Below, piece after piece: positions 1 through 64,000 of a stretch of 64,000 bases of DNA. Source of the stretch: Rathayibacter oskolensis (GTDB lineage: Bacteria; Actinomycetota; Actinomycetes; Actinomycetales; Microbacteriaceae); NCBI RefSeq assembly GCF_900177245.1, contig NZ_FXBM01000002.1, positions 558,001-622,000 on the forward strand, given 5' to 3'. The notes beneath the pieces are model-generated. The model made no database searches, was not told where the DNA came from, and saw only the letters and a list, made by a program, of their open reading frames with translations. Made by a program: the position numbers and the translations under genes. The stretch's first letter is position 1; every line of letters starts with the position of its first letter.

Positions 1-115
1 GCACCTCGGCGAAGAGCGCGAACCTGTTCGCCGCTCCCGGCCAGCGGAGCGCCGTGCCGTCGGCCGAGGCCGCCCGGGCCTCCCGTGCGGCACGCCGGGA
101 GCGCGCGGCGCTCAT
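1..115 (-). CDS. N-terminal fragment of an unidentified protein
   Basis: The start codon ATG (complement of 113-115) overlaps the stop of the upstream permease in an ATGA arrangement (112-115). The frame stays open to the left edge, so only about 38 residues are visible. They are basic at first and then turn towards a hydrophobic stretch (MSAARSRRAAREARA...NRFALFAEV). Translational coupling to two sugar permeases suggests a fourth member of the same uptake operon. Small membrane proteins of the DUF624 (YesL-like) type often sit in this position, but too little sequence is present to make that call. Confidence 0.6.
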   Translation of the reverse strand, partial: MSAARSRRAAREARAASADGTALRWPGAANRFALFAEV

Positions 116-1029
116 CCCTTGAGGCCCTGCGTCGCGACCCCGTCGACCAGGAAGCGCTGGAAGATGATGAAGAAGATCAGCACCGGCAGCAGCGCGAGCA
201 CCGAGACCGCGATCGTCGCACCGTAGTCGGAGGCCGACGTCTGGTCGTTGTAGACCCGCAGCGCGAGCGGCAGCGGCTGCTTCTCGGGGGTGTTCAGGTA
301 GAGCAGCGGACCGAGGAAGTCGTTCCAGCTCCAGATGAAGGCGAAGATCGACGAGGTGATGAGCGCCGGGCGGATCAGCGGGATCGTGATCGAGCCGAAG
401 ATGCGCAGGTGGCCGGCTCCGTCGATCCGCGCGGCCTCGTCGAGCTCGCGGGGCAGGTTGCGGATGAACTGGACCATCAGGAAGACGAAGAACGCCTCGG
501 TCGCGAGGAACTTGCCGATCAGCAGCGGCCAGTAGGTGTCCATCATCCCGAGCGTGCGGAAGATCGTGTACTGCGGGATGAGCAGCACGTGCATCGGCAG
601 CAGCAGCGTGCCGATCATGAGCGCGAAGTAGAGCGGGCGACCGCGGAAGTCGAGTCGCGCGAAGGCGTAGGCCGCCATCGACGACGAGATCACCACTCCG
701 ATGACGGAGCCGACCGCCAGCACCGTCGAGTTGAGGAAGAACTGCCAGAGCGGCACTCCTCCGACTCCGGCGAAGACCTTGACGAAGTTGTCGATGGTCG
801 GGTTCTGCGGCAGCAGGGAGGTCTGGCCGCCGAACTCGCTGTTGGGCTTGAACGCCGCGGCTCCCATCCAGACCAGCGGGTAGAGCACGACCGCCGTCAG
901 GACGATCATGGCCGCGACCCAGATCAGGGTGGCGGTCTTCGGCCGCTTGCGGCGGGGGCGCGTCGGCGGCGCGGGCTCGGTGAGCGCCTGCGTGTCGGCC
1001 GAGGGGAGGGTGGTGTCGAAGGTCGTCAT
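112..1029 (-). CDS. Carbohydrate ABC transporter permease (MalG-like)
   Basis: This 305-residue inner-membrane permease belongs to the binding-protein-dependent sugar importers. It has a cytoplasmic basic N-terminus (PRRKRPK), about six membrane segments and the EAA loop (ELDEAARIDGAGHLRIF) that docks onto the ATPase. It ends in the typical VDGVATQGLKG tail. The ATG overlaps the stop of the preceding permease by four bases (ATGA, 1026-1029), so the two are translationally coupled. No ATPase gene is present nearby, so a shared MsiK/UgpC-type ATPase elsewhere is likely, as is usual in actinobacteria. The substrate is not determinable, but neighbouring hydrolase genes suggest a plant-derived oligosaccharide. 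Confidence 0.93.
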   Translation of the reverse strand: MTTFDTTLPSADTQALTEPAPPTRPRRKRPKTATLIWVAAMIVLTAVVLYPLVWMGAAAFKPNSEFGGQTSLLPQNPTIDNFVKVFAGVGGVPLWQFFLNSTVLAVGSVIGVVISSSMAAYAFARLDFRGRPLYFALMIGTLLLPMHVLLIPQYTIFRTLGMMDTYWPLLIGKFLATEAFFVFLMVQFIRNLPRELDEAARIDGAGHLRIFGSITIPLIRPALITSSIFAFIWSWNDFLGPLLYLNTPEKQPLPLALRVYNDQTSASDYGATIAVSVLALLPVLIFFIIFQRFLVDGVATQGLKG

Positions 1030-2015
1030 CGCGTGTCTCCCGAGTAGTGCACCCAGCTCTTCTGGGTCTTGAACAGCACGAAGGCGAGGACGCCGACGAA
1101 CAGCAGCAGGACCCAGGCCATCGCCGAGGCGTAGCCCATCTGGTTGTTGGTGAACGCACGGGTGTAGAGGTACACCGTGTAGAAGTTCGTCGCCCCGGCC
1201 GGGCCGCCCGTGCCGTTGCCGATGATGTACGCCGAGGCGAAGACCTGGAACGCGTTGATCATCTCGAGCAGCAGGTTGAAGAAGATCACCGGCGAGAGCA
1301 TCGGCAGGGTGACGCTGCGGAACTTGCGCCAGGGTCCGGCTCCGTCGACCATCGCGGCCTCGTAGAGCTCGGCCGGGACCTGCTTGAGGCCGGCGAGGAA
1401 GATCACCATCGGTGCGCCGAACTGCCACACCGCCAGGATGATCATCATCGGCAGGATGAGCGCGGGGACGCCGACCCAGCCGCCGATGTCGAGGCCGAAG
1501 ATCTGCAGCCCGGAGTCGACGGGTCCGTCGGTCGAGAACATCGCCCGCCAGACGATGGCGATGCTGACGCTCGCGCCGATCAGCGACGGTGCGTAGAAGG
1601 CGGAGCGGAAGAACCCGGTGCCCTTCGCGCTGTAGTTCAGCAGCATCGCCACCAGCAGCGCGGCGGCCAGTTTGACCGGCGTGCCGATGAACACGTAGGC
1701 GAGCGTCAGCTGCACCGACTGCAGGAACTTGGGGTCGCCCAGGAGGCGCTCGAAGTTGCCGAGCCCGATCCACTCGGGAGACGTGAACAGGTTGTAGTCG
1801 GTGAAGGAGAAGTAGAGGGACATCAGCATCGGGCCGAGCGTGAGCCCGACGAAGCCGATGAGCCACGGCGAGAGGAATGCGTAGCCGGCCAGGGTGTCCC
1901 GCTTCGGGCGGCGTCGCGCCTCGCCTCCGGCCGGACGAGGGGTGCTCGTCCGGCCGTCGGCGGGGGCGACGCGACCGGATGCGGCGGTGCCGCTCGGGGT
2001 CGACGTCGTCGTCAT
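1026..2015 (-). CDS. Carbohydrate ABC transporter permease (MalF/UgpA-like)
   Basis: This 329-residue permease is the partner of the downstream MalG-like subunit. Around 40 polar N-terminal residues precede the first membrane segment (AFLSPWLIGFVGLTLGP). The EAA motif ELYEAAMVDGAGPWRKF marks the ATPase contact loop. A GGAAAGG ribosome-binding site lies 6 bases before the ATG. It sits 39 bp downstream of the binding-protein gene, in the standard order binding protein, permease, permease. Both subunits are expected to form the heterodimeric channel for an imported oligosaccharide. Confidence 0.93.
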   Translation of the reverse strand: MTTTSTPSGTAASGRVAPADGRTSTPRPAGGEARRRPKRDTLAGYAFLSPWLIGFVGLTLGPMLMSLYFSFTDYNLFTSPEWIGLGNFERLLGDPKFLQSVQLTLAYVFIGTPVKLAAALLVAMLLNYSAKGTGFFRSAFYAPSLIGASVSIAIVWRAMFSTDGPVDSGLQIFGLDIGGWVGVPALILPMMIILAVWQFGAPMVIFLAGLKQVPAELYEAAMVDGAGPWRKFRSVTLPMLSPVIFFNLLLEMINAFQVFASAYIIGNGTGGPAGATNFYTVYLYTRAFTNNQMGYASAMAWVLLLFVGVLAFVLFKTQKSWVHYSGDTR

Positions 2016-2054
2016 GAGGTGCCTTTCCTGGCTGCTGCACGGATCGGTGGAGGA

Positions 2055-3347
2055 TCAGTTGTCGAGCGTGACGGCGGTCTCGTCGAAGAACTGCTGCACG
2101 GCCTCGTCGACGCTGACGGCGCCGAGGCCCAGGCTGGTGCCGAGGTCGAGGAAGTTGGCCTCGATCGCGCCGTAGCCGGCGACCGGTGCGGCAGGAGCCT
2201 CGCCGATGCGGTCCTCGACCGAGTCGAGGTAGTCGGCGACCTGCTTGTCGGGGCCCTCGAGGTTCGCGCCCTCGAGCTGCTCGGACGAGGCGGGGATGCC
2301 GAGGGTCGCGCCGAAGATCTCGCCGACGTCGGGGCTGTTGATCAGGAAGTCGAGGAACGTCGCCGCCGCCTCGGGGTGCTCGGTGCTCGAGGAGATCGCC
2401 TGCATCAGGCCGACCTTCTGGTAGAGGTCCTTCGAGCCCTCATCCGCGGTGGGCGGCGCGGTCATGACGATCTCGGAGGCGCCGCTGTCGCCGATGTAGC
2501 CGCCGAGGAAGTTGCTCCAGCTCATCTCGCTCGTCGCGATGCCGGCGCCGAAGCCCGACTTGGGCAGCAGCTCCTGGAGGCGGGCGGCCGGCACGCCGGT
2601 CGTGGTGCGCATCTCGTCGCCCTGCTCCCAGAACGCCGCGAGGTCGTCCTCGGTGAAGCCGAGCTCGCCGTCCTCGGTGAACAGCTCCTTGCCGTCGGCG
2701 CGCAGCTGCAGCTCGAAGTTCTGGATGCGGCCGGTGTAGTCGGTGCCTCCGTAGACGGCGCCGCCGGTCTTCTCGGTGACGTCGGCGACGTAGGCCGCGT
2801 AGTCGTCCCAGGTGCCGCCTCCGGGGTAGGGCTCGAGGCCGTTGGCCGTCAGGAGGTCCTGGTTCTGGAAGATCGCCCAGGCGCTGTAGCCGGTGGGGAT
2901 TGCGTAGGTCGCGCCGTCGAGCTCGCCGGTCGCGAGCAGATCCTCGGAGATGGTGCTCTCGTCGACCACGCCGCCGAAGTACTCGGAGAGGTCGCCGAGC
3001 AGGCCGTTGTCGCCGTACTGGCGGAGGTAGGTGTAGTCGAACTGCATCACGTCGGGGAGCCCGCCGCCGGCCGCCTCGGTCTGGCGCTTCTCCCAGTACC
3101 CGCCGTAGTCGGTGAAGGTGGAGTTGATCGTGATGTTCGGGTACTCCTCCTCGAACAGCGCGATGGCCTCGTCGTAGCGCGCGGCGCGGTCGTCGTTGCC
3201 CCAGAAGGTGTAGTCGAGGGTGATCGGCTCGTCGGGGTCGACGGTGGCCGAGGCACCGGAGCCCCCACCGGAGCAGGCCGTCAGTCCGAGTGCGGCCGCG
3301 GCCATGACGGCCACTGCTGCGACGCGGGTGCTGTGTGTGCGGAACAT
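2055..3347 (-). CDS. Extracellular sugar-binding lipoprotein (ABC transporter)
   Basis: This 430-residue family-1 solute-binding protein begins with a lipoprotein signal peptide whose lipobox LTAC places the lipidated cysteine at residue 25, followed by a Gly/Ser linker. The mature part shows the usual binding-protein start (ITLDYTFWGNDDRAARYDEAIALF). It captures sugar outside the membrane and delivers it to the two permeases encoded directly downstream. The AAAGGA ribosome-binding site precedes the ATG. Two LacI-type palindromes lie 48-74 bp upstream, so repression in the absence of substrate is likely. Length and architecture are normal for the family. Confidence 0.94.
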   Translation of the reverse strand: MFRTHSTRVAAVAVMAAAALGLTACSGGGSGASATVDPDEPITLDYTFWGNDDRAARYDEAIALFEEEYPNITINSTFTDYGGYWEKRQTEAAGGGLPDVMQFDYTYLRQYGDNGLLGDLSEYFGGVVDESTISEDLLATGELDGATYAIPTGYSAWAIFQNQDLLTANGLEPYPGGGTWDDYAAYVADVTEKTGGAVYGGTDYTGRIQNFELQLRADGKELFTEDGELGFTEDDLAAFWEQGDEMRTTTGVPAARLQELLPKSGFGAGIATSEMSWSNFLGGYIGDSGASEIVMTAPPTADEGSKDLYQKVGLMQAISSSTEHPEAAATFLDFLINSPDVGEIFGATLGIPASSEQLEGANLEGPDKQVADYLDSVEDRIGEAPAAPVAGYGAIEANFLDLGTSLGLGAVSVDEAVQQFFDETAVTLDN

Positions 3348-3394
3348 CTTCGTCCTTTCGAGAACATCATTGTTTCGAACCCCGACGCGCCTGT

Positions 3395-3420
3395 GAAACG
3401 TTTCGGGAAAGCGTTTGCCC
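3395..3420. promoter_or_regulatory. Twin LacI-type operator upstream of sugar-binding protein gene
   Basis: Two adjacent boxes are visible: the perfect palindrome GAAACGTTTC at 3395-3404 and GGGAAAGCGTTTGCCC at 3405-3420. Both have the central CG and flanking A/T runs that LacI-family repressors recognise. They sit in the 99-bp gap before the minus-strand binding-protein gene. No LacI gene is adjacent, so the cognate repressor is unknown. Confidence 0.65.
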
Positions 3421-3446
3421 TAAAGTACGTCGCCGCCGTGACGGCG

Positions 3447-4487
3447 TCAAGCGCCGATTGCGCAACCGTCAGGGCGAGGGCCGCCGGCAGCCTCCCGAGG
3501 CTGTGCGTGCACGGGAGCGGCGACTGCGTCACCGGAGCAGACGAGCACGCCGTCGACGACCGTGAGCACGGCCGAGCGGATGTGCGAACGGCGCCGCGAC
3601 GCAGTCGGCGGCATGTCCGCGAGCTCGACCCCGTCCCACTTCGGATGCGTGAAGTAGACGACCAGGGCGCGATCGTGGCCGAGCGGCACGACATCGGCGT
3701 GCCGGGCGGCGACCGGAGCGCCGTCGGCCGTCCGCTCGGGCGCGGTGAGGATCAGCCCCTCGGCCTCCCGCTGACGCCGCCACTCGGTCGCGCCGTCGGG
3801 CGAGTGGTGCACGGCGAGCCCGCGCCACTCGTCGACGATCATCCAGAAGCGGCCGGACAGCTCGAACACCTTCGGCCCCTCGTGCGGACGCCCGTCGATC
3901 GCCACGCCCTCCACGTGCCAGGAGGACGGATCGGCTGGGTCGTCGCTGACGGCGACGCCGGTGGTCGAGCCCCGCCGCTCGTCCTTGAACCAGAGCCGCC
4001 ACCGGCCGTCGCCGGTCCGAGCGACGGCGGCGTCGATGACGCGATCGGAGCCGAGGTCGATCTCGCCGCGCGGTCGCCAGCGCACGAGGTCCTCGCTGTC
4101 GAACACGGCGATGGCCGCCCGGCCGCTCCAGTCGTCCGGCGTGCCGTCGATCCGGGTCACGAACATCTGCCAGCGGTCGCCGATGCGGACGATGTCCGGG
4201 GCCCAGAGCGTGGCGGGATCGGCGCTGAGGCCGGCGTCCAGCCCGGCGACCGTGCCGCGGTAGCGCCAGCTCGCCCCGCCGTCGGTCGAGGCGGCGACGC
4301 CGATCCGGCTGCCGTGCACCCACTGCACCCCCGGCAGATCGAGGGAGGCGCGTCGCTGCGTGTAGAAGAGCAGCCACTCGCCGCGTAGGGGGTCGGCGAC
4401 CAGCACCGGGTCCGTCGGCCCGTCGAGGACGGGATCGCGGTAGGGCTCGGCGAAGGCGTCGTCGCGCAGCGGCAGTGGTCGGCTCAC
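3447..4487 (-). CDS. GH43-like glycoside hydrolase (beta-propeller)
   Basis: This 346-residue protein has repeated blade-like segments with the motifs DPVLVADPLRGEWLLFYTQR, LWAPDIVRIGDRWQMFVTR and GPKVFELSGRFWMIVDEW, which resemble the five-bladed propeller of GH43/GH32/GH117-type glycosidases. There is no signal peptide, so it is probably cytoplasmic and acts on imported oligosaccharides. Its GTG start overlaps the stop of the upstream DUF6807-type gene (GTGA, 4484-4487), so the two are translationally coupled. The catalytic acids cannot be assigned with certainty by eye. A non-hydrolytic propeller is the main alternative. Confidence 0.75.
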   Translation of the reverse strand: MSRPLPLRDDAFAEPYRDPVLDGPTDPVLVADPLRGEWLLFYTQRRASLDLPGVQWVHGSRIGVAASTDGGASWRYRGTVAGLDAGLSADPATLWAPDIVRIGDRWQMFVTRIDGTPDDWSGRAAIAVFDSEDLVRWRPRGEIDLGSDRVIDAAVARTGDGRWRLWFKDERRGSTTGVAVSDDPADPSSWHVEGVAIDGRPHEGPKVFELSGRFWMIVDEWRGLAVHHSPDGATEWRRQREAEGLILTAPERTADGAPVAARHADVVPLGHDRALVVYFTHPKWDGVELADMPPTASRRRSHIRSAVLTVVDGVLVCSGDAVAAPVHAQPREAAGGPRPDGCAIGA

Positions 4488-5293
4488 GCGAGCGCCGCCG
4501 TGATGCCGGCGGCGTCGAGCGGGCCGTCGGCGAGCACGACCCGCCAGCTCCAGCGCGCCGGCCCCTCGAGAGGCCACTCGCGGTGGAAGAACGGGGCGGC
4601 GCCGAGCATCGGGGTCGCCCCGGTGCGCACGAACCAGGGCGACGGAGTGACGGGGTTCGCCGGGGAGGCGGCGATCGCCACGGTCGCGGCGCCGGTCGAG
4701 AGCGCGAGCCACGGCGACTCGGCGCCCATCGCCGCCTCCGGCGTCGTCGCGCCCTCGGGAGTCAGGACGAGTGCCGCCCCGAACGCCGAGGTGAGCCGGA
4801 GGAGGAGCCCGCCGTAGCCCGCTCCGGGGCGGCCCGCGGTCGTCGGCGAGCCGAATCGCAGGCCGTCGACGACGGGGCTCCACTCGCTCGCGATCGTCAG
4901 CACCGCCGCCCCCGCGCCGGGCCGGTGCACCGAGTGGCTCCGCCGCTCGCGCAGCAGCAGCCTCCCGGAGGCGTCGATCCAGCCGAGATCCAGCGTCGAG
5001 CCGTCCTGCGCGAGCACGCGCTGCGAGCCGTTGTTGTCGAGCTGCCGGTACCCCTCCCCGGCGACCCAGGTCACACCGCCCCAGAAGTTCGCGTCGACCC
5101 GCTCGTCGCTGATGCTCAGGTTCGCGACGGCCAGCGACAGGCCGAGGTGCCAGTCGTGATCCGGCGGGCGCAGGTCCGAGACGACGACGCCGCCGGGCGT
5201 CGAGACCGGGTGCAGGTAGGGGCGGGGGGAGTCGCGGGCCGGGGTGCGGGGGTCCTCGATGACGAGGGTCGCGATCCCGTCGTCCAGGATCAC
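4484..5293 (-). CDS. PmoA-family (DUF6807) protein
   Basis: This 269-residue protein matches my recollection of the DUF6807/PmoA family, which is common in carbohydrate-catabolic operons. Features are an early PRPYLHPVSTPGGVVVSDLRP segment, a DHDWHLGLSLAVANL stretch rich in His and Asp, and an FWGGVTWV motif. Such proteins are often annotated as methane oxygenase PmoA, which is misleading; the biochemical role is not established. It starts at GTG overlapping the dehydrogenase stop (GTGA, 5290-5293) and is itself coupled to the GH43-like gene. The three genes therefore form a tight catabolic unit. Confidence 0.72.
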   Translation of the reverse strand: MILDDGIATLVIEDPRTPARDSPRPYLHPVSTPGGVVVSDLRPPDHDWHLGLSLAVANLSISDERVDANFWGGVTWVAGEGYRQLDNNGSQRVLAQDGSTLDLGWIDASGRLLLRERRSHSVHRPGAGAAVLTIASEWSPVVDGLRFGSPTTAGRPGAGYGGLLLRLTSAFGAALVLTPEGATTPEAAMGAESPWLALSTGAATVAIAASPANPVTPSPWFVRTGATPMLGAAPFFHREWPLEGPARWSWRVVLADGPLDAAGITAALA

Positions 5294-6387
5294 CGCGGCT
5301 CCCGGCGGAGGTCGACCACGTCGGCGCGCGCGGCCGTGCGCAGCGCCGGATCGGTCCGGAGCTCCTCGATCCGCACCGGTCCGCCGCGGCGGGTCGAGAG
5401 GTAGAGCGCGACCACGAGCTCCAGCGAGCGGGTCGGCGCGTCGGCGACAGCGGGCAGCGGCTCTCCGGAGCGGAAGGAGGCGTAGACGGCGTCGAGATAG
5501 GCCGCGTGGCCGCTCGGCACCTCGTCGGGCGGGAACGCCCAGCCCGCGGTCTCCACCGCGTCGACGTGCGGCGCGGGGGTGATCCGCCAGTGGGCGTGCC
5601 CGTGCCCGTAGAGGTGCTCGAGCTCGATCGTGGCGCGCTCGGTGTCGATGCGGATCGCACTCGACTCGCGGGGCGACACCGCGCTCGTGAGCACCGAGGC
5701 GACGGCGCCGGAGGCGAAGCGGAGCACGGCCGTCGAGACGTCCTCCGTCTCGATGTCGCGGCCGAGGCGCCAGGCCTGCCCCGACACCTCGTCGACGTCG
5801 CCGAGCAGGTGTGCGAGCAGGTCGAGCTGGTGGATGCCGTGACCGAAGGTCGTGCCTCCCCCCTCCGTCTCCCAGCGGCCCCGCCACGGCGCCGCGAAGT
5901 AGTCGTCGTCGCGGTACCAGAGGGTGTCGCAGCGCGCGACGAGCGGGCGGCCCAGTGCGCCCGAGCGGAGCAGGGCGCGCGTGTGCGCGGCGGCGGTGCC
6001 GGTGCGCTGCTGGAAGACCACGGCGAGGCGGCGACCCGCCTGCTCGGCCGCGGCGAGCATCCGGTCGACCTCGGCGAGGGAGAGGGCCGGCGGCTTCTCG
6101 ACGACGACGTGCGCGCCGAGGGCGAAGGCGGCCTCGGCCTGCTCGGCGTGCACCCCCGGTGGCGTGCAGAGGTGCAGCACGTCGACCTCGGGGAGGTCGG
6201 CGAACGACGTGCCCGAGGTCGCGATGCCGTACTGCGCGGCGAACGCGCGCGCCCGGTCGGCGTCGGTGTCGATCGCGGCGACGAGGCGGGCATCGCGGCG
6301 GCCCGTCAGGGCGGCGGCGTGCAAGTGGGCGACGCCTCCGGTGCCGACGATGCCGACCAGGAGCGGCGGAGGAGTGTCGGCGTCCAT
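5290..6387 (-). CDS. Gfo/Idh/MocA family NAD(P)-dependent oxidoreductase
   Basis: This 365-residue dehydrogenase starts with a Rossmann fingerprint (GIVGTGGVAHLHAAAL, residues 12-27). It contains the family EKP motif (VVEKPPALS) carrying the substrate-site lysine and a C-terminal alpha/beta domain with GHGIHQLDLLAHLLGD histidines. Such enzymes oxidise or reduce sugar or inositol hydroxyls. It is the first gene of the coupled group that continues with the DUF6807-type and GH43-like proteins. A LacI-type box at 6451-6464 lies about 65 bp upstream, between this gene and the divergent ABC exporter. The sugar specificity is not determinable. Confidence 0.92.
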   Translation of the reverse strand: MDADTPPPLLVGIVGTGGVAHLHAAALTGRRDARLVAAIDTDADRARAFAAQYGIATSGTSFADLPEVDVLHLCTPPGVHAEQAEAAFALGAHVVVEKPPALSLAEVDRMLAAAEQAGRRLAVVFQQRTGTAAAHTRALLRSGALGRPLVARCDTLWYRDDDYFAAPWRGRWETEGGGTTFGHGIHQLDLLAHLLGDVDEVSGQAWRLGRDIETEDVSTAVLRFASGAVASVLTSAVSPRESSAIRIDTERATIELEHLYGHGHAHWRITPAPHVDAVETAGWAFPPDEVPSGHAAYLDAVYASFRSGEPLPAVADAPTRSLELVVALYLSTRRGGPVRIEELRTDPALRTAARADVVDLRREPR

Positions 6388-6450
6388 GAGCGTCCTCGCG
6401 GGTCGGGCGACGGCGCGGGGTGCGCTCGCCGGGCCCCTGCACCCTAGCTC

Positions 6451-6488
6451 GGAAAACGCTTGCCCGCCATCTGCTCGAGGGATAGTGT
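6451..6488 (+). promoter_or_regulatory. LacI-type operator overlapping ABC exporter promoter
   Basis: GGAAAACGCTTGCC (6451-6464) is a LacI-type palindrome close to the 3406-3420 box. It overlaps a plausible -35 element TTGCCC (6460-6465). Seventeen bases later comes the -10-like TAGTGT (6483-6488). The GTG start at 6495 lies 6 bases beyond the -10, so the transcript may be leaderless. The box also lies upstream of the divergent dehydrogenase gene and could control both directions. Confidence 0.6.
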
Positions 6489-6494
6489 CGATGC

Positions 6495-8264
6495 GTGAGA
6501 GAACCCCGCGCCTCCGCCGCCCCCCTCGAGATCGACAGGCACCGGCCCGCGCGGTCGGCCCTGGGCCTGCTCGGCCGCTACCGGCGCCGGATCGTCGTCG
6601 CGGTCCTGTTCTTCGCCGTGAAGGACACTCCGCTCTGGCTGCTGCCGGTCGTCACGGGCGCGATCATCGACGTCGTCGTGGCGGGAGGGCCGCCCTCGAC
6701 GCTGTGGCTCTGGACCGCGATCGCCCTGATCGCGCTGCTGCAGAACTACCCGAACCACGTGATGTACACCCGGCTCTACATGAGCGCCGTCCGCCAGACC
6801 GGCACGGACCTGCGCAATGCGCTCGCGGAGCGGCTCCAGAACCTCTCGATCGGGTTCCACACCCGCGCGAGCTCGTCGATCGTGCAGACGAAGGTCGTCC
6901 GCGACGTCGAGAACGTCGAGACGATGCTGCAGCAGGTCGCGCATCCGCTGCTCTCGGCCGTGATGGTCGCGATCGGCGCCGTGGTGATGACGGCCCTGAA
7001 CGTGCCGGAGTTCCTCCCCGTCTACGCCCTGGCCATCCCGCTGGCGGTGCTGCTGCGCGCGTTCCTCAGCGCCCGCTCGCGGCGGGGCAACGAGCTGTTC
7101 CGCCGCGAGGTGGAGCAGTTCTCGGCCCGGGTCGGCGAGATGGCGACCCTCATCCCGATCACGCGGGCCCACGGGCTCGAGCGCACGGCGGTCGATCGGG
7201 TCGCCGCGGGCGCCGAGGGCGTGCGGTCGGCCGGCTACAGCCTCGACCTCTTGAACGGACGCTTCGCGTCGCTGTCGTGGGTGGGCCTGCAGCTGCTCGG
7301 AGTCGGCTGCCTCGTCGCCGCCGCGTGGGCGTCGATCAGCGGATGGATCCCGATCAGCGCGGGCCAGGTGGTGCTGCTGAGCTCCTACTTCGCCCTGCTC
7401 ACCGGGGCCGTGACGAATCTGCTGATGCTGCTGCCGACCATCGCGAAGGGGACGGAGTCGGTGCGCTCGATCGGCGAGCTCCTGCAGGATCCCGACCTCG
7501 AGCACAACGAGGGCAAGGCGCGGGTCGACGAGGTGCGCGGAGCGATCCGCCTCGACCACGTCGGCTACCGCTACGACGATCGGACCGCCGCGATCGACGA
7601 CGTCGAGCTCGACGTGCGGCCGGGCGAGACGATCGCGTTCGTGGGCTCCTCCGGCTCGGGCAAGTCGACGATGCTCAACCTCGTGCTGGGCTTCCTGCGG
7701 CCCACGAGCGGCCGCATCCTCCTCGACGGACGCGACGCCGAGACTCTGGACCTGCGCAGCGTCCGCCGCTTCGTCTCGGTCGTGCCGCAGGACTCGGTGC
7801 TGTTCGAGGGCTCGATCCGCGAGAACGTCGCCTACGGACTCGGCGCTGTCCGCGACGACCGGGTCACCGCGGCGCTCCGGGACGCGAACGCGCTCGACTT
7901 CGTGCGGGCCCTCCCCGAGGGCTGGGACACCGTCGTCGGCGAGCGCGGCGCGCGGCTCTCGGGTGGGCAGCGTCAGCGCATCGCGATCGCCAGGGCGCTC
8001 GTCCGCGATCCCCGCGTGCTCGTGCTCGACGAGGCCACGAGTGCGCTCGACCCCGAGGCGGAGGCGCTGGTGCGCGAGGCGCTCGAGCGCCTGATGCGGG
8101 GACGGACGACGCTGGTCGTGGCGCACCGGCTCTCGACCGTCCGCTCCGCCGATCGCATCGTGGTGCTCGAGCACGGCCGCATCGTCGAGATCGGCGGGCA
8201 CGCCGAACTGCTCGCCGCGGGCGGCCGCTACGCCGTGCTGCACGCGGTGCAGGCCGGCGCCTGA
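6495..8264 (+). CDS. ABC exporter, fused membrane and ATPase domains
   Basis: This 589-residue half-transporter has an N-terminal six-helix exporter domain (about residues 30-330) fused to an ATPase. The ATPase has Walker A GSSGSGKST (about 384-392), the signature LSGGQRQRI (about 487), Walker B VLVLDEATSA (about 508) and the H-loop VVAHRLS. It would work as a homodimer to export lipids, peptides or drugs. The start is a GTG six bases after a -10-like element, with no separate ribosome-binding site in a leader, so a leaderless mRNA is likely. A LacI-type operator covers its -35 region, which suggests co-control with the adjacent sugar genes. The substrate is unknown. Confidence 0.93.
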   Translation: MREPRASAAPLEIDRHRPARSALGLLGRYRRRIVVAVLFFAVKDTPLWLLPVVTGAIIDVVVAGGPPSTLWLWTAIALIALLQNYPNHVMYTRLYMSAVRQTGTDLRNALAERLQNLSIGFHTRASSSIVQTKVVRDVENVETMLQQVAHPLLSAVMVAIGAVVMTALNVPEFLPVYALAIPLAVLLRAFLSARSRRGNELFRREVEQFSARVGEMATLIPITRAHGLERTAVDRVAAGAEGVRSAGYSLDLLNGRFASLSWVGLQLLGVGCLVAAAWASISGWIPISAGQVVLLSSYFALLTGAVTNLLMLLPTIAKGTESVRSIGELLQDPDLEHNEGKARVDEVRGAIRLDHVGYRYDDRTAAIDDVELDVRPGETIAFVGSSGSGKSTMLNLVLGFLRPTSGRILLDGRDAETLDLRSVRRFVSVVPQDSVLFEGSIRENVAYGLGAVRDDRVTAALRDANALDFVRALPEGWDTVVGERGARLSGGQRQRIAIARALVRDPRVLVLDEATSALDPEAEALVREALERLMRGRTTLVVAHRLSTVRSADRIVVLEHGRIVEIGGHAELLAAGGRYAVLHAVQAGA

Positions 8265-8285
8265 CTCCGCCCGCCCCGCCCCGCG

Positions 8286-8606
8286 TCACTCGAGGTGGAA
8301 GTACTCCTCGAGGCGCACCATCGAGCGGTCGGGGTGGCCGGAGTCGTCGAAGTACTCCGCCATCGTGTCCTGCCAGCGGGTGTTGACCTCCTTCTCGGCC
8401 ATGCGCGCCCGCGCCAGCTCGAAGTCGTCGGTCTCGAGGTACCCGACGATCAGGCCGTCGCTCTCGCGGATGAAGAGGGAGTAGTCCGACCAGCCGGTCT
8501 CGCGGAGCGCCTCCCGCATCTCGGGCCAGACCGTCTCGTGGGCGGCGAGGTAGTCGGCGATCCGGTCCTTCTTGAGCTGCATGGTGAAGCAGACGCGTTG
8601 TGTCAT
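8286..8606 (-). CDS. rhaM: L-rhamnose mutarotase
   Basis: This 106-residue protein of the DUF718/RhaM family interconverts alpha and beta anomers of L-rhamnose. Its start MTQRVCFTMQLKKDRIADYLAAH and the motif HETVWPEM, containing the conserved His (about residue 23), are typical. The dimeric alpha/beta-barrel family is about 104 residues long, which fits. The ATG overlaps the stop of the GH42 gene (ATGA, 8603-8606), so it is co-translated with a beta-galactosidase. Pairing with a galactosidase rather than rhamnose isomerase suggests action on a rhamnose-containing glycan. Confidence 0.93.
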   Translation of the reverse strand: MTQRVCFTMQLKKDRIADYLAAHETVWPEMREALRETGWSDYSLFIRESDGLIVGYLETDDFELARARMAEKEVNTRWQDTMAEYFDDSGHPDRSMVRLEEYFHLE

Positions 8607-10588
8607 GCCCGTCCTCCTGTCCTGATGAGCGCCCAGCCGTACTGCTCGAGGCGCACCGACTCGACCGCGGTGCCGGTCGCGAGATCCGTGCCCGTCACGT
8701 CGATGTCGACCGTCTGGGCCCCGTGGTTGATCACGGTGACGACGTCGCCTCGGCGCGCCGCCTCGACCCAGGGGCTCGGCGTCCGCAGCACGGGGTCGAC
8801 GCCGGCCTCCGCCGCGAGCCAGGCGGTCAGCCCGGCCATCCCCTCGTCGTCGGGGATCGTGGCGAGGTAGTGGGCGGTCCCCGCTCCCGACGCGCGGGCC
8901 GTGAGCGCGGGCATCCCCGCGGTGCGGCCGGTCGTGAACCGCGCGAGCACGTCCACCGGCCGCGGGTCGCCGTCGGGGGCGTGGATCGCGAGCTCCTCGA
9001 CGAGGTGCTCGCCGGCGAAGGCACCGGAGGGTCCCTCCGCCCGCACCGCCGCGCCCGCCGCGAGCCCGCCGAACTCGAGCACCGACACCCCGAGCACGTC
9101 GCGCAGACCCACCTGGAAGCCGCCGTCGCGGAAGGCGTCGTCCTCGTCGACCACGTCGCTGAAGGCCGTCACGAGCAGGCGCCCGCCCGCCTCGACGAAG
9201 GAGGAGAGGTTCGCGGCGGCCTCGTCGGTCAGCAGGTAGGAGTGGGCGAGCACGACGACGGAGTAGCCCGTGAGGTCGTCCACGGGACGGACCAGATCGA
9301 CGGCGATGCTCTGCCGGTGGAACGCCGCGTGCCAGCGCTGCACGAGCGAGAGGAAGTCGAGCGCGACGGGATGGTCGGGGTTCTCGATCGCCCACCAGTT
9401 CTCCCAGTCGAGCACGAGGGCGACCCGGGCTCCGGAGTCCGTGGGCCCGAGCTCCGGCAGCCCGCCGAGCACTCCTCCCAGCTCGACCACCTCCCGCCAC
9501 GTGCGCGTTCCGGTGCCCGCCTGCGGGAGCATCGCCGAGTGGAACTTCTCGCTGCCCCGGCGCGACTGGCGCCACTGGAAGAAGAGGACCGCGTCGGCGC
9601 CTCGTCCGACGGCCTGCATCGACAGCGCCGCCATCTGCCCCGGCGCCTTCGGAGCGTTCGCCGGGCGCCAGCTGACCGCGCTGGTGGCCTGCTCCATCAG
9701 GAGCCAGGGCACGCCGGGCTTCAGCGACCGCATCAGATCGCGGGTGAAGGCGGCGCCGCGGAACGACTCCGGATCGGCGGGATCGAAGTAGTTGTCGTCA
9801 CTCACGACGTCGACCTCGGCCGCCCACGACCAGTAGTCGAGAGCCGGGAACGCGCCCATGAAGTTCGTCGTGATCGGCTGCGTCGCCCCGGCCGCTCGGA
9901 GGATGTCCCTCTCGCTCACGTAGAGCTCGAGGAGGGTGTCGGAGGTGAAGCGGCGGAAGTCGAGCAGCCCCGCCGGATTGTGGCTGTAGGGGGCCTTCCT
10001 CGGGGGCACGATCTCGTCGAAGGAGCCGTACCGCTGCGACCAGAACAGAGTGCCCCAGCGGCGGTTGAGGGAGTCGACGTCGCCGTACTTGCGCTTGAGC
10101 CAGGCCCGGAAGGCGACGGCGGCGTTGTCGGAGTAGTCGTACTGCAGGTGGCAGCCGTACTCGTTGTTCACGTGCCAGAGCACCACGGCCGGATGGTCGT
10201 GGTACTGCTCGGCGATCGCGGTCACGAGCCGGGCCGCGAGCCGGCGGTAGTCGGGGGAGGCGGGGCTGTAGGCCTGCCTGCTCCCCGGCCAGTAGGTCGC
10301 CCCGTTCTCGTCCTGCGGCAGGAGGCCCGGGTAGGTCCGCGCCGCCCAGGCGGGCGGTGAGGCCGTCGCGGTCGCGAGATCCACCGCGATGCCGTGGCGG
10401 TGCAGGAGGTCGAGCACGCGATCGAGCCAGCCGAAGTCGAAGGTCGCCTCGTCGGGCTGGATGCGCGCCCACGCGAAGATGCCGAGGCTGACGAGGGTGA
10501 CCCCCGCCTCCTGCATCCGCCGCGCGTCGTCCTCCCAGATCGCCTCGTCCCACTGCTCGGGGTTGTAGTCGCCTCCGTAGTGCATCAT
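8603..10588 (-). CDS. Beta-galactosidase, GH42
   Basis: This 661-residue cytoplasmic GH42 enzyme cleaves terminal beta-galactosides. The N-terminal barrel opens with GGDYNPEQW. The acid/base Glu143 lies in HVNNEYG and the nucleophile Glu299 in WLLMEQATS. A trimerisation (GATase-like) domain and a small beta domain follow. There is no signal peptide. Two adjacent ATGs (10588 and 10585) are possible starts. A LacI-type box (10607-10620) sits directly upstream, so the beta-galactosidase/mutarotase pair is probably sugar-inducible. It is about 40% length-matched but clearly distinct in sequence from the second GH42 at 34134-36239. Confidence 0.95.
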   Translation of the reverse strand: MMHYGGDYNPEQWDEAIWEDDARRMQEAGVTLVSLGIFAWARIQPDEATFDFGWLDRVLDLLHRHGIAVDLATATASPPAWAARTYPGLLPQDENGATYWPGSRQAYSPASPDYRRLAARLVTAIAEQYHDHPAVVLWHVNNEYGCHLQYDYSDNAAVAFRAWLKRKYGDVDSLNRRWGTLFWSQRYGSFDEIVPPRKAPYSHNPAGLLDFRRFTSDTLLELYVSERDILRAAGATQPITTNFMGAFPALDYWSWAAEVDVVSDDNYFDPADPESFRGAAFTRDLMRSLKPGVPWLLMEQATSAVSWRPANAPKAPGQMAALSMQAVGRGADAVLFFQWRQSRRGSEKFHSAMLPQAGTGTRTWREVVELGGVLGGLPELGPTDSGARVALVLDWENWWAIENPDHPVALDFLSLVQRWHAAFHRQSIAVDLVRPVDDLTGYSVVVLAHSYLLTDEAAANLSSFVEAGGRLLVTAFSDVVDEDDAFRDGGFQVGLRDVLGVSVLEFGGLAAGAAVRAEGPSGAFAGEHLVEELAIHAPDGDPRPVDVLARFTTGRTAGMPALTARASGAGTAHYLATIPDDEGMAGLTAWLAAEAGVDPVLRTPSPWVEAARRGDVVTVINHGAQTVDIDVTGTDLATGTAVESVRLEQYGWALIRTGGRA

Positions 10589-10606
10589 CCGTGCGGCATC
10601 CTCTGC

Positions 10607-10620
10607 TTAAAACGTTTCAC
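10607..10620. promoter_or_regulatory. LacI-type operator before GH42/rhaM genes
   Basis: TTAAAACGTTTCAC contains the palindromic core AAACGTTT with the same GTGAAACGTTT half as the box at 3393-3404. It lies 19 bp upstream of the GH42 start and about 125 bp upstream of the divergent nagA start, so it could repress the GH42/rhaM pair and perhaps nagA. Confidence 0.6.
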
Positions 10621-10743
10621 GTCCTGCTTACCGTGTGCGCCGGGGCGATGCAAGGCAGGGGAGGGCCCGCCGCGTCTCGAGCCGATCGCACCTGCGTACC
10701 CTGGACCGCGGCGGCCCGAGACGCCGCACGCTCTGGAGGACCC

Positions 10744-11931
10744 GTGGCCCGAACCGCCGACCCCGTCGAGGAGGCGACCGGCCGCCGGGCGCGCACGACG
10801 CTCCTCCGCGCCGCTCGAGCGATCGACTCCGTGTCGACCGTCGAGGACGCGTGGATCCTCGTCGAGGGCGACCGCATCCGCGCCGCCGGCTCCGGCGAGG
10901 CACCGCCCGCCGACCGGATCGTCGAGGCGGGCGAGGCGACGCTCGTCCCGGGCTTCCTCGACATCCACGGGCACGGCGGCGCGCAGAGCTCCTACGACGA
11001 CGGGCCGGAGGCGATCGCCGCTGCCCTCGCGATGCACCGCCGGCACGGCACCACCCGCTCCGTGCTCAGCCTCGTCGCCGCGCCGATCCCGGCGCTGGCC
11101 GCGTCCCTCGCGGTCATCCGCGACGCGATGTCCGGCGACCCGCTCATCCTCGGGGCGCACCTCGAGGGGCCGTTCCTCTCGCCCGGCAACCACGGCGCCC
11201 ACGATCCCCGGCAGCTGCGGGAGCCCTCGCGCGGCGACGTCGCCGAGCTCCTCGACCGCGGTCGCGGCGTGCTCCGGCAGATCACCCTCGCGCCCGAGCT
11301 CGACGGCGCCCTCGAGGCGATCCGGCTGATCGTCGACGGAGGCGTCGTCGCGGCCGTCGGCCACACCGTCGCCTCCCACGGGCTCGCGCTGCGCGCGTTC
11401 GACGCGGGAGCGACCGTGCTGACCCACGCCTTCAACGCCATGCCCGGCATCCACCACCGCGAGCCCGGGCCGATCATGGCGGCGGCCGAGGACGAGCGGG
11501 TCACCCTCGAGCTCATCCTCGACGGCGTGCACGTCGCTCCGATCGTGGCGCGGACCCTGTTCCGCGCCGTGCCGGGCCGGATCGCCCTGATCACCGACGC
11601 GACGGCGGCGGCCGGAGCGCACGACGGCGCCTACCGGCTCGGCTCGCTCGAGGTGCGCGTGGTCGACGGGGTCGCCCGCGTCGCGGGGACGGACACGATC
11701 GCCGGCTCCACCCTGACCCAGGACGCGGCGCTGCGGACCGCGGTCGAGCGCCTCGGTCTCGGCCTGCAGGAGGCGATCACCGCGCTGACAGCGACTCCGG
11801 CCGCCGCGATGGGGGTCGGCGACCGGTTCGGACGACTGGCTCCCGGCTACGCGGCCGACGTCGTCGCGCTGCTGCCCGATCTCTCCGTCGGCCGGGTCTG
11901 GGCGGCGGGCGAGCCGGTGCCCGGGAGCTAG
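10744..11931 (+). CDS. nagA: N-acetylglucosamine-6-phosphate deacetylase
   Basis: This 395-residue amidohydrolase removes acetate from GlcNAc-6-phosphate, feeding amino-sugar catabolism and peptidoglycan recycling. Visible motifs are the metal site HGHG (75-78), the metal-ligand Glu141 in HLEGPF, VGHTVASH (206-212), THAFNAM, and catalytic Asp285 in ITDATAAAG. The GTG at 10744 is preferred over an upstream ATG at 10591: a CTGGAGGA ribosome-binding site is 3-10 bases before it, and residues encoded upstream are unlike the family. Its stop TAG overlaps the stop of the convergent mannosidase in the shared palindrome CTAG (11928-11931). Confidence 0.93.
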   Translation: MARTADPVEEATGRRARTTLLRAARAIDSVSTVEDAWILVEGDRIRAAGSGEAPPADRIVEAGEATLVPGFLDIHGHGGAQSSYDDGPEAIAAALAMHRRHGTTRSVLSLVAAPIPALAASLAVIRDAMSGDPLILGAHLEGPFLSPGNHGAHDPRQLREPSRGDVAELLDRGRGVLRQITLAPELDGALEAIRLIVDGGVVAAVGHTVASHGLALRAFDAGATVLTHAFNAMPGIHHREPGPIMAAAEDERVTLELILDGVHVAPIVARTLFRAVPGRIALITDATAAAGAHDGAYRLGSLEVRVVDGVARVAGTDTIAGSTLTQDAALRTAVERLGLGLQEAITALTATPAAAMGVGDRFGRLAPGYAADVVALLPDLSVGRVWAAGEPVPGS

Positions 11932-14381
11932 CGGGCGGCCACCACCAGCTCGTTCATCGTCCGCAGCACCTCCGGCGCGAGCAGCCGCTCCGGGTCGACC
12001 AGCGTCGCCGTGCGGACGTGCACGACCGCCTCCTCGCCGGGCAGCAGGGTCACCAGCTGGTCGGCGGCCTCGGCGTCGGGGGACGCGACGTCGGCCAGGA
12101 CCGCCAGGTCGCGGACCACCCCGGTCGCGGTGACGCGCACGTCGACGCCGCCGGGGACGTGGGACGCCGTCGCCGTGAACGGGCGCGGCTCGAGCTCCGA
12201 GTCGCGGGGCTCGGCGAAGAACCAGAGTCCGCGGACCGTGCCGACCGAGGCGCGGAGGAGCTCTCGGGAGGCGGCGTGCGCCTCCGAGACCGCGGCGGCG
12301 ACCGGCACGCGGGTCGCCGAGCGGGCGGCGACCTCGATCGTCGACTCCGTGCTCGCGAGCACCGTGCCGTCGTAGTCGAGACGGTCGACGACGAGGCGCC
12401 CGCTCCAGGCCTCCGGTGAGTCGTTCACCGCGACGACCGCGAGGCCCTCGCCCTCGGGCTGCACGGTCACGATGCGGTCGGCGAACGCCTTGCGGAGGGC
12501 GTGCAGCAGCGGCTTCGGGCGCTCGTCGCCGTCGACAGCAGCCCACGACACGACGGGCCAGCAGTCGTTCAGCTGCCAGAGGATCGCGCCCTGGCAGTGC
12601 GGCAGGAGGGAGCGGAAGTACTCGATCGCGACCGTCACAGCCGCGGCCTGGTTGAGCTGCATCGCCCAGTGCCACTCGGGCATGGTGTTCTGCAGCGGCA
12701 GGTGCGGCAGTAGTCCGTCGGTGAGCTTCGCGTTCCCCTCCATCGCCTTCTGGTGCACGAGCATGCCGGGCGACTCCGGAGTCAGGGGGTCGTCGCTGAT
12801 CGAGCCGACGAGCGTCGACCACGCGGGAGGGCCCTGCCAGCCGAACTCGGCGACGAAGCGCGGGCGCTGGTCGCGGTAGCTCGGGTAGTCCTGGCGGTTC
12901 CACTGCTCCCACAGGTGCATCGAGCCGTGCAGCTCGTCGTTCGGGTGCAGCGCGGGGTCGGGCGAGAAGGGGCTGCCGGGGGTGTAGCCGACGTGGGGGG
13001 CGAGCTCCGCGACGATCGCGGGGAAGAGCTCGAAGTAGTAGCCGGCGCCCCAGGTGCGGCCCTCGAGCCGGAGCTTCCAGTTCCAGTCCTCGTGCCCCCA
13101 GAGGTTCTCGTTGTTGCCGTTCAGCAGCACGAGGGAGGCGTGCGCGCCCAGACGGGCCACCGCCTCGCGCGACTCCGCCACGATCTCGCTCCGGAGCGGC
13201 TCCTCCTCGGCGTAGGCGGCGCAGGCGAGCAGGAAGTCCTGCCAGACGAGCAGGCCCAGCTCGTCCGCGGTGTCGTAGAGGTCCTCCGACTCGAAGATCC
13301 CGCCGCCCCAGATGCGGACGAGGTTGACGTTCGCATCGAGCGCCTGCCGCAGCCGCCGCTCGTAGCGGGCCCGGTCGACGCGGTGCGGGAAGGCGTCGTC
13401 GGGGATCCAGTTCACGCCGCGGACGAAGACGCTCGCGCCGTTGACGATCAGCGTGAACGGGGCGCCCTCCGCGTCGGGTGCCGTGTCGATCTCGACCGTG
13501 CGGAAGCCGATGCGGCGCTCGACCCGCTCGAGCTCGGTGCCTCCGGCGGTCGCGGTGACGACGAGGTCGTGGAGCACCGGCTCGCCGTAGCCGACGGGCC
13601 ACCACCGGTCGACGTCGTCGACGCGCACCTCGAGCGAGGCCTCCGTGGCGCCGTCGTCGAGGACGGCCTCGGCGGTGCCGCCCGCCACTTCGGCCCTGAC
13701 CGTGATCGGGCCGGAGGCCGCGCGATCGAGGCGGATGCTCGCCCTCAGCACTCCCGTCGATCCGTCGAGCGTCGGCGAGGTGACGAGGGAGGCGATGCGC
13801 GCGACCGACCACGAGTGCAGCGACACCGGCCGCCAGATCCCGCTGCTGGAGGTGTCGATGCCCCAGTCCCAGCCGAAGCTGCACGCCGACTTCCGCAGCG
13901 CGTTGTAGGGGTGGTGGTTGACGTGCGGCCGGTAGCCGAGCTCGAGGCTCGCCCGGTCGGCAGCGGACACCGGGGCCGAGAAGTCGACAGTCAGCTCGTT
14001 GCGGCCCTCGCGGAGGAGGCCGTCGACCGGCACCCGGTAGGAGCGGTGCTGGTTGCGGCTCTCGAGCACGGTGACGCCGTTCAGCCGCACGTCGGCGACC
14101 GTGTCGAGGCCGCCGAAGTCGAGCTCGACCCGGTCGTGACCCTGGTCGGCCCACTCGAACGCCGTCGCGTACCGCCAGTCGGTCGCGCCGATCCACTCCT
14201 GCAGGCGCTCGTTGCCGTCGAGGAACGGGTCCTCGATCAGCCCGGCCGCGAGCAGGTCGGTGTGCACGACTCCCGGCACGGCGGCGGGGATGTCCCCGGC
14301 GCGCAGGACCGCGTCCGGGACTCCCCTGGCGCTCGTCGGGCGGAGGGTCCAGCCCTCGTGCAGGGTCCGGGTGCTCGTCAT
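11928..14381 (-). CDS. Beta-mannosidase, GH2
   Basis: This 817-residue GH2 enzyme hydrolyses terminal beta-mannosides, for example from N-glycan cores or mannan. It has the N-terminal jelly-roll (WIGATDWRYATAFEW), an immunoglobulin-like middle domain and a TIM barrel. The acid/base Glu lies in LLNGNNENLWG (about residue 425) and the nucleophile in VAEFGWQGPP (about 511). The GWDWGI motif near residue 165 is typical of beta-mannosidases. There is no signal peptide. The ATG at 14381 is chosen because the family alignment starts here (LHEGWTLRP); an upstream extension to 14429 is possible but unlikely. Next to nagA, it fits intracellular degradation of an imported glycan. Confidence 0.94.
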   Translation of the reverse strand: MTSTRTLHEGWTLRPTSARGVPDAVLRAGDIPAAVPGVVHTDLLAAGLIEDPFLDGNERLQEWIGATDWRYATAFEWADQGHDRVELDFGGLDTVADVRLNGVTVLESRNQHRSYRVPVDGLLREGRNELTVDFSAPVSAADRASLELGYRPHVNHHPYNALRKSACSFGWDWGIDTSSSGIWRPVSLHSWSVARIASLVTSPTLDGSTGVLRASIRLDRAASGPITVRAEVAGGTAEAVLDDGATEASLEVRVDDVDRWWPVGYGEPVLHDLVVTATAGGTELERVERRIGFRTVEIDTAPDAEGAPFTLIVNGASVFVRGVNWIPDDAFPHRVDRARYERRLRQALDANVNLVRIWGGGIFESEDLYDTADELGLLVWQDFLLACAAYAEEEPLRSEIVAESREAVARLGAHASLVLLNGNNENLWGHEDWNWKLRLEGRTWGAGYYFELFPAIVAELAPHVGYTPGSPFSPDPALHPNDELHGSMHLWEQWNRQDYPSYRDQRPRFVAEFGWQGPPAWSTLVGSISDDPLTPESPGMLVHQKAMEGNAKLTDGLLPHLPLQNTMPEWHWAMQLNQAAAVTVAIEYFRSLLPHCQGAILWQLNDCWPVVSWAAVDGDERPKPLLHALRKAFADRIVTVQPEGEGLAVVAVNDSPEAWSGRLVVDRLDYDGTVLASTESTIEVAARSATRVPVAAAVSEAHAASRELLRASVGTVRGLWFFAEPRDSELEPRPFTATASHVPGGVDVRVTATGVVRDLAVLADVASPDAEAADQLVTLLPGEEAVVHVRTATLVDPERLLAPEVLRTMNELVVAAR

Positions 14382-14434
14382 CGGGTGGTCCACGTGATCG
14401 CTCCTCGCGTCGGGCCGGGCCGGCGGCACGAACC

Positions 14435-14440
14435 TACACT
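14435..14440 (+). promoter_or_regulatory. Candidate -10 element for a leaderless transcript
   Basis: TACACT lies six bases before the ATG at 14447. That spacing would put the transcription start on or next to the start codon, and no ribosome-binding site is present. Leaderless mRNAs are common in actinobacteria. No good -35 match is visible. Confidence 0.4.
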
Positions 14441-14446
14441 CGGACC

Positions 14447-15322
14447 ATGCGCCACGGAATCGTCATCCTCCCGCAGGAGCCCTGGATCGCGGCCCGCCGG
14501 AAGTGGCAGTCGGCCGAGGGTCTCGGCTTCGACCACGCCTGGACCTACGACCACCTCTCGTGGCGCTCGCTCGCCGATCAGCCGTGGCACGCGACCGTGC
14601 CGACGCTGACGGCGGCGGCCGTGGTGACCGAGACCATCCGCCTGGGCACCTTCGTGGCGTCGCCGAACTTCCGGCACCCGGTGCCGTTCGCGAAGGAGGT
14701 CGCGACGCTCGACGACATCGCGGGCGGCCGGTTCCTCCTCGGTGTCGGCTCGGGAGGGACGGGATTCGACGCCACCGTGCTCGGCCAGCCGCTGTACTCC
14801 GCGAGGGAGCGGCACGAGCGCTACGCCGAGTTCGTCGCGGCGCTCGACGTGCTGCTGCGCCACGAGGCGCCGGGCTCGGGCGGTATCGACCTCGAGGGCG
14901 CCTGGTTCACGGCGAGCGGAGCCCGCATGGTCGGCGAGCCGGCGCAGCGGCCGCGCGTGCCGCTCGTGCTGGCGGCGAACGGTCCGAAGGGTCTGGCGCT
15001 CGTGGCCGAGCACGCCCAGGGCTGGGTGACGACCGGCCGGGAGGGGACGGACGGCGACGAGTGGTGGGCCTCGGTCGCCGCGCTCGGCGAGCGGCTCGAC
15101 GACGCGCTCGAGGCGGCGGGGCGCGACCAGCGCTCGCTCGACCGCTACCTCTCCCTCGACTCCGGACCGTTCTTCTCGTTCGAGAGCGTCGCCCGCTTCG
15201 ACGAGATGGTCGGCCGCGCCGAGGAGCTCGGTTTCACCGACGTGATCTCGCACTGGCCGCGTGCCGAGGGGGTCTACGCGGGCGACGACGAGGTGCTGTA
15301 CGAGGCGGCCTCGCGGTTCTGA
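14447..15322 (+). CDS. LLM-class flavin-dependent oxidoreductase
   Basis: This 291-residue luciferase-like (bacterial luciferase/F420-dependent) oxidoreductase has the barrel start GIVILPQEPW, then GFDHAWTYDHLSWR, TETIRLGTFVASPNFRHPVPFAKEVATLDDIAGGRF and GVGSGGTGFDA. These motifs line the flavin or F420 pocket. The substrate is unknown. It is transcribed divergently from the mannosidase and ends 10 bp from the convergent ABC1-kinase gene, so it is probably a single-gene unit. Confidence 0.9.
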   Translation: MRHGIVILPQEPWIAARRKWQSAEGLGFDHAWTYDHLSWRSLADQPWHATVPTLTAAAVVTETIRLGTFVASPNFRHPVPFAKEVATLDDIAGGRFLLGVGSGGTGFDATVLGQPLYSARERHERYAEFVAALDVLLRHEAPGSGGIDLEGAWFTASGARMVGEPAQRPRVPLVLAANGPKGLALVAEHAQGWVTTGREGTDGDEWWASVAALGERLDDALEAAGRDQRSLDRYLSLDSGPFFSFESVARFDEMVGRAEELGFTDVISHWPRAEGVYAGDDEVLYEAASRF

Positions 15323-15332
15323 GCCGTGACGG

Positions 15333-17036
15333 TCAGCGCCGCCGGCCGCCGAGCAGCGCGTGCAGCAGCGGCACGACCGAGGCCACCAGGAGCACCGTCC
15401 CGAGCACCCCGTCGTCGGGGCGGAGGATCGCCCCCGCGATCAGCAGGCCCGCGAACAGCACCGCCGAGATCACCCGCCGCACCGTGCCCTCGAGCACCGT
15501 CAGGCGGCGCTCGACGCTCGGGACGGTGACGGCGAGCCTGCCGTCGTCGAGCGTCGTGACCAGCTCGTCGAGCCGCCGCGGAAGGCGCCAGATCAGCCCC
15601 AGGGTGTCGACGGCCTGCCGGCCGATGTCCTGCGCGACGTTGCCCCGCTCCTCGCGGATCAGCTGCTGGGCGTAGGGCTCGACCGAGTCCCAGAGGTTGA
15701 ACGCGGGGTCGAGCGCGCTGGCGACACCGGAGGTGAGCGACATCGCCCGGATGACGAGCAGGAAGTTCTCGGGCAGCTGGAACGGGAGCGAGCGCACCAC
15801 GTCGCCGAACTGCACGGCGAAGTCGCGGAACTCTCGCGGGTCCACCTCGCGCAGCTCGGCGAAGCCCATGCCTCCGAAGCGGGCGAACAGCTGCGTCATC
15901 GCCTGCTCGAGCTCGCGCGAATCGGCGGAGGGGAGCAGCACGCCGACCTCGCGGGCCGCGTCGACCAGGCCCTTGCCGTCGCGCGAGGCGGCGGCGATGA
16001 GCATCTTGCGCAGACCCGCGCGGGTCGACGGCGGCACCTCGCCCATCATCCCGAAGTCGATGAACGTCAGCCGCCACGGCTGCTCGGCGCCGGGAGTCGG
16101 GGTGACGAAGATGTTGCCGGGGTGCGGATCGGCGTGGAAGTAGCCGTTCGTGAACAGCTGGTCGAACATGACCGCGGCGAAGACGGGCGCCACGTCCCGC
16201 GGGTCGATCCCGGCCGCGGCGAGCGCGGCGGCATCGGTGATCTTGATGGCGGTGACGTCCTCGAGCGTCAGCACCTTCCTCGTCGAGCGCTCCCAGACCA
16301 CGTCGGGGATGCCCACGCGAGGGTCGCCGGCGAAGTCCGCTGCGAAGCGGATCGAGCTCGCGGCCTCGTGCAGGTAGTCGATCTCCTCGAGGCTGGTCGC
16401 CGTGAACTCCTCGACGAGCGCGGGCGCGTCGACCCGGTCCGAGACGAGGCGGACGTGGCTGAGCCAGCCGCCGACCCGCCGCAGCGCCGCGAGGTCGACC
16501 TCGACGATCCCGTCGATCCCCGGCCGCTGCACCTTGATGATCGCGGTCTCGTGCCCGGTGTCGGCGGCGTCGGTCGGGTTCAACCGCGCCCGGTGCGCCT
16601 GCCCGAGCGAGGCGGCCGCCACCGGCGACTCGTCGACCCAGGCGTAGGCGCGCTCCAGCGGCATCCCCAGCTGGGCCTCCGCGAGCACGCGGATCTCGGC
16701 GAAGGGAACGGGCGGGACCTCGTCCTGCAGCCCCTCGAGCTCGCGGGTGATCTCGGGCGGCAGCACGTCCAGGCGCGACGACATGAACTGGCCGACCTTG
16801 ATCATCAGCCCGCCGAGCTCGACGGCGAGCACGTGGAAGCTGCGCGCGAAGCGCTGCATCCGCCGCGGTCGGGTGCGCAGGGCGATGGAGGAGAGCCCGA
16901 CGCGCGGCAGGAGCAGATCGAAGAACCAGGTCACCGCGAGGTGCCAGCCGGCGAAGCGCAGGATGCGGCGGTACCGCCTGCGGTCGCTCCGTGTACGGAA
17001 GCCCGGGTCGCCGGGACCCGGGCTGACCGACGGCAC
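15333..17036 (-). CDS. ABC1/AarF/UbiB-family atypical protein kinase
   Basis: This 567-residue protein carries the ABC1 kinase-like domain. Features are the lysine-containing KxGQ-type motif (GLMIKVGQFMSSRLDVLPPE), SLGQAHRA replacing the glycine-rich loop, AIIKVQRPGI, the catalytic FHADPHPGNIF and the metal-binding TFIDFGMMG. Two C-terminal hydrophobic segments (VISAVLFAGLLIAGAIL, VLLVASVVPLLHALLGG) anchor it in the membrane, as in UbiB homologues that support quinone-lipid biosynthesis. The GTG at 17036 follows an AGGA site 10 bases upstream and lies 5 bp after the PadR stop. A longer in-frame extension overlaps the PadR gene and is rejected. The pair is presumably co-transcribed. Confidence 0.9.
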   Translation of the reverse strand: MPSVSPGPGDPGFRTRSDRRRYRRILRFAGWHLAVTWFFDLLLPRVGLSSIALRTRPRRMQRFARSFHVLAVELGGLMIKVGQFMSSRLDVLPPEITRELEGLQDEVPPVPFAEIRVLAEAQLGMPLERAYAWVDESPVAAASLGQAHRARLNPTDAADTGHETAIIKVQRPGIDGIVEVDLAALRRVGGWLSHVRLVSDRVDAPALVEEFTATSLEEIDYLHEAASSIRFAADFAGDPRVGIPDVVWERSTRKVLTLEDVTAIKITDAAALAAAGIDPRDVAPVFAAVMFDQLFTNGYFHADPHPGNIFVTPTPGAEQPWRLTFIDFGMMGEVPPSTRAGLRKMLIAAASRDGKGLVDAAREVGVLLPSADSRELEQAMTQLFARFGGMGFAELREVDPREFRDFAVQFGDVVRSLPFQLPENFLLVIRAMSLTSGVASALDPAFNLWDSVEPYAQQLIREERGNVAQDIGRQAVDTLGLIWRLPRRLDELVTTLDDGRLAVTVPSVERRLTVLEGTVRRVISAVLFAGLLIAGAILRPDDGVLGTVLLVASVVPLLHALLGGRRR

Positions 17037-17041
17037 CCGGG

Positions 17042-17584
17042 TCAGTCCTGCGCGAGGATCGCGTACAGCCTGCGGCGCGTGTCCTCGAGTTCCGTGATGG
17101 CCTGCCGGATCTGCGCCGGAGAGCCCGAGCGACCGACCTGCGCGGCCGCCTGCGCGAGCGCGACTCCGGCCCTGGGCAGTGCCCCGAAGTCGACCGACTC
17201 GGACTCGGCCGACGCCCACGGCGCCGACGTGCCGGAGCCCGCGACCTGCGCGTGACCCGCCTCGGTCAGCGTGTAGGTCTTGCGGCCGTTGGACTCGTCG
17301 GCGGCGATCAGGCCCTCGTCGGCCAGCAGCTGCAGCGTCGGGTAGACCGAGCCGGGGCTCGGCTTCCAGGCCCCGCCGCTGCGCTCCTCGATCTCGTGGA
17401 TGATCTGGTAGCCGTGCATAGGCTGCTCGGCGAGGAGCGCCAGCACGGCGGCGCGGACGTCGCCGCGGCCGACCCGGCTGCCGACGCGCTTGTCGAAGCT
17501 GGAGCGCGCCTGCTCCATGGCCTGCCAGATGCCCTCGATCGGGTTCCCCGTGCCGAAGCCGGGCGTGGAGTACGAACTGTTCAT
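17042..17584 (-). CDS. PadR-family transcriptional regulator
   Basis: This 180-residue regulator has the PadR winged helix (GDVRAAVLALLAEQPMHGYQIIHEIEERSGGAWKPSPGSVYPTLQLLADEGLI) after about 40 N-terminal residues, followed by a C-terminal helical dimerisation region. The call is clear; the ligand is unknown. It leads a two-gene unit with the ABC1 kinase gene. The leader contains ACGATACTCAGCGATAT (17606-17622), with two CGATA repeats, as a possible autoregulatory site. Confidence 0.93.
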   Translation of the reverse strand: MNSSYSTPGFGTGNPIEGIWQAMEQARSSFDKRVGSRVGRGDVRAAVLALLAEQPMHGYQIIHEIEERSGGAWKPSPGSVYPTLQLLADEGLIAADESNGRKTYTLTEAGHAQVAGSGTSAPWASAESESVDFGALPRAGVALAQAAAQVGRSGSPAQIRQAITELEDTRRRLYAILAQD

Positions 17585-17605
17585 GGTGACCTCCCGTTTC
17601 TCCGA

Positions 17606-17622
17606 ACGATACTCAGCGATAT
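17606..17622. promoter_or_regulatory. Possible PadR autoregulatory site
   Basis: ACGATACTCAGCGATAT contains the direct repeat CGATA separated by five bases and is AT-rich for this genome. It lies 22 bp upstream of the padR-like start. The position is typical of PadR autorepression, but the sequence alone does not prove binding. Confidence 0.3.
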
Positions 17623-17661
17623 GTGCGGCGACTGTGAGCGACAGCCCCTCCGCGATGCCCG

Positions 17662-18393
17662 TCAGCGCTGTCCGACCGGGGAGATCACCAGCTCGTCGAT
17701 CCGCACGTGCGCGGGGCTGTCGAGCACGAAGAGCACGGCGCGGCCGATGTCCTCCGGAGTCAGCATCGCGGCCCGCTGCTCGGCGCCGGGGACCGACGGG
17801 CGCAGCGCGAGGAAGTCGGTGTCCACCTCTCCGGGGCAGAGGTGGCAGGCGGCGATCCCGTGGCGCCCCTCCTGGTCGTTGAGGGAGGCGCAGACCATCG
17901 CCAGCGCCGACTTGCTCGCCATGTAGGCGACTCCGGAGCCGGGGGAGAAGCGCCAGGCCGAGACCGACGAGACGACGACGATCGATCCGCGGCCGGCGGC
18001 GCGCATCGCGGGCAGCACCAGGTCGATCGTGCGGACGACCGAGGTCAGGTTGGTGTCGACGATGTGGGCGAACTCGTCGACCTCCTGGTCGGCCCAGTCG
18101 CGCTTCGGAGCATTCAGCCCGGCCGAGAGCACCAGGGAGTCGACCGGCCCCCAGGTCTCGACGATGCGCTCGTGGGCGGCGGAGAGAGCGGCGGGATCGC
18201 GGACGTCGACGGGGACGGCCAGCGCCTCGCCTCCCGCGTCCCTGATGGCCTGGACGGTGCCCTCGACCGCCTCCGCCCGTCGGCCGCTGACGGCGATGCG
18301 CCGGCCGGAGCGGGCGGCGGCCAGAGCACTCGCCCGGCCCATGCCGCTGCCCCCGCCCGTGATCCAGAGGGTCCCTCGGTCGGTCAGCGTCAT
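17662..18393 (-). CDS. Short-chain dehydrogenase/reductase
   Basis: This 243-residue classical SDR shows the cofactor motif TGGGSGMGR (TGxxxGxG), an LSAGLN segment in place of NNAG, catalytic Ser and the YMASK motif (Tyr-x-x-x-Lys). It oxidises or reduces an unknown alcohol with NAD(P). The ATG at 18393 has an excellent GGAGGACG ribosome-binding site; the longer frame starting at 18462 is not needed. It is divergent from a second SDR gene, and an AT-rich operator-like region separates the two. Confidence 0.9.
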   Translation of the reverse strand: MTLTDRGTLWITGGGSGMGRASALAAARSGRRIAVSGRRAEAVEGTVQAIRDAGGEALAVPVDVRDPAALSAAHERIVETWGPVDSLVLSAGLNAPKRDWADQEVDEFAHIVDTNLTSVVRTIDLVLPAMRAAGRGSIVVVSSVSAWRFSPGSGVAYMASKSALAMVCASLNDQEGRHGIAACHLCPGEVDTDFLALRPSVPGAEQRAAMLTPEDIGRAVLFVLDSPAHVRIDELVISPVGQR

Positions 18394-18444
18394 CTCGTCC
18401 TCCGTCGCCCGGGCGCGCTGTCGGGCCGCGCCGATACGTGCGAT

Positions 18445-18477
18445 CATAACGTCACTGATCACTCAAACGTATGCTTT
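18445..18477. promoter_or_regulatory. Divergent promoter/operator region between two SDR genes
   Basis: Within this AT-rich stretch are the palindrome TGATCA (18456-18461), the near-inverted pair CATAACGT and ACGTATG, and a -10-like TATGCT (18470-18475) for the plus-strand gene. The FadR-type regulator encoded downstream at 19264-20034 is a natural candidate to bind here. This is inferred from position. Confidence 0.4.
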
Positions 18478-18490
18478 ATCGGAGGCACGA

Positions 18491-19267
18491 ATGGACTGGG
18501 ATCTGCAGGGACGCGTCGTCGTCGTCACGGGAGCGGGGCGCGGGATCGGCCGCACCATCGCCGAGGCGTTCCTCGCCGAGGGCGCGAGCGTCGCGGCGCT
18601 CGACGTCGCCGCCGAGTCGGTCGCCGACTTCGCCGATCGCCCGTCCGCGGCCGGGATCGCGGTCGACGTGCGCGACTCCGCCTCCGTCGCGACGGCGATC
18701 GCAGCCGTCGTGGAGCGCTTCGGAGGGATCGACGTCGTCGTGAACAACGCCGGCATCAACGCGGAGGGACGCATCGAGGATCTCGACGACGACGCCTGGC
18801 AGCGCTGCTTCGACGTCAACGTCGCCGGAGTCTTCCGGGTCACCAAGGCCGCGATCCCGCACCTCAAGAAGAGCGGGCGCGGGCGGGTGATCAACGCGGC
18901 GTCGTTCGCGGCGATCGTGCCCAGTGTCGGCAGCGCCGCCTACGCGGCGTCGAAGGCCGCGGTCGTGCAGTTCACCCGCGTCGTCGCGGGAGAGCTCGGC
19001 CCCTGGAACGTGACCGCCAACTCCTACGCGCCGGGCATGATCCCGACGGCGATGAACGGCTTCGCGACGATGCCCGAGGACGCCCAGTCGCGCCTCCTCG
19101 ACACCCTGACGCTGCGCCGCTGGGGCGAGGCGTCCGAGATCGCCGACCTGCTGCTCTTCCTCGCGAGCGACGCGTCGCGCTACATCACGGGGACCCTCAT
19201 CGACGTCAGCGGCGGCAAGCTCGCGACGCAGATCCCGGCGCGGGCGTACGAGTCCGCGGGCTCGTGA
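18491..19267 (+). CDS. Short-chain dehydrogenase/reductase
   Basis: This 258-residue SDR has TGAGRGIGRT (cofactor), VNNAGIN, catalytic Ser in AASFAA and the YAASK motif, and ends with the VSGGK/DVSGG-type C-terminal segment. A GGAGG ribosome-binding site 5 bases before the ATG at 18491 fixes the start. Its stop overlaps the GTG of the FadR-like regulator (GTGA, 19264-19267), so a dehydrogenase and its regulator are coupled. This arrangement is common for sugar-acid or sugar-alcohol dehydrogenases, but the substrate is not shown by the sequence. Confidence 0.92.
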   Translation: MDWDLQGRVVVVTGAGRGIGRTIAEAFLAEGASVAALDVAAESVADFADRPSAAGIAVDVRDSASVATAIAAVVERFGGIDVVVNNAGINAEGRIEDLDDDAWQRCFDVNVAGVFRVTKAAIPHLKKSGRGRVINAASFAAIVPSVGSAAYAASKAAVVQFTRVVAGELGPWNVTANSYAPGMIPTAMNGFATMPEDAQSRLLDTLTLRRWGEASEIADLLLFLASDASRYITGTLIDVSGGKLATQIPARAYESAGS

Positions 19268-20034
19268 CGCCGACCGGGTCGTCCCCGACCCCGCCGCACT
19301 CTCCGGCCCGCGCCTCCGCCGCGACGCGGTCGCTCCCGGGGCTGCACGAACAGGTGCTCGACGCACTCGGGGGCGACATCTGCGCGGGGCGGCTCACGCC
19401 GGGGAGCGTCCTCACCCTGCAGAGGATCGAGGAGCGCTTCGGCGTCTCGCGCTCCGTCGGGCGCGAGACGATCCGGGTCCTCGACTCGATGCGGCTGGTC
19501 GTGTCCCGTCGCCGGGTGGGCGTGGTGGTCCTGCCTCCCGACGAGTGGAACCTCTTCGATCCACGGGTCGTCCACTGGCGCCTGCAGGCGCCGGATCGGG
19601 ACGCTCAGATCGCGGCGCTCGCCGAACTGCGGATCGCCGTCGAGCCGGAGGCGGCCCGTCTCGCGGCGACCCGCGCCACCTCGGCAGAGGTCGCCGAGCT
19701 CGTGAGCATCGCCGGGCGGATGTGGGCGGCGGGTGAGGACGAGGATCGGGAGCGGTTCCACGAGCTCGACCTCGGCTTCCACTCGCTCGTCCTCGTCGCC
19801 TCCCGGAACGGGATGTTCTCGCGCCTGGAATCGGTGATCAGCGACACCCTCACCGGACGGCGGGAGCACGGCCTCGGGCCTGACCAGCCGCTCCCCGTCT
19901 CGCTGGGGCTGCACGCCGAGGTGAGCGCCGCGATCCAGCGCCGTGATCCGACGGTGTCCTTCTCCTCGATGCGCCGGCTCCTGCTGCAGAGCGTGGCGGA
20001 GTCGATGCCGCACAGGGGCGACAGGCGCTCCTGA
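19264..20034 (+). CDS. GntR-family regulator, FadR/FCD type
   Basis: This 256-residue regulator has an N-terminal winged helix (LHEQVLDALGGDICAGRLTPGSVLTLQRIEERFGVSRSVGRETIRVLDSMRLV) and an all-helical FCD ligand domain. The FCD metal/ligand residues appear in AELRIAVEPEAARLAA and FHELDLGFHSLVLVAS. FCD regulators usually sense organic or sugar acids. It starts with GTG overlapping the SDR stop. It probably controls the divergent SDR pair through the 18445-18477 region. Confidence 0.92.
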   Translation: MTPTGSSPTPPHSPARASAATRSLPGLHEQVLDALGGDICAGRLTPGSVLTLQRIEERFGVSRSVGRETIRVLDSMRLVVSRRRVGVVVLPPDEWNLFDPRVVHWRLQAPDRDAQIAALAELRIAVEPEAARLAATRATSAEVAELVSIAGRMWAAGEDEDRERFHELDLGFHSLVLVASRNGMFSRLESVISDTLTGRREHGLGPDQPLPVSLGLHAEVSAAIQRRDPTVSFSSMRRLLLQSVAESMPHRGDRRS

Positions 20035-20186
20035 TCGTCCTCACCCGCACGTCGGGCGGCCACTTGTCCACAGAAGAGGCGGTGGCGCGCCCGCCCACAC
20101 GAAAGTGAGCATTACTCTCCTCGCACGGGGCTGACGTGAACCGTCGTCGGCGCACTGCGCCCGCGCGGCTGAGGAGAGGACATCGG

Positions 20187-23075
20187 ATGAGTCGAACGGA
20201 ACGGTCGGGGCCGGCTGGCCGTCGGAGGCGGGAGGCGAGAGCCGCCCGCGCGTTCGCGGGCGCGACGGCGGGCTGCGCGCTCGTGGGCGGACTGCTCGGC
20301 AGCGGGGTGGCGACGGTGCCCGCGGCGGCGGCGGCGGCCGAGCCGCCGCGCACGACGATCGAGAACACGCTGCTGCACGGAGGCGCGACCAACGCGGGAA
20401 CGACGACCGTCTCGGCCTGGGTGCAGAAGGGCGAGACGTTCCGCGTCGACCTCCACCCGCTGAAGGGCGGTACGGGAGCGGGCGAGGGCGAGAGCGGAGG
20501 CGGGGCGGCCGCGATCACCGCCCCCGACGGCACCGTGCTCGATGCGCAGGCGTTCGCCCGCGGCGCGCCGCCGTCGGTCGCGGCGGGGGGCGAGTTCGTC
20601 GCCTCCGAGACCGGGGTCTTCCGAGTGAGCGTGACCGACGACGACGTGACGGCGCCGGTCAACCTGGTCTGGAGCATCGGCGTGGCCGACGCGTCGGGGC
20701 GGGCGATCGCGGGGCGCGTGTGGTCGGACTCCTACGGCATCCAGTCGGGAGCGAAGAGCTCGTACTCGAGTCCCGGCGAGCGCAGCTCCTCGTTCACCCT
20801 GCACGCCGTCACCGAGACGGGCGCGCGCTACGACATGACGCTGCGCGGCTACGACGGAGTCGCGTCGACCCTGCAGGCGACCAACAAGGGCAACGTGCGC
20901 GTGGGGTCCTCCGACCCCTCCTACCTCTCGGTCCCCATGCCCGAGTCGACCGAGGCGGGCGGCGTCGGCGCTTCGTACGTGCAGGCGTCCGGCCGCGCCG
21001 GGATCTCGGGCCTGCAGACCTACAGGCTGTTCCTCGACGAGCCCGCCGACGACCTGCCGGCCTCGATCGCGCCCGAGTACCGCGCGCCGACGATCGAGGG
21101 CCTCGCCTACCGACGCTCGGGTTCCTCCTCGAACGCGGGATCGCTGACCGGCACGCTCGGCACGCAGCCCGGCACGGTGACGGTCGACATCGACGCCGAC
21201 GGCGACGGCGGCTACGACGGCGAGCGCGATGTGCACCTCACCGAGATCGTCGCCGAGAAGGGGCCGTTCGCACTCGAGTGGGACGGGCTCGACGCCCGCG
21301 GCGACGCCGTCGATATCCAGGACCCCGACGTGGGCTTCCGCGCCTCGATCGGGCGCACCAACGAGTTCCACTTCACCCGCGTCGACGCCGAGACCTCCTC
21401 GGGAGGCATCTCGATCGTGCGCTCCACCGGCGGCGGCGACAGCCCCACCGCCATCCACTGGGACGACTCGCTCCTCACCGGGTCGAACGCCGAGCGCTAC
21501 TCGGCGACCGCCGACGCGGTGTCCGGCGAGGGCGGCGCCGACTCGGCCGCGGGCGTCCACCGCTGGGAGGCCGACGACTCCGGGGCGGGTCGGGCGCCGA
21601 ACGCCAACGACTCGGTCCACGGCTCCTACGGTGATCTGCGGGCGATCGACGACTACGCGTTCGGCTCCGACGGCGCGGTCGCGACCGCCGGCCTCGACGC
21701 GCTGACGCCGCACGTGACCCTCGCGAAGAGCTCGTCCGTCGACTCCGACGTGCCGCTGCTGCCGGGCGCGCGGGTGCCCTACCGGGTGACGCTCACCTCC
21801 GACGGCTCCGGCGACGTCACCGACGCCGCCGTCGTGGACCACCTCGACCGGGGCGTGCTCGACGACGCCGACCTCGACGCGGAGTCGATCCGCACCTCGC
21901 ACGGCTCGGCCTCGGTCGACCCCGGCACGGGCCGGATCGACTGGGCGGCCGGCACGCTCCCCGTCGGAACGGTGGCGGAGCTGACCTTCGACGTCGTCGT
22001 CCGGTCGGGAGGCGATGGCGACCTCACGAACACGGCGTGCCTCGCGGGAGCGCCGTTCGTCCCGTCCGATTCGACGACCGGGACCGACGCGAACCCGTGC
22101 GCGACCGTGCCGCACACCGTCGGCGAGGGCCGACTCTGGCTGCAGAAGTCGGCATCGCAGTCCTCCGCCGAGCACGGCGGCGAAGCAGGCTTCGACGTGG
22201 TGGTGGGCAACTCGGGCTCGGTCGACGCGACCGGGGTCACGGTGACCGACGTCCCCACGCTCGAGCACCTCGCCGACGCCACGATCGAGGACGGGCGCGG
22301 AGGCGTCCAGTCGGCGAGCGAGCCGGTCACCGGGCTGAGCATCCCCGCGGGCGGGCAGATCGCGCTCCACGTGAGCGGGCGCGTGGCCGACGGGTACGAC
22401 GCCCTCACCATCCCCAACCGGGCGACGATCTCCGACCAGCCCGAGGGCTTCGACCCGCCGACGGTGCAGAACCCGTGCGCCGACGACAGCGCCTTCTCGT
22501 GCGCCGAGATCCCCGTTCCTCCTCTCGAGGGGCGCCTCGAGATCGAGAAGACCGCCCGGGAGGAGTCGGTGGCCCACGGCGACACGGCCTGGTTCGAGAT
22601 CGTCGTCTCGAACATCGGTGACCGACCCGCCGACGGCGTCACCCTCTCCGACCTGCCGACACTCGAGCACCTGTCCGGCGTGACGATCTCGCGTGACGGC
22701 GGGCCCGCCTCCGCCGATCTCTCGGTCGAGGGCCTGTCGCTCGCCCCGGGCGAATCGACGACCTTCACCGTGATCGGGGTGGTCGCGGACGGGGTCGACG
22801 CGTGGACGATCCCGAACCGGGCCCGGATCGACGATCTGCCCGCCGGCTTCGCCCCCACGCTCGTCGGCAGCCCCTGCTCCGACGAGGCCGCCGCGTCGTG
22901 CGCCGAGGTGAGGGTGCCGCCGATCGGCGTCGTGCCCACCGTCCTCGCCTCGACGGGCGCCGCCGCGGGGCCGTTCGCCCTCGCCGGGGCGCTGCTGCTG
23001 CTCTCGGGCGGCGGTCTGCTCATCGCCCGGCGGATCCGCGGCGTCGGCCCGACGGCCGAGCCGATCCAGCACTGA
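20187..23075 (+). CDS. Cell-wall-anchored DUF11-repeat surface protein
   Basis: This 962-residue exported protein starts at ATG 20187 with a GAGGAGAGG site 8 bases upstream; an upstream GTG (20136) lacks one. A basic signal peptide with an Ala-rich h-region (about residues 20-50) is followed by a large Asp/Gly/Ser-rich ectodomain, including calcium-site-like DIDADGDGGYD. Three DUF11-type beta repeats follow, beginning near residues 511, 651 and 788 (LAKSSSVDSD, LQKSASQSSA, IEKTAREESV). The C-terminus has LASTG, a hydrophobic helix and RRIRG, matching the LAXTG signal used by actinobacterial class E sortases. A role in adhesion or surface structure is inferred. It ends just before a strong terminator. 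Confidence 0.85.
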   Translation: MSRTERSGPAGRRRREARAARAFAGATAGCALVGGLLGSGVATVPAAAAAAEPPRTTIENTLLHGGATNAGTTTVSAWVQKGETFRVDLHPLKGGTGAGEGESGGGAAAITAPDGTVLDAQAFARGAPPSVAAGGEFVASETGVFRVSVTDDDVTAPVNLVWSIGVADASGRAIAGRVWSDSYGIQSGAKSSYSSPGERSSSFTLHAVTETGARYDMTLRGYDGVASTLQATNKGNVRVGSSDPSYLSVPMPESTEAGGVGASYVQASGRAGISGLQTYRLFLDEPADDLPASIAPEYRAPTIEGLAYRRSGSSSNAGSLTGTLGTQPGTVTVDIDADGDGGYDGERDVHLTEIVAEKGPFALEWDGLDARGDAVDIQDPDVGFRASIGRTNEFHFTRVDAETSSGGISIVRSTGGGDSPTAIHWDDSLLTGSNAERYSATADAVSGEGGADSAAGVHRWEADDSGAGRAPNANDSVHGSYGDLRAIDDYAFGSDGAVATAGLDALTPHVTLAKSSSVDSDVPLLPGARVPYRVTLTSDGSGDVTDAAVVDHLDRGVLDDADLDAESIRTSHGSASVDPGTGRIDWAAGTLPVGTVAELTFDVVVRSGGDGDLTNTACLAGAPFVPSDSTTGTDANPCATVPHTVGEGRLWLQKSASQSSAEHGGEAGFDVVVGNSGSVDATGVTVTDVPTLEHLADATIEDGRGGVQSASEPVTGLSIPAGGQIALHVSGRVADGYDALTIPNRATISDQPEGFDPPTVQNPCADDSAFSCAEIPVPPLEGRLEIEKTAREESVAHGDTAWFEIVVSNIGDRPADGVTLSDLPTLEHLSGVTISRDGGPASADLSVEGLSLAPGESTTFTVIGVVADGVDAWTIPNRARIDDLPAGFAPTLVGSPCSDEAAASCAEVRVPPIGVVPTVLASTGAAAGPFALAGALLLLSGGGLLIARRIRGVGPTAEPIQH

Positions 23076-23079
23076 CGGC

Positions 23080-23113
23080 GAGGAGGGAGCCGGGATGGAC
23101 CGGCTCCCTCCTC
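23080..23113 (+). terminator. Intrinsic terminator after the DUF11 surface protein
   Basis: A perfect 13-bp stem (GAGGAGGGAGCCG at 23080-23092 with CGGCTCCCTCCTC at 23101-23113) closes an 8-base loop 5 bp after the stop codon. No U-tract follows, as is usual in high-GC actinobacteria. Confidence 0.8.
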
Positions 23114-23162
23114 ACCCCACGTCCACCCCTGCGTCCTGCCCCGCCCCGAAAGGCACCGAACG

Positions 23163-23741
23163 ATGTCCCACCCCCACGACGCGCTGCCGCTGCGGGTCAC
23201 CGAGCGCTTCCCCCTCCCCGACGGCCGCGTGGGCGTCACCGCCTGGTCGGCCGCCGATCCGGAGCAGCTCGAGCAGCAGCTGCGGACCCGCGCCGGGCAC
23301 CCCCAGCCCGAGCGGGAGCCCGGCCGGCGCCTGCACCTGGCACGGGCTCCGATCGTGACGATCGAGGAGCGGCAGGGCTCCGGGCGCCGCCTCGTCGATC
23401 CCGGCCACGAGGCCCTGACCGACCGGCGCTGGCGGCGAGCGCTCACCCGGTCGCACCGGCCGCCGTGGCTCCGCCGCCTGATCGGTCCGCGCGACCTCCC
23501 GCGCACGGATCCGCCGGCGGAGGGGCTGACGTCGGCCCGGGTTCAGCCCTTGACCGCTCCGGAGGTCATCCCGGCGACGATCTGGCGGTTGAAGAAGATG
23601 TACATCACGAGCGGCGGGATCGTGATCAGCAGCACGTCCATGAAGAGCAGGTTCCACGACGACTGCGACTGCGACGAGAAGTTGTACAGCGTGAGCTGCA
23701 CGGTCGCGTTCTCGTCCCCCGGCAGGAAGTACAGGGCGTAG
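23163..23741 (+). CDS. Hypothetical protein, 3' end overlapping a permease gene
   Basis: The frame from ATG 23163 has a GAAAGG site 9 bases upstream and strong GC at third codon positions up to about 23540, which supports real coding. It gives a polar, Arg/Pro-rich protein (MSHPHDALPLRVTERFPLPDG...) with no recognised domain. The last 66 residues are antisense to the convergent permease gene and look non-native (RLKKMYITSGG). Either the true product is about 126 residues and has lost its stop or been frameshifted, or the long overlap is tolerated. The function is unknown. Confidence 0.45.
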   Translation: MSHPHDALPLRVTERFPLPDGRVGVTAWSAADPEQLEQQLRTRAGHPQPEREPGRRLHLARAPIVTIEERQGSGRRLVDPGHEALTDRRWRRALTRSHRPPWLRRLIGPRDLPRTDPPAEGLTSARVQPLTAPEVIPATIWRLKKMYITSGGIVISSTSMKSRFHDDCDCDEKLYSVSCTVAFSSPGRKYRA

Positions 23742-24466
23742 GTGAAGTCGTTGAACACCGTCACCGCCTGCACCACGATGACCGTCACGATCACGGGCTT
23801 CAGCAGCGGGAGCACCACCGTGAAGAACAGTCGGAACGGGCCGGCGCCGTCGATCACCGCGGCCTCGTCGAGCTCGCGCGGGATCGTCGAGACGAAGGCG
23901 CGGAACAGGAGGATGCAGAACGACAGGCCGAAGGCGACGTGGACGGCGATCAGACCCGGCAGCGTCTTGAAGAGCTCGAGGCCCTGCAGCACCCAGATCG
24001 TCGGCACGACGGCCGGCGGGATGATCAGGCCGGCGAGGACGAGGCCGTTGACGAACGGGTTCCACTTGGAGCGGCGGCGCTGCAGCACGTAGCCGACCAT
24101 CGCGGCGAGGACCACCATGATCGTCACCGAGACGATCGTGAGGACCGCGCTGTTCACGAAGGCGCGCAGCAGCACGAAGTCGCGCGCCTCGATCACGGCC
24201 TGCAGGTTCTGGAAGAACTGCCACTCGGTCGGCCAGGTGAAGCCGAGCAGCGACGACTCCTGCTGCGTCTTCGCCGCGGTGAGGACGATGAACGCGAAGG
24301 GCACGATGAACACGAGGACCGACAGCACGATGGCGGCGATACCGCCGCCGTACCGCCAGGCGCGCGACCCGCGGCCGACGCCGCGCTGCTTGACCTTCGA
24401 GCGCAGGGGATCGACGTCGAGGGGAGCGCCGGTGAGCGGGGACGGAGTGAGCGGGGTGGTGGTCAC
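23543..24466 (-). CDS. Carbohydrate ABC transporter permease (MalG-like)
   Basis: This 307-residue permease is the last gene of a second sugar uptake operon. It has about six membrane segments and the EAA loop ELDEAAVIDGAGPFRLFFTVVLP. The C-terminus IVAGMTSGAVKG is typical. It starts at GTG 24466 overlapping the stop of the partner permease (GTGA, 24463-24466). As in the first operon, no ATPase is encoded locally. Its 3' end is overlapped by the hypothetical plus-strand frame from 23163. Confidence 0.93.
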   Translation of the reverse strand: MTTTPLTPSPLTGAPLDVDPLRSKVKQRGVGRGSRAWRYGGGIAAIVLSVLVFIVPFAFIVLTAAKTQQESSLLGFTWPTEWQFFQNLQAVIEARDFVLLRAFVNSAVLTIVSVTIMVVLAAMVGYVLQRRRSKWNPFVNGLVLAGLIIPPAVVPTIWVLQGLELFKTLPGLIAVHVAFGLSFCILLFRAFVSTIPRELDEAAVIDGAGPFRLFFTVVLPLLKPVIVTVIVVQAVTVFNDFTYALYFLPGDENATVQLTLYNFSSQSQSSWNLLFMDVLLITIPPLVMYIFFNRQIVAGMTSGAVKG

Positions 24467-25398
24467 TGCTCGTTGTCCTTCCGGTTGAGCCAGGCCGAGA
24501 GCGGGAAGATGATCGCCGCCACGACGAGGAAGAGGATGACGTTGCCCGCGGTCGAGAGCCCGTAGAAGCCCGCCTGGTACTGCTTGTAGATGACCGAGGC
24601 GACCACGTCGCTCGTGAAGCCCGGACCGCCCTTCGTCATCGCCCAGATCAGGTCGAACGAGCGCAGCCCGCCGATCAGCGAGAGGAGGATCACCGTCACC
24701 GTCGCGGGACGCAGCAGCGGCAGGGTGATGTGCCGGAAGTTGTGCCAGGCTCCCGCACCGTCGACGCGGGCGGCCTCGAAGTAGTCCTGGGGGATCGCGA
24801 CGATGCCCGCGATGTAGATGAGCGTCGCGAGCCCGACGCCCTTCCAGACGTCGACGAGCGCGACCGAGAAGAGCGCCCACTGCGGATCCGTCAGCCAGCC
24901 GGGGCCCGCCACCCCGATCGCGGCGAGACCCTGGTTGACGATCCCGTCGAACGGGTCGAGCAGCACCTTGAAGGTGATGCCGATGCCGATCGTCGACACC
25001 AGCACCGGGAAGAAGATGACGCTGCGGAGGAACCCGCGGCCGATGATCTGCGAGCTCAGCAGCAGGCCGAGCGCCATCCCGAGCACGATCTTGAGCCCGG
25101 AGGTGATCGCGGCGTAGATGAACGTGTTCACGAAGCCGGTCGAGAGGGCCGGATCCTGGAAGAAGGCGACGAAGTTGTCGAAGCCGATGAAGGTCGAGTC
25201 GAACAGCGTCCAGCGGGTGAGCGAGAAGTAGAGCGAGGCGACGGTCGGCACGAGGAACAGCACCACGTAGAAGACGCCGGCGGGGAGGTAGAACCAGGTG
25301 GGATACGGGCTCTTCATCGCCTTGCGGCGCTTGGGCCGCTCCGGGGCGGTGGGGGGAGGGGTGCGCCGCGTCTGGCGCTTCTCCGTCAGTGTCGTCAT
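24463..25398 (-). CDS. Carbohydrate ABC transporter permease (MalF/UgpA-like)
   Basis: This 311-residue permease has a basic N-terminus (RPKRRKAMKS), about six membrane segments and the EAA loop DYFEAARVDGAGAWHNF. It pairs with the MalG-like subunit downstream and lies 73 bp after the binding-protein gene. Together with the divergent LacI and alpha-L-rhamnosidase genes, it probably belongs to a rhamnoside uptake system. Confidence 0.93.
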   Translation of the reverse strand: MTTLTEKRQTRRTPPPTAPERPKRRKAMKSPYPTWFYLPAGVFYVVLFLVPTVASLYFSLTRWTLFDSTFIGFDNFVAFFQDPALSTGFVNTFIYAAITSGLKIVLGMALGLLLSSQIIGRGFLRSVIFFPVLVSTIGIGITFKVLLDPFDGIVNQGLAAIGVAGPGWLTDPQWALFSVALVDVWKGVGLATLIYIAGIVAIPQDYFEAARVDGAGAWHNFRHITLPLLRPATVTVILLSLIGGLRSFDLIWAMTKGGPGFTSDVVASVIYKQYQAGFYGLSTAGNVILFLVVAAIIFPLSAWLNRKDNEQ

Positions 25399-25471
25399 GG
25401 GATCTCCGTCGATCGGACCGTGGACGTGAAGGGGGTGGGGGCGACCGCGAGGCCGCCCCCACCGGGGATGC

Positions 25472-26797
25472 TCACCAGCCGTCGAGGCCGAGCTGCTGAG
25501 CCTGCTTGGTCACGTCGTCGTCGTACTGCGCAGCGCCCTCGGCGGCCGGGGTGATCCCCGAGCCCACCGCGACGGTGATCTGCTCGAGCGCCGGTCCCTT
25601 GATCGGCGAGAGGAACTCGAGCGCGAGACCGGTGTCGCCGCTGTCGAAGTAGGGCTGCATGTCCGAGACCAGCGCGGGCACGTCGTCCGGCAGCGTGCAG
25701 CCGTCGACGACGAACGGACCCTGGGGTGCGGCGATCTCGCTCTGGATGTCGCAGCTCTCGGGCGTCACGAGGAAGGCCATCAGCTTCTTCGCGCTCTCGA
25801 GGGCCGCGCCCTCGGTCGACTTCGCGACGTAGACCGCGTTCGGCTGCCACACGGTCAGCGGGTTCGAGTCGGCGGAGTCGCCGGGGAGCGGGAACAGCCC
25901 GACCGTGTCGAGCGCCTCCGGGTAGTTCTGGATCAGCGGGCCGGCCGCGAAGGTCAGCATCGGGTACTGCGCGCCCTCGCCGGTCGCGACCATCCGCACG
26001 CCGTCGTCGTAGGTCGCAGAAGCGAAGTCCTCGTTGACGAGGCCCGACTCGGCCACCTGCTGGAGGTGGTCGAAGCCCGCGAGGGCCGGCTCGTCGACGT
26101 ACTTAGCCTCGTTGGCGGTGTACTTCTCGGCCCAGTCCGGGTCGTCCTCGAGCACGTTGGCGAAGTCGCCCAGCACGAAGAGCTGCGAGGTCCAGGTGTC
26201 GCCGTAGGTCTGGATGATCGGCGCGACGTCGCCCGCCGCCTTGATCGCCTCGCTGTTGGCGATGAACTCGTCCCAGGTCTTCGGCACCGTCAGGCCGAGG
26301 CTGCTGTAGACGTCCTTGTTGTAGAGGACCGCGCCGCCCATGGCCTGGCCGAGCGGGACGCCGTAGAGGTCCGACTCCGACGAGACGACGGTGCGGAAGC
26401 CCTCGTCGAGCGAGTCGACCCACGCCTCGTCCGAGAGCGGCGCGAGGTTCTGGTCGGGGTTGAGCGCCTGGAACAGCGAGCCGGAGTTGTAGGCGAACAC
26501 GTCGCTCATCTCGCCGGTCGCCAGGCGGGTCTTGACGAGGTTGTCGCCCTCGCTGCCCTGCGGGCGGGTCTCGATGTCGAGGGTGATGTCGGGGTTCTCC
26601 TCCTCGAAGGCCGCCTTCAGCGCGTCCCAGAGCTCGACGGTCGCCGTCTGGTTGTCGATGAGGACGCTGAGCGAGGAGCCGTCGGCGGAATCGCCGCCTC
26701 CGCCTCCGCCGGTGCTGCAGCCGGTGAGCGCGAGAGCGAGGGCCGCTCCTCCTGCGCCGAGGGCGAGCAGGGCTCGCCGGTTCTGTCGGAACGACAT
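25472..26797 (-). CDS. Extracellular sugar-binding lipoprotein (ABC transporter)
   Basis: This 441-residue solute-binding protein has a lipoprotein signal peptide with lipobox LTGC (Cys27) and a Gly-rich linker, then LSVLIDNQTATVELWDALKAAF. The ATG at 26797 is preferred because GGAGG lies 6 bases upstream; an ATG four codons earlier lacks a site. It is the first gene of the permease operon and is divergent from the LacI gene at 27047. Repeated elements in the shared 249-bp intergenic region are candidate operators. A rhamnose-containing glycoside is the likely ligand, judged only from the adjacent GH78 gene. Confidence 0.93.
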   Translation of the reverse strand: MSFRQNRRALLALGAGGAALALALTGCSTGGGGGGDSADGSSLSVLIDNQTATVELWDALKAAFEEENPDITLDIETRPQGSEGDNLVKTRLATGEMSDVFAYNSGSLFQALNPDQNLAPLSDEAWVDSLDEGFRTVVSSESDLYGVPLGQAMGGAVLYNKDVYSSLGLTVPKTWDEFIANSEAIKAAGDVAPIIQTYGDTWTSQLFVLGDFANVLEDDPDWAEKYTANEAKYVDEPALAGFDHLQQVAESGLVNEDFASATYDDGVRMVATGEGAQYPMLTFAAGPLIQNYPEALDTVGLFPLPGDSADSNPLTVWQPNAVYVAKSTEGAALESAKKLMAFLVTPESCDIQSEIAAPQGPFVVDGCTLPDDVPALVSDMQPYFDSGDTGLALEFLSPIKGPALEQITVAVGSGITPAAEGAAQYDDDVTKQAQQLGLDGW

Positions 26798-26911
26798 CAA
26801 TACCTCCATGTAGGGACAACTTCGTTGTTGCGGGGGGTGCCCGGGTGGTCGAGCCCGGCGTGCCGTTCGGGACGGCTGCGGGCCGACTCAGGGAGAACCT
26901 ACGTCGGTCTC

Positions 26912-26956
26912 GTGAAACGTGTCAATCGATCTACGGAAATTCGTGGACCGATCTAC
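26912..26956. promoter_or_regulatory. Candidate operator region between sugar ABC operon and LacI gene
   Basis: Two features stand out in the divergent gap: GTGAAACGTGTCAA at 26912-26925, a degenerate LacI-type box, and the direct repeat CGATCTAC at 26927-26934 and 26949-26956, spaced by 22 bp (two helical turns). The adjacent LacI protein probably binds here and represses both directions. Confidence 0.5.
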
Positions 26957-27046
26957 ACGATCGAGGTTGAACCGTTACAGTGACGAGCGCGGCAACGCGA
27001 CAGCGGGGCTCTTGTCCCGCCCACCGAGGCACAGGAGGCGGCGGCG

Positions 27047-28144
27047 ATGAGCTCGATCGACAGCGGCACCACAGGCCCCGCGACGATCCAGGACGTCGCC
27101 CTGCGGGCCGGCGTCTCCCGCGCCGCGGTCTCGAAGGTGATCCGCAACGCCTACGGAGTGAGTCCGTCGATGCGCGAGCGCGTCACGGCCGCGATCGCCG
27201 AGCTCGACTACCGTCCGAGCGTCGCGGCGCGGGCGATGCGCGGCTCCAGCTTCTCGATCGGCGTCGAGATACCGAGCCTCGGCAACGCCTTCTTCAACCG
27301 CATCGTCACGGGAGCGAGCGCCGCGCTCGAGGGCAGCCGCTACCAGCTGATCGTGGCGCCGGCGCAGAGCGACTCGGGCGAGGGGTTCCGCGCGATCGAG
27401 GCGCTCGTCGACCGCCAGGTCGACGGCCTGATCGCCGTCTCGCCCATGGTCGAGCCGTCCTGGCTCGAGCGTCTCGCCGCACGCACCCCCATCGTGATGC
27501 TCGGGCGTCACGACGACTCCGCCGGCTACGACACCGTCACCAACGACGACGTCGCGGGCACCGACCGGATCATGGACCACCTCTTCACCCTCGGCCACCG
27601 CCGCATCGCGCACCTCACCGTGAGCGAGCAGGTCACCGGCCGGGTGCCCGGCGCCCCCCACTCCGTCCGGCTCGTGCGGTACGAGCACCGGATGCGCGAG
27701 GCCGGGCTCGGGGACGAGGTGCAGGTGATCCACCTCGACCCGCTCACCGACGACACCCGCGTCCGGATGCTGGAGCTGTTCCGGTCGGTCGACCGGCCCA
27801 CCGCGCTCTTCGCGGGCAACGACTCCCTCGCCCTCGACGCGCTGTGGGCGCGGGCCGACGCGGGGCTCTCCTCGACCCAGCTCTCGATCGTCGGCTACGA
27901 CGACATCGAGGTCGCCGCTCATCCCGGCATCTCGCTGACCACCGTCGACCAGTTCGGCGAGGAGCTCGGCGATCGCGCGGTGCGCCTCCTGCTCGAGCGC
28001 CTCGGCGGGCGCACGGAGGCGGTCCACTTCCAGGTGGATCCCGTACTGCGGGTCCGCTCCTCGAGCGCGCCGATCGAGCGCCACTCCCTCCCCTCCGACC
28101 CTCTCCACGACCACACCGCACACCACGCAGAAGGACGACGATGA
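27047..28144 (+). CDS. LacI-family transcriptional regulator
   Basis: This 365-residue repressor has the LacI helix-turn-helix TIQDVALRAGVSRAAVSKVI (residues 13-32) with hinge YRPSVAARAMRG. A periplasmic-binding-like sugar sensor domain follows (IGVEIPSLGNAFF, VDGLIAVSP, TVTNDD, FTLGHRRIAHL, SIVGYDD). An AGGAGG site precedes the ATG. The stop overlaps the alpha-L-rhamnosidase start (ATGA, 28141-28144), so regulator and enzyme are co-translated. Rhamnose or a rhamnoside is the likely inducer. Confidence 0.95.
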   Translation: MSSIDSGTTGPATIQDVALRAGVSRAAVSKVIRNAYGVSPSMRERVTAAIAELDYRPSVAARAMRGSSFSIGVEIPSLGNAFFNRIVTGASAALEGSRYQLIVAPAQSDSGEGFRAIEALVDRQVDGLIAVSPMVEPSWLERLAARTPIVMLGRHDDSAGYDTVTNDDVAGTDRIMDHLFTLGHRRIAHLTVSEQVTGRVPGAPHSVRLVRYEHRMREAGLGDEVQVIHLDPLTDDTRVRMLELFRSVDRPTALFAGNDSLALDALWARADAGLSSTQLSIVGYDDIEVAAHPGISLTTVDQFGEELGDRAVRLLLERLGGRTEAVHFQVDPVLRVRSSSAPIERHSLPSDPLHDHTAHHAEGRR

Positions 28145-30390
28145 CCGACTGGACCGCCCGCTTCCTGGCCGCCGACGACGCGCTCGGCGGCGCAGCCCCC
28201 CTCCTCCGCCGCGAGACCCCGCTCGAGACCGGGCACGGAGACGTCGCCTCGGCGACCCTCGCCCTCTCGGCGCTCGGGATCGTCGAGGCCACCCTCGACG
28301 GCGAGCCCGTCTCGGACGAGCTCTTCACCCCGGGCTGGACGAGCTACGAGTGGCGCCTGCGCTACTCCGAGCACGACGTGACGAGCCTCGTCGGCGGCGA
28401 CTCCGTCACGCTGGGCCTCGCCCTCGGCGACGGCTGGTACCGCGGCCGGCTCACCTGGGGCGAGGGCGCAGCGCCCTACGGCCCCGAGATCGCCGGCTTC
28501 GCCGAGCTGCGGATCCGCTTCGCCGACGGCTTCGAGCAGATCATCGCCACCGACGACTCCTGGCGGGCCGGCGCGAGCGCCACCACCGCCGACAGCATCT
28601 ACGACGGCCAGGACATCGACGCCCGCCGCGAGCCGCACGGCTGGAACCGTGCGGGCTTCGACGACTCGGCCTGGGGCGGCGTGCACGAGGTCGAGGTCGA
28701 CCTCTCGATCCTCGAGCCCTACATCGCCCCTCCCGTGCGCCGGATCGCCGAGATCGCGCCGCAGAAGATCTGGACGAGCCCCTCCGGCCGGACGCTCGTC
28801 GACTTCGGTGAGAACCTCGTCGGCTGGATCCGCGTCGCGGTCACCGGGCCGGAGGGGAGCGTCGTGACCCTGCGTCACGCCGAGGTCCTCGAGAACGACG
28901 AGCTGGGCGTGCGGCCGCTGCGCGAGGCGAAGGCGACTGACCGCTTCACGCTCTCGGGAGGCGCCGACGTCTTCGAGCCGACCCTCACCTTCCACGGGTT
29001 CCGCTACGCGGAGGTCGACGGGTGGCCGGGTGAGATCCCGGAGGGGGCCCTCACGGCCGTCGTCGTCAGCAGCGACCTGCGCCGCATCGGCCGCTTCCGC
29101 AGCTCCGAGCCGCTCCTCGACCAGCTGCACGACAACGTGGTCCGCGGCATGCGCGGCAACTTCCTCGACGTGCCGACCGACTGCCCCCAGCGCGACGAGC
29201 GCCTCGGCTGGACGGGCGACATCGCGGCCTTCGCGCCGACCGCCGTCTACCTCTTCGACGCCGAGGACTTCCTCCGCGACTGGCTGCGCGACCTGGCCCT
29301 CGAGCAGCAGCACCACGACGGCGCCGTGCCGTTCGTCGTGCCCGACGTGCTGAAGCGCCGCGCGGCCGAGACCAGCTTCCCTCCCATGGACTCGACGGCG
29401 CTCTGGAGTGACGCCGCGGCCTGGGTGCCGTGGTCGGTCTGGCAGGCCTACGGCGACCGCCGGGTGCTCGAGGAGTCGTTCGAGTCGATGGCCTCGCACG
29501 CTCGTCGGGTGCGCTCGAAGCTGTCCCCCTCCGGCGTCTGGGACACCGGCTTCCAGTTCGGAGACTGGCTCGACCCCGACGCGGCTCCCGATGCGCCCGC
29601 CGATGCCAAGGCCGACAAGGGAGTCGTCGCGACGGCCTGCGCCTACCGCACGGCCCGCATCGTCGCCGACAGCGCCGCGGTGCTCGGCCGCGACGAGGAG
29701 GCGCGCGAGTTCGCCGACCTGGCCGCCGGTCTGCGCGAGGCGTTCCGCGCGCAGTACGTCGCCGACCAGCGCGTCTTCAGCGACTGCACCACCGTCTACT
29801 CGCTCGCGATCGTCTTCGGCCTGCTCGACGACGACGAGCTGGGCTGGGCGGGCGACCGCCTCGCCGAGCTCGTCGCCGAGAGCGGCTACACGATCTCGAC
29901 CGGATTCGCGGGCACGCCGTTCATCACCGACGCGCTCTCCTCGACCGGGCACATCGACGCCGCCTACCGCCTGCTCCTGCAGAAGGACTGCCCGTCGTGG
30001 CTCTACCCCGTGACGATGGGCGCGACGACGATCTGGGAGCGCTGGGACTCGATGCTGCCCGACGGCTCGATCAACCCCGGCGAGATGACCTCGTTCAACC
30101 ACTACGCGCTCGGCGCCGTCGCCGACTGGCTGCACCGCGTGGTCGGCGGGCTGGCACCGCTCGACCCCGGCTACTCCCGCCTCCTGATCGCGCCCCAGCC
30201 CGGTGCCGGCCTCGACTGGGCGGAGTCGTCGCTCGAGACCCCTCACGGACTCGCGAGCGTGCGCTGGGACCGCCGCGGCGACTCCGTCGATCTCGCCGTG
30301 ACCGTGCCCGCCGGCGCGACCGCGGTCGTCCGCGCGGCCGGCGCTGCCGACCGCGAGCTGGGCGCGGGCGCCCACACGCTGACGCTCTAG
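28141..30390 (+). CDS. Alpha-L-rhamnosidase, GH78
   Basis: This 749-residue GH78 enzyme removes terminal alpha-L-rhamnose from plant glycosides or pectin fragments. Two beta-sandwich domains (about 1-310) include the carbohydrate-binding WRLRYSEHDV and ALGDGWYRGR motifs. They precede the (alpha/alpha)6 barrel, which contains the family motif DCPQRDERLGWTGD (347-360) with the catalytic-site acids. The late GATTIWERWDSM and EMTSFNHYALGAVADWLH stretches are also typical. There is no signal peptide, so it acts on imported glycosides. It is translationally coupled to the LacI gene and followed by a large hairpin. Confidence 0.96.
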   Translation: MTDWTARFLAADDALGGAAPLLRRETPLETGHGDVASATLALSALGIVEATLDGEPVSDELFTPGWTSYEWRLRYSEHDVTSLVGGDSVTLGLALGDGWYRGRLTWGEGAAPYGPEIAGFAELRIRFADGFEQIIATDDSWRAGASATTADSIYDGQDIDARREPHGWNRAGFDDSAWGGVHEVEVDLSILEPYIAPPVRRIAEIAPQKIWTSPSGRTLVDFGENLVGWIRVAVTGPEGSVVTLRHAEVLENDELGVRPLREAKATDRFTLSGGADVFEPTLTFHGFRYAEVDGWPGEIPEGALTAVVVSSDLRRIGRFRSSEPLLDQLHDNVVRGMRGNFLDVPTDCPQRDERLGWTGDIAAFAPTAVYLFDAEDFLRDWLRDLALEQQHHDGAVPFVVPDVLKRRAAETSFPPMDSTALWSDAAAWVPWSVWQAYGDRRVLEESFESMASHARRVRSKLSPSGVWDTGFQFGDWLDPDAAPDAPADAKADKGVVATACAYRTARIVADSAAVLGRDEEAREFADLAAGLREAFRAQYVADQRVFSDCTTVYSLAIVFGLLDDDELGWAGDRLAELVAESGYTISTGFAGTPFITDALSSTGHIDAAYRLLLQKDCPSWLYPVTMGATTIWERWDSMLPDGSINPGEMTSFNHYALGAVADWLHRVVGGLAPLDPGYSRLLIAPQPGAGLDWAESSLETPHGLASVRWDRRGDSVDLAVTVPAGATAVVRAAGAADRELGAGAHTLTL

Positions 30391-30399
30391 CGCCGCCGG

Positions 30400-30460
30400 G
30401 GGAACCCGTTCGCGCCGAAGGAGCCCGCCCGCCGGGCTCCCTCGCCGAGAACGGGTTCCC
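30400..30460. terminator. Nested long hairpin after the rhamnosidase gene
   Basis: The outer arms GGGAACCCGTT (30400-30410) and AACGGGTTCCC (30450-30460) are perfect complements. The inner arms GGAGCCCG (30420-30427) and CGGGCTCC (30433-30440) form a second stem, and the stretch between is partly complementary, so almost the whole 61 bp can fold back. It could terminate the LacI/GH78 transcript or represent a dispersed palindromic repeat. Confidence 0.7.
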
Positions 30461-30497
30461 TCGCGGGGGGAACACGGGTGCACGAAGAGTACAGATC

Positions 30498-32790
<2,293 letters not shown>

Positions 32791-32813
32791 CCGGGCCCGC
32801 TGCAGCGCGGACG

Positions 32814-33122
32814 CTAGGCGGCGATCGACTCCTCGACGGGGTCGGTCGCCGTCGGCGTCTCGGCGGCCGGAATCGTCTCGTCGGCCGGAGCCTGCTCGGC
32901 GGCCAGCCGGGCGCGCTCGACCCCCGCGATCAGCACCGCGAACGCCTCCTCGAGCGAGTCGGAGTCGCGCAGCAGGATGCGCTCACCGGTCTCGACCTCG
33001 AGGCGGACGGTCTTGAAGACCGGTCGCGGCAGATCGGCGGCGAAGGTGATCAGGCCGAGGGCGACACCGGCGCGCCGGGCGCGCGCGATCCAGCGGTTGG
33101 AGTGGGTGCGGAGCAGGATCAT
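32814..33122 (-). CDS. Small hypothetical protein
   Basis: This 102-residue protein begins MILLRTHSNRWIARARRAGVALGL and contains VRLEVETGERILLRDSDSLEEAFAVLIAGVERAR, followed by an Ala/Pro/Thr-rich tail. No family is recognised. A longer start at 33194 has a GGAGG site 6 bases upstream, but codons between 33128 and 33194 (AGA, GGA, ACT, CGT, CAA) are rare in this genome, so the shorter form is chosen. It is convergent with the MFS gene. Confidence 0.55.
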   Translation of the reverse strand: MILLRTHSNRWIARARRAGVALGLITFAADLPRPVFKTVRLEVETGERILLRDSDSLEEAFAVLIAGVERARLAAEQAPADETIPAAETPTATDPVEESIAA

Positions 33123-33288
33123 GGCCGGGCCGTTCTCGAGGGGTGGGGATTGCGGCGGGGGAGTACGAGTGGATCCTCTCGAAGCTTCCTGCATGGGAGG
33201 CCTCCGGTTCCTGCACTTGACATCAACGTTCTCGAGAGTGGCGCGCCTGCGACAGGATGAGAGCTCGAACGCACGAGGCGGGAGATGC

Positions 33289-33795
33289 ATGCCCGAGACG
33301 ACCGAGACGGATCCGCGCTACCACGCGGCGTACCAGCGCGGCTATGAGGGCCCGGCGCCCGAGCGGCTGACGCGGGCCGAGGAGCGCTTCCGCCGTCCGC
33401 GCCGCGGCGAGCCCGGCCGCGAGATGCGCGGAGAGCCCCGGGCCGAGATCCCCGTGCTCCGCGATCGCCGCGCGGTGCGCTCCGAGCCCGCGCCCGCCCT
33501 CGTCCCCCCGACCGACGAGGTCGAGGTGACGCTCGCGCTGCCGGCCCCGACCCTCGGCCGCCGCGTCCCGATCACTCTGGCGATCATCGGCGCCGTGCTC
33601 GTCCCATTCGGTTCGATCGCGCTCTGGTGGGCGACGAACAGCGAGTTCGGCTACACCACCTACGTCGACGGCGTGGACCCCGAGCAGTACCTCCGGCTCG
33701 TGCTGCAGTACACCTCGACGCCGGCCCTGACCGTCGGTCTGCTGTCGCTCAGCGCGGCCGTCGTGGCCCAGGCGCTCCGGGCGCAGCGCCCATGA
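33289..33795 (+). CDS. Two-helix membrane protein of unknown function
   Basis: This 168-residue protein has an Arg/Glu/Pro-rich cytoplasmic N-terminal half (about 1-90). Two membrane segments follow (VPITLAIIGAVLVPFGSIALWWA and ALTVGLLSLSAAVVAQAL), separated by an extracytoplasmic loop containing YTTYVDGVDPEQY. The ATG at 33289 has a GGCGGGAG site. Its stop overlaps the next gene (ATGA, 33792-33795), whose product has the same two-helix layout, so they probably work together. The function is unknown. Confidence 0.75.
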   Translation: MPETTETDPRYHAAYQRGYEGPAPERLTRAEERFRRPRRGEPGREMRGEPRAEIPVLRDRRAVRSEPAPALVPPTDEVEVTLALPAPTLGRRVPITLAIIGAVLVPFGSIALWWATNSEFGYTTYVDGVDPEQYLRLVLQYTSTPALTVGLLSLSAAVVAQALRAQRP

Positions 33796-34115
33796 CCCGC
33801 GCCCGAGTGTGGTGGGGAGCCGCGGTCGCCGTCGAGCTGCTCCTGTGCGCCGTCGTGCTCGCGATCCCGGTGATCATCCTCCTGCTGCCGAACCAGTGGC
33901 AGGGCGATTCGCCGACGGTCCCGACCGAGATCATCGTGCGGCAGGCGCTCTCGCAGGCCGCGCCGGCGTTCGCGACGGCGGCACTGGCGCTGCTGAGCGT
34001 CCTGGTCGTGGCGGCGTTCGGGCGGGACAGGCCGAAGCGCGCCGAGCGGGAGGCCGAGCCCGATGACGGCTGGGCCGAAGCCCTCGTCGAGGCGCCCCCC
34101 GCTCCGCGGCGCTGA
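33792..34115 (+). CDS. Small two-helix membrane protein
   Basis: This 107-residue protein has membrane segments at about 6-30 (WWGAAVAVELLLCAVVLAIPVIILLL) and 57-77 (AAPAFATAALALLSVLVVAAFG). The loop between them resembles the upstream gene product, and an acidic cytoplasmic tail follows. It is translationally coupled to the preceding gene. No known family is recognised. Confidence 0.75.
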   Translation: MTRARVWWGAAVAVELLLCAVVLAIPVIILLLPNQWQGDSPTVPTEIIVRQALSQAAPAFATAALALLSVLVVAAFGRDRPKRAEREAEPDDGWAEALVEAPPAPRR

Positions 34116-34133
34116 CCGCACCGCCCGGAGGCG

Positions 34134-36239
34134 TCAGGCCGCCGTCACCAGCACCCGCACATCCCACGCGCCGAGCGCGAGCAGCGATCCGGAGGCGAGC
34201 GCCTCACCCGAGTGCAGATCCTCGGCCGCGAACGGGACGGCGACCGACGCCGGCTCCCACGACCAGTTCTGCACCACGTGCAGGCGCTCGCCGCGGGCGT
34301 TGACGGCGGAGTGGACCCGCACGCTCCCGGCCTCCGGTCGCCACGGCGAGAGACCGGCGACCTCGCCGGCCCACGAGAGCACGGCGGAGGCGAAGCGCGG
34401 GTCGGGCAGGCCGCCCACGGTCGAGACGCGGCCGGCTCCGTGCGCGCGGGTGGTCACGGCCGCGTAGTCCCCGTGGAACGGGTGGTCGTAGCGGGCGAGG
34501 ACGCTCGCCTCCGTGACCTCGTAGTCCTCGATCCACGAGGTGACCCCCGCGCCGGAGGGCACCACGAGAGGCGGCAGGCCGTCGACCTCGACCGCGAGCA
34601 CCGGCACCGGCTGCTCGGGGTTGGTGTACTCGTCGTACCAGGCGCCGGCCGCCGCCGCGAGACCGCCTCCCGGAGCGACCTCGAGGCGCGCGCGAGCCTG
34701 GGTGTCGGCGTACCCGGTGCGCGGGCCGAGCACGAGGTGGCCGCCCGCCTCGGCGTAGGCGAGCAGCCAGGCGAGCACCGCGTCGTCGGCGGCGTAGTAG
34801 GCCGACACCACGAAGACCGGCTGCTCGGCCGCCACCGTCGCCGGGTCGTGCTCGAGCAGGCCGCTCGCGTGGAACAGCCGCGTCTGGAGGCCGGCGTCGA
34901 ACGCGCCGCGCACGAACGCCTCCACCAGCGGCGAGTAGGAGTCGGGCACCGGCATCCCGTCGGGGCCGCCGAGCGGACCGAAGCGCTCGAGGGTCCACTT
35001 CGACGCGTGGTCGTAGAGGACGCCGACCTGCGCGTCGGGCGCGAGGCCGACGATCCGGTCGCCCAGCTCGCCGAGCTCGGCGCCGATCGCGGCGATCTCG
35101 CGGTAGGTGCGGCCGGGCTTCTGCGAGTGCGGGAGCACGCCTCCCCAGTAGGTCTCGGGGCCGAAGTGCAGCGTGTGCCAGTGCCAGTACTCGATCATCT
35201 GCGCGCCGCGGCTGATCAGCGCCCAGACCCCCTGGCGGCGCTGGCCGGGGTAGCCGGGGTTGTTCATCGACGAGAAGCCGATCGACTGCGCGCCCACCTC
35301 GGTCACCAGGAACGGCTCGTGCCGCGTCCCGTACATCCAGTCGGCAGAGTGGTAGAGCGCCCAGGTGCCTTGCGTCCACCAGGTCTGCGGCTTCGTCTCG
35401 GTGTCGGGCAGTGCGAGCGAGTCCTGCGCCTTGTAGTAGGGATTGCCCGCGGTGACGGTCATCATCGCGCCGATGGCGTCGTCGCGGAGGGTCGGCCGCG
35501 AGTACGACATGCAGGTCATCACGAAGCGCTCTCCCGCGTACTCCTCGACGATGCCGGTCTGCCAGCGCATGTACTCGGTGAGCAGATCCGCCTGGAACAG
35601 GCGCCAGGCGAGGTCGTACTGCGGGAGGAAGTTGGCGTCGGGGCGCCAGAGGTCGCTCCAGTCGGTGAGGCGGTGCGACCAGTAGGTGAGGCCCCACTCC
35701 TCGTTGAGGCGGTCGACGGTCCCGTAGCTGTGCCGGAGGTGGTCGCGGAAGCGCTCGAAGGCCTGGTGGTTGAAGATCTGCCAGGCGCCGGGCTCGTTGT
35801 CGACCTGGAACCCGATGATCGAGGGGTGCTCGGCGTGGCGTTCGAGGATCCTCCGGACGACGCGCTCGACGTGGAAGCGGAAGGCGGCGTGCGCGACGTC
35901 GATCTCCTGCCGCATGCCCCAGCCGAACGGCCTGCCCGTGGCGATCTCGACGTTGATCTCGGGGTAGCGGCGCTGGAGCCACGGCGGGATCGCGTAGGTC
36001 GGGGTGCCGAGGATCACGCCGATCCCGAACTCCTGCGCGGTGTCGAGCACCGGAGTGATCCACTCGAGGTCGAACGTGTCGTCCTCGGGCTCCCAGGTCG
36101 ACCAGACGGACTCGCCGATGCGGATGACGGTGAAGCCGGCCGCCGCCATCTCCTCGAAGTCCTGCCGGAGTCGGGTAGTCGGCTGGTACTCGTGGTAGTA
36201 CGCGGCTCCGAAGAGCACCTGGGGCGGGGTGTAGGGCAT
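34134..36239 (-). CDS. Beta-galactosidase, GH42 (second copy)
   Basis: This 701-residue GH42 enzyme opens with FGAAYYHEYQ. Its acid/base is Glu149 in FQVDNEPG and its nucleophile Glu314 in LVTEVGAQS, followed by trimerisation and C-terminal beta domains. It is 40 residues longer and clearly diverged from the GH42 at 8603-10588, so the two probably differ in substrate. It has no signal peptide. The palindrome GAAACAGTTTC lies 15-25 bp upstream of the start, and the divergent LacI gene is the likely regulator. Confidence 0.95.
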   Translation of the reverse strand: MPYTPPQVLFGAAYYHEYQPTTRLRQDFEEMAAAGFTVIRIGESVWSTWEPEDDTFDLEWITPVLDTAQEFGIGVILGTPTYAIPPWLQRRYPEINVEIATGRPFGWGMRQEIDVAHAAFRFHVERVVRRILERHAEHPSIIGFQVDNEPGAWQIFNHQAFERFRDHLRHSYGTVDRLNEEWGLTYWSHRLTDWSDLWRPDANFLPQYDLAWRLFQADLLTEYMRWQTGIVEEYAGERFVMTCMSYSRPTLRDDAIGAMMTVTAGNPYYKAQDSLALPDTETKPQTWWTQGTWALYHSADWMYGTRHEPFLVTEVGAQSIGFSSMNNPGYPGQRRQGVWALISRGAQMIEYWHWHTLHFGPETYWGGVLPHSQKPGRTYREIAAIGAELGELGDRIVGLAPDAQVGVLYDHASKWTLERFGPLGGPDGMPVPDSYSPLVEAFVRGAFDAGLQTRLFHASGLLEHDPATVAAEQPVFVVSAYYAADDAVLAWLLAYAEAGGHLVLGPRTGYADTQARARLEVAPGGGLAAAAGAWYDEYTNPEQPVPVLAVEVDGLPPLVVPSGAGVTSWIEDYEVTEASVLARYDHPFHGDYAAVTTRAHGAGRVSTVGGLPDPRFASAVLSWAGEVAGLSPWRPEAGSVRVHSAVNARGERLHVVQNWSWEPASVAVPFAAEDLHSGEALASGSLLALGAWDVRVLVTAA

Positions 36240-36253
36240 GCGAGGAGCCTTCC

Positions 36254-36264
36254 GAAACAGTTTC
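36254..36264. promoter_or_regulatory. LacI operator (GAAACAGTTTC), GH42 side
   Basis: GAAACAGTTTC is an 11-bp palindrome around a central A. It is identical to the copy at 36350-36360 and lies just upstream of the GH42 start. It differs from the even-length AAACGTTT boxes elsewhere in the window, which suggests a dedicated repressor. Confidence 0.65.
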
Positions 36265-36349
36265 CTGCAGTTTCGCAGGTGCGCTCAGAGTAGGAGGCGG
36301 GATGCCGCATTCGCAACCAGGACGGGGGGATCCGCTGCCGTCCCGCGAC

Positions 36350-36360
36350 GAAACAGTTTC
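36350..36360. promoter_or_regulatory. LacI operator (GAAACAGTTTC), regulator side
   Basis: This second identical GAAACAGTTTC lies 96 bp from the first, 38 bp before the LacI start, and next to a -10-like TAGGGT (36364-36369). The two copies would allow looping and repression of both divergent genes. Confidence 0.65.
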
Positions 36361-36398
36361 AGCTAGGGTCGACGCACACTCCCGACCGGAAGGCCCCC

Positions 36399-37427
36399 GT
36401 GGCTCGCACCCCCGACACCCGCGTCACCCTCGACGCGGTCGCTGCGCACGCCGGCGTCTCGAAGGCGACCGCGTCGAAGGTGCTCAACGGCCGCCCCGGC
36501 GCGTCCCCCGCGACGCGCGCCCGGGTCGAGCAGTCCCTCCGCGAGCTCGGCTACTCGCCGAGCACCCGGGCCTCCCGGATCGGCGGCGGGATCACGGTCG
36601 TCTTCGACACCCTCCTGAGCCTCTACTCGCTGCGCGTGCTCGAGGGCGTCGTCGGGGGAGCGCAGAGCGAGCGGGTCGACGTCGTCACCGGCGTCCTCAC
36701 TCCGGGCACGTCCGCCGAGGAGGGACTGCGCTTCGACCGCGCCTTCGTCCGCTCCGTGGCGGCGAAGGGGCACCTCGGGATCCTCGCCGTCACCACCGCG
36801 ATCGACGCCGGCATCGTCGCCGCCTGCGCCGAGACCGGCCTCCCGCTCGTCGCGGTCGACGCGCCGAACCCGCTCGACCCCTCCGTCGTGAGCGTCGGCT
36901 CGAACCACTGGGTCGGCGGCCAGCAGTCGACAGAGCACCTGGTCGCGCTCGGGCACCGGAGGATCGCCTTCGTCGGCGGCGACGCCCGCAATCCCGGTCT
37001 GCGGGCCCGCTACGGCGGCTACCGCGAGGCGCTCGCCGCCGCCGGCATCGCGGAGGATCCGGCCCTCGTCTCGGAGCACGGCATGGCGAGCGCCGAGCGG
37101 ATCGTGCCCGGGCTCCTCGAGCTCGCCGATCCGCCGACCGCCGTCGTCGCCACCAACGACATCGACGCGTTCCAGGCGATCCGCGCCGCGACGGCGGCGG
37201 GTCGGAGGGTCCCCGACGACCTCAGCGTCATGGGCTACGACGACACCTTCGCCGTGCTGCCCACCGCCCCGCTGCTGTCGACCGTGCACACTCCGATGCA
37301 CGACATCGGGCGCCTGGCCGTCGAGACGCTGATCCGGATGCACGACGGGATCGCCCCGATCTCGCACCGCATCGAGCTCGCGACGACCCTCGTCGTCCGC
37401 GAGTCCACGGCGCCCCCGCGCCGCTGA
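36399..37427 (+). CDS. LacI-family transcriptional regulator
   Basis: This 342-residue repressor has the helix-turn-helix VTLDAVAAHAGVSKATASKVLNG and hinge YSPSTRAS. The sensor domain includes TAVVATNDIDAFQAIRAA and LSVMGYDD. The start is GTG 36399 with GGAAGG 6 bases upstream. It is divergent from the GH42 gene, and two identical palindromes lie between them. It probably senses a galactoside and controls the GH42 gene and itself. It ends 6 bp before the convergent membrane protein gene. Confidence 0.95.
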   Translation: MARTPDTRVTLDAVAAHAGVSKATASKVLNGRPGASPATRARVEQSLRELGYSPSTRASRIGGGITVVFDTLLSLYSLRVLEGVVGGAQSERVDVVTGVLTPGTSAEEGLRFDRAFVRSVAAKGHLGILAVTTAIDAGIVAACAETGLPLVAVDAPNPLDPSVVSVGSNHWVGGQQSTEHLVALGHRRIAFVGGDARNPGLRARYGGYREALAAAGIAEDPALVSEHGMASAERIVPGLLELADPPTAVVATNDIDAFQAIRAATAAGRRVPDDLSVMGYDDTFAVLPTAPLLSTVHTPMHDIGRLAVETLIRMHDGIAPISHRIELATTLVVRESTAPPRR

Positions 37428-37433
37428 CGTGGA

Positions 37434-38438
37434 TCAGGCCGAGCGCCGGCGCACGCCGATCAGGACGACCAGGCGGAGGAAGCCGACCAGGAACGTGGCG
37501 AGCAGCGCCGCGAACAGCAGCAGCACTCCCGCCCCGGCGACCCAGGTGGTCTCTCCGGAGGTGCCCTGGATCAGGAACTCGAGGCAGAACAGCGCCAGCC
37601 CGGTGTAGGCGAGCACGAGCACGATGATCGTGCCGGGCCGCATCAGCCGCTCCCGGGGCGTCCGCCAGAGCGCGGGCGGCTCGAACGCGCGGCGGAAGAG
37701 CCGCAGCGTCAGCGTGCCGACCAGGCCGATCAGGGCCGTCGCGATCAGCACGATGCCCACCGCGCCGATCCCGCCGTCGGACACGTCCGCCATCGACAGG
37801 GCGAGTCCCGTCGCGGTCACCACGGCCCCGAGCACTCCCGCGATCATCGCCGCGAACATCCCGAAGCCGCCGCGCAGCACGCTCTCGCGCTCGGGCCGGG
37901 GGGTCAGCGGCGCGTCGACCACGCGCTGCGGCGCCGGCGGGCGGGGGGAGGCGGACTCGCTCGGTCCGCCCCGGCCGGATGCGGTCCCCTGCGTCTCGAC
38001 GACGTTCTCGCGAACGGGGATGTAGCGCAGCGGCGCCTCGATGCGCACCTCGGGTCGACCGCGGACGACGACCGTCGCGCCGACGCCGACGCCGCGCGGG
38101 AGGAGCGAGGGCGCGAGGAGCAGGGTGTCGCCGGAGCCGAGCGACCACTCGGCCGCGCGGGGCTCGGTGCCGTACCACTCCGCCGCCTGAGCGCCGCCCA
38201 GAGTGATCTCGATCGGTCGCCCGTCGAGGAAGGTCTCGGCGTCCAGATCGGTCCGGCCGAGGTTCCGCACCGTCGCGGACACCCGCCACCAGTCGTCGCC
38301 CGCGTGCGAGAGCAGCACCTCGACGTCGACCAGGGAGGCGGGCTTCGCGCGGCGTCGGCCCACCACGACCACGACGACCGCCGCGATCGCGACGAGCAGT
38401 CCGCCGAGCAGGCCCACGACGGCGACGATGATCTCCAT
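37434..38438 (-). CDS. Membrane protein of unknown function, divergent to tubulin-like operon
   Basis: This 334-residue protein has an N-terminal membrane anchor (IIVAVVGLLGGLLVAIAAVVVVVV). A soluble beta-rich domain follows (about 30-145; VDVEVLLSHAGDDWWRVSATVRNLGR). A proline-rich linker leads to four further hydrophobic segments, including MFAAMIAGVLGAVVTATGLAL and VGFLRLVVLIGV. GGGGGG before ATG 38438 serves as ribosome-binding site. No family is recognised. It shares a 142-bp divergent promoter region with the VWA/tubulin-like operon, so a functional link is possible but unproven. Confidence 0.75.
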   Translation of the reverse strand: MEIIVAVVGLLGGLLVAIAAVVVVVVGRRRAKPASLVDVEVLLSHAGDDWWRVSATVRNLGRTDLDAETFLDGRPIEITLGGAQAAEWYGTEPRAAEWSLGSGDTLLLAPSLLPRGVGVGATVVVRGRPEVRIEAPLRYIPVRENVVETQGTASGRGGPSESASPRPPAPQRVVDAPLTPRPERESVLRGGFGMFAAMIAGVLGAVVTATGLALSMADVSDGGIGAVGIVLIATALIGLVGTLTLRLFRRAFEPPALWRTPRERLMRPGTIIVLVLAYTGLALFCLEFLIQGTSGETTWVAGAGVLLLFAALLATFLVGFLRLVVLIGVRRRSA

Positions 38439-38497
38439 CCCCCCAGTCAACCAGTCGACGCCGCTCGGGCACTGCGAGGCGGCGGGCTCCCGAGGGT

Positions 38498-38526
38498 TTG
38501 GCCCCTCGCGGAGGGTTCTGCATACT
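38498..38526 (+). promoter_or_regulatory. Candidate promoter of the VWA/tubulin-like operon
   Basis: TTGGCC (38498-38503) and CATACT (38521-38526) are separated by exactly 17 bp and lie 55 bp before the first gene of the operon. This is a plausible housekeeping-type promoter. A GGAGGGTGGA ribosome-binding region follows. Confidence 0.45.
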
Positions 38527-38580
38527 GAAGCAGCCGCCCCCAACAGGGAGCGTTCAGCTGCGACAGCGGAGGGTGGAGCG

Positions 38581-38985
38581 GTGTCGACCGTGCGCAACCG
38601 GGCTCCCGTCGCCCGCCGGACCGCCAGCCCCCTGCCTCTCGTGCTGGGCGCGGCGGGCCTCGTGGCGAGCCTCGCGCTGGCCATTCTCGCCGCCTCCACG
38701 GCCGCCGCGCCGGTGCGAATCCTCGGCCTCTCGCTGCCCCTGGTCCGCGGCACGGCGGTGTGGATGAGCGTCGTCGGCTACCTGCTGACCCCGCTCCTCG
38801 TCTTCCTCGCGGCCGGCTGGGACCTGTCGAGCCAGCGCGCGAGCACCCTCCGCGACGCCCGGCACTTCGCTCCCGACCCGCGGCTCACTCGCGCACTCCT
38901 GTGGCTCTCCGGCGCCGCCCTCCTCCTCGGTGCGTGGCACGTGCTGAACATCAGCGTCCCGGTCTCCGAATGGCTGGGCACGTGA
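38581..38985 (+). CDS. Small membrane protein, first gene of tubulin-like operon
   Basis: This 134-residue protein has three hydrophobic segments: PLVLGAAGLVASLALAILAAST, TAVWMSVVGYLLTPLLVFLAAGW and ALLWLSGAALLLGAWHVLNI. A positively charged cytoplasmic loop lies between the last two. GTG 38581 follows a GGAGGGTGGA site. Its stop overlaps the GTG of the VWA gene (GTGA, 38982-38985), so the products are made together. No known family is recognised; a membrane scaffold or assembly factor for the VWA protein is a reasonable guess. Confidence 0.8.
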   Translation: MSTVRNRAPVARRTASPLPLVLGAAGLVASLALAILAASTAAAPVRILGLSLPLVRGTAVWMSVVGYLLTPLLVFLAAGWDLSSQRASTLRDARHFAPDPRLTRALLWLSGAALLLGAWHVLNISVPVSEWLGT

Positions 38986-41714
38986 TCCGCCGCGTGCTCG
39001 CGGTGGTCCTCGCCGCGCTCCTCCTCGTCCTGGGGTTCGGAGCGGCGGCACAGGCGCAGACCACCGCGGCCCCCTCCGCCTCCCTCACCGACATCGGCCG
39101 CGGCGCCATCGAGGATCTCCGCACCTGCCTCTCCTCCTCCGACGTGCTCAACGTCTACTACCTCGTCGACAACTCCGGATCGCTGAACACCGGGGGCGAG
39201 GACGGCCGCGGCTCCGACCCCGATGTCGCCCGCGCCGACATCCTCGCGGGCAGCCTCGCCGAGCTCGGCGGCCTCCGCGACGACCTGACCGTCAACTGGG
39301 GGGCCGCGTTCTTCAGCCGCGCGTTCGAGTCCGCGGTCGACTGGCGTCCGTGGACGGGCGACAGCCCGGCGGCGCTCGCCGACACCATCCGCGCGAAGAC
39401 CCCCGGCGGCGGCACGAACTGGCTCGCGGGGCTCCAGGGAGTGCAGTCCGCGCTGCAGAGCCAGCCGAGCGCCGGCTCCGCCTGCCAGCTCGTCGTCTGG
39501 CTGACCGACGGCGAGATCGACCTCGGCTCGGCGCAGGCCACCGCGGATGCCACCAACGCGCTCTGCGGCGCGCGCATCGACCCCGACGGCGACGAGCCGG
39601 GCGGCTTCGGCGTGCTCGCGGCGCTCCGCCAGGCCGGAGTCGTCGTGATCGGCACCCTCCTCGCCGACGGCGAGCAGCGCGAGCAGGCGCGGGTGATGTG
39701 GCCGCTGGTCGAGGGCAGCGGCACCTACGGAGGCGGCACCGCCACCTGCGGACCGGCGACGGCCCCCGAGGGCTCGGTCCGCGGCGCCGTCGTCGACGCC
39801 TCCGATCCGGCGGCGCTCGCCTCCGTGTTCCTCGAGCTCGGGTCTCGGATCGCCGGCGGATCCCAGCAGGGCCTCGCGGCCGACGGCACCTTCTGGATCG
39901 ACGGCGGCGTCTCGAGGGTGCAGGCCGTGGTCACCGAGAGCGACTGGACGCTGCAGCCCCCCGCCGGCTCCGGACTCGGCACCCTGACCGCGGCGTCCCC
40001 CGAGGTGCAGGTCAGCGGCTCCTCCGGCGCGCAGCTCGTCGAGCTCGCCGTCGACCGCCCGGAGCTGCGGGGGCAGTGGACGCTCACCGGCGCCGACAGC
40101 GTCTTCTACTTCTCCGATCTGCGGATCGTCTTCGACGACGCCAACCAGGTCGAGCGCGCGGCCGACGGCTCCCTCGCGGCGAGCCTGACCGCCCGCGTCG
40201 AGCACGCCGACGGCTCGCCGGCCGACCTCTCGGTCTTCGACCAGGCCGTCTTCACGGCGACCTCGACCGCCGACGGCAGCACCGCCGCGCTGCCCGACGC
40301 GCGCATCGACGAGGCATCCGGAGTGATCACCCTCCCGCTGCCCGCCGACGTGACCGCCTCCGAGATCCTCGTGACCGCCTCCGTCGACCCGCTGACCACC
40401 GCGCCGCACCAGGTCGCCCTCGCGCCCGTCACCACGCAGCAGAGCATCACCACCGTCCTGCCGGCCGAGTTCCCCAGCGTCTCGTCACCGCTCGCTCTGA
40501 GCGAGCTCACCGGGGCCGAGGGCCGGGCGGAGGGGACCCTCGCGATCCAGGGACCGTCGAGCGGCGGCGGCGGCCAGGTCTGCCTGACCGAGCCGCCGAC
40601 CGTGACGAGCGACAACGCCGATCGCTCCGACAGCTGGATCTGGACCTTCGCGGTCGACGGCGACGTCCTCGCGCCGGGTACCTGCGTCTTCGCCGAGCCG
40701 GGTGCGACCACCGCCCTCACGGTCACCGCCGAGAACCCCGTCGCCGCCTACTCCTCGGTCACCGCCGCCCTCCCGCTCGACATCCGCACCGCCACCGGCA
40801 GCAGCGCGCCGCAGACGATCGCGCTCTCGTTCCCCTCGACCTTCCCCGTGAACGCGGCCGCGATCGGGCTGGTCTCGCTGGTGCTGCTCCTGCTCGGGGT
40901 GCTGCTCCCGCTCCTCCTGCTCTGGCTCTTCAACCGCCGCACCACGCGGATCGCGATGGAGGGTTCGTTCCAGCGCGGCACGATCCCGGTCGAGATCACC
41001 CCGGAGGCGGTGCGCCCGGCGCCGACGGCCGGTCGCCTCGACGAGCGCTTCCGCTACCTCCGCAGCGAGACCGGGGTGCGCGAGCTGCCCGACGCCGAGC
41101 TCGGGCGCCTCCGCGCGCACGTGCCGTGGTGGCCGCTGAAGGCGCCGAGCTACCGGGTCGGTCCGCCCGCGAACGGCGTGGTGGTCGCCTCCCGCACCGG
41201 CACCCGCAGCACCTCGGCCGGGCGGCCGCTGCCGAGCGGCGGAGTGGCGTTCTCGGCCCTCCCGCTCGACTCCTTCTGGGCGATCGTCGTCCCCGAGCAC
41301 GAGCTCGACCGGCCCCGGAGCGAGGACCCCGTCCGCGCCACCGCGGTGCTCTACCACCGTGTCGACCGCGACGACGAGGCGCAGTACGAGCGCCGCCTCG
41401 ACGACCTGCTCCGCGACTCCGGCGCGCCCGCCTGGGTCACCGTCGACACCCTCCGCCGCGAGCGGGCTGCGAGCCGGCCCGAGCCGAAGGAGCCGCCGCG
41501 CACCGAGCCCCGCGACGGCGTCCCACCGCGCGTCGGCGCGTCGTCCGCCCCCTCCCGTCCGGGCTCGCCCCCGCGGCCCGGCACCCCGCCGCCGCGACCG
41601 GGCGGTGCTCCCGGCCGACCGAGCTCGCCGCCCCCGCCACGGCCCGGAGGCGCGCCGCCGCCCCCGCCGCCCGGCCGCTCCGGCCCCCGAACCCCTCCGC
41701 CCCGCGGTCGCTGA
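38982..41714 (+). CDS. Secreted/membrane VWA-domain protein with proline-rich tail
   Basis: This 910-residue protein starts at GTG 38982, overlapping the preceding stop. It has a signal peptide (residues 1-26, ending AAAQAQ). A von Willebrand A domain (about 55-290) carries the metal-site motif DNSGS (63-67), the Thr of GGGTNW and LTDGEID. Beta-rich domains follow, and a membrane helix (about 625-650, ends LLLLWLFNRR) leads into a cytoplasmic region of about 260 residues. That region ends in a roughly 75-residue Pro/Arg/Gly tail. The outside-VWA, inside-tail layout suggests it links an extracellular partner to the cytoplasmic tubulin-like protein encoded next. Confidence 0.88.
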   Translation: MIRRVLAVVLAALLLVLGFGAAAQAQTTAAPSASLTDIGRGAIEDLRTCLSSSDVLNVYYLVDNSGSLNTGGEDGRGSDPDVARADILAGSLAELGGLRDDLTVNWGAAFFSRAFESAVDWRPWTGDSPAALADTIRAKTPGGGTNWLAGLQGVQSALQSQPSAGSACQLVVWLTDGEIDLGSAQATADATNALCGARIDPDGDEPGGFGVLAALRQAGVVVIGTLLADGEQREQARVMWPLVEGSGTYGGGTATCGPATAPEGSVRGAVVDASDPAALASVFLELGSRIAGGSQQGLAADGTFWIDGGVSRVQAVVTESDWTLQPPAGSGLGTLTAASPEVQVSGSSGAQLVELAVDRPELRGQWTLTGADSVFYFSDLRIVFDDANQVERAADGSLAASLTARVEHADGSPADLSVFDQAVFTATSTADGSTAALPDARIDEASGVITLPLPADVTASEILVTASVDPLTTAPHQVALAPVTTQQSITTVLPAEFPSVSSPLALSELTGAEGRAEGTLAIQGPSSGGGGQVCLTEPPTVTSDNADRSDSWIWTFAVDGDVLAPGTCVFAEPGATTALTVTAENPVAAYSSVTAALPLDIRTATGSSAPQTIALSFPSTFPVNAAAIGLVSLVLLLLGVLLPLLLLWLFNRRTTRIAMEGSFQRGTIPVEITPEAVRPAPTAGRLDERFRYLRSETGVRELPDAELGRLRAHVPWWPLKAPSYRVGPPANGVVVASRTGTRSTSAGRPLPSGGVAFSALPLDSFWAIVVPEHELDRPRSEDPVRATAVLYHRVDRDDEAQYERRLDDLLRDSGAPAWVTVDTLRRERAASRPEPKEPPRTEPRDGVPPRVGASSAPSRPGSPPRPGTPPPRPGGAPGRPSSPPPPRPGGAPPPPPPGRSGPRTPPPRGR

Positions 41715-41752
41715 CAGCGACTCCCTCAGCGACACGACGAAAGCAGATCCTC

Positions 41753-44700
41753 ATGCTCAAACCCTTCCTCCTCATCGGAGTCGGCGGCTCCGGCGGCAAG
41801 ACCCTCCGCGGCATCAAGTACCAGCTCGAGCTCAAGCTCCAGCAGCTGGGCTGGGAGGGCGGGATCCCGGCCGCCTGGCGCTTCCTGCACTTCGACACCC
41901 CCACCGTCCAGGACGGCATGGAGTACCAGGCGCCGTTCCTGCCGCGCCAGGACTACCGCGGCCTCGTCAGCACGGCGGCGACGTTCGACATCGTGCACGG
42001 CTCGATCACGAGCGCGCACGCGACGAACAACGCGATGCGCCACGACATCGAGCGCCAGCTGCCCGACCCGAGCCTGGTCAAGGTCGACGTCACCAAGGGC
42101 GCGGGCCAGTACCGCGCCGTCGGCCGCGCGGTCGCGCTCGCCGCGACGAAGGAGATCGCGCAGGCCGCGCGCATCGCGATCGGCCGCATGAACGACGCGG
42201 AGGCGCTCGCCGAGCTGCAGACGCTGGGCCAGCGCCTGCGCGCCCGAGACGACGGCGGCGACGGCAGCCCGATCGTCATCGTGATCTCGTCGGTCGCCGG
42301 CGGCTCGGGGGCCGGGCAGTTCCTCGACATCATCGAGATCGTCAAGTCGACCGCCAAGCAGTACCCGTGGTCGAACCAGTTCTTCAGCATGCTCTACGCG
42401 CCCGACGTCTTCGACCAGCTGAACGTCACCGCCGGCATGCCCGGCAATGCGCTCGCCTCGATCTCCGAGACCATGAACGGCTTCTGGACCGACACTCCGT
42501 CGCCGGCGACCCTCGAGCTGCTGCGCACCAAGGGCGTCGCGCCCTCGTACGGCGCCGCGATGGACCGGGTCGGCGCCGCCTACCCCTTCATCGTCGGCCG
42601 CAGCAACAGCAAGGTCACCTTCGAGGACCAGAACGCCGTCTACGACGCCGTCGCCACCAGCCTCACCGCGTGGATGATCGACGAGCGCGTGCAGGACGAC
42701 ATGATCGCCTACTCCTCGGGCAACTGGCAGGCGCGCTCGGCCGCGAACGTGCTGCCCGACAACTCCGGGCTGATGAGCCCCGCGCACCACTCGCCGCCCT
42801 TCTCCTCGATCGGCTTCGGCCGCGTCACCCTCGGCCGCGAGCGGTTCCTCGAGTACTCGGCCGAGCGCTTCGCCCGCTCGGCGATCGACCGGATGCTGTT
42901 CGCGCACGCCGAGGAGGATCCGCAGTTCGAGCGGATGACCGAGCGCGAGTACATCGAGAAGTCGGCCGACAGCGAGTACCAGCGCTTCCTCCGCGAGCTG
43001 CGCCTGAACGAGGAGACCGCCGAGCACAACGACGTCACCGACGCGCTGCGCGACACCGCCACTCTCGACCTGATCAAGGCCGAGCTGCAGCGCACCGCCG
43101 ATGACGAGCTGAGCCGCCCCGAGTCGCTCGACCGCCAGGGCGGCACCGACATCACCACCTGGACCGACCGCCTGGTCAACGAGTACACCCGCGCCGCCCC
43201 GCGCCTGCTCCAGCGCGACCGCGAGGCGCGCCAGCAGCGCCTCGACGAGTGGACGCGCACCATGCCCGGCCACATCCTCGAGACCGTCTCGCGCTACGTC
43301 GCGCAGGACGGTCTGCCGGTCGTCGTCGCGATGCTCCGCCGCCTCGAGCGCGGCCTCAAGGGCACCGTCGACGCCCTGCGCGTCGAGGCGCGCCAGCACG
43401 AGGAGTGGGTGGGCACGCTCAGCTCGCTCGTCTCGGACGAGCTGCGCACCGCCGCCAACCAGCAGTCGATCCGCCCCGATCAGGAGGCGGTGCAGTTCGC
43501 GATCCAGCGGCTCGGGCAGGCGCTCGAGTGGTCCTCCGAGGCGGCGCTGCGCGACTCCGCGTGGGCCCTGCTCGCCGAGCTGCGCGAGACCTTCCTCGGT
43601 CCGCTCGCCGACTACCTCGACGGCTCCCGCACCGCACTGCTCCAGCGCGTGCACTCGCGCAAGACCAGCGACGACCGCGAGAACGCCTACGACTTCTGGC
43701 CGCGCCGCGTCGACGCCACCGTGCCGCGCAAGTACAACCCGGCGCCGAACGAGCGGATGCTCGTCGAGCCCGAGAAGTACCCAGGCGAGTTCGAGAAGCT
43801 GGTGCGCGCCTCCGTCGACGGCGACGCCAAGTACCAGGACGCCGTGCTGCGGGTGCTCACCGACCAGCTCGTCGGGGTCAGCCCCGACACCGAGTCGGAG
43901 GCGGGCGCCTGGTCGCTCGTCGGCAACCCGCGCACGTGGCGGCCGACCGTCACCGCCGACCCGGCCGTCGCGAACCCCGCGCAGCGCGCCTCCTTCGAGC
44001 TCGCCACCGACCCCGAGACCTACATCACGCGGGCCCGCGCGTGGATGAAGCGCGACGGCACCCCCTTCGCCGCCTACATCGGCGAGGACCTGCTCGGCTT
44101 CTTCGACTCCGAGATCCTGCCCCCTGACGTCTTCGCCGCCCGGCGCGACCGCTACCGCGAGCAGCTCCAGGCCGCCCTCGGCGCGAGCGAGCCGCTGGTG
44201 AAGCTGAACCCGGCGCTGCTGCGCGCCGTGCACGGCAAGGCGATCAACCAGGACACCTCACTGGTGTTCAGCTCGATCCCGTTCCGCGCGGGCACCGAGA
44301 TGTACGAGGTCACCAAGGGCGTCCTCGGGCAGATGGGCGTCTGGGACGACGCGACCAGCGAGTCGTGGTTCCAGGACCAGAAGGTCGACGGCATCGAGGT
44401 CTTCGCGATGTCGGGCTTCCCCTACCAGCCGATCGTCATGGACTCGGTGATGGAGCCGATCGCCCGTGGCTGGCTCGCGCAGTCGAACACCCAGGACAGC
44501 CGCGAGGCGTTCTGGAAGTTCAAGCGCGCGCGCCTGCTCGGCGAGAGCATCCCCGCCGACCCGCGGGCGATCGCGTCGATGATCCGCGGCTGGTACGTCG
44601 CCAAGGCTCTCGGCCGCCTCGCCGTCGACTCGTCGCAGGGCGAGAAGGGCCCCAAGCTCTCGGTCTGGGACCCGTCGACCCGCTCCTTCGCCGACTTCCC

Positions 44701-45151
44701 GCACCCGCTGCTGAGCGAGCGCAACGCGCGCGCCGCCGACTTCCCCGGAGTCGTCCTGCAGTCGCTCGCGATCGCGATGGCCCTCTGCAACGTCGAGGGC
44801 ACTCTCGCGCCGCTCGCCGCCTACCGCGTGCTGATCGCCCTCGGTCGGCGCGACGACGACACCGAGCTGGCCGAGTGGCTGCAGAGCGGCGTGCTGCCCA
44901 CCGGCGCGCCGGTCCCGGAGGAGTCCCGCGCGGGCACCGCCGACGGCGACCTCGCGTCGCGCCGGGCCGCCGTGCAGGCCTACCTCACGAACGAGCTGGC
45001 CCGGTTCGACAGCGACATCGTGCAGCAGGACGAGATGGTCTCGGTCTACGACTACCCGGTCACCTGGGAGATGCGCGACCAGTTCCAGGAGGCGATCCGC
45101 GGGCTCGTCTCGTCGGTGCTGTCGACCGGGCCCCGCGACACCGGAGTGTGA
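41753..45151 (+). CDS. Tubulin/FtsZ-superfamily-like GTPase (Tubulin_2 type)
   Basis: This 1132-residue cytoplasmic protein begins with a nucleotide-binding loop GVGGSGGKT (residues 9-17). It has VTKGAGQYRAVGRAVA (113-128) and the tubulin-like G-box VISSVAGGSGAGQ (about 177-189), which corresponds to GGGTGSG of FtsZ/tubulin. About 650 further residues are helical and charged, far beyond FtsZ length. Tubulin-like proteins of this type are known to occur with VWA proteins in predicted membrane-remodelling systems. Here it is flanked by a VWA membrane protein and a large membrane protein. GTP binding and polymerisation are inferred from the motifs only. The ATG at 41753 has a weak GAAAG site. 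Confidence 0.85.
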   Translation: MLKPFLLIGVGGSGGKTLRGIKYQLELKLQQLGWEGGIPAAWRFLHFDTPTVQDGMEYQAPFLPRQDYRGLVSTAATFDIVHGSITSAHATNNAMRHDIERQLPDPSLVKVDVTKGAGQYRAVGRAVALAATKEIAQAARIAIGRMNDAEALAELQTLGQRLRARDDGGDGSPIVIVISSVAGGSGAGQFLDIIEIVKSTAKQYPWSNQFFSMLYAPDVFDQLNVTAGMPGNALASISETMNGFWTDTPSPATLELLRTKGVAPSYGAAMDRVGAAYPFIVGRSNSKVTFEDQNAVYDAVATSLTAWMIDERVQDDMIAYSSGNWQARSAANVLPDNSGLMSPAHHSPPFSSIGFGRVTLGRERFLEYSAERFARSAIDRMLFAHAEEDPQFERMTEREYIEKSADSEYQRFLRELRLNEETAEHNDVTDALRDTATLDLIKAELQRTADDELSRPESLDRQGGTDITTWTDRLVNEYTRAAPRLLQRDREARQQRLDEWTRTMPGHILETVSRYVAQDGLPVVVAMLRRLERGLKGTVDALRVEARQHEEWVGTLSSLVSDELRTAANQQSIRPDQEAVQFAIQRLGQALEWSSEAALRDSAWALLAELRETFLGPLADYLDGSRTALLQRVHSRKTSDDRENAYDFWPRRVDATVPRKYNPAPNERMLVEPEKYPGEFEKLVRASVDGDAKYQDAVLRVLTDQLVGVSPDTESEAGAWSLVGNPRTWRPTVTADPAVANPAQRASFELATDPETYITRARAWMKRDGTPFAAYIGEDLLGFFDSEILPPDVFAARRDRYREQLQAALGASEPLVKLNPALLRAVHGKAINQDTSLVFSSIPFRAGTEMYEVTKGVLGQMGVWDDATSESWFQDQKVDGIEVFAMSGFPYQPIVMDSVMEPIARGWLAQSNTQDSREAFWKFKRARLLGESIPADPRAIASMIRGWYVAKALGRLAVDSSQGEKGPKLSVWDPSTRSFADFPHPLLSERNARAADFPGVVLQSLAIAMALCNVEGTLAPLAAYRVLIALGRRDDDTELAEWLQSGVLPTGAPVPEESRAGTADGDLASRRAAVQAYLTNELARFDSDIVQQDEMVSVYDYPVTWEMRDQFQEAIRGLVSSVLSTGPRDTGV

Positions 45152-45153
45152 GC

Positions 45154-48100
45154 ATGGCTGACGGATCCCGGCCCGACGGCTTCTGGCCCGACGGCAAGGC
45201 GGCGATCGTCCTGCTGCCCAGCGGCGCGCAGGGCGAGACCCTGCTCGAGCTCGCGGCGCAGTGGACGAAGACCGGCCTGCTCGGGCAGGCCCTCTGGGTG
45301 CTGCCCGAGCACGTGAAGACCTCGGCCTACGCGCCTCCGCAGATCGAGGCCGTCGTGCTCGGGGTGGGCGCCGACCTCGAGTCGGTCGCGATCTCGGTCG
45401 ACCTCTTCGAGGCGCTCGCGGAGGAGCAGCTCGGCCTGGTGCGACTGGTCACCCTCCGCTCGGCCCTGCCCGAGCGCGAGAGGGACGAGGCCCAGGACGC
45501 GGTCGCCGATCTCGTCAGCCGCTGGGTGCGCACCTCGATGCCGCTGCCGAACCCCTCCGCGACCCTCGCCGACCAGACCACCGAGCTGCGCCGGGTGACC
45601 CTGATCTGCGCGCCGACCGCCTTCCAGCTGCGCGAGCGGGTGGAGGCGCACGAGCACGGCTTCGTGGTCATCGCCTCGCCCGAGGACCGCTCGAGCCCGT
45701 GGTCGGGCGACGCCTTCGTGCGCGACGACGAGCGCTTCACCGGCTTCACCCTCACCCACCTGGCGAGCGTCGCCGGGCTCTGGAACGGCGTGACCGACGG
45801 CAGCGTCGAGCTGTTCTCGCGGGAATCCGACGGAGGCGACTCCGTCTGGATCTCGCGCGTGTTCCTCAACGCGGTGCTCACGGAGTCGCTCGGCCGCCGC
45901 GTCGCCGCCGGCGTGCTGCAGAACGCGGCCCGCCCCGACTCCCTGCTGATCGACCCCAGCGTGAGCCCGCCGCCGCCCGGCACCGCATTCATCGACGACG
46001 CCCAGATCGGCGGCTACGTCGACCGCATGGTCGAGGGCGCCCTGCGCCTCGACGGCGGCGCGCTCACCTACGACTCCGCCGGTGCGCTCGACGTGCCGGA
46101 GCCCGCCCGCATCGGCTTCTTCGCGCAGATCGGCCGCTTCTTCGCGTTCTCTGCCGGCAAGCTCGTGCAGATGCCGCGCTGGAGCGCCCGCTGGCTGTCG
46201 TCGAGCGCCAACCGCTCGATGACCCGCGCCCTGCACACCTCCGAGGGCTCCGCGGTCGTCGGCTCCTCGTTCGACGAGGTGCTCGATGTGCGCGACCGGC
46301 TGCTGCTGGCCGATCTCGACCGTCTCCGCGACGACGAGGGCCGTGCCCGCGTCGAGGCCGGAGCCCCCGCCGCGATGGCGCACGTGCGCACGACGCCCCA
46401 GCTGTGGGCGGGCCTGCGCCAGCTCGTGTTCGGCGCGCTCGACGGCAGCGCCGACCTGCGCGACGCCGGCTTCGCGCCCGTGGAGGGTGCCGTGCCGGTG
46501 TTCGGCCGGGTGGGCGACGTCCTCGCCCTGCCCGACGGGCCGTGGGAGTCGTCGGGGCACGACGTGCCGCCGGGGTTCCCCGCTCGGGTCGACTGGTACG
46601 CGCTGGCGCTCGCGGATCCGCGGGTGCAGCTGCAGAACTGGGTGACGGCGGGGGAGGCGTCGGTTGCCGCGGAGGTGCCTGTCGCCGAGCCGGTGCCTGT
46701 CGGGGCCGACGCGTTCGACCCGCCCGCCCAGGAGTCCCTCGTCGAGTCCGCCGCCGAGCCCGGCGTGGTGCGCATCGAGGTCCCCGCGGAGGAGCCTGTC
46801 GTGCCCCCTGTGGACCCCGAGGCCCGCCGCTCCGGCCGCCTCCAGGCCCTCGCCGAGTACGACCTCTGGGCCGGCACGCAGAGCTCGTCCTTCGTCTGGC
46901 GGTTCCTCGACCGCATCGCCGGCGAGCGTCGCCGCGCCGAGGACGAGGTCTCCTACCTCGTCGGCGAGATCGACGCGATCCGTCCGCAGCGCCCCGGAGA
47001 GCTCCTGGCCCTGCGCCGCGACTTCCACCGCTCGATGCTCGTCGGCTGGGTCACCGTCGTCGCCCTGGCGCTCGCCGTGGGAGTCGGCATCTGGTTCGTC
47101 AACGACTACGCCGCGCGCGACTCCGGCTCGTTCGAACCGGGCCTGATCACATCGGTGCTGCAGTGGGTGCTCCTGGGTCTCGGAGGCGCGGCGCTGTTCA
47201 TCACGCTCGTCTCGCTCGTCCGCTACCACGCCGGCTGGTCGCGCTTCGAGCGCCGCATCGAGGTCGAGCGCACGCGCCTCGCCCACTACGGAGCGAGTGC
47301 CAGGCGTGCCCGTGAGGAGGCCGCGCGCCTCCGCTCGGTGCACCGCCAGGCCGTGGACTGGCTGGTCCTGCTGTCGAAGGCGATCCACCGCCCGTGGCAC
47401 GTGCCCGAGGTGTGGACGCAGCACGAGACCTTCGACGTCGAACGCGGCCACATGCCCTTCGCCGTGCGCCTCGCCACCGTCAGCGGCGAGGAGACCGCCG
47501 CCGTCGCCCGCATGCGCGCCGCGATGACGTCGAAGCTCGTCCGCCGCGGCTGGCGTCACGAGGCCTTCGAGGCGTTGGTTCAGGAGATGGCCGCCGACTA
47601 CGGAGCCGGCCAGGGCTTCGGGCTCTCGGCCCTCGACGAGGACCTCCCGCATTCGTCGAACCACACGCGCCGGATGCTGCTGCGTGCGTTGGACGACGAG
47701 TCCCTGCTCACGCGGATCGCCGCCCCGCGCCTGGCCGACATCGTCGCCTCCGTTCAGCGCGACGAGGAGTCGATCGCCCGCCCGCGCGTGCGGCCGATGG
47801 GTGTGAATCCTCTGAACGCCCTGCGCCGCCCCGAGGACTACGACGGCGTCGAGCTCGACCTCCCGTGGGACGACTTCCTGCTCGAGTCGCTGACCCGCGC
47901 CGACCCGATGACCCCGGTGAGCGCCACCGTGCTGACCGAGCTGCAGGTGGGGGAGCGGTACCACGAGCGCGTGACGAGCTTCCTCGTGGCGCCGTCGCGG
48001 CTGCAGGAGCGGCTGCGGTTCGACCCGGCCGCGCCGATCCACGTGGTGCCGTACGAGGGCGCGACGGGGGCGCCGGTGGATCTGGTGTGGCGGGTCGACG

Positions 48101-48198
48101 TCGTCGGTCCGGTGCCGCGCGCGGCGATCCGGCTGTGGGATGGGGCGCGCTCTGCGTCGGAGCCCGTGGTCGCACCTGAAGGCGACTCGGGGATCTAG
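45154..48198 (+). CDS. Large two-helix membrane protein of tubulin-like operon
   Basis: This 1014-residue protein follows the tubulin-like gene by 2 bp. About 600 N-terminal residues lack a signal peptide and are presumably cytoplasmic (KAAIVLLPSGAQGETLLELAAQW). Two closely spaced membrane helices follow (about 627-649 and 665-690). Coiled-coil-like charged segments flank them (GERRRAEDEVSYLVGEI and RFERRIEVERTRLAHYGASA). A second cytoplasmic domain of about 300 residues ends the protein. No known domain is recognised. The topology fits a membrane platform or adaptor for the tubulin-like protein. Confidence 0.85.
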   Translation: MADGSRPDGFWPDGKAAIVLLPSGAQGETLLELAAQWTKTGLLGQALWVLPEHVKTSAYAPPQIEAVVLGVGADLESVAISVDLFEALAEEQLGLVRLVTLRSALPERERDEAQDAVADLVSRWVRTSMPLPNPSATLADQTTELRRVTLICAPTAFQLRERVEAHEHGFVVIASPEDRSSPWSGDAFVRDDERFTGFTLTHLASVAGLWNGVTDGSVELFSRESDGGDSVWISRVFLNAVLTESLGRRVAAGVLQNAARPDSLLIDPSVSPPPPGTAFIDDAQIGGYVDRMVEGALRLDGGALTYDSAGALDVPEPARIGFFAQIGRFFAFSAGKLVQMPRWSARWLSSSANRSMTRALHTSEGSAVVGSSFDEVLDVRDRLLLADLDRLRDDEGRARVEAGAPAAMAHVRTTPQLWAGLRQLVFGALDGSADLRDAGFAPVEGAVPVFGRVGDVLALPDGPWESSGHDVPPGFPARVDWYALALADPRVQLQNWVTAGEASVAAEVPVAEPVPVGADAFDPPAQESLVESAAEPGVVRIEVPAEEPVVPPVDPEARRSGRLQALAEYDLWAGTQSSSFVWRFLDRIAGERRRAEDEVSYLVGEIDAIRPQRPGELLALRRDFHRSMLVGWVTVVALALAVGVGIWFVNDYAARDSGSFEPGLITSVLQWVLLGLGGAALFITLVSLVRYHAGWSRFERRIEVERTRLAHYGASARRAREEAARLRSVHRQAVDWLVLLSKAIHRPWHVPEVWTQHETFDVERGHMPFAVRLATVSGEETAAVARMRAAMTSKLVRRGWRHEAFEALVQEMAADYGAGQGFGLSALDEDLPHSSNHTRRMLLRALDDESLLTRIAAPRLADIVASVQRDEESIARPRVRPMGVNPLNALRRPEDYDGVELDLPWDDFLLESLTRADPMTPVSATVLTELQVGERYHERVTSFLVAPSRLQERLRFDPAAPIHVVPYEGATGAPVDLVWRVDVVGPVPRAAIRLWDGARSASEPVVAPEGDSGI

Positions 48199-49067
48199 TG
48201 GTGGGAGCGCCTCCGCCGCCCCGCCCGGGAGCGTTGCGGCGCGTGGCGCCCCCGGTGCTCCGCGGTAGGGTGCCGGCGCGAGTCGTGCGTCGGCGGGCGC
48301 CCTGGTGGGCGTTCGTCGTCGCCGCGGTGGCTGCTGCAGCTGTCGCGTTCGCCGTGGTCGGAGTCGGCGAAACGGTCGGCGCGCCGGGTGCTATCGGGAC
48401 AGCACCGGCATCTCCCTCCGAGGCTGTTGCTTCTGCGCCCGATTCGCCTGTCGCTTCACCGACCGCCACTACTGCCGCTTCGCCTGCTGCTGCTGTCGGC
48501 TCCGCCGCCGAGGCCCTCGCCGCCCTCGCGTCGATCCCGAAAGACGATGGCTTCGCCGACATCCCCTACGACCGCGACCTCTTCGGCCAGGCGTGGTCCG
48601 ACGTCGACCGCAACGGCTGCGACACCCGCAACGACATCCTCGGCCGCGACCTCCTCGATCCAGTGTTCAAGCCCGGCACCCGCGACTGCAAGGTCCGCTC
48701 GGGCCTCTTGATCGACCCCTACGACGGCACAGCAGTGTCGTTCGTCTCCGGCTCCGACACCTCCCGCCTCGTCCAGATCGACCACGTCGTCGCCCTCGGC
48801 TGGGCCTGGCACCACGGCGCCTGGGCCTGGACCGACGAGCAGCGCCTCGCCTTCGCGAACGACCCGGCGAACCTCGTCGCGGCCTCGGAGGAGACGAACC
48901 AGTCGAAGAGCGACGCCGGGCCAGGGGAGTGGCTGCCGCCGGAGCGGGAGCTGCAGTGCGGGTACGTGGAGCAGTTCGTGGGGGTGGTGAGCGGGTACGG
49001 GCTGGCGATCGGTGCAAGCGATCGGGCGGCGGCGAACGTGGCATTGACTGATTGCTTGGCCAATTGA
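48198..49067 (+). CDS. Membrane-anchored HNH nuclease (DUF1524-like)
   Basis: This 289-residue protein has an Arg/Pro-rich N-terminus, a membrane helix (about 36-58) and an Ala/Ser/Thr-rich stalk. The C-terminal HNH domain shows DH (195-196) in VQIDHVVALGWAW, Asn225 in NDPANLVAA, and NQSKSDAGPGEW (234-245), matching secreted DUF1524-type nucleases. Four cysteines (141, 164, 254, 286) suggest disulfides, so the domain is probably extracytoplasmic. The GTG start overlaps the stop of the preceding gene by one base (TAGTG), tying it to the tubulin-like operon; GTG 48201 is an alternative. Its link to the rest of the operon is unexplained. Confidence 0.88.
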   Translation: MVGAPPPPRPGALRRVAPPVLRGRVPARVVRRRAPWWAFVVAAVAAAAVAFAVVGVGETVGAPGAIGTAPASPSEAVASAPDSPVASPTATTAASPAAAVGSAAEALAALASIPKDDGFADIPYDRDLFGQAWSDVDRNGCDTRNDILGRDLLDPVFKPGTRDCKVRSGLLIDPYDGTAVSFVSGSDTSRLVQIDHVVALGWAWHHGAWAWTDEQRLAFANDPANLVAASEETNQSKSDAGPGEWLPPERELQCGYVEQFVGVVSGYGLAIGASDRAAANVALTDCLAN

Positions 49068-49166
49068 CGCACGCTTTCGCAATGACTAGTCGGCAGCCTT
49101 CGGCGAAAAAGATCAATCATGAGCGATGCTCGCCATAAGCGACGCGCATTCTCCTAATGTCATTAA

Positions 49167-50252
49167 GTGCCCGTTCTCACAGTAGAAGATCTCACGCTCG
49201 AATTGAACATTTCTCGGGCCGATGCCTTTGAGCGGTTCTTCGACTTTTTTGGAGCGTCAGAGCTTCGTGAGGAATGGTCGTTTTCTAAGGGCGCGTACTC
49301 GGAGTTCGCGGCAAGAAACCCGGTTCCGCCGCAGTCGCCACGGCGTTTCGATTTAGTCGTCGGAGCTACGGTGCGGCGAGCCTCCCTGCTACGTGCGTTC
49401 GGCGGCAGGTCGCAGCGCGGAATCACCGTTTCGTCCTCGGCCTCGGATATCTTTGCGTTCACAAATCCAGCGGAGGGGGCCTCCTATGGGTACGACCAGC
49501 ATGAAGGTCCCCGCCCTGATGGTTCATACGCGTACACTGGCGAAGGGCCTGAAGGAGATCAAGAGTTTACTCACGGTAATCGCCTGCTTCGCGATGCGGA
49601 GGACCTGGGTCAAACTATCCGCCTTTTCTATGCAAAGGGCCCACGGGTAACGTACCTCGGCGCCTTCACGAACGGCGATCCGAAGTACCAATACGAGACC
49701 ATTTCGGCCGGAGATAAGAAGCCGCGCCAAGCTCTCATTTTCAATCTTGTGCCCGTTGATGCCGACGTCTCGTCTCTTGCGATCATCCCGGCGACAGGAG
49801 GGGAAGGGGTCAGGCGGTATAAATGGGTTGAGCCGGAATCTTCCGATGCGTTCTATGCGACTACTGGCGAAGCCGGCGAGGTTCGATCCATCACTAGGAC
49901 CGAATTTCTCCTGCAAGCTGATTTTGGTGCTTGGTTGGAGCGTTCTGGAACGCCTCCAGAACGGATCGGCCTGAATGTGGGCGTTGGATTCGTAAGTCCT
50001 GATTTCTACGTTCCTGCCACAACCTGGATTGTCGAAGCAAAAAAGTCAACTGCTCGACCATTCGTGCGCATGGCAATTGGTCAGGTTCTTGATTACGCGA
50101 ATCTGGCACGACGGAACCAGCTCCCAGCTATTCCTATGATATTACTTCCCAGTCGGCCCGAAGCAGATTTGATTGAGTTGATTTCTAGCTTAGGCATATT
50201 GCTTGCGGTCAGATCTGAGGATGGCTTCGCTGTTGTGGATTCGCCTGCGTGA
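49167..50252 (+). CDS. Probable type IV (modification-dependent) restriction endonuclease
   Basis: This 361-residue protein has an SRA-like region (about 60-200) with GITVSSSASDIFAF, YGYDQHEG, YAYTGEGPEGDQEFTHGNRLL and ETI, resembling the SRA domain of ScoMcrA-type enzymes that read modified DNA. It is followed by a PD-(D/E)XK nuclease core: Asp279 (SPDFYV), Glu290-x-Lys292 (IVEAKKS) and Gln306 (IGQVLDYA). It starts at GTG directly after an in-frame stop, and no good ribosome-binding site is visible. GC is markedly lower than in its neighbours and rare codons are frequent, indicating recent transfer. It probably cleaves foreign methylated or phosphorothioate DNA. Confidence 0.75.
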   Translation: MPVLTVEDLTLELNISRADAFERFFDFFGASELREEWSFSKGAYSEFAARNPVPPQSPRRFDLVVGATVRRASLLRAFGGRSQRGITVSSSASDIFAFTNPAEGASYGYDQHEGPRPDGSYAYTGEGPEGDQEFTHGNRLLRDAEDLGQTIRLFYAKGPRVTYLGAFTNGDPKYQYETISAGDKKPRQALIFNLVPVDADVSSLAIIPATGGEGVRRYKWVEPESSDAFYATTGEAGEVRSITRTEFLLQADFGAWLERSGTPPERIGLNVGVGFVSPDFYVPATTWIVEAKKSTARPFVRMAIGQVLDYANLARRNQLPAIPMILLPSRPEADLIELISSLGILLAVRSEDGFAVVDSPA

Positions 50253-50628
50253 GCTTGCGCACGGCGGGCAGGTCAGGCGGCGCCCAGTTCAACGCAGATA
50301 GATCCGCTCGCGTCAGCCAGCGGAGTTCATCATGATCTGTACTCGCCACTGGAGGTCGATCGCAGAGACTAGCCCACCAGCAGCTCAAGCGAATAATTCG
50401 GCCGTCCACGGCGGTATCGTCGCTGCTAAGCATTCCGCCGATTCTCACGCGAATCGCAAGCTCTTCCAGAATCTCGCGTTCGAGCGCCCGCTTGGGTTTC
50501 TCGCCAGGCTCAATCTTTCCGCCAGGGAACTCCCACTGGCCGCCGGCTGCCTTCTCGGGCCGCCGGCGACCCGCGAGAATCAGGTTCCCGTCGGAGATGA
50601 CTGCGGCAACGACCTCAAGAATTTGCAC
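50209..50628 (-). CDS. NUDIX hydrolase (MutT-like)
   Basis: This 139-residue pyrophosphohydrolase has the NUDIX box GGKIEPGEKPKRALEREILE plus EELAI, which carries the REILEEL metal-binding core. The N-terminal VVAAVISDGNLILAGRRRPEK and C-terminal DHDELRWLTRADL are typical of MutT/NudG proteins that clean oxidised or modified nucleoside triphosphates. The start is GTG with GGAG 3 bases upstream. Its last 44 bp overlap the 3' end of the restriction gene in convergent orientation, and it shares that gene's low GC. A role alongside the restriction enzyme is possible but not established. Confidence 0.88.
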   Translation of the reverse strand: MQILEVVAAVISDGNLILAGRRRPEKAAGGQWEFPGGKIEPGEKPKRALEREILEELAIRVRIGGMLSSDDTAVDGRIIRLSCWWASLCDRPPVASTDHDELRWLTRADLSALNWAPPDLPAVRKLTQANPQQRSHPQI

Positions 50629-50929
50629 CTCTCCATCTTGGTGTGCCGGCGAGCGGCCCGCCGACTGCGCTTCGATGCCTCGCCGTGTGCGCGTTAGCGA
50701 CGTTCTTGGACCTGCAACTGGTCGTGCAGGCCGACGAAGCCTGAGGAAGCTTCATTGGTTGGTTTTTGTGCCCGGCCGCCACGTGCCGCACAGCTGCAAT
50801 GGCGTGGTCAGCGACGGACGAATCGCGAGAAGAATGCAGGGACGCGTGCGTTTCCCGCATCCGTAGGACCCCGAACTGCGGGTTCGTGCCGTTCCGCGAC
50901 GGCGCGAAGTGTGCGGTGTTGTGTCCAGT
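50629..50929. other. Intergenic stretch with no recognisable gene
   Basis: About 300 bases between the NUDIX gene and the DUF3140 gene. Composition changes from moderate GC to the high GC of the genome. Short frames here lack codon bias and ribosome-binding sites. It may be the scarred right edge of the acquired low-GC segment; no repeat or integrase was seen. Confidence 0.5.
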
Positions 50930-51271
50930 TCACTTCTTGAGCGGGTCGTTCCCCCAGTTCATCAGCGAGTACCGCCACTTCGTCTCCGTCACGTCGCCCG
51001 ACGGCCGCTGCTTCGAGTGCCGGGCCACGTACGCCGTGACCTTCTTCATGTGCGCGTAGTCGTCATCGGTGAGGTCGGCCTGCTTGGTGCCGAGGATGTC
51101 GACGATGCGGCGGCCGCTCTCGTGGCCGGTGGACTCGCCTCCGCTTGCCGGCTTCTGGCCGACCTCCTTGGACTCGTCCTTCGCCAGCCAGTCCTCGATC
51201 TGCTTCACGGTCATGTTCACGGCGTCTTGGAACTCGTCGCGGATCGTGTGCTTCTCGTCGTCTGTGGTCAT
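50930..51271 (-). CDS. DUF3140-domain protein
   Basis: This 113-residue soluble protein has the motifs DEFQDAVNMTVKQIEDWLA, ESTGHESGRRIVDILGTK and DLTDDDYAHMKKVTAYVARHSKQRP...WRYSLMNWGNDPLKK, characteristic of the DUF3140 family found in bacteria and fungi. The function is unknown. The ATG at 51271 has an AGGACG site. It is divergent from a small membrane protein gene across a 154-bp region. Confidence 0.88.
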   Translation of the reverse strand: MTTDDEKHTIRDEFQDAVNMTVKQIEDWLAKDESKEVGQKPASGGESTGHESGRRIVDILGTKQADLTDDDYAHMKKVTAYVARHSKQRPSGDVTETKWRYSLMNWGNDPLKK

Positions 51272-51425
51272 CGTCGTCCTGCCTCTGCTCGCGACCCAGG
51301 GAAGGGGTACGCCTCCACTCGAGCGCCCCGTCGCCGAGAGGTCAAGCCCCATGCCCTCGCGCACCCGCCCACGTACCGTCGAAGACGTCCGCATTCGCGT
51401 GACCACCAGCAGAGAAGAGGCAGTC

Positions 51426-51980
51426 ATGCCCTCACGCAACACGCTCGTCCGCAGCCTCCACGACCTCGGTGCCGCCGCCTGGTTCGGAGGCTCCCTCATG
51501 GGCGCCGTCGGCCTCAACGGAGCCGCGTCCACCTCGTCCGACCCGGCCGAGCGCCTCCGCCTCGCCTCGAACGGCTGGGCCCGTTGGACTCCGGTGCAGC
51601 TCGCCGCGATCGCCGCGCACGGCGTCGGAGGCATCGGCCTCATCCTCGCCAACAAGACGCGCCTCGCCAACCAGCAGGAGAGCCGCACCAACACGATCGT
51701 CAAGACCGTCGTGACCGGCCTCGCCGGCGCCGCCTCGGTGATCGCCGCCATCGCCGGTGCGACTCAGGCGAAGCACGCCGACGAGGGCGCCAAGGGCGTC
51801 ACCGAGGCGTCGCCCAGCAACTCGCCCGAGCTGACGACTGCGCTGCGCGTGCAGAAGGTGACGCAGTGGGCGATCCCCGTCCTCACCGCCGTCATCATCA
51901 TCCTCGGCGCCCAGCAGGGCGAGCAGCAGCGTCCGATCAAGGGCCTGTTCGAGACCACGGCCCGCATGTTCCGCAAGTAA
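51426..51980 (+). CDS. Small membrane protein of unknown function
   Basis: This 184-residue protein has four hydrophobic segments: LGAAAWFGGSLMGAVGLNG, VQLAAIAAHGVGGIGLILA, VVTGLAGAASVIAAIAGA and WAIPVLTAVIIILGA. The cytoplasmic C-terminus is basic. A GAAGAGG site precedes the ATG. No characterised family was recognised. A 93-bp hairpin element follows 13 bp after the stop. Confidence 0.8.
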   Translation: MPSRNTLVRSLHDLGAAAWFGGSLMGAVGLNGAASTSSDPAERLRLASNGWARWTPVQLAAIAAHGVGGIGLILANKTRLANQQESRTNTIVKTVVTGLAGAASVIAAIAGATQAKHADEGAKGVTEASPSNSPELTTALRVQKVTQWAIPVLTAVIIILGAQQGEQQRPIKGLFETTARMFRK

Positions 51981-51993
51981 GGACTCGCCGTCG

Positions 51994-52086
51994 GGCGTCG
52001 ACAATTCAGGAAGGATCTCGCGGGGTCCGCGTGATCTAGGGGCCTCGGTGCCTCTCTCCGCCAATCCTTCCTGAATTGTTGACGCC
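51994..52086. repeat. Long inverted-repeat hairpin element (93 bp)
   Basis: The arms 51994-52016 and 52064-52086 are 23 nt long and complementary at 22 positions; the one mismatch becomes a G-U pair in RNA. The 47-nt loop contains a second hairpin (CGCGGggtCCGCG, 52019-52031) and a third near-palindrome around GGGGCCTCGGTGCCTC. It is too large for a simple terminator. It may be a dispersed palindromic repeat, a MITE-like remnant or a structured RNA, and it may also terminate the 51426-51980 transcript. Confidence 0.75.
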
Positions 52087-52147
52087 CCGAGCGCCGACGA
52101 TGTCGCGGCTGTTGACGCTCTCATCTCTACATAGGTAGCCTCGCCGC

Positions 52148-52459
52148 ATGACTCCGCTCTCTCGCGTCACCGCCGCCACCGCGGAAGCGCTGCGCACCCT
52201 GCTCGACGCCGACGGGCCGACCTGGGGGATGCTCGTCATCAAGGCGACCGGCCGCCCGGCGGGCAGCGTCTACCCGATCCTCGAGCGGCTCGAGGGTGCC
52301 GGCTGGGTGACCTCGGTGTGGGAGACGGACACCGAGCGTAGCGGTCCGCGCCGGCGGCTCTACGAGCTCACGGGCGAGGGGGCGGAGGCGGCACCTGCGG
52401 CGATCGCGCGCGTCACCGCTCCGCACCGCACCATCGGCATCGCGGGGGCGACCGCATGA
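52148..52459 (+). CDS. PadR-family transcriptional regulator (short)
   Basis: This 103-residue winged-helix protein has ATAEALRTLLDADGPTWGMLVIKATGRPAGSVYPILERLEGAGWV followed by the wing (RSGPRRRLYELTGEG), typical of minimal PadR regulators. Its stop overlaps the start of a membrane protein gene (ATGA, 52456-52459). In such pairs the regulator usually represses the membrane partner. The inducer is unknown. Confidence 0.88.
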   Translation: MTPLSRVTAATAEALRTLLDADGPTWGMLVIKATGRPAGSVYPILERLEGAGWVTSVWETDTERSGPRRRLYELTGEGAEAAPAAIARVTAPHRTIGIAGATA

Positions 52460-53562
52460 TCGACCTGCTGCTGCGCCTCCTGGCCCGCCTCCTGCCTCCG
52501 CTCGCGCGCGACCGCTACCTCGAGGAGTGGAGGGCCGATGTCGCGGGAGCACCCGAGCACCGGCGCGATGTGGTGCTCGGGGCGCTCGTGCTCAGCGCCA
52601 CCCTCGACCGGGGCCTGCCCGCGCACTCGGGCGAGCCGCGGTTTGTCCGGCCGCGACGCCTCGCTCGGCGGGGCCTGGGGCTCCTCACCGCGGCCGCCGT
52701 CGTGCTGATCGGCATCTCCCTCACCGGCGGAGGCATCGTCCCGGAGGGAGCGTCCGCGGGCGTGCTCGCCGCGCTGCAGACGACCGGTCGGATCCTCCTC
52801 GGGCTGGCGCTCGTCGCCGCGGCCCTCGGAGTCGTGCACCTGGCCGGTGCCGCCCGCGCCGCCGAGACGCGCACGGCCCGGGTGTCGCTGCTCGCGGCCG
52901 TCACCGGCCCGGCGGCGGTCGTCGTCGGTGTCCTGCTCCCGGGGGCTCCCTGGTGGCTGCCGTTGCTCGGCTTCGTCGTCGTGATCGCGGGGCTCGCCAC
53001 CGGCATCGCGGTGATCGGCGGCACCCGTCCGCTCGGTGTCGAGCACCGCACGGCGACCCGGCGGCAGCGCGTTCCCGTCGCCGTCGGCGGTGCCGCGCTG
53101 GTCGTGGCGTTGATCGTGGTCGGCGCGATCGACCTCCTCGTCTGGAACCCGCTCGCGAAGGTGCCCGGCACCGACCTCGCGACCATCTACGCGCTGATGG
53201 GCGAGCGCGACGGCTTCTCGATCACGGGCACCCTCGTGGCGACGGTGGTCTGGGCGGTCTTCTGGAGTGTGCCGGCCCTGTTCGTGGCGGGGCTCGCCGT
53301 GCACCGCACGGGCGAGCACCTCACTCCGCGACGTCCCGCGATCGTGATGCTCTCGCTGGTGGGCGCCGCGATCTTCTGCCGCTTCTTCACCGGCTTCGGC
53401 ATCGGCATGTCGATCGCCGACTCGTTCGCCACGAGCGGCGGCGACGGCTCGATCGTCTCGGCGGTGCTGCCCTCGGTGGGTCAGCTCGCCCTCGCGGGCG
53501 CGGCGATCGCGCTCGGCTGGGCGCCGCGGGTGCAGGCGCGACCGGTCGCGACTCCCGCGTAG
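52456..53562 (+). CDS. Polytopic membrane protein coupled to PadR regulator
   Basis: This 368-residue protein begins with an amphipathic segment (LLLRLLARLLPPLARDRYLEEWRADVA) of the kind found in permease-associated PadR partners. About eight hydrophobic helices follow, including GLGLLTAAAVVLIGISLTG and VAVGGAALVVALIVVGAIDLLV. No transporter motif was recognised. Coupling to PadR suggests a stress-inducible membrane function. A bidirectional hairpin follows. Confidence 0.82.
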   Translation: MIDLLLRLLARLLPPLARDRYLEEWRADVAGAPEHRRDVVLGALVLSATLDRGLPAHSGEPRFVRPRRLARRGLGLLTAAAVVLIGISLTGGGIVPEGASAGVLAALQTTGRILLGLALVAAALGVVHLAGAARAAETRTARVSLLAAVTGPAAVVVGVLLPGAPWWLPLLGFVVVIAGLATGIAVIGGTRPLGVEHRTATRRQRVPVAVGGAALVVALIVVGAIDLLVWNPLAKVPGTDLATIYALMGERDGFSITGTLVATVVWAVFWSVPALFVAGLAVHRTGEHLTPRRPAIVMLSLVGAAIFCRFFTGFGIGMSIADSFATSGGDGSIVSAVLPSVGQLALAGAAIALGWAPRVQARPVATPA

Positions 53563-53573
53563 GACCGCACGCA

Positions 53574-53611
53574 GAAGCGGGGCCGACGGACGAGCCGTCG
53601 ACCCCGCCTTC
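53574..53611. terminator. Bidirectional intrinsic terminator
   Basis: The arms GAAGCGGGG..GACGG (53574-53589) and CCGTC..CCCCGC.TTC (53595-53611) form an interrupted stem around the loop ACGAG, between two convergent genes. Confidence 0.7.
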
Positions 53612-53621
53612 GATCTGTCTG

Positions 53622-55538
53622 CTACTTCTGGGCGGTCCGCCTGCGCGTCGCGGTCAGCGCCAGCGCACCCGCGCCTCCGGCCACGAGCGCGAACGCCAGG
53701 GCGGCGAGCCCGGTCGTCCCCTCGGCACCGGTGTGCGCGAGGGCAGCGGCCGGCTTCGCCGTGGCGCTCGGAGTCGCGGACGGAACCGGGACGACGGGCG
53801 CGGCCGTCGCGGTCGGCTCAGCCGACGCGGTCGGCGCCACCGTCGGCTCCGGCGAGACCGTCGGCTCCGGCGAGACGGTCGGCTCGGGCGTCGGCTCCGT
53901 CACCGCCAGCTCCGGAGTCGACGCCGGCGCCACGCGGTGCAGCGTCGCCTGCTCGTAGTCGTACGACATCGCCAGCAGCATCGCGTCCTGGCTGCGCGGG
54001 GCGGCCAGCTCGAGTCCCGCCGCGGCTCCGGTCGACGTGAAGCCGGCCGGCAGCGAGACCGTCGGGACGCCGGTGTTCGCGCCGACGTCGCAGAACGTCG
54101 TGCCCGCCCAGTCGGGAGTCGCGGAGGTCGCGCTGGTCGGCATCGCCAGGGCATCGAGGTCGTTGTCGAGGAAGAACTGGTCCATCGCCGCCTTGCCCGC
54201 GTCCTGGGCGGCGATCGCCGCATCGTAGGCGGGGTTCGGGATGTCGGCGTTGCTCTCGAAGAAGGCGACGTCGTCCGGCAGCAGCGACGTCTTCCCGTCG
54301 GCGATGACGTCCGAGAAGGTCAGCGCGTCGGCCGGCTCGGTGAGGGCGGCGAGGCCCTCGGGCCAGGTCGCCTCCGTCGTCGCGAAGAACGAGTCGATGG
54401 CGGGGCGCATGTCGAGGTAGCCGCCGCTGACGAGGGTGCCCGAGACGAACTCGCGGGTGAACGTCGGCACCTCGACGATCTCGGCGCCCTGCGCGGCCAG
54501 GTCGGCGACCGCCTGGTCGATCAGCGCGGTGGTCTCGGCGAGTCCGGGGCGGGCCGGATCCTCCTCGTAGTCCCAGCGCACGTAGCCGATGCGCTTGCCC
54601 TCGAGGGCGGTGTCGCTGAGGCCCTCGACGTACGTCGAGCTGTCCTGCTCGTCGGCGATGACGGTCAGCGGGTCGGTCGGGTCGTAGCCGGCGAGCACCT
54701 CCATCAGGAGCGCCGCGTCGGTCACGGTCGTCGTCATCGGCCCCGAGACGTCCTGACGGGGAGACAGCGGGACGATGCCCGTCACGCTGGTCAGGCCCAT
54801 GGTGGGGCGGTAGCCGACGAGGCTCTGGTGCGCGCTCGGACCGACGATCGAGCCGCAGGTGTCGGTGCCGAGGCCCGCGGGCGCGTAGCCGGCGGCGACG
54901 GCCGCGCCGGTGCCTCCGCTCGAGCCGCTGGCGCTGTTGGCCTGGTTGTAGGGGTTGTTGGTGCGGCCGCGCTCGGAGCTGAGCGTGTAGGTGCCGTGCC
55001 AGGCGAACTCGGCCATGTTCGTCTTCGCGAGGATGATCGCGCCGGCGTCGCGGAGGCGCTGCACCGCGGTCGAGTCGAGCTTCGTCTGGTAGGTGTGCAG
55101 CGATGCACTGCCCGCGGTGGTGGGCATGTCGAACGTGGCGTAGTTGTCCTTCACGAGGATCGGGATGCCGTGCAGCGGTCCGCGGATCGTGCCGGCCGCG
55201 CGCTCGGCGTCGAGCTCAGCGGCGGTCGCGAGCGCCTCCGGGTTGGCGAGGATCACGGCGGCGAGGCCGGGCTGGTCGCCGTAGGGGTCGTCGTACGCGG
55301 CGATGCGGTCGAGGTACCGCTGCGTCAGGGCGACCGAGGTGGTCGCTCCCGATTCGAGCAGCGCGAGGGCGTCGGTGATGCTGAGGTCGACCACCGCGGG
55401 GGCGGTGGCGCTCGCGGCGTCGGTGATGGTCGAGCCGAACGCGGAGGGGGCGGCCAGGGCGGCGCTGAGGGCGAGTCCGGAGCAGAGGGCGGTGGCGGCG
55501 GAGAGTCGGGCGACCCTCCGGAGGGGGGAGTGAGACAA
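53622..55538 (-). CDS. Secreted, LAXTG-anchored amidase
   Basis: This 638-residue exported amidase-signature hydrolase has a signal peptide (about 1-36). The catalytic triad is visible: Lys130 (ILVKDNY), cis-Ser in GSSGGTGAA (about 206-207) and nucleophile Ser230 in GTDTCGSIVGPS. Cys228 replaces the usual glycine of TDTGGS. A Pro/Thr/Glu repeat stalk (PTVSPEPTVSPEPTV) leads to a LAHTG sortase signal, a hydrophobic helix and a basic tail. It should hydrolyse an amide outside the cell; the substrate (peptide amide, cell-wall or plant amide) is unknown. Enzymes of this family are usually near 500 residues; the extra length is the wall anchor. Confidence 0.92.
   Translation of the reverse strand: MSHSPLRRVARLSAATALCSGLALSAALAAPSAFGSTITDAASATAPAVVDLSITDALALLESGATTSVALTQRYLDRIAAYDDPYGDQPGLAAVILANPEALATAAELDAERAAGTIRGPLHGIPILVKDNYATFDMPTTAGSASLHTYQTKLDSTAVQRLRDAGAIILAKTNMAEFAWHGTYTLSSERGRTNNPYNQANSASGSSGGTGAAVAAGYAPAGLGTDTCGSIVGPSAHQSLVGYRPTMGLTSVTGIVPLSPRQDVSGPMTTTVTDAALLMEVLAGYDPTDPLTVIADEQDSSTYVEGLSDTALEGKRIGYVRWDYEEDPARPGLAETTALIDQAVADLAAQGAEIVEVPTFTREFVSGTLVSGGYLDMRPAIDSFFATTEATWPEGLAALTEPADALTFSDVIADGKTSLLPDDVAFFESNADIPNPAYDAAIAAQDAGKAAMDQFFLDNDLDALAMPTSATSATPDWAGTTFCDVGANTGVPTVSLPAGFTSTGAAAGLELAAPRSQDAMLLAMSYDYEQATLHRVAPASTPELAVTEPTPEPTVSPEPTVSPEPTVAPTASAEPTATAAPVVPVPSATPSATAKPAAALAHTGAEGTTGLAALAFALVAGGAGALALTATRRRTAQK
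53839..53892. repeat. 18-bp tandem repeat in amidase stalk
   Basis: Two exact copies of an 18-bp unit (53839-53856, 53857-53874) and a diverged third copy (53875-53892) encode the repeated Val-Ser-Pro-Glu-Pro-Thr stalk. The repeat number may vary between strains. Confidence 0.75.
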
Positions 55539-55651
55539 GCGGAGACCTTCGGATCGAGTGAGAGGGGGCTTGGAACCTCCCCAGTTTCGGGGGCGTGTGT
55601 TGCCGCCCTGTTTCAGCTCCGAGTCGATCGAGCGCAGCCGCGTGTCACCCT

Positions 55652-55879
55652 TCAGTGGGTCGGCGCCACCGCCCCCTCCGGAACGTGGGTCAGGATGTCG
55701 CCCGGCTGGCAGCCGAGGACCTCGCAGATGGCGTCGAGGGTCGAGAAGCGGACGGCCTTGGCGCGGCCGTTCTTGAGGATCGAGATGTTCGCGGTCGTGA
55801 TGCCGACTGCCGCGGCGAGGTCGGTCACCGACATCTTGCGCTTGGCGAGTTCGACGTCGAGGTTGATGACGATCGCCAT
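55652..55879 (-). CDS. XRE-family (Cro/CI) DNA-binding protein
   Basis: This 75-residue helix-turn-helix protein (MAIVINLDVELAKRKMSVTDLAAAVGITTANISILKNGRAKAVRFSTLDAICEVLGCQPGDIL) is of the YozG-like type. Its ATG overlaps the stop of the DUF2975-type gene by one base (TGATG). Such two-gene modules, a DUF2975 membrane protein with a small XRE regulator, are widespread in Firmicutes and actinobacteria. Autoregulation is likely. Confidence 0.9.
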   Translation of the reverse strand: MAIVINLDVELAKRKMSVTDLAAAVGITTANISILKNGRAKAVRFSTLDAICEVLGCQPGDILTHVPEGAVAPTH

Positions 55880-56343
55880 CAGACGACCTCGGCGAGCTCG
55901 CTGCGCTGCTCGACGGCGAGGTGCAGGAGGCGGCGCATCACGACCACGAGCAGAGCGAGCGCAGCGCTCGCGACGGCGACCGCGGCGAACGCGAGGGCGG
56001 GGAGCGGAGCCGGCATCGCCGCGAGCACGGCGACCGCGCCGATCGTCGCGAGGACGGATCCGGCGACGAAGGCGCCGATCGCGAGGTCGACCCAGAGGTC
56101 GGAGCGGTGGTCGCCCGCGAACAGCGCGTCGTCGCGGGCGAGAGTGAGCAGGCGCCAGATCGACACCAGCACGACCTCGATGCAGAGCACCCCGGCGACG
56201 ACCACGGCGACCAGGACTCCGTCGACGGGCCCGCCGTCGAGAGCCTCGCGGGCCACGGAGCTGACGCCGAGCTGGACCAGCAGGGAGCCGAGCAGCAGCA
56301 GGGCGAGCATCGCGCGGAGCGCGACGAGGACAGTTCGGGGCAT
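55879..56343 (-). CDS. DUF2975-like membrane protein
   Basis: This 154-residue protein has four membrane helices: VALRAMLALLLLGSLLVQL, VLVAVVVAGVLCIEVVLVSIW, LAIGAFVAGSVLATIGAVAVLA and LAFAAVAVASAALALLVVVM. A short cytoplasmic loop (RLLTLARDDALFAGDHRSDL) resembles the DUF2975 family. It is coupled to the XRE regulator. The function is unknown. The upstream region has GTATCGA (56355-56361) and TCGATAC (56386-56392) as inverted repeats. Confidence 0.8.
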   Translation of the reverse strand: MPRTVLVALRAMLALLLLGSLLVQLGVSSVAREALDGGPVDGVLVAVVVAGVLCIEVVLVSIWRLLTLARDDALFAGDHRSDLWVDLAIGAFVAGSVLATIGAVAVLAAMPAPLPALAFAAVAVASAALALLVVVMRRLLHLAVEQRSELAEVV

Positions 56344-56354
56344 CGGGGCCTCCT

Positions 56355-56392
56355 GTATCGAATAACGTGTGTTTCGTATGGAATGTCGATAC
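56355..56392. promoter_or_regulatory. Inverted repeat in DUF2975/XRE promoter
   Basis: GTATCGA and TCGATAC are perfect inverted arms spaced by 24 bp in an AT-rich stretch. Centre-to-centre spacing is 31 bp, about three helical turns, which suits a regulator dimer pair. The XRE protein encoded next is the natural candidate. Confidence 0.4.
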
Positions 56393-56442
56393 TGTCACCT
56401 CTCGAGACCGGCGGCAAGGCGCCTCCGGGGACGGGTGACACG

Positions 56443-57474
56443 ATGGTGCGGTATCGACGACTCCTCGGCACGGCTCTGCTCGTCGGCCTGCTGCCCGGCG
56501 CGCTGTCCGGGTGCTCCGGGAGCGACGGCAGGGCACTCGACGCGGCCCTGTCGGTGGACGAGTGCGTGCTCGCGAGCACGACGGACTCGAGGCCGCTGCC
56601 GCCGTTCTCACGGAGTTCGACCGCGGTGTTCGACGTCGACGTGACCGCGTCGGAGGAGTGCGGTGTCGAGCAGCTGACGGCGACGGCGATCGTCGTGGCC
56701 GAGGCCGCAGCGGAGGCGCTCGGGGGCGTCCCCGAGTGGCGCGCCTCGAGCGAGTACACCCAGCGCGTCGGCGACGACGTGTTCGCGGTCGCCGGCGTCC
56801 ATGCCGATGCGGGCGCGGTCGTCGCCGCGCTCGAGGGCTGGGACGCGCTGCGCCGGGACGTCGACGGCAGGGTCTCGGTGCGGACGTTCGACGGCGACGC
56901 GACGATCGACATCGACCTCGTGGCGGGTACCGACGACACCGCTGCCGGTGTGCTCGCCCGCTTTCTGGAGAGCGGCTCGTCGATCTCGCGGGGCATCCCG
57001 GAGTGGACCATCAGTGTTGCCGGCGGCGCGCGGCCGTCCTCCGAGGTCGTCGTGCACGGGGAGCGCCCGGCGTGGGAGCTCGTGGGTCTCGCGCAGCAGA
57101 TCGACGCCGCCTTCACCGGCGCGACGTCGATGCAGCTGGGCGCGACGGTGCTGAGCTTCTCGGTGACCGGTGGCGGCGAGGGCGGTCGCCCGCTGACCGA
57201 CTCCGCCCTCTGGCCCTCGGTGCTCAGCACGATGACGGCGATGACGGATCGGGGGAGCGGCTACGGCATCGGCGGAGTCGTCGACGCAGAAGCCGCGGAC
57301 GGGTCGGGGCGGGTGGTCGACGACTTCGCCGCGGCGAGCACCGACTGCGTGGCGCCTCCGGGAGGCGGTGCGACCACGCGGGCCGCCTTCGAGCACCTGG
57401 CCACCGTGATCAGGCCCGCGCATCCCGGGGAGTCATTCCCTCAGGCGGGTCTGAGCGCTCCCGCGTGCCGGTGA
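56443..57474 (+). CDS. Putative lipoprotein of unknown function
   Basis: This 343-residue protein has a lipoprotein signal peptide with lipobox LSGC (Cys24). The mature protein is Val/Ala/Asp-rich with no recognised domain (for example DECVLASTTDSRPLPPF, DGDATIDIDLVAGTDDTAAGVLARFLESG). Cysteines in DECV, EECG, DCVA and near the C-terminus could form disulfides. ATG 56443 is used; GTG 56446 directly after it is an alternative. It is divergent from the DUF2975 module. Confidence 0.75.
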   Translation: MVRYRRLLGTALLVGLLPGALSGCSGSDGRALDAALSVDECVLASTTDSRPLPPFSRSSTAVFDVDVTASEECGVEQLTATAIVVAEAAAEALGGVPEWRASSEYTQRVGDDVFAVAGVHADAGAVVAALEGWDALRRDVDGRVSVRTFDGDATIDIDLVAGTDDTAAGVLARFLESGSSISRGIPEWTISVAGGARPSSEVVVHGERPAWELVGLAQQIDAAFTGATSMQLGATVLSFSVTGGGEGGRPLTDSALWPSVLSTMTAMTDRGSGYGIGGVVDAEAADGSGRVVDDFAAASTDCVAPPGGGATTRAAFEHLATVIRPAHPGESFPQAGLSAPACR

Positions 57475-57492
57475 GGGGCCGAACCGCCTCAC
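57471..57492 (+). terminator. Possible terminator after lipoprotein gene
   Basis: GTGAGG (57471-57476) and CCTCAC (57487-57492) form a 6-bp stem that includes the stop codon. It is weak by itself, but lies between convergent genes. Confidence 0.4.
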
Positions 57493-57565
57493 AACCAAGG
57501 CTCACAAGACCCGATGCCTGAATTTCCGAGGTTTCGGGCGATCCAGCCTCAGTTGTGCGGCCCGC

Positions 57566-58270
57566 TCACCCGAGATGCCGCAGGTACCGCCGCGGATCCT
57601 CGAGGAACCCGCGCCACGTCCGCACCAGATCCAGCTCGTCGTACTCGCACGACCGCATCCCGAAGTCACCGAGCTCGTAGAGGTCGGCGCCCGGCAGAGC
57701 CGCGAGGATCGGCGAGTGGGTCGAGAGGATCACCTGCGACCCCTCGGCGACGAGATCGCGCAGCAGGCCGATCAGCGCGAGGCACCCCGAGACCGAGAGC
57801 GCCGACTCCGGCTCGTCGAGCAGCCACAACCCGCGGATGCGCGAGCGCTGGGTCACGAGGTCGAGGAACGACTCGCCGTGGCTGCGCTCGTGGTAGCCCC
57901 CGTCGACGCCGGTGTCCTCGAGGTAGGTGAAGAAGCCGTGCATCGTCTCGGCGCGGAGGAAGAACCCGCGCTTGGACGCGCCGGCGCCCCGCACGAGCTG
58001 CAGGTGCTCGGCGAGGTCCGACTCCGAGGCGCGCGTCGCGTGCATCGCGCCGGTCGAGCCGCCCTCGGCGTTCAGCCCGTAGGCGAGCGCGAGCGCCTCG
58101 AGCAGCGTCGACTTGCCCGCCCCGTTCTCGCCGGTGAGCACGGAGACGGCGCCGAGATCCCAGCCCTCGGTCAGCACCTGACGCACGGGAGCGAGCGTCG
58201 CCGGCCACTCGCTCGGCAGCTCCGCCTCGGGATGCCGCTGCACGCGGCGGACGGGGAGGGACGAGAACAC
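57566..58270 (-). CDS. AAA-type ATPase (ABC/SMC-like)
   Basis: This 234-residue soluble ATPase has Walker A GENGAGKST, Walker B LWLLDEPESALS and the switch histidine in ILSTHSPIL, as in ABC-type ATPases of the RecF/SMC-related group that stand alone. It has no membrane domain or membrane partner. It is about 35 bp downstream of the MurE-like gene on the same strand. The role is unknown; stand-alone proteins of this type often act in DNA repair or as anti-phage components. Confidence 0.85.
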   Translation of the reverse strand: MFSSLPVRRVQRHPEAELPSEWPATLAPVRQVLTEGWDLGAVSVLTGENGAGKSTLLEALALAYGLNAEGGSTGAMHATRASESDLAEHLQLVRGAGASKRGFFLRAETMHGFFTYLEDTGVDGGYHERSHGESFLDLVTQRSRIRGLWLLDEPESALSVSGCLALIGLLRDLVAEGSQVILSTHSPILAALPGADLYELGDFGMRSCEYDELDLVRTWRGFLEDPRRYLRHLG

Positions 58271-58305
58271 TGCGCCTCCGATGCTCGACCGCCTCAGTCA
58301 AGCAC

Positions 58306-59817
58306 TCAGACCCTCCAGCCGGCCTCCGCCAGAGCCAGCGCCGCGTCGGCGCGCGGCGAGTACGGGAGGTCCTGGTCGAGCACCACGCGGTAGTCGGTGT
58401 CGCCCGGGCCGACCCAGAGGATGGAGTCGTCGGCGCGCGCATCGCCCAGCGCGGCCCGCACGGCGAGGGCCGGCTCGGGGACCTCGCGCACCTCGCAGCC
58501 GCGGCCGACGGCGCCGTCGAGCAGAGCGCGCCGGATCCGAGCCGGATCCTCGAAGCGCGGGTGGTGGTCGGTGACGATCACGAGGTCGGCGCGGTCGGCG
58601 GCCGCGCGGCCCATCGGCGCGCGCTTGCTCGGGTCGCGGTCGCCGTCGGCTCCGAGGATGACGAGCACGCGGCCCGTCGTCACCTCGCGCAGCGCGTCGA
58701 CGGTGCGGGCGACCGAGTCGGGGGTGTGCGAGAAGTCGACGTAGAGGCGCGGGCCCTCGGCGCCCGAGACGAGCAGGGTGCGCCCGGGCACCGAGACGTC
58801 GAGCCCGGAGGCGAGTGCCGCGGCGATCGCGGTCCGCGCGTATCCCGCCTCCACCAGCATCACGATCGCCAGCGCCGCGTTCGAGGCCATGTGCCGCCCG
58901 ATGAGCGGGACGGAGGTGGTCATCGACCAGCCGTCGGGAGCCTCCAGCCGGAAGCGGGTGCCGGTCGGAGTCGTCGACAGCACGTGGAGCGTCCAGTCGG
59001 CGTCGGCGCTCGAGCCGACCGTCACGACGGGCACGCGGGCGCGGGCGGCGACCGTGCGGCCCGCCTCCGTGTCGATCACGACGACGCCTCGGCGGCTGCG
59101 GTCGGGCTCGAACAGCCGCTGCTTCGCCTCCAGGTAGGAGGCGAGGTCGCCGAAGTCGTCGAGGTGGTCGTGGCTGAGGTTGGTGAAGCCGGCGACGTCG
59201 AACACGACTCCCTCGACCCGCGAGCGGATGAGCGCCTGGGCGCTGACCTCGATCGCTGCGGCCTCGACCCCGTCCTCGACCATGCGGGCGAGCAGCGCGT
59301 GCAGCTCCGACGACTCGGGAGAGGTGAGGCGGCTCGCCACGACGTGCTCCCCGCTCCGCCGCTCGGCGGTCGAGCTGAGACCCGAGGGCACGCCTACCTG
59401 GCTGAGCACGGCGTGGATCAGGTGCACGGTGCTCGTCTTGCCGTTCGTGCCGGTCACGCCGAGGAGGGTCGGCGCGGCCCGGTCGGTGCCGTAGACGCGG
59501 GCGGCGATCGCGCCGAGGGCGGCGCGCGGATCGTCGGCGACGAGGACCGGCAGGCCGGAGGTCAGCGCCGCATCGACGCCCGTCCCGTCGGTCAGCACGG
59601 CCACGGCGCCCGCCGCGGCGGCCTCGGCAGCGAACTCGACGCCGTGAGCGCGCCTTCCGGGCAGCGCGGCGAAGAGCGCCCCCGGCCGCACCTCGCGGTG
59701 CGACACGGTGACGCCCGTGGCGACGGCGTCGCCCCTCCCGATCAGCCGCAGACCGCGCAAGTCGTCGAGACGGACCCCCTCCGTGTGGAGCGGGTCGAGT
59801 CGCCGGAACACCGGCAT
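58306..59817 (-). CDS. MurE-like Mur ligase
   Basis: This 503-residue ATP-dependent amide ligase is related to UDP-MurNAc-tripeptide synthetase. It has VTVSHREVRPGALFAALPG (UDP-MurNAc domain), the P-loop GVTGTNGKTS (about 120-129), the central FTNLSHDHLDDFG segment with YLEAKQRLF, and DFSHTPDSV. Where MurE has DNPR, which selects the third amino acid, this protein has DHHPRFEDPARIR (about 413-425). GGAGG 5 bases before ATG 59817 fixes the start. It is not next to other mur genes, so it may be an additional ligase for an unusual peptidoglycan or another substrate rather than the housekeeping MurE. Confidence 0.85.
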   Translation of the reverse strand: MPVFRRLDPLHTEGVRLDDLRGLRLIGRGDAVATGVTVSHREVRPGALFAALPGRRAHGVEFAAEAAAAGAVAVLTDGTGVDAALTSGLPVLVADDPRAALGAIAARVYGTDRAAPTLLGVTGTNGKTSTVHLIHAVLSQVGVPSGLSSTAERRSGEHVVASRLTSPESSELHALLARMVEDGVEAAAIEVSAQALIRSRVEGVVFDVAGFTNLSHDHLDDFGDLASYLEAKQRLFEPDRSRRGVVVIDTEAGRTVAARARVPVVTVGSSADADWTLHVLSTTPTGTRFRLEAPDGWSMTTSVPLIGRHMASNAALAIVMLVEAGYARTAIAAALASGLDVSVPGRTLLVSGAEGPRLYVDFSHTPDSVARTVDALREVTTGRVLVILGADGDRDPSKRAPMGRAAADRADLVIVTDHHPRFEDPARIRRALLDGAVGRGCEVREVPEPALAVRAALGDARADDSILWVGPGDTDYRVVLDQDLPYSPRADAALALAEAGWRV

Positions 59818-59875
59818 GCGCACCTCCTGGACGGTCCGGGTCCCGCGCGAGCCGACAGCGCAGGACCCGGAGTCG

Positions 59876-60832
59876 CTACTTCGAGACCGGTCCGTAGTAG
59901 GAGCTGATCTCGTCGAGCTCCATCTCGGCGGTGGTCTGGATGAGCTTGAGCAGATCGGGGTCCAGACCCGGCGCGTACTCCTCGAAGCGCTCGGGGGCGA
60001 TGACGGAGGGCACGCCCTCGGGCGCCTGCTCCTTCGACTCCAGGTCCGTGCCGTCGTTCGACGGCGAGGCCCCGCGGAAGATCTTTCCCGCCTCCGACGC
60101 ACCCTCGAGATCGAAGGTGTACTGCTTGCTCTGCAGTCCCAGGTCGAGGAGCTTCTTGACCTCGGGGAACTTCTCGGCGTTGGTCTTCGGGATCGGCAGG
60201 GTCTTCTTCCAGTCGATGCCGAGGGTCTCGAGCGCCTTCGCGTAGGCGTTCTCGTGCGCCTGGTCGCGGACGATCAGGTAGGCGATGGTCGAGCGGGCGG
60301 TCTTGTTGGCCGTCATCTCGTAGATGCGCGACTTCTGCAGGCGCCCGGTCGACTCGAGCATGAGGTTGTAGAGCAGGTCGAGCACCAGGTTGCCGGAGTT
60401 GTAGACGTAGCTGCCGCTCCACGGGTTGCCGACCGAGTCGACCGGGAGGGCTCCCTGGGCGCCGACGAGGTAGTGGTGGATGTTGCTCGTGTCGAGCGCG
60501 ATGTTCAGCGGAGTCGCACCGCCGGAACCCGGCTTGTCGAGCGGGTCGGTCGGCTTGCCCTGGTACTGCGGCGAGCCGTCGAGCAGGCGCGAGATGGTGG
60601 TGCCGATCAGCTCGACGTGGCTGATCTCCTCGGTGCCGATGCCCTGGATGAGGTCGCGGTAGGGCTTAGCGTCGGCTCCGCGGAAGTTCATCGCCTGGAA
60701 GAGGTACTGCATCATCGTGCGCATCTCGCCGAACTGACCGCCGAGCCCCTCCTGGAGCGCGTTCGCGGCGGCCGGATCCGGCTCGTCCTGCTCGATGTCG
60801 TTGATGAGTCGCTGCACGTGGAAGAACACCAT
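59876..60832 (-). CDS. Manganese catalase
   Basis: This 318-residue ferritin-like catalase breaks down hydrogen peroxide at a dimanganese centre. Visible ligands include Glu36 (QFGEMRTMMQYL), Glu69 and His72 (GTEEISHVEL), a further Glu in MLESTG and the His in RDQAHENAY. Length is typical of the family. ATG 60832 has AGGAGG 5 bases upstream; the longer frame to 60901 is not needed. It is probably expressed alone in stationary phase or under oxidative stress. Confidence 0.94.
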   Translation of the reverse strand: MVFFHVQRLINDIEQDEPDPAAANALQEGLGGQFGEMRTMMQYLFQAMNFRGADAKPYRDLIQGIGTEEISHVELIGTTISRLLDGSPQYQGKPTDPLDKPGSGGATPLNIALDTSNIHHYLVGAQGALPVDSVGNPWSGSYVYNSGNLVLDLLYNLMLESTGRLQKSRIYEMTANKTARSTIAYLIVRDQAHENAYAKALETLGIDWKKTLPIPKTNAEKFPEVKKLLDLGLQSKQYTFDLEGASEAGKIFRGASPSNDGTDLESKEQAPEGVPSVIAPERFEEYAPGLDPDLLKLIQTTAEMELDEISSYYGPVSK

Positions 60833-60947
60833 TGCCTCCTGAATGGATCGGGAGACTCCAGCGTGCGTCGTGGTCGGTGCGCTTGCTAAGGGACTTGCCA
60901 CGGAGGGGGTGGCTGGCGGACACTGCGCCTCCGCTGCCGGAGTCGGG

Positions 60948-62105
60948 CTACCGCAGCGCGAACGCCTCGCGGTAGACGTCGCCCAGCTCGGCGGACGCGG
61001 GCCCGCTGAGGCCGCAGGTGAGGACCGTGCCGCCCGTGGCGGCGATCAGGTAGTCGACACCGGGCTCGAAGGCGATCGGCGCGCCGTCGACGGCCGACTC
61101 GTCGGCCTGGGTCACCTCGAGGGAGTCGCCCACCTCGCCGGCGAAGCGGTCGAGGACGCGCAGGGTGACCACTCCGCCGTCGATCGACGTGACCTCGGCG
61201 CTGAAGGCGAGCTCGGCGGGGACGAGCGCCTCCGCGGTGACGGGGGCGCAGGAGGAGGCCGGGCCGCCGGTCGCCGGCAGCGCGAGGCGGGTGGCGGCGC
61301 CCCCTCCGAGGCCGAAGGCGAGCGGCAGCAGGAGGGTCGCGGCAGCGGCGAGGCTCAGGGCGCCGACTCCGGCGATCATCCAACGCGAGCGGCGGCGATC
61401 GGGAGACGGATCGGATCGCGGATCGGATCGCGGGGCGACTCCGGACGGTGCGGCTGCGCCTCCCGTCGCCGCCGCGAGGCGGACGCCGAGCTCGCCCGCC
61501 GTCAGCGGAGCGAGTCCGCGGGCCGGGTCGGTGGAGCGCATCCGCCAGCGGATCTCGTCGTCGCTCATCCCGGCTCGTCCCGCCCCGGGTCCGCTGAGCG
61601 TCGCGAACAGCTCCGCGAAGCGCCGCCGCGCGCGCTCGAGGCGGGACGCCGCCGCGTCGGGCGCGAGGACGAGCACCTCGGCGATCGCTCGGGAGTCGAG
61701 CGCCTCCCACGCCCAGAGGCGCAGCAGCTCGGCATCGGCCTCGCGCAGGCGCGCGAGCACCAGGCGCACCGTCTCGTCCGACTCCGACGGCCCCTCCTCG
61801 GAGTCGACGCGCACCTGCGGAGGGTCGACCACCGCGACCCGGTGAGCGAGGAGCACCTGCCGGCGCTGGGTGCGCCGCGCGTTCTGCAGCTCGAGCCGCG
61901 CGACTCCGATCGCCCACGCCGCGGGACTCTCGGCCGGGACCTCGGCCGAGCGGCGACGCAGCACGGCCAGCGTCGCGATGAGGACGTCGTCGGCCATCAC
62001 CTCGTCGGTTCGGCGCCAGAGGTAGCGGCGGACGGGGTCCGCGACGGCGGCGGCGACCGCGGCGAACCGGTCGGGGCCCGCGAGGGGAGCTGGCATGGTC
62101 CTCAT
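60948..62105 (-). CDS. ECF-type sigma factor fused to anti-sigma-like membrane domain
   Basis: This 385-residue protein has an N-terminal sigma-like part (about 1-175). It contains the region 2-like AWAIGVARLELQNARRTQRR and the region 4-like DAELLRLWAWEALDSRAIAEVLVLAPDAAASRLERAR. It then continues without a stop into MSDDEIRWRMRSTDPARG, which looks like the start of a separate anti-sigma protein. A membrane helix follows (WMIAGVGALSLAAAATLLLPLAFG), then an extracellular domain (CAPVTAEALVPAELAFSAEV). Normally these are two genes overlapping as ATGA. Here the ATG at about 61567 is in frame. A true fusion or a one-base frameshift are both possible. Confidence 0.82.
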   Translation of the reverse strand: MRTMPAPLAGPDRFAAVAAAVADPVRRYLWRRTDEVMADDVLIATLAVLRRRSAEVPAESPAAWAIGVARLELQNARRTQRRQVLLAHRVAVVDPPQVRVDSEEGPSESDETVRLVLARLREADAELLRLWAWEALDSRAIAEVLVLAPDAAASRLERARRRFAELFATLSGPGAGRAGMSDDEIRWRMRSTDPARGLAPLTAGELGVRLAAATGGAAAPSGVAPRSDPRSDPSPDRRRSRWMIAGVGALSLAAAATLLLPLAFGLGGGAATRLALPATGGPASSCAPVTAEALVPAELAFSAEVTSIDGGVVTLRVLDRFAGEVGDSLEVTQADESAVDGAPIAFEPGVDYLIAATGGTVLTCGLSGPASAELGDVYREAFALR

Positions 62106-62171
62106 GCTCCCGCGAGTCCCTGAGCGCCGGCGTGCTTTCCCGCGGCGCGTTCGGGTTTCCTGCGCTCGGGC

Positions 62172-62693
62172 TCAGCCGCGCGACGCCGCGATCATCGCCA
62201 GCCGCCCCTCCACGAACGGCTCGATGTCGACGACCTCGCTCAGCACGAGCTCGTCGAGCGGCAGGCCCCGGCACTCGAGGGTCAGGGAGTGCCCGCGGAC
62301 GGATGCGGCCGCTCGGGCGACGCCCGGAGCCTCCCACACCTCGAACGGCTCGCGAGCGCCGTCCACCTCGATCTCGGTGATGCGCGACGGGGCGGGGAGG
62401 AGCCCTGGCCGCGGAAGCGCGTCTCGGCCGAGCAGCCCCGCGATGTCCTGGCGCGGCTCGCCGAGGCACGTGCGGGTGGTGACGGCGGGATCCTCGTCGA
62501 GTGCGGCGCCGCTCCTGGCGAACGCGAGGCAGTGCGGGCCGCCCTCGAAGATCCACTCCGAGACGAGGCGCTCGCCGGTCCAGCCCTCGATCGCCCAGAC
62601 CGGCAGATCGCCGAAGGTCGCGCGGATGCGGGCGACCTGCTCGGCGAGCAGCGCGGCGAACCCGTCGTCGTCGAGCCGGCCGGAGGAGCGCAT
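62172..62693 (-). CDS. Hypothetical protein
   Basis: This 173-residue soluble protein (FAALLAEQVARIRATFGDLPVWAIEGWTGERLVSEWIFEGG) has no signal peptide, membrane helix or recognised motif. It has good codon bias. It is 66 bp upstream of the sigma-factor fusion on the same strand and divergent from the permease gene. The function is unknown. Confidence 0.75.
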   Translation of the reverse strand: MRSSGRLDDDGFAALLAEQVARIRATFGDLPVWAIEGWTGERLVSEWIFEGGPHCLAFARSGAALDEDPAVTTRTCLGEPRQDIAGLLGRDALPRPGLLPAPSRITEIEVDGAREPFEVWEAPGVARAAASVRGHSLTLECRGLPLDELVLSEVVDIEPFVEGRLAMIAASRG

Positions 62694-62743
62694 GCTCGAT
62701 GGTAGGTCGACCCGAGCGGGCAGGACCAGGGTGCAGCGATCGC

Positions 62744-62749
62744 TACTGT
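62744..62749 (+). promoter_or_regulatory. Candidate -10 element of permease gene
   Basis: TACTGT lies 7 bases before the ATG at 62757, without a ribosome-binding site. This is the spacing of a leaderless transcript. No clear -35 is visible. Confidence 0.35.
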
Positions 62750-62756
62750 GAGCCCC

Positions 62757-64000
62757 ATGCCCATCTGGTCCCTGCACGGAGACGGCCGCACCGTCGAGCC
62801 CGGCGCCGTCGTCGCCCCCGACGAGCGGCTGAGCTGGCCCGCCACGATCGCGATCGGCATCCAGCACGTCGTCGCCATGTTCGGCGCGACCTTCCTCGTC
62901 CCCGTGCTCACCGGCTTCCCGGTCGCGACGACCCTCCTGTTCTCGGGTCTCGGCACGCTGCTGTTCCTCGTGATCACCCGCAACAGGCTCCCGAGCTACC
63001 TCGGTTCGAGCTTCGCCTTCATCGCGCCCGTCACCGCCGCGACCGCGACGGGCGGCACGGGCTCGGCGCTCGCCGGAGTCGTGGCCGTCGGCGTCCTGCT
63101 CGCCGCGGTCGGCTTCGTGGTGCAGTTCGTCGGTCTCGGCTGGATCGACCGGCTGATGCCTCCGGTCGTGTCGGGCGCGATCGTCGCGCTGATCGGCTTC
63201 AACCTCGCGCCCACGGCGTGGCTCTCGTTCCAGGAGGCGCCCGTCACGGGCACCGTCACTCTCGCCGCGATCGTGCTCGGCAGCGTGTTCTTCCGCGGCT
63301 TCCTCGGCCGCATCTCGATCTTCGTCGGCGTCGTGGTCGGCTATCTCGTCGCTCTGCTGCGGGGCGAGATCGACTACTCCGCCGTCGCCGACGCGGCGTG
63401 GGTGGGGCTGCCTCCCTTCACGTTCCCCGACTTCGCGAGCGGATCGACGTGGTCGGGCATCGCGATGTTCCTCCCCGTCGTGCTCGTGCTGATCGCCGAG
63501 AACGTGGGTCACGTGCGCGGCGTCGCGACGATGACCGACTCCGCCGTCAACGCGCACACCGGCCGCGCGCTCATCGCCGACGGACTCGCGACCACCGTCT
63601 CCGGCGCGTTCGGCGGCTCCGGCACCACCACCTACGGCGAGAACATCGGCGTGATGGCCGCGACCCGCGTCTACTCCACCGCCGCCTACTGGGTCGCCGG
63701 CGTCACGGCCGTGCTGCTGAGCCTGTCGCCCAAGGTGGGCGCCGTCTTCAACTCGATCCCCGCCGGGGTCCTCGGAGGCGCGACCACCGCGCTCTACGGA
63801 CTCATCGGCGTGATCGGCATCAAGATCTGGATCGACAACCGCGTCGACTTCTCCCGCCCGGTCAACCAGTACACGGCCGCGGTCTCGCTCGTGATCGCGA
63901 TCGCGGGCTTCGCGTTCTCGTCGGGCGGGTTCGAGCTCGGCGGGATCGTGCTCGGCGCGGCGGCGGCGCTGGTGATCTACCACCCCGGCAACGCGGTCGC
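62757..64000 (+). CDS. NCS2 uracil/xanthine permease, truncated by window edge
   Basis: The frame from ATG 62757 stays open to the end of the window (414 codons visible). It encodes a nucleobase:cation symporter-2. Features are the Q-H motif helix 1 (AIGIQHVVAMFGATFLVPVL), SYLGSSFAFIAPV, the VSGAIVALIGFNLAPTAW segment and the substrate-site region LIAENVGHVRGVA. FGGSGTTTYGENIGVMAATRVYS matches UraA-type uracil permeases. About 12-13 membrane helices are present before the edge. Only the C-terminal few residues are missing. Confidence 0.93.
   Translation, partial: MPIWSLHGDGRTVEPGAVVAPDERLSWPATIAIGIQHVVAMFGATFLVPVLTGFPVATTLLFSGLGTLLFLVITRNRLPSYLGSSFAFIAPVTAATATGGTGSALAGVVAVGVLLAAVGFVVQFVGLGWIDRLMPPVVSGAIVALIGFNLAPTAWLSFQEAPVTGTVTLAAIVLGSVFFRGFLGRISIFVGVVVGYLVALLRGEIDYSAVADAAWVGLPPFTFPDFASGSTWSGIAMFLPVVLVLIAENVGHVRGVATMTDSAVNAHTGRALIADGLATTVSGAFGGSGTTTYGENIGVMAATRVYSTAAYWVAGVTAVLLSLSPKVGAVFNSIPAGVLGGATTALYGLIGVIGIKIWIDNRVDFSRPVNQYTAAVSLVIAIAGFAFSSGGFELGGIVLGAAAALVIYHPGNAV

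What the first reader, a model, noticed from the sequence alone, without database searches (positions are those of the whole stretch)
38581..49067. Operon combining VWA protein, giant tubulin-like GTPase, large membrane protein and HNH nuclease
Five genes (38581, 38982, 41753, 45154, 48198) are tightly packed, three of the junctions overlapping. Seen directly: a secreted VWA protein (MIDAS DNSGS) with one membrane helix and a proline-rich inner tail; a 1132-residue protein with tubulin-type glycine loops; a 1014-residue two-helix protein with coiled coils; a small membrane protein; and an anchored HNH nuclease. Known: some FtsZ/tubulin-superfamily families have been linked by comparative genomics to VWA proteins in predicted membrane-remodelling systems. 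Inference: this is a complete trans-envelope cytoskeletal machine, perhaps for contact-dependent, secretory or defence functions. I know of no experimental description of this five-gene form with an HNH effector.
Basis: partly seen in the sequence, partly recalled or inferred. Interest (0 to 1): 0.88.

Follow-up and report, generated by a model that had tools for sequence, protein, structure and literature searches.

The report
Tubulin-like envelope operon with anchored nuclease
A bacterium carries a removable block of genes in which a distant bacterial cousin of tubulin, a membrane-anchored surface protein and a probably outward-facing DNA-cutting enzyme are encoded together, hinting at a little-studied envelope machine that may destroy invading DNA.

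Summary
The operon is real: five + strand genes, 38581-49067, in a Rathayibacter-like genome. Two junctions overlap, not three. The 1132-aa protein is a Tubulin_2 (FtsZl1) protein (E 2e-38). FtsZl1/VWA operons were predicted to remodel membranes in 2010, and actinobacterial tubulin-VWA loci with GAP1/double-GTPase genes were predicted conflict systems in 2020, so the core is a known kind, with no experiment in what I saw. New here: (1) a layout without GAP1, small membrane protein-VWA-tubulin-two-helix protein, also outside Rathayibacter; GAP1-N2 is absent from 18 of 18 scanned genomes with only this layout. (2) A GmrSD_C/HNH nuclease gene lies within 15 kb of the tubulin gene in 17 of 29 genomes of three layouts (0.43 expected) but 0 of 18 of a fourth; 17 of 47 in all. 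Its tree needs seven gains or losses of this adjacency. (3) The block, nuclease included, is missing between conserved flanks in two Rathayibacter genomes. Best reading: an accessory envelope-spanning conflict (defence) system with a surface-tethered nuclease. Composition and link are shown; mechanism is inferred. Structure models failed; polymerisation, GTPase activity and nuclease target are untested.

The parts
38581..38985 (+). small membrane protein, 134 aa (GTG start)
   Evidence: profile search labelled it in 19 of 49 loci
38982..41714 (+). VWA protein, about 910 aa: signal-like helix, MIDAS DNSGS, membrane helix near 620-656, proline-rich C tail; alternative start 38970
   Evidence: VWA_2 9.7e-5, below curated cut-off; VWA family labelled in 44 of 49 loci
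41753..45151 (+). FtsZl1 / Tubulin_2 protein, 1132 aa, intact glycine loops GVGGSGG and SSVAGGSGAG
   Evidence: PF13809 2.3e-38; S180, A182, G183, G184, G186 invariant in 19 of 19 aligned sequences
45154..48198 (+). p5: 1014-aa two-helix protein of unknown family; two separate genes in L096 and L097
48198..49067 (+). anchored GmrSD_C/HNH nuclease, 289 aa (GTG start overlapping the p5 stop)
   Evidence: PF07510 2.7e-12
38439..50256 (.). presence/absence segment: in a tubulin-less relative (L099) sequence like window 38248-38438 is followed 92 bp later by a 39-bp match to 50257-50295 and then by matches to 50490-50641 and 50942-51984
   Evidence: L098 lacks 38458-51405 in the same way, with 249 bp between the flanks

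Best explanation
This is a GAP1-less layout of the actinobacterial FtsZl1 tubulin-VWA systems, carried as an accessory chromosomal block. Shown: gene content and order, membrane-topology features, conserved tubulin GTP-loop residues, a VWA metal-site motif, the frequent nuclease beside the operon, and clean absence in two relatives. Inferred: the VWA ectodomain, outside the membrane, binds a surface or invader ligand through its metal site; its proline-rich inner tail and the two-helix protein p5 couple that signal to a GTP-dependent assembly of the tubulin-like protein under the membrane; the assembly gathers or activates the membrane-tethered nuclease, which cuts DNA on the outer face (phage or conjugative DNA, or DNA of lysed neighbours). 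The likeliest role is conflict with invaders, mostly defence.
For: Family identity. Gene order small membrane protein-VWA-tubulin-p5 in Rathayibacter and in other genomes of its family and class, with GAP1-N2 in a sister layout (at the tubulin locus in 7 of 7 layout-II genomes; in 0 of 18 scanned layout-I-only genomes). Nuclease within 15 kb of tubulin in 17 of 29 genomes of layouts I, II and IV against 0.43 expected; 10 of 20 outside Rathayibacter, 0.34 expected, P 2e-13 if placement is uniform and genomes independent. The nuclease tree needs 7 gains or losses of adjacency, at least 3 forced by well-supported branches, which fits repeated recruitment, though losses are not excluded. A GTG start 0-4 nt from the last base of the p5 stop in 6 of 10 same-strand copies examined. 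Patchy: 9 of 15 Rathayibacter, 16 of 299 family and 28 of 394 class genomes, with empty sites in two relatives. Restriction-type genes near some loci: type IV mREase in L102, type I restriction in L104, PADLOC ZacC in L094. Published prediction of sister systems as conflict systems (PMC7159879, passages).
Against: No experiment. Five of 19 layout-I loci with enough downstream sequence lack a nearby nuclease (L034, L037, L038, L039, L097), and layout III never has it within 15 kb (0 of 18); with layout III the count is 17 of 47. The 15-kb limit and the split by layout were chosen after seeing the loci. The nuclease family also occurs without tubulin (G007, G008; L100). Structure models failed, so no fold, interaction or filament test. 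FtsZl1 proteins lack confidently identified T6-H7 elements (PMC2875224), so hydrolysis and polymerisation are unsure. The defence-island signal is soft: 199 PADLOC models matched by 111 flank proteins against 48 by 111 control proteins, but 90 of the 199 match one protein, and the flank set holds 41,090 residues against 34,724.
Confidence: 0.4

Rival explanations
1. Membrane-remodelling or envelope-shape machine: the VWA-tubulin-p5 core shapes or repairs the envelope, and the nuclease serves clean-up or feeding on external DNA.
For: This is the published proposal for FtsZl1 operons (PMC2875224). VWA protein, p5 and the small protein have membrane helices. The core persists where the nuclease is absent.
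Against: Patchy presence with clean empty sites does not fit a house-keeping role; nuclease adjacency and restriction-type genes near some loci fit conflict better.
Confidence: 0.27
2. The nuclease is a separate extracellular nuclease that shares an insertion hotspot with the tubulin operon; no joint function.
For: The nuclease can be on either strand and either side (L031, L089, L096/L102, L103, L104), is a common family (1-5 copies in 47 of 53 genomes scanned), and is absent from some loci.
Against: In 11 of 19 layout-I loci it is directly downstream on the same strand, with a start at the p5 stop in 6 of 10 examined; proximity in three layouts is far above uniform chance.
Confidence: 0.2
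3. Contact-dependent competition: the tethered nuclease is delivered to neighbours.
For: Predicted anchored nuclease with long linker and VWA ectodomain.
Against: I saw no consistent immunity gene beside the nuclease: a 101-135 aa membrane-type neighbour occurs in 4 Rathayibacter loci only (cluster 18). I noticed no delivery apparatus, but did not search for one.
Confidence: 0.08

Closest known systems
FtsZl1 (FtsZ-like 1, Pfam Tubulin_2) / VWA operons, Makarova and Koonin 2010 (PMC2875224)
   Same: Same tubulin-like family with a long C region, VWA partner with MIDAS, lineage-specific membrane proteins.
   Different: No OmpA, kinase or P-loop GTPase match among this operon's five proteins; anchored HNH nuclease added. 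The term HNH occurs 0 times in that paper.
Actinobacterial tubulin theme of GAP1-N2 / double-GTPase conflict systems, Kaur et al. 2020 (PMC7159879)
   Same: Single tubulin gene with a long C-terminal part plus a membrane VWA protein; homologous core (layout II here).
   Different: No GAP1-N2, double-GTPase or fibronectin-type match among the window's five proteins. HNH occurs once in that paper's text, for a different, NucA-centred system.
GmrSD_C / DUF1524 HNH nucleases
   Same: Nuclease domain and DH motif.
   Different: No GmrS-type part found; instead a hydrophobic anchor and linker.

Membership tests
FtsZl1 / Tubulin_2 | Match to the Tubulin_2 profile over the curated cut-off | tested here: met
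   132.8 bits against cut-off 27, residues 6-378 of 1132
FtsZl1 / Tubulin_2 | Glycine-rich GTP loops (T1- and T4-like) | tested here: met
   GVGGSGG and AGGSGAG in the window protein; T4-like residues invariant in 19 of 19 (four rows start too late to show T1). An FtsZ profile aligns colinearly over the T3/T4 stretch, but weakly (P 0.005, probability 7%)
FtsZl1 / Tubulin_2 | Tubulin fold in three dimensions | tested here: inconclusive
   AlphaFold2 with 6 near-identical rows: mean pLDDT 31
FtsZl1 / Tubulin_2 | VWA gene in the same operon | tested here: met
   window, and VWA family labelled in 44 of 49 loci
FtsZl1 / Tubulin_2 | GTP-driven polymerisation | not testable with these tools
   -
GAP1-N2 / double-GTPase conflict system | GAP1-N2 gene at the locus | tested here: not met
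   no Pfam GAP1 match in the window's five proteins; 0 of 18 scanned layout-I-only genomes
GAP1-N2 / double-GTPase conflict system | Double-GTPase gene at the locus | tested here: not met
   no match among the window's five proteins; DO-GTPase2 over its cut-off in layout-II locus L103. Not searched genome-wide
GAP1-N2 / double-GTPase conflict system | Tubulin plus membrane VWA | tested here: met
GmrSD restriction system | GmrSD_C nuclease domain | tested here: met
   47.2 bits against cut-off 23
GmrSD restriction system | GmrS-type domain in the same or a neighbouring protein | tested here: not met
   no such Pfam match in the window's five proteins or the 49167 protein; the N part is anchor and linker

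The most novel reading that the evidence does not exclude
FtsZl1 tubulin-VWA complexes are surface-sensing cytoskeletal triggers that repeatedly recruit a membrane-tethered nuclease, so that DNA is destroyed on the outer face as a phage or plasmid enters: a cytoskeleton-driven anti-DNA barrier, in a minimal form that works without the GAP1/GTPase switch.
Probability: 0.25. Interest if true: 0.85.

Novelty: new variant of a known kind. Interest (0 to 1): 0.6.

Why it matters
FtsZl1 proteins are highly diverged members of the FtsZ-tubulin superfamily found in diverse bacteria and archaea (PMC2875224); in what I saw of the literature they are known from prediction only. The nuclease link gives a concrete, testable biochemical output (DNA cutting at the envelope) and a small gene set, so the open question of what these tubulin-VWA systems do could be approached by gene removal and phage, conjugation and microscopy tests. 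If right, it would be an immune-type device built on a tubulin-like protein.

Tried and rejected
The idea that p5 carries a SLATT-type two-helix effector was dropped: over 16 members there were only scattered matches, DUF4231 in one (0.0033, below its cut-off) and not in the window protein. p5 and the layout-III protein in the same position show no profile similarity. PDB sequence searches at E up to 1: five chance-level matches for the tubulin profile, two of them TubZ-type proteins (0.23 and 0.88); six chance-level matches for p5 (0.17 or more); none for the nuclease. Phage records hold no relative of the tubulin-like protein; plasmids hold two, 25% identical, both on Rhodococcus plasmids over 1 Mb. 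The name gtp0 in my scripts is a misnomer: the one layout-III member scanned matched Pkinase below its cut-off. Layouts rest partly on my own simple GC-frame gene caller, which missed or shortened genes (VWA in L004, starts of four tubulins). In the nuclease tree, 58 domains were offered (the window's plus 57 of the 87 hits); 11, all from the non-adjacent set, were not caught by my motif and dropped, leaving 18 of 18 adjacent and 29 of 40 non-adjacent.

Full report
WHAT IS THERE. The window carries five + strand genes, 38581-49067, with third-position GC of 0.83-0.98. Junctions are a 4-nt overlap, a 38-nt gap, a 2-nt gap and a 1-nt overlap, so two overlaps rather than three. The five loci that encode close relatives of the 45154 gene are all Rathayibacter (80-92% best-segment identity), so the host is Rathayibacter-like (family Microbacteriaceae, recalled). 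No whole genome is held for the window itself.

PROTEINS. 41753-45151 matches Pfam Tubulin_2 at 2.3e-38 over residues 6-378. The literature equates this with FtsZ-like 1, FtsZl1 (PMC2875224, parts 1 and 2 of 5 read; PMC9871819, passages). The glycine loops are intact, and the T4-like residues are invariant in 19 of 19 aligned sequences. A profile of 13 FtsZ proteins aligned colinearly with its T3/T4 stretch but not with the C-terminal part; this is weak (P 0.005, probability 7%; C part P 0.76). An ordinary FtsZ match was found in 13 of 14 genomes examined, so this is unlikely to be the division protein. 38982-41714 is a VWA protein: VWA_2 9.7e-5, below its curated cut-off, but with a MIDAS motif, as in 37 of 44 members by my motif search (window included), a membrane helix and a proline-rich inner tail. 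45154-48198 (p5) has two hydrophobic helices and no known family; in L096 and L097 its two halves are separate genes. 48198-49067 is a GmrSD_C/HNH nuclease with a basic, proline-rich N tail, a helix, a low-complexity linker and the nuclease domain. Both the VWA tail and the nuclease N tail contain PPPPRPG; whether they bind one partner is a guess.

DISTRIBUTION AND LAYOUTS. Tubulin_2 occurs in 9 of 15 genomes of the genus, 16 of 299 of the family and 28 of 394 of the class (the last two are samples). Over 49 loci (the window and 48 others, all chosen for the tubulin gene) I see four layouts. I (21 loci, window included; L095 is cut off early and placed by its tubulin alone): small membrane protein-VWA-tubulin-p5, often with the nuclease; the small protein was not labelled in every one. 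II (7): the same core followed by a further gene and GAP1-N2, with DO-GTPase2 and TerD in L103. III (18; unnamed hosts with genomes of 4.9-11.2 Mb): VWA-tubulin-another large, mostly membrane-type protein-further paired genes. IV (3): a more distant VWA gene-tubulin-three other genes. GAP1-N2 was found in 8 of 34 genomes scanned: at the tubulin locus in 7 of 7 layout-II genomes (one of which, G010, also has layout I), elsewhere in one layout-III genome, in 0 of 3 layout-IV and in 0 of 18 layout-I-only genomes. Layout II fits the actinobacterial tubulin theme of the GAP1-N2 conflict systems (PMC7159879, passages); the window layout is a GAP1-less sister.

THE NUCLEASE LINK. Of 19 layout-I loci with enough downstream sequence (L004 and L095 are cut off), the nuclease is directly downstream on the same strand in 11 (8 of them Rathayibacter or the window), close by in another position or strand in 3 (L036, L089, L096), and not found in 5 (L034, L037, L038, L039, L097). 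In layouts II and IV it also sits just past the operon in L103, L104 and L105, and upstream on the other strand in L031. Counting genomes: a nuclease lies within 15 kb of tubulin in 12 of 19 layout-I genomes, 1 of 1 with layouts I and II, 2 of 6 with layout II, 2 of 3 with layout IV and 0 of 18 with layout III; so 17 of 29 outside layout III against 0.43 expected, 10 of 20 outside both layout III and Rathayibacter against 0.34 expected (P 2e-13), and 17 of 47 in all. The P-value assumes uniform placement and independent genomes, and the limit and the split were chosen after seeing the loci. In a tree of 47 nuclease domains, the 18 tubulin-adjacent ones need 7 gains or losses of adjacency, at least 3 forced by well-supported branches, against 14.6 in shuffles: adjacency is clustered but not of a single unbroken lineage; repeated recruitment is likely, losses are not excluded. 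The window's nuclease groups with the other Rathayibacter ones, L032 and, more deeply, L105, which is a layout-IV locus. In 6 of 10 same-strand copies examined a GTG start lies 0-4 nt from the last base of the p5 stop; for the other four the start was not resolved.

ACCESSORY BLOCK. In the tubulin-less relative G007 (L099) sequence like window 38248-38438 is followed 92 bp later by a 39-bp match to 50257-50295 and then by matches to 50490-50641 and 50942-51984; in G008 (L098) the stretch 38458-51405 is likewise missing. The block includes the nuclease gene and the next gene, 49167-50252. Near some loci lie a type IV restriction enzyme (L102), type I restriction genes (L104) and a PADLOC ZacC gene (L094). 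A scan of 111 flank proteins (41,090 residues) matched 199 PADLOC models against 48 for 111 control proteins (34,724 residues), but 90 of the 199 match one protein, so this is only suggestive.

HOW IT PROBABLY WORKS. Shown: composition, topology features, conservation, nuclease link, absence sites. Inferred: outside sensing by VWA, inner coupling through tail and p5 to a GTP-dependent tubulin-like assembly, and DNA cutting outside by the tethered nuclease. I favour conflict with invaders (0.4), ahead of membrane remodelling (0.27), an unrelated hotspot neighbour (0.2) and contact competition (0.08).

KNOWN OR NEW. The core is a published predicted kind. In three papers of which I read parts or passages (PMC2875224, PMC7159879, PMC9871819) and in the listings of my searches I saw no experiment on it and no mention of an HNH partner; the other listed papers were not opened, and subscription papers, preprints outside the library and supplements were not searched. 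Rating: new variant of a known kind.

Noticed in passing
window 49167-50252: 361-aa gene in lower-GC DNA inside the presence/absence segment; weak match to a type IV methyl-directed restriction model (PADLOC mREase_IV 2.6e-5) and a match to an unknown phage family (phrog_15103, 6.8e-19); DNA like its 3' end recurs in L002, L005 and L042.
   Followed up: partly
L031 3110-5866, L035 16737-19734, L094 17469-19900: Two gene families beside tubulin loci of three layouts (clusters 28 and 29): a L035 member matches DUF6361 and a L094 member matches PLDc_2 just below its cut-off; in L094 they sit next to a protein matching PADLOC ZacC.
   Followed up: partly
L044 769-1134: A second, shorter nuclease copy without anchor lies downstream of the first one.
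   Followed up: no
window 37434-38438: Divergent 334-aa membrane protein beside the block, also in seven Rathayibacter tubulin loci and in G008, which lacks the operon, so probably not part of the system.
   Followed up: yes
L100 9658-10482 (G007): A nuclease of this family in a genome without the tubulin gene, in a run of genes one of which looks by eye like a single-strand DNA-binding protein.
   Followed up: no
L103 7688-8239: A TerD-domain gene lies at the end of the layout-II operon.
   Followed up: no
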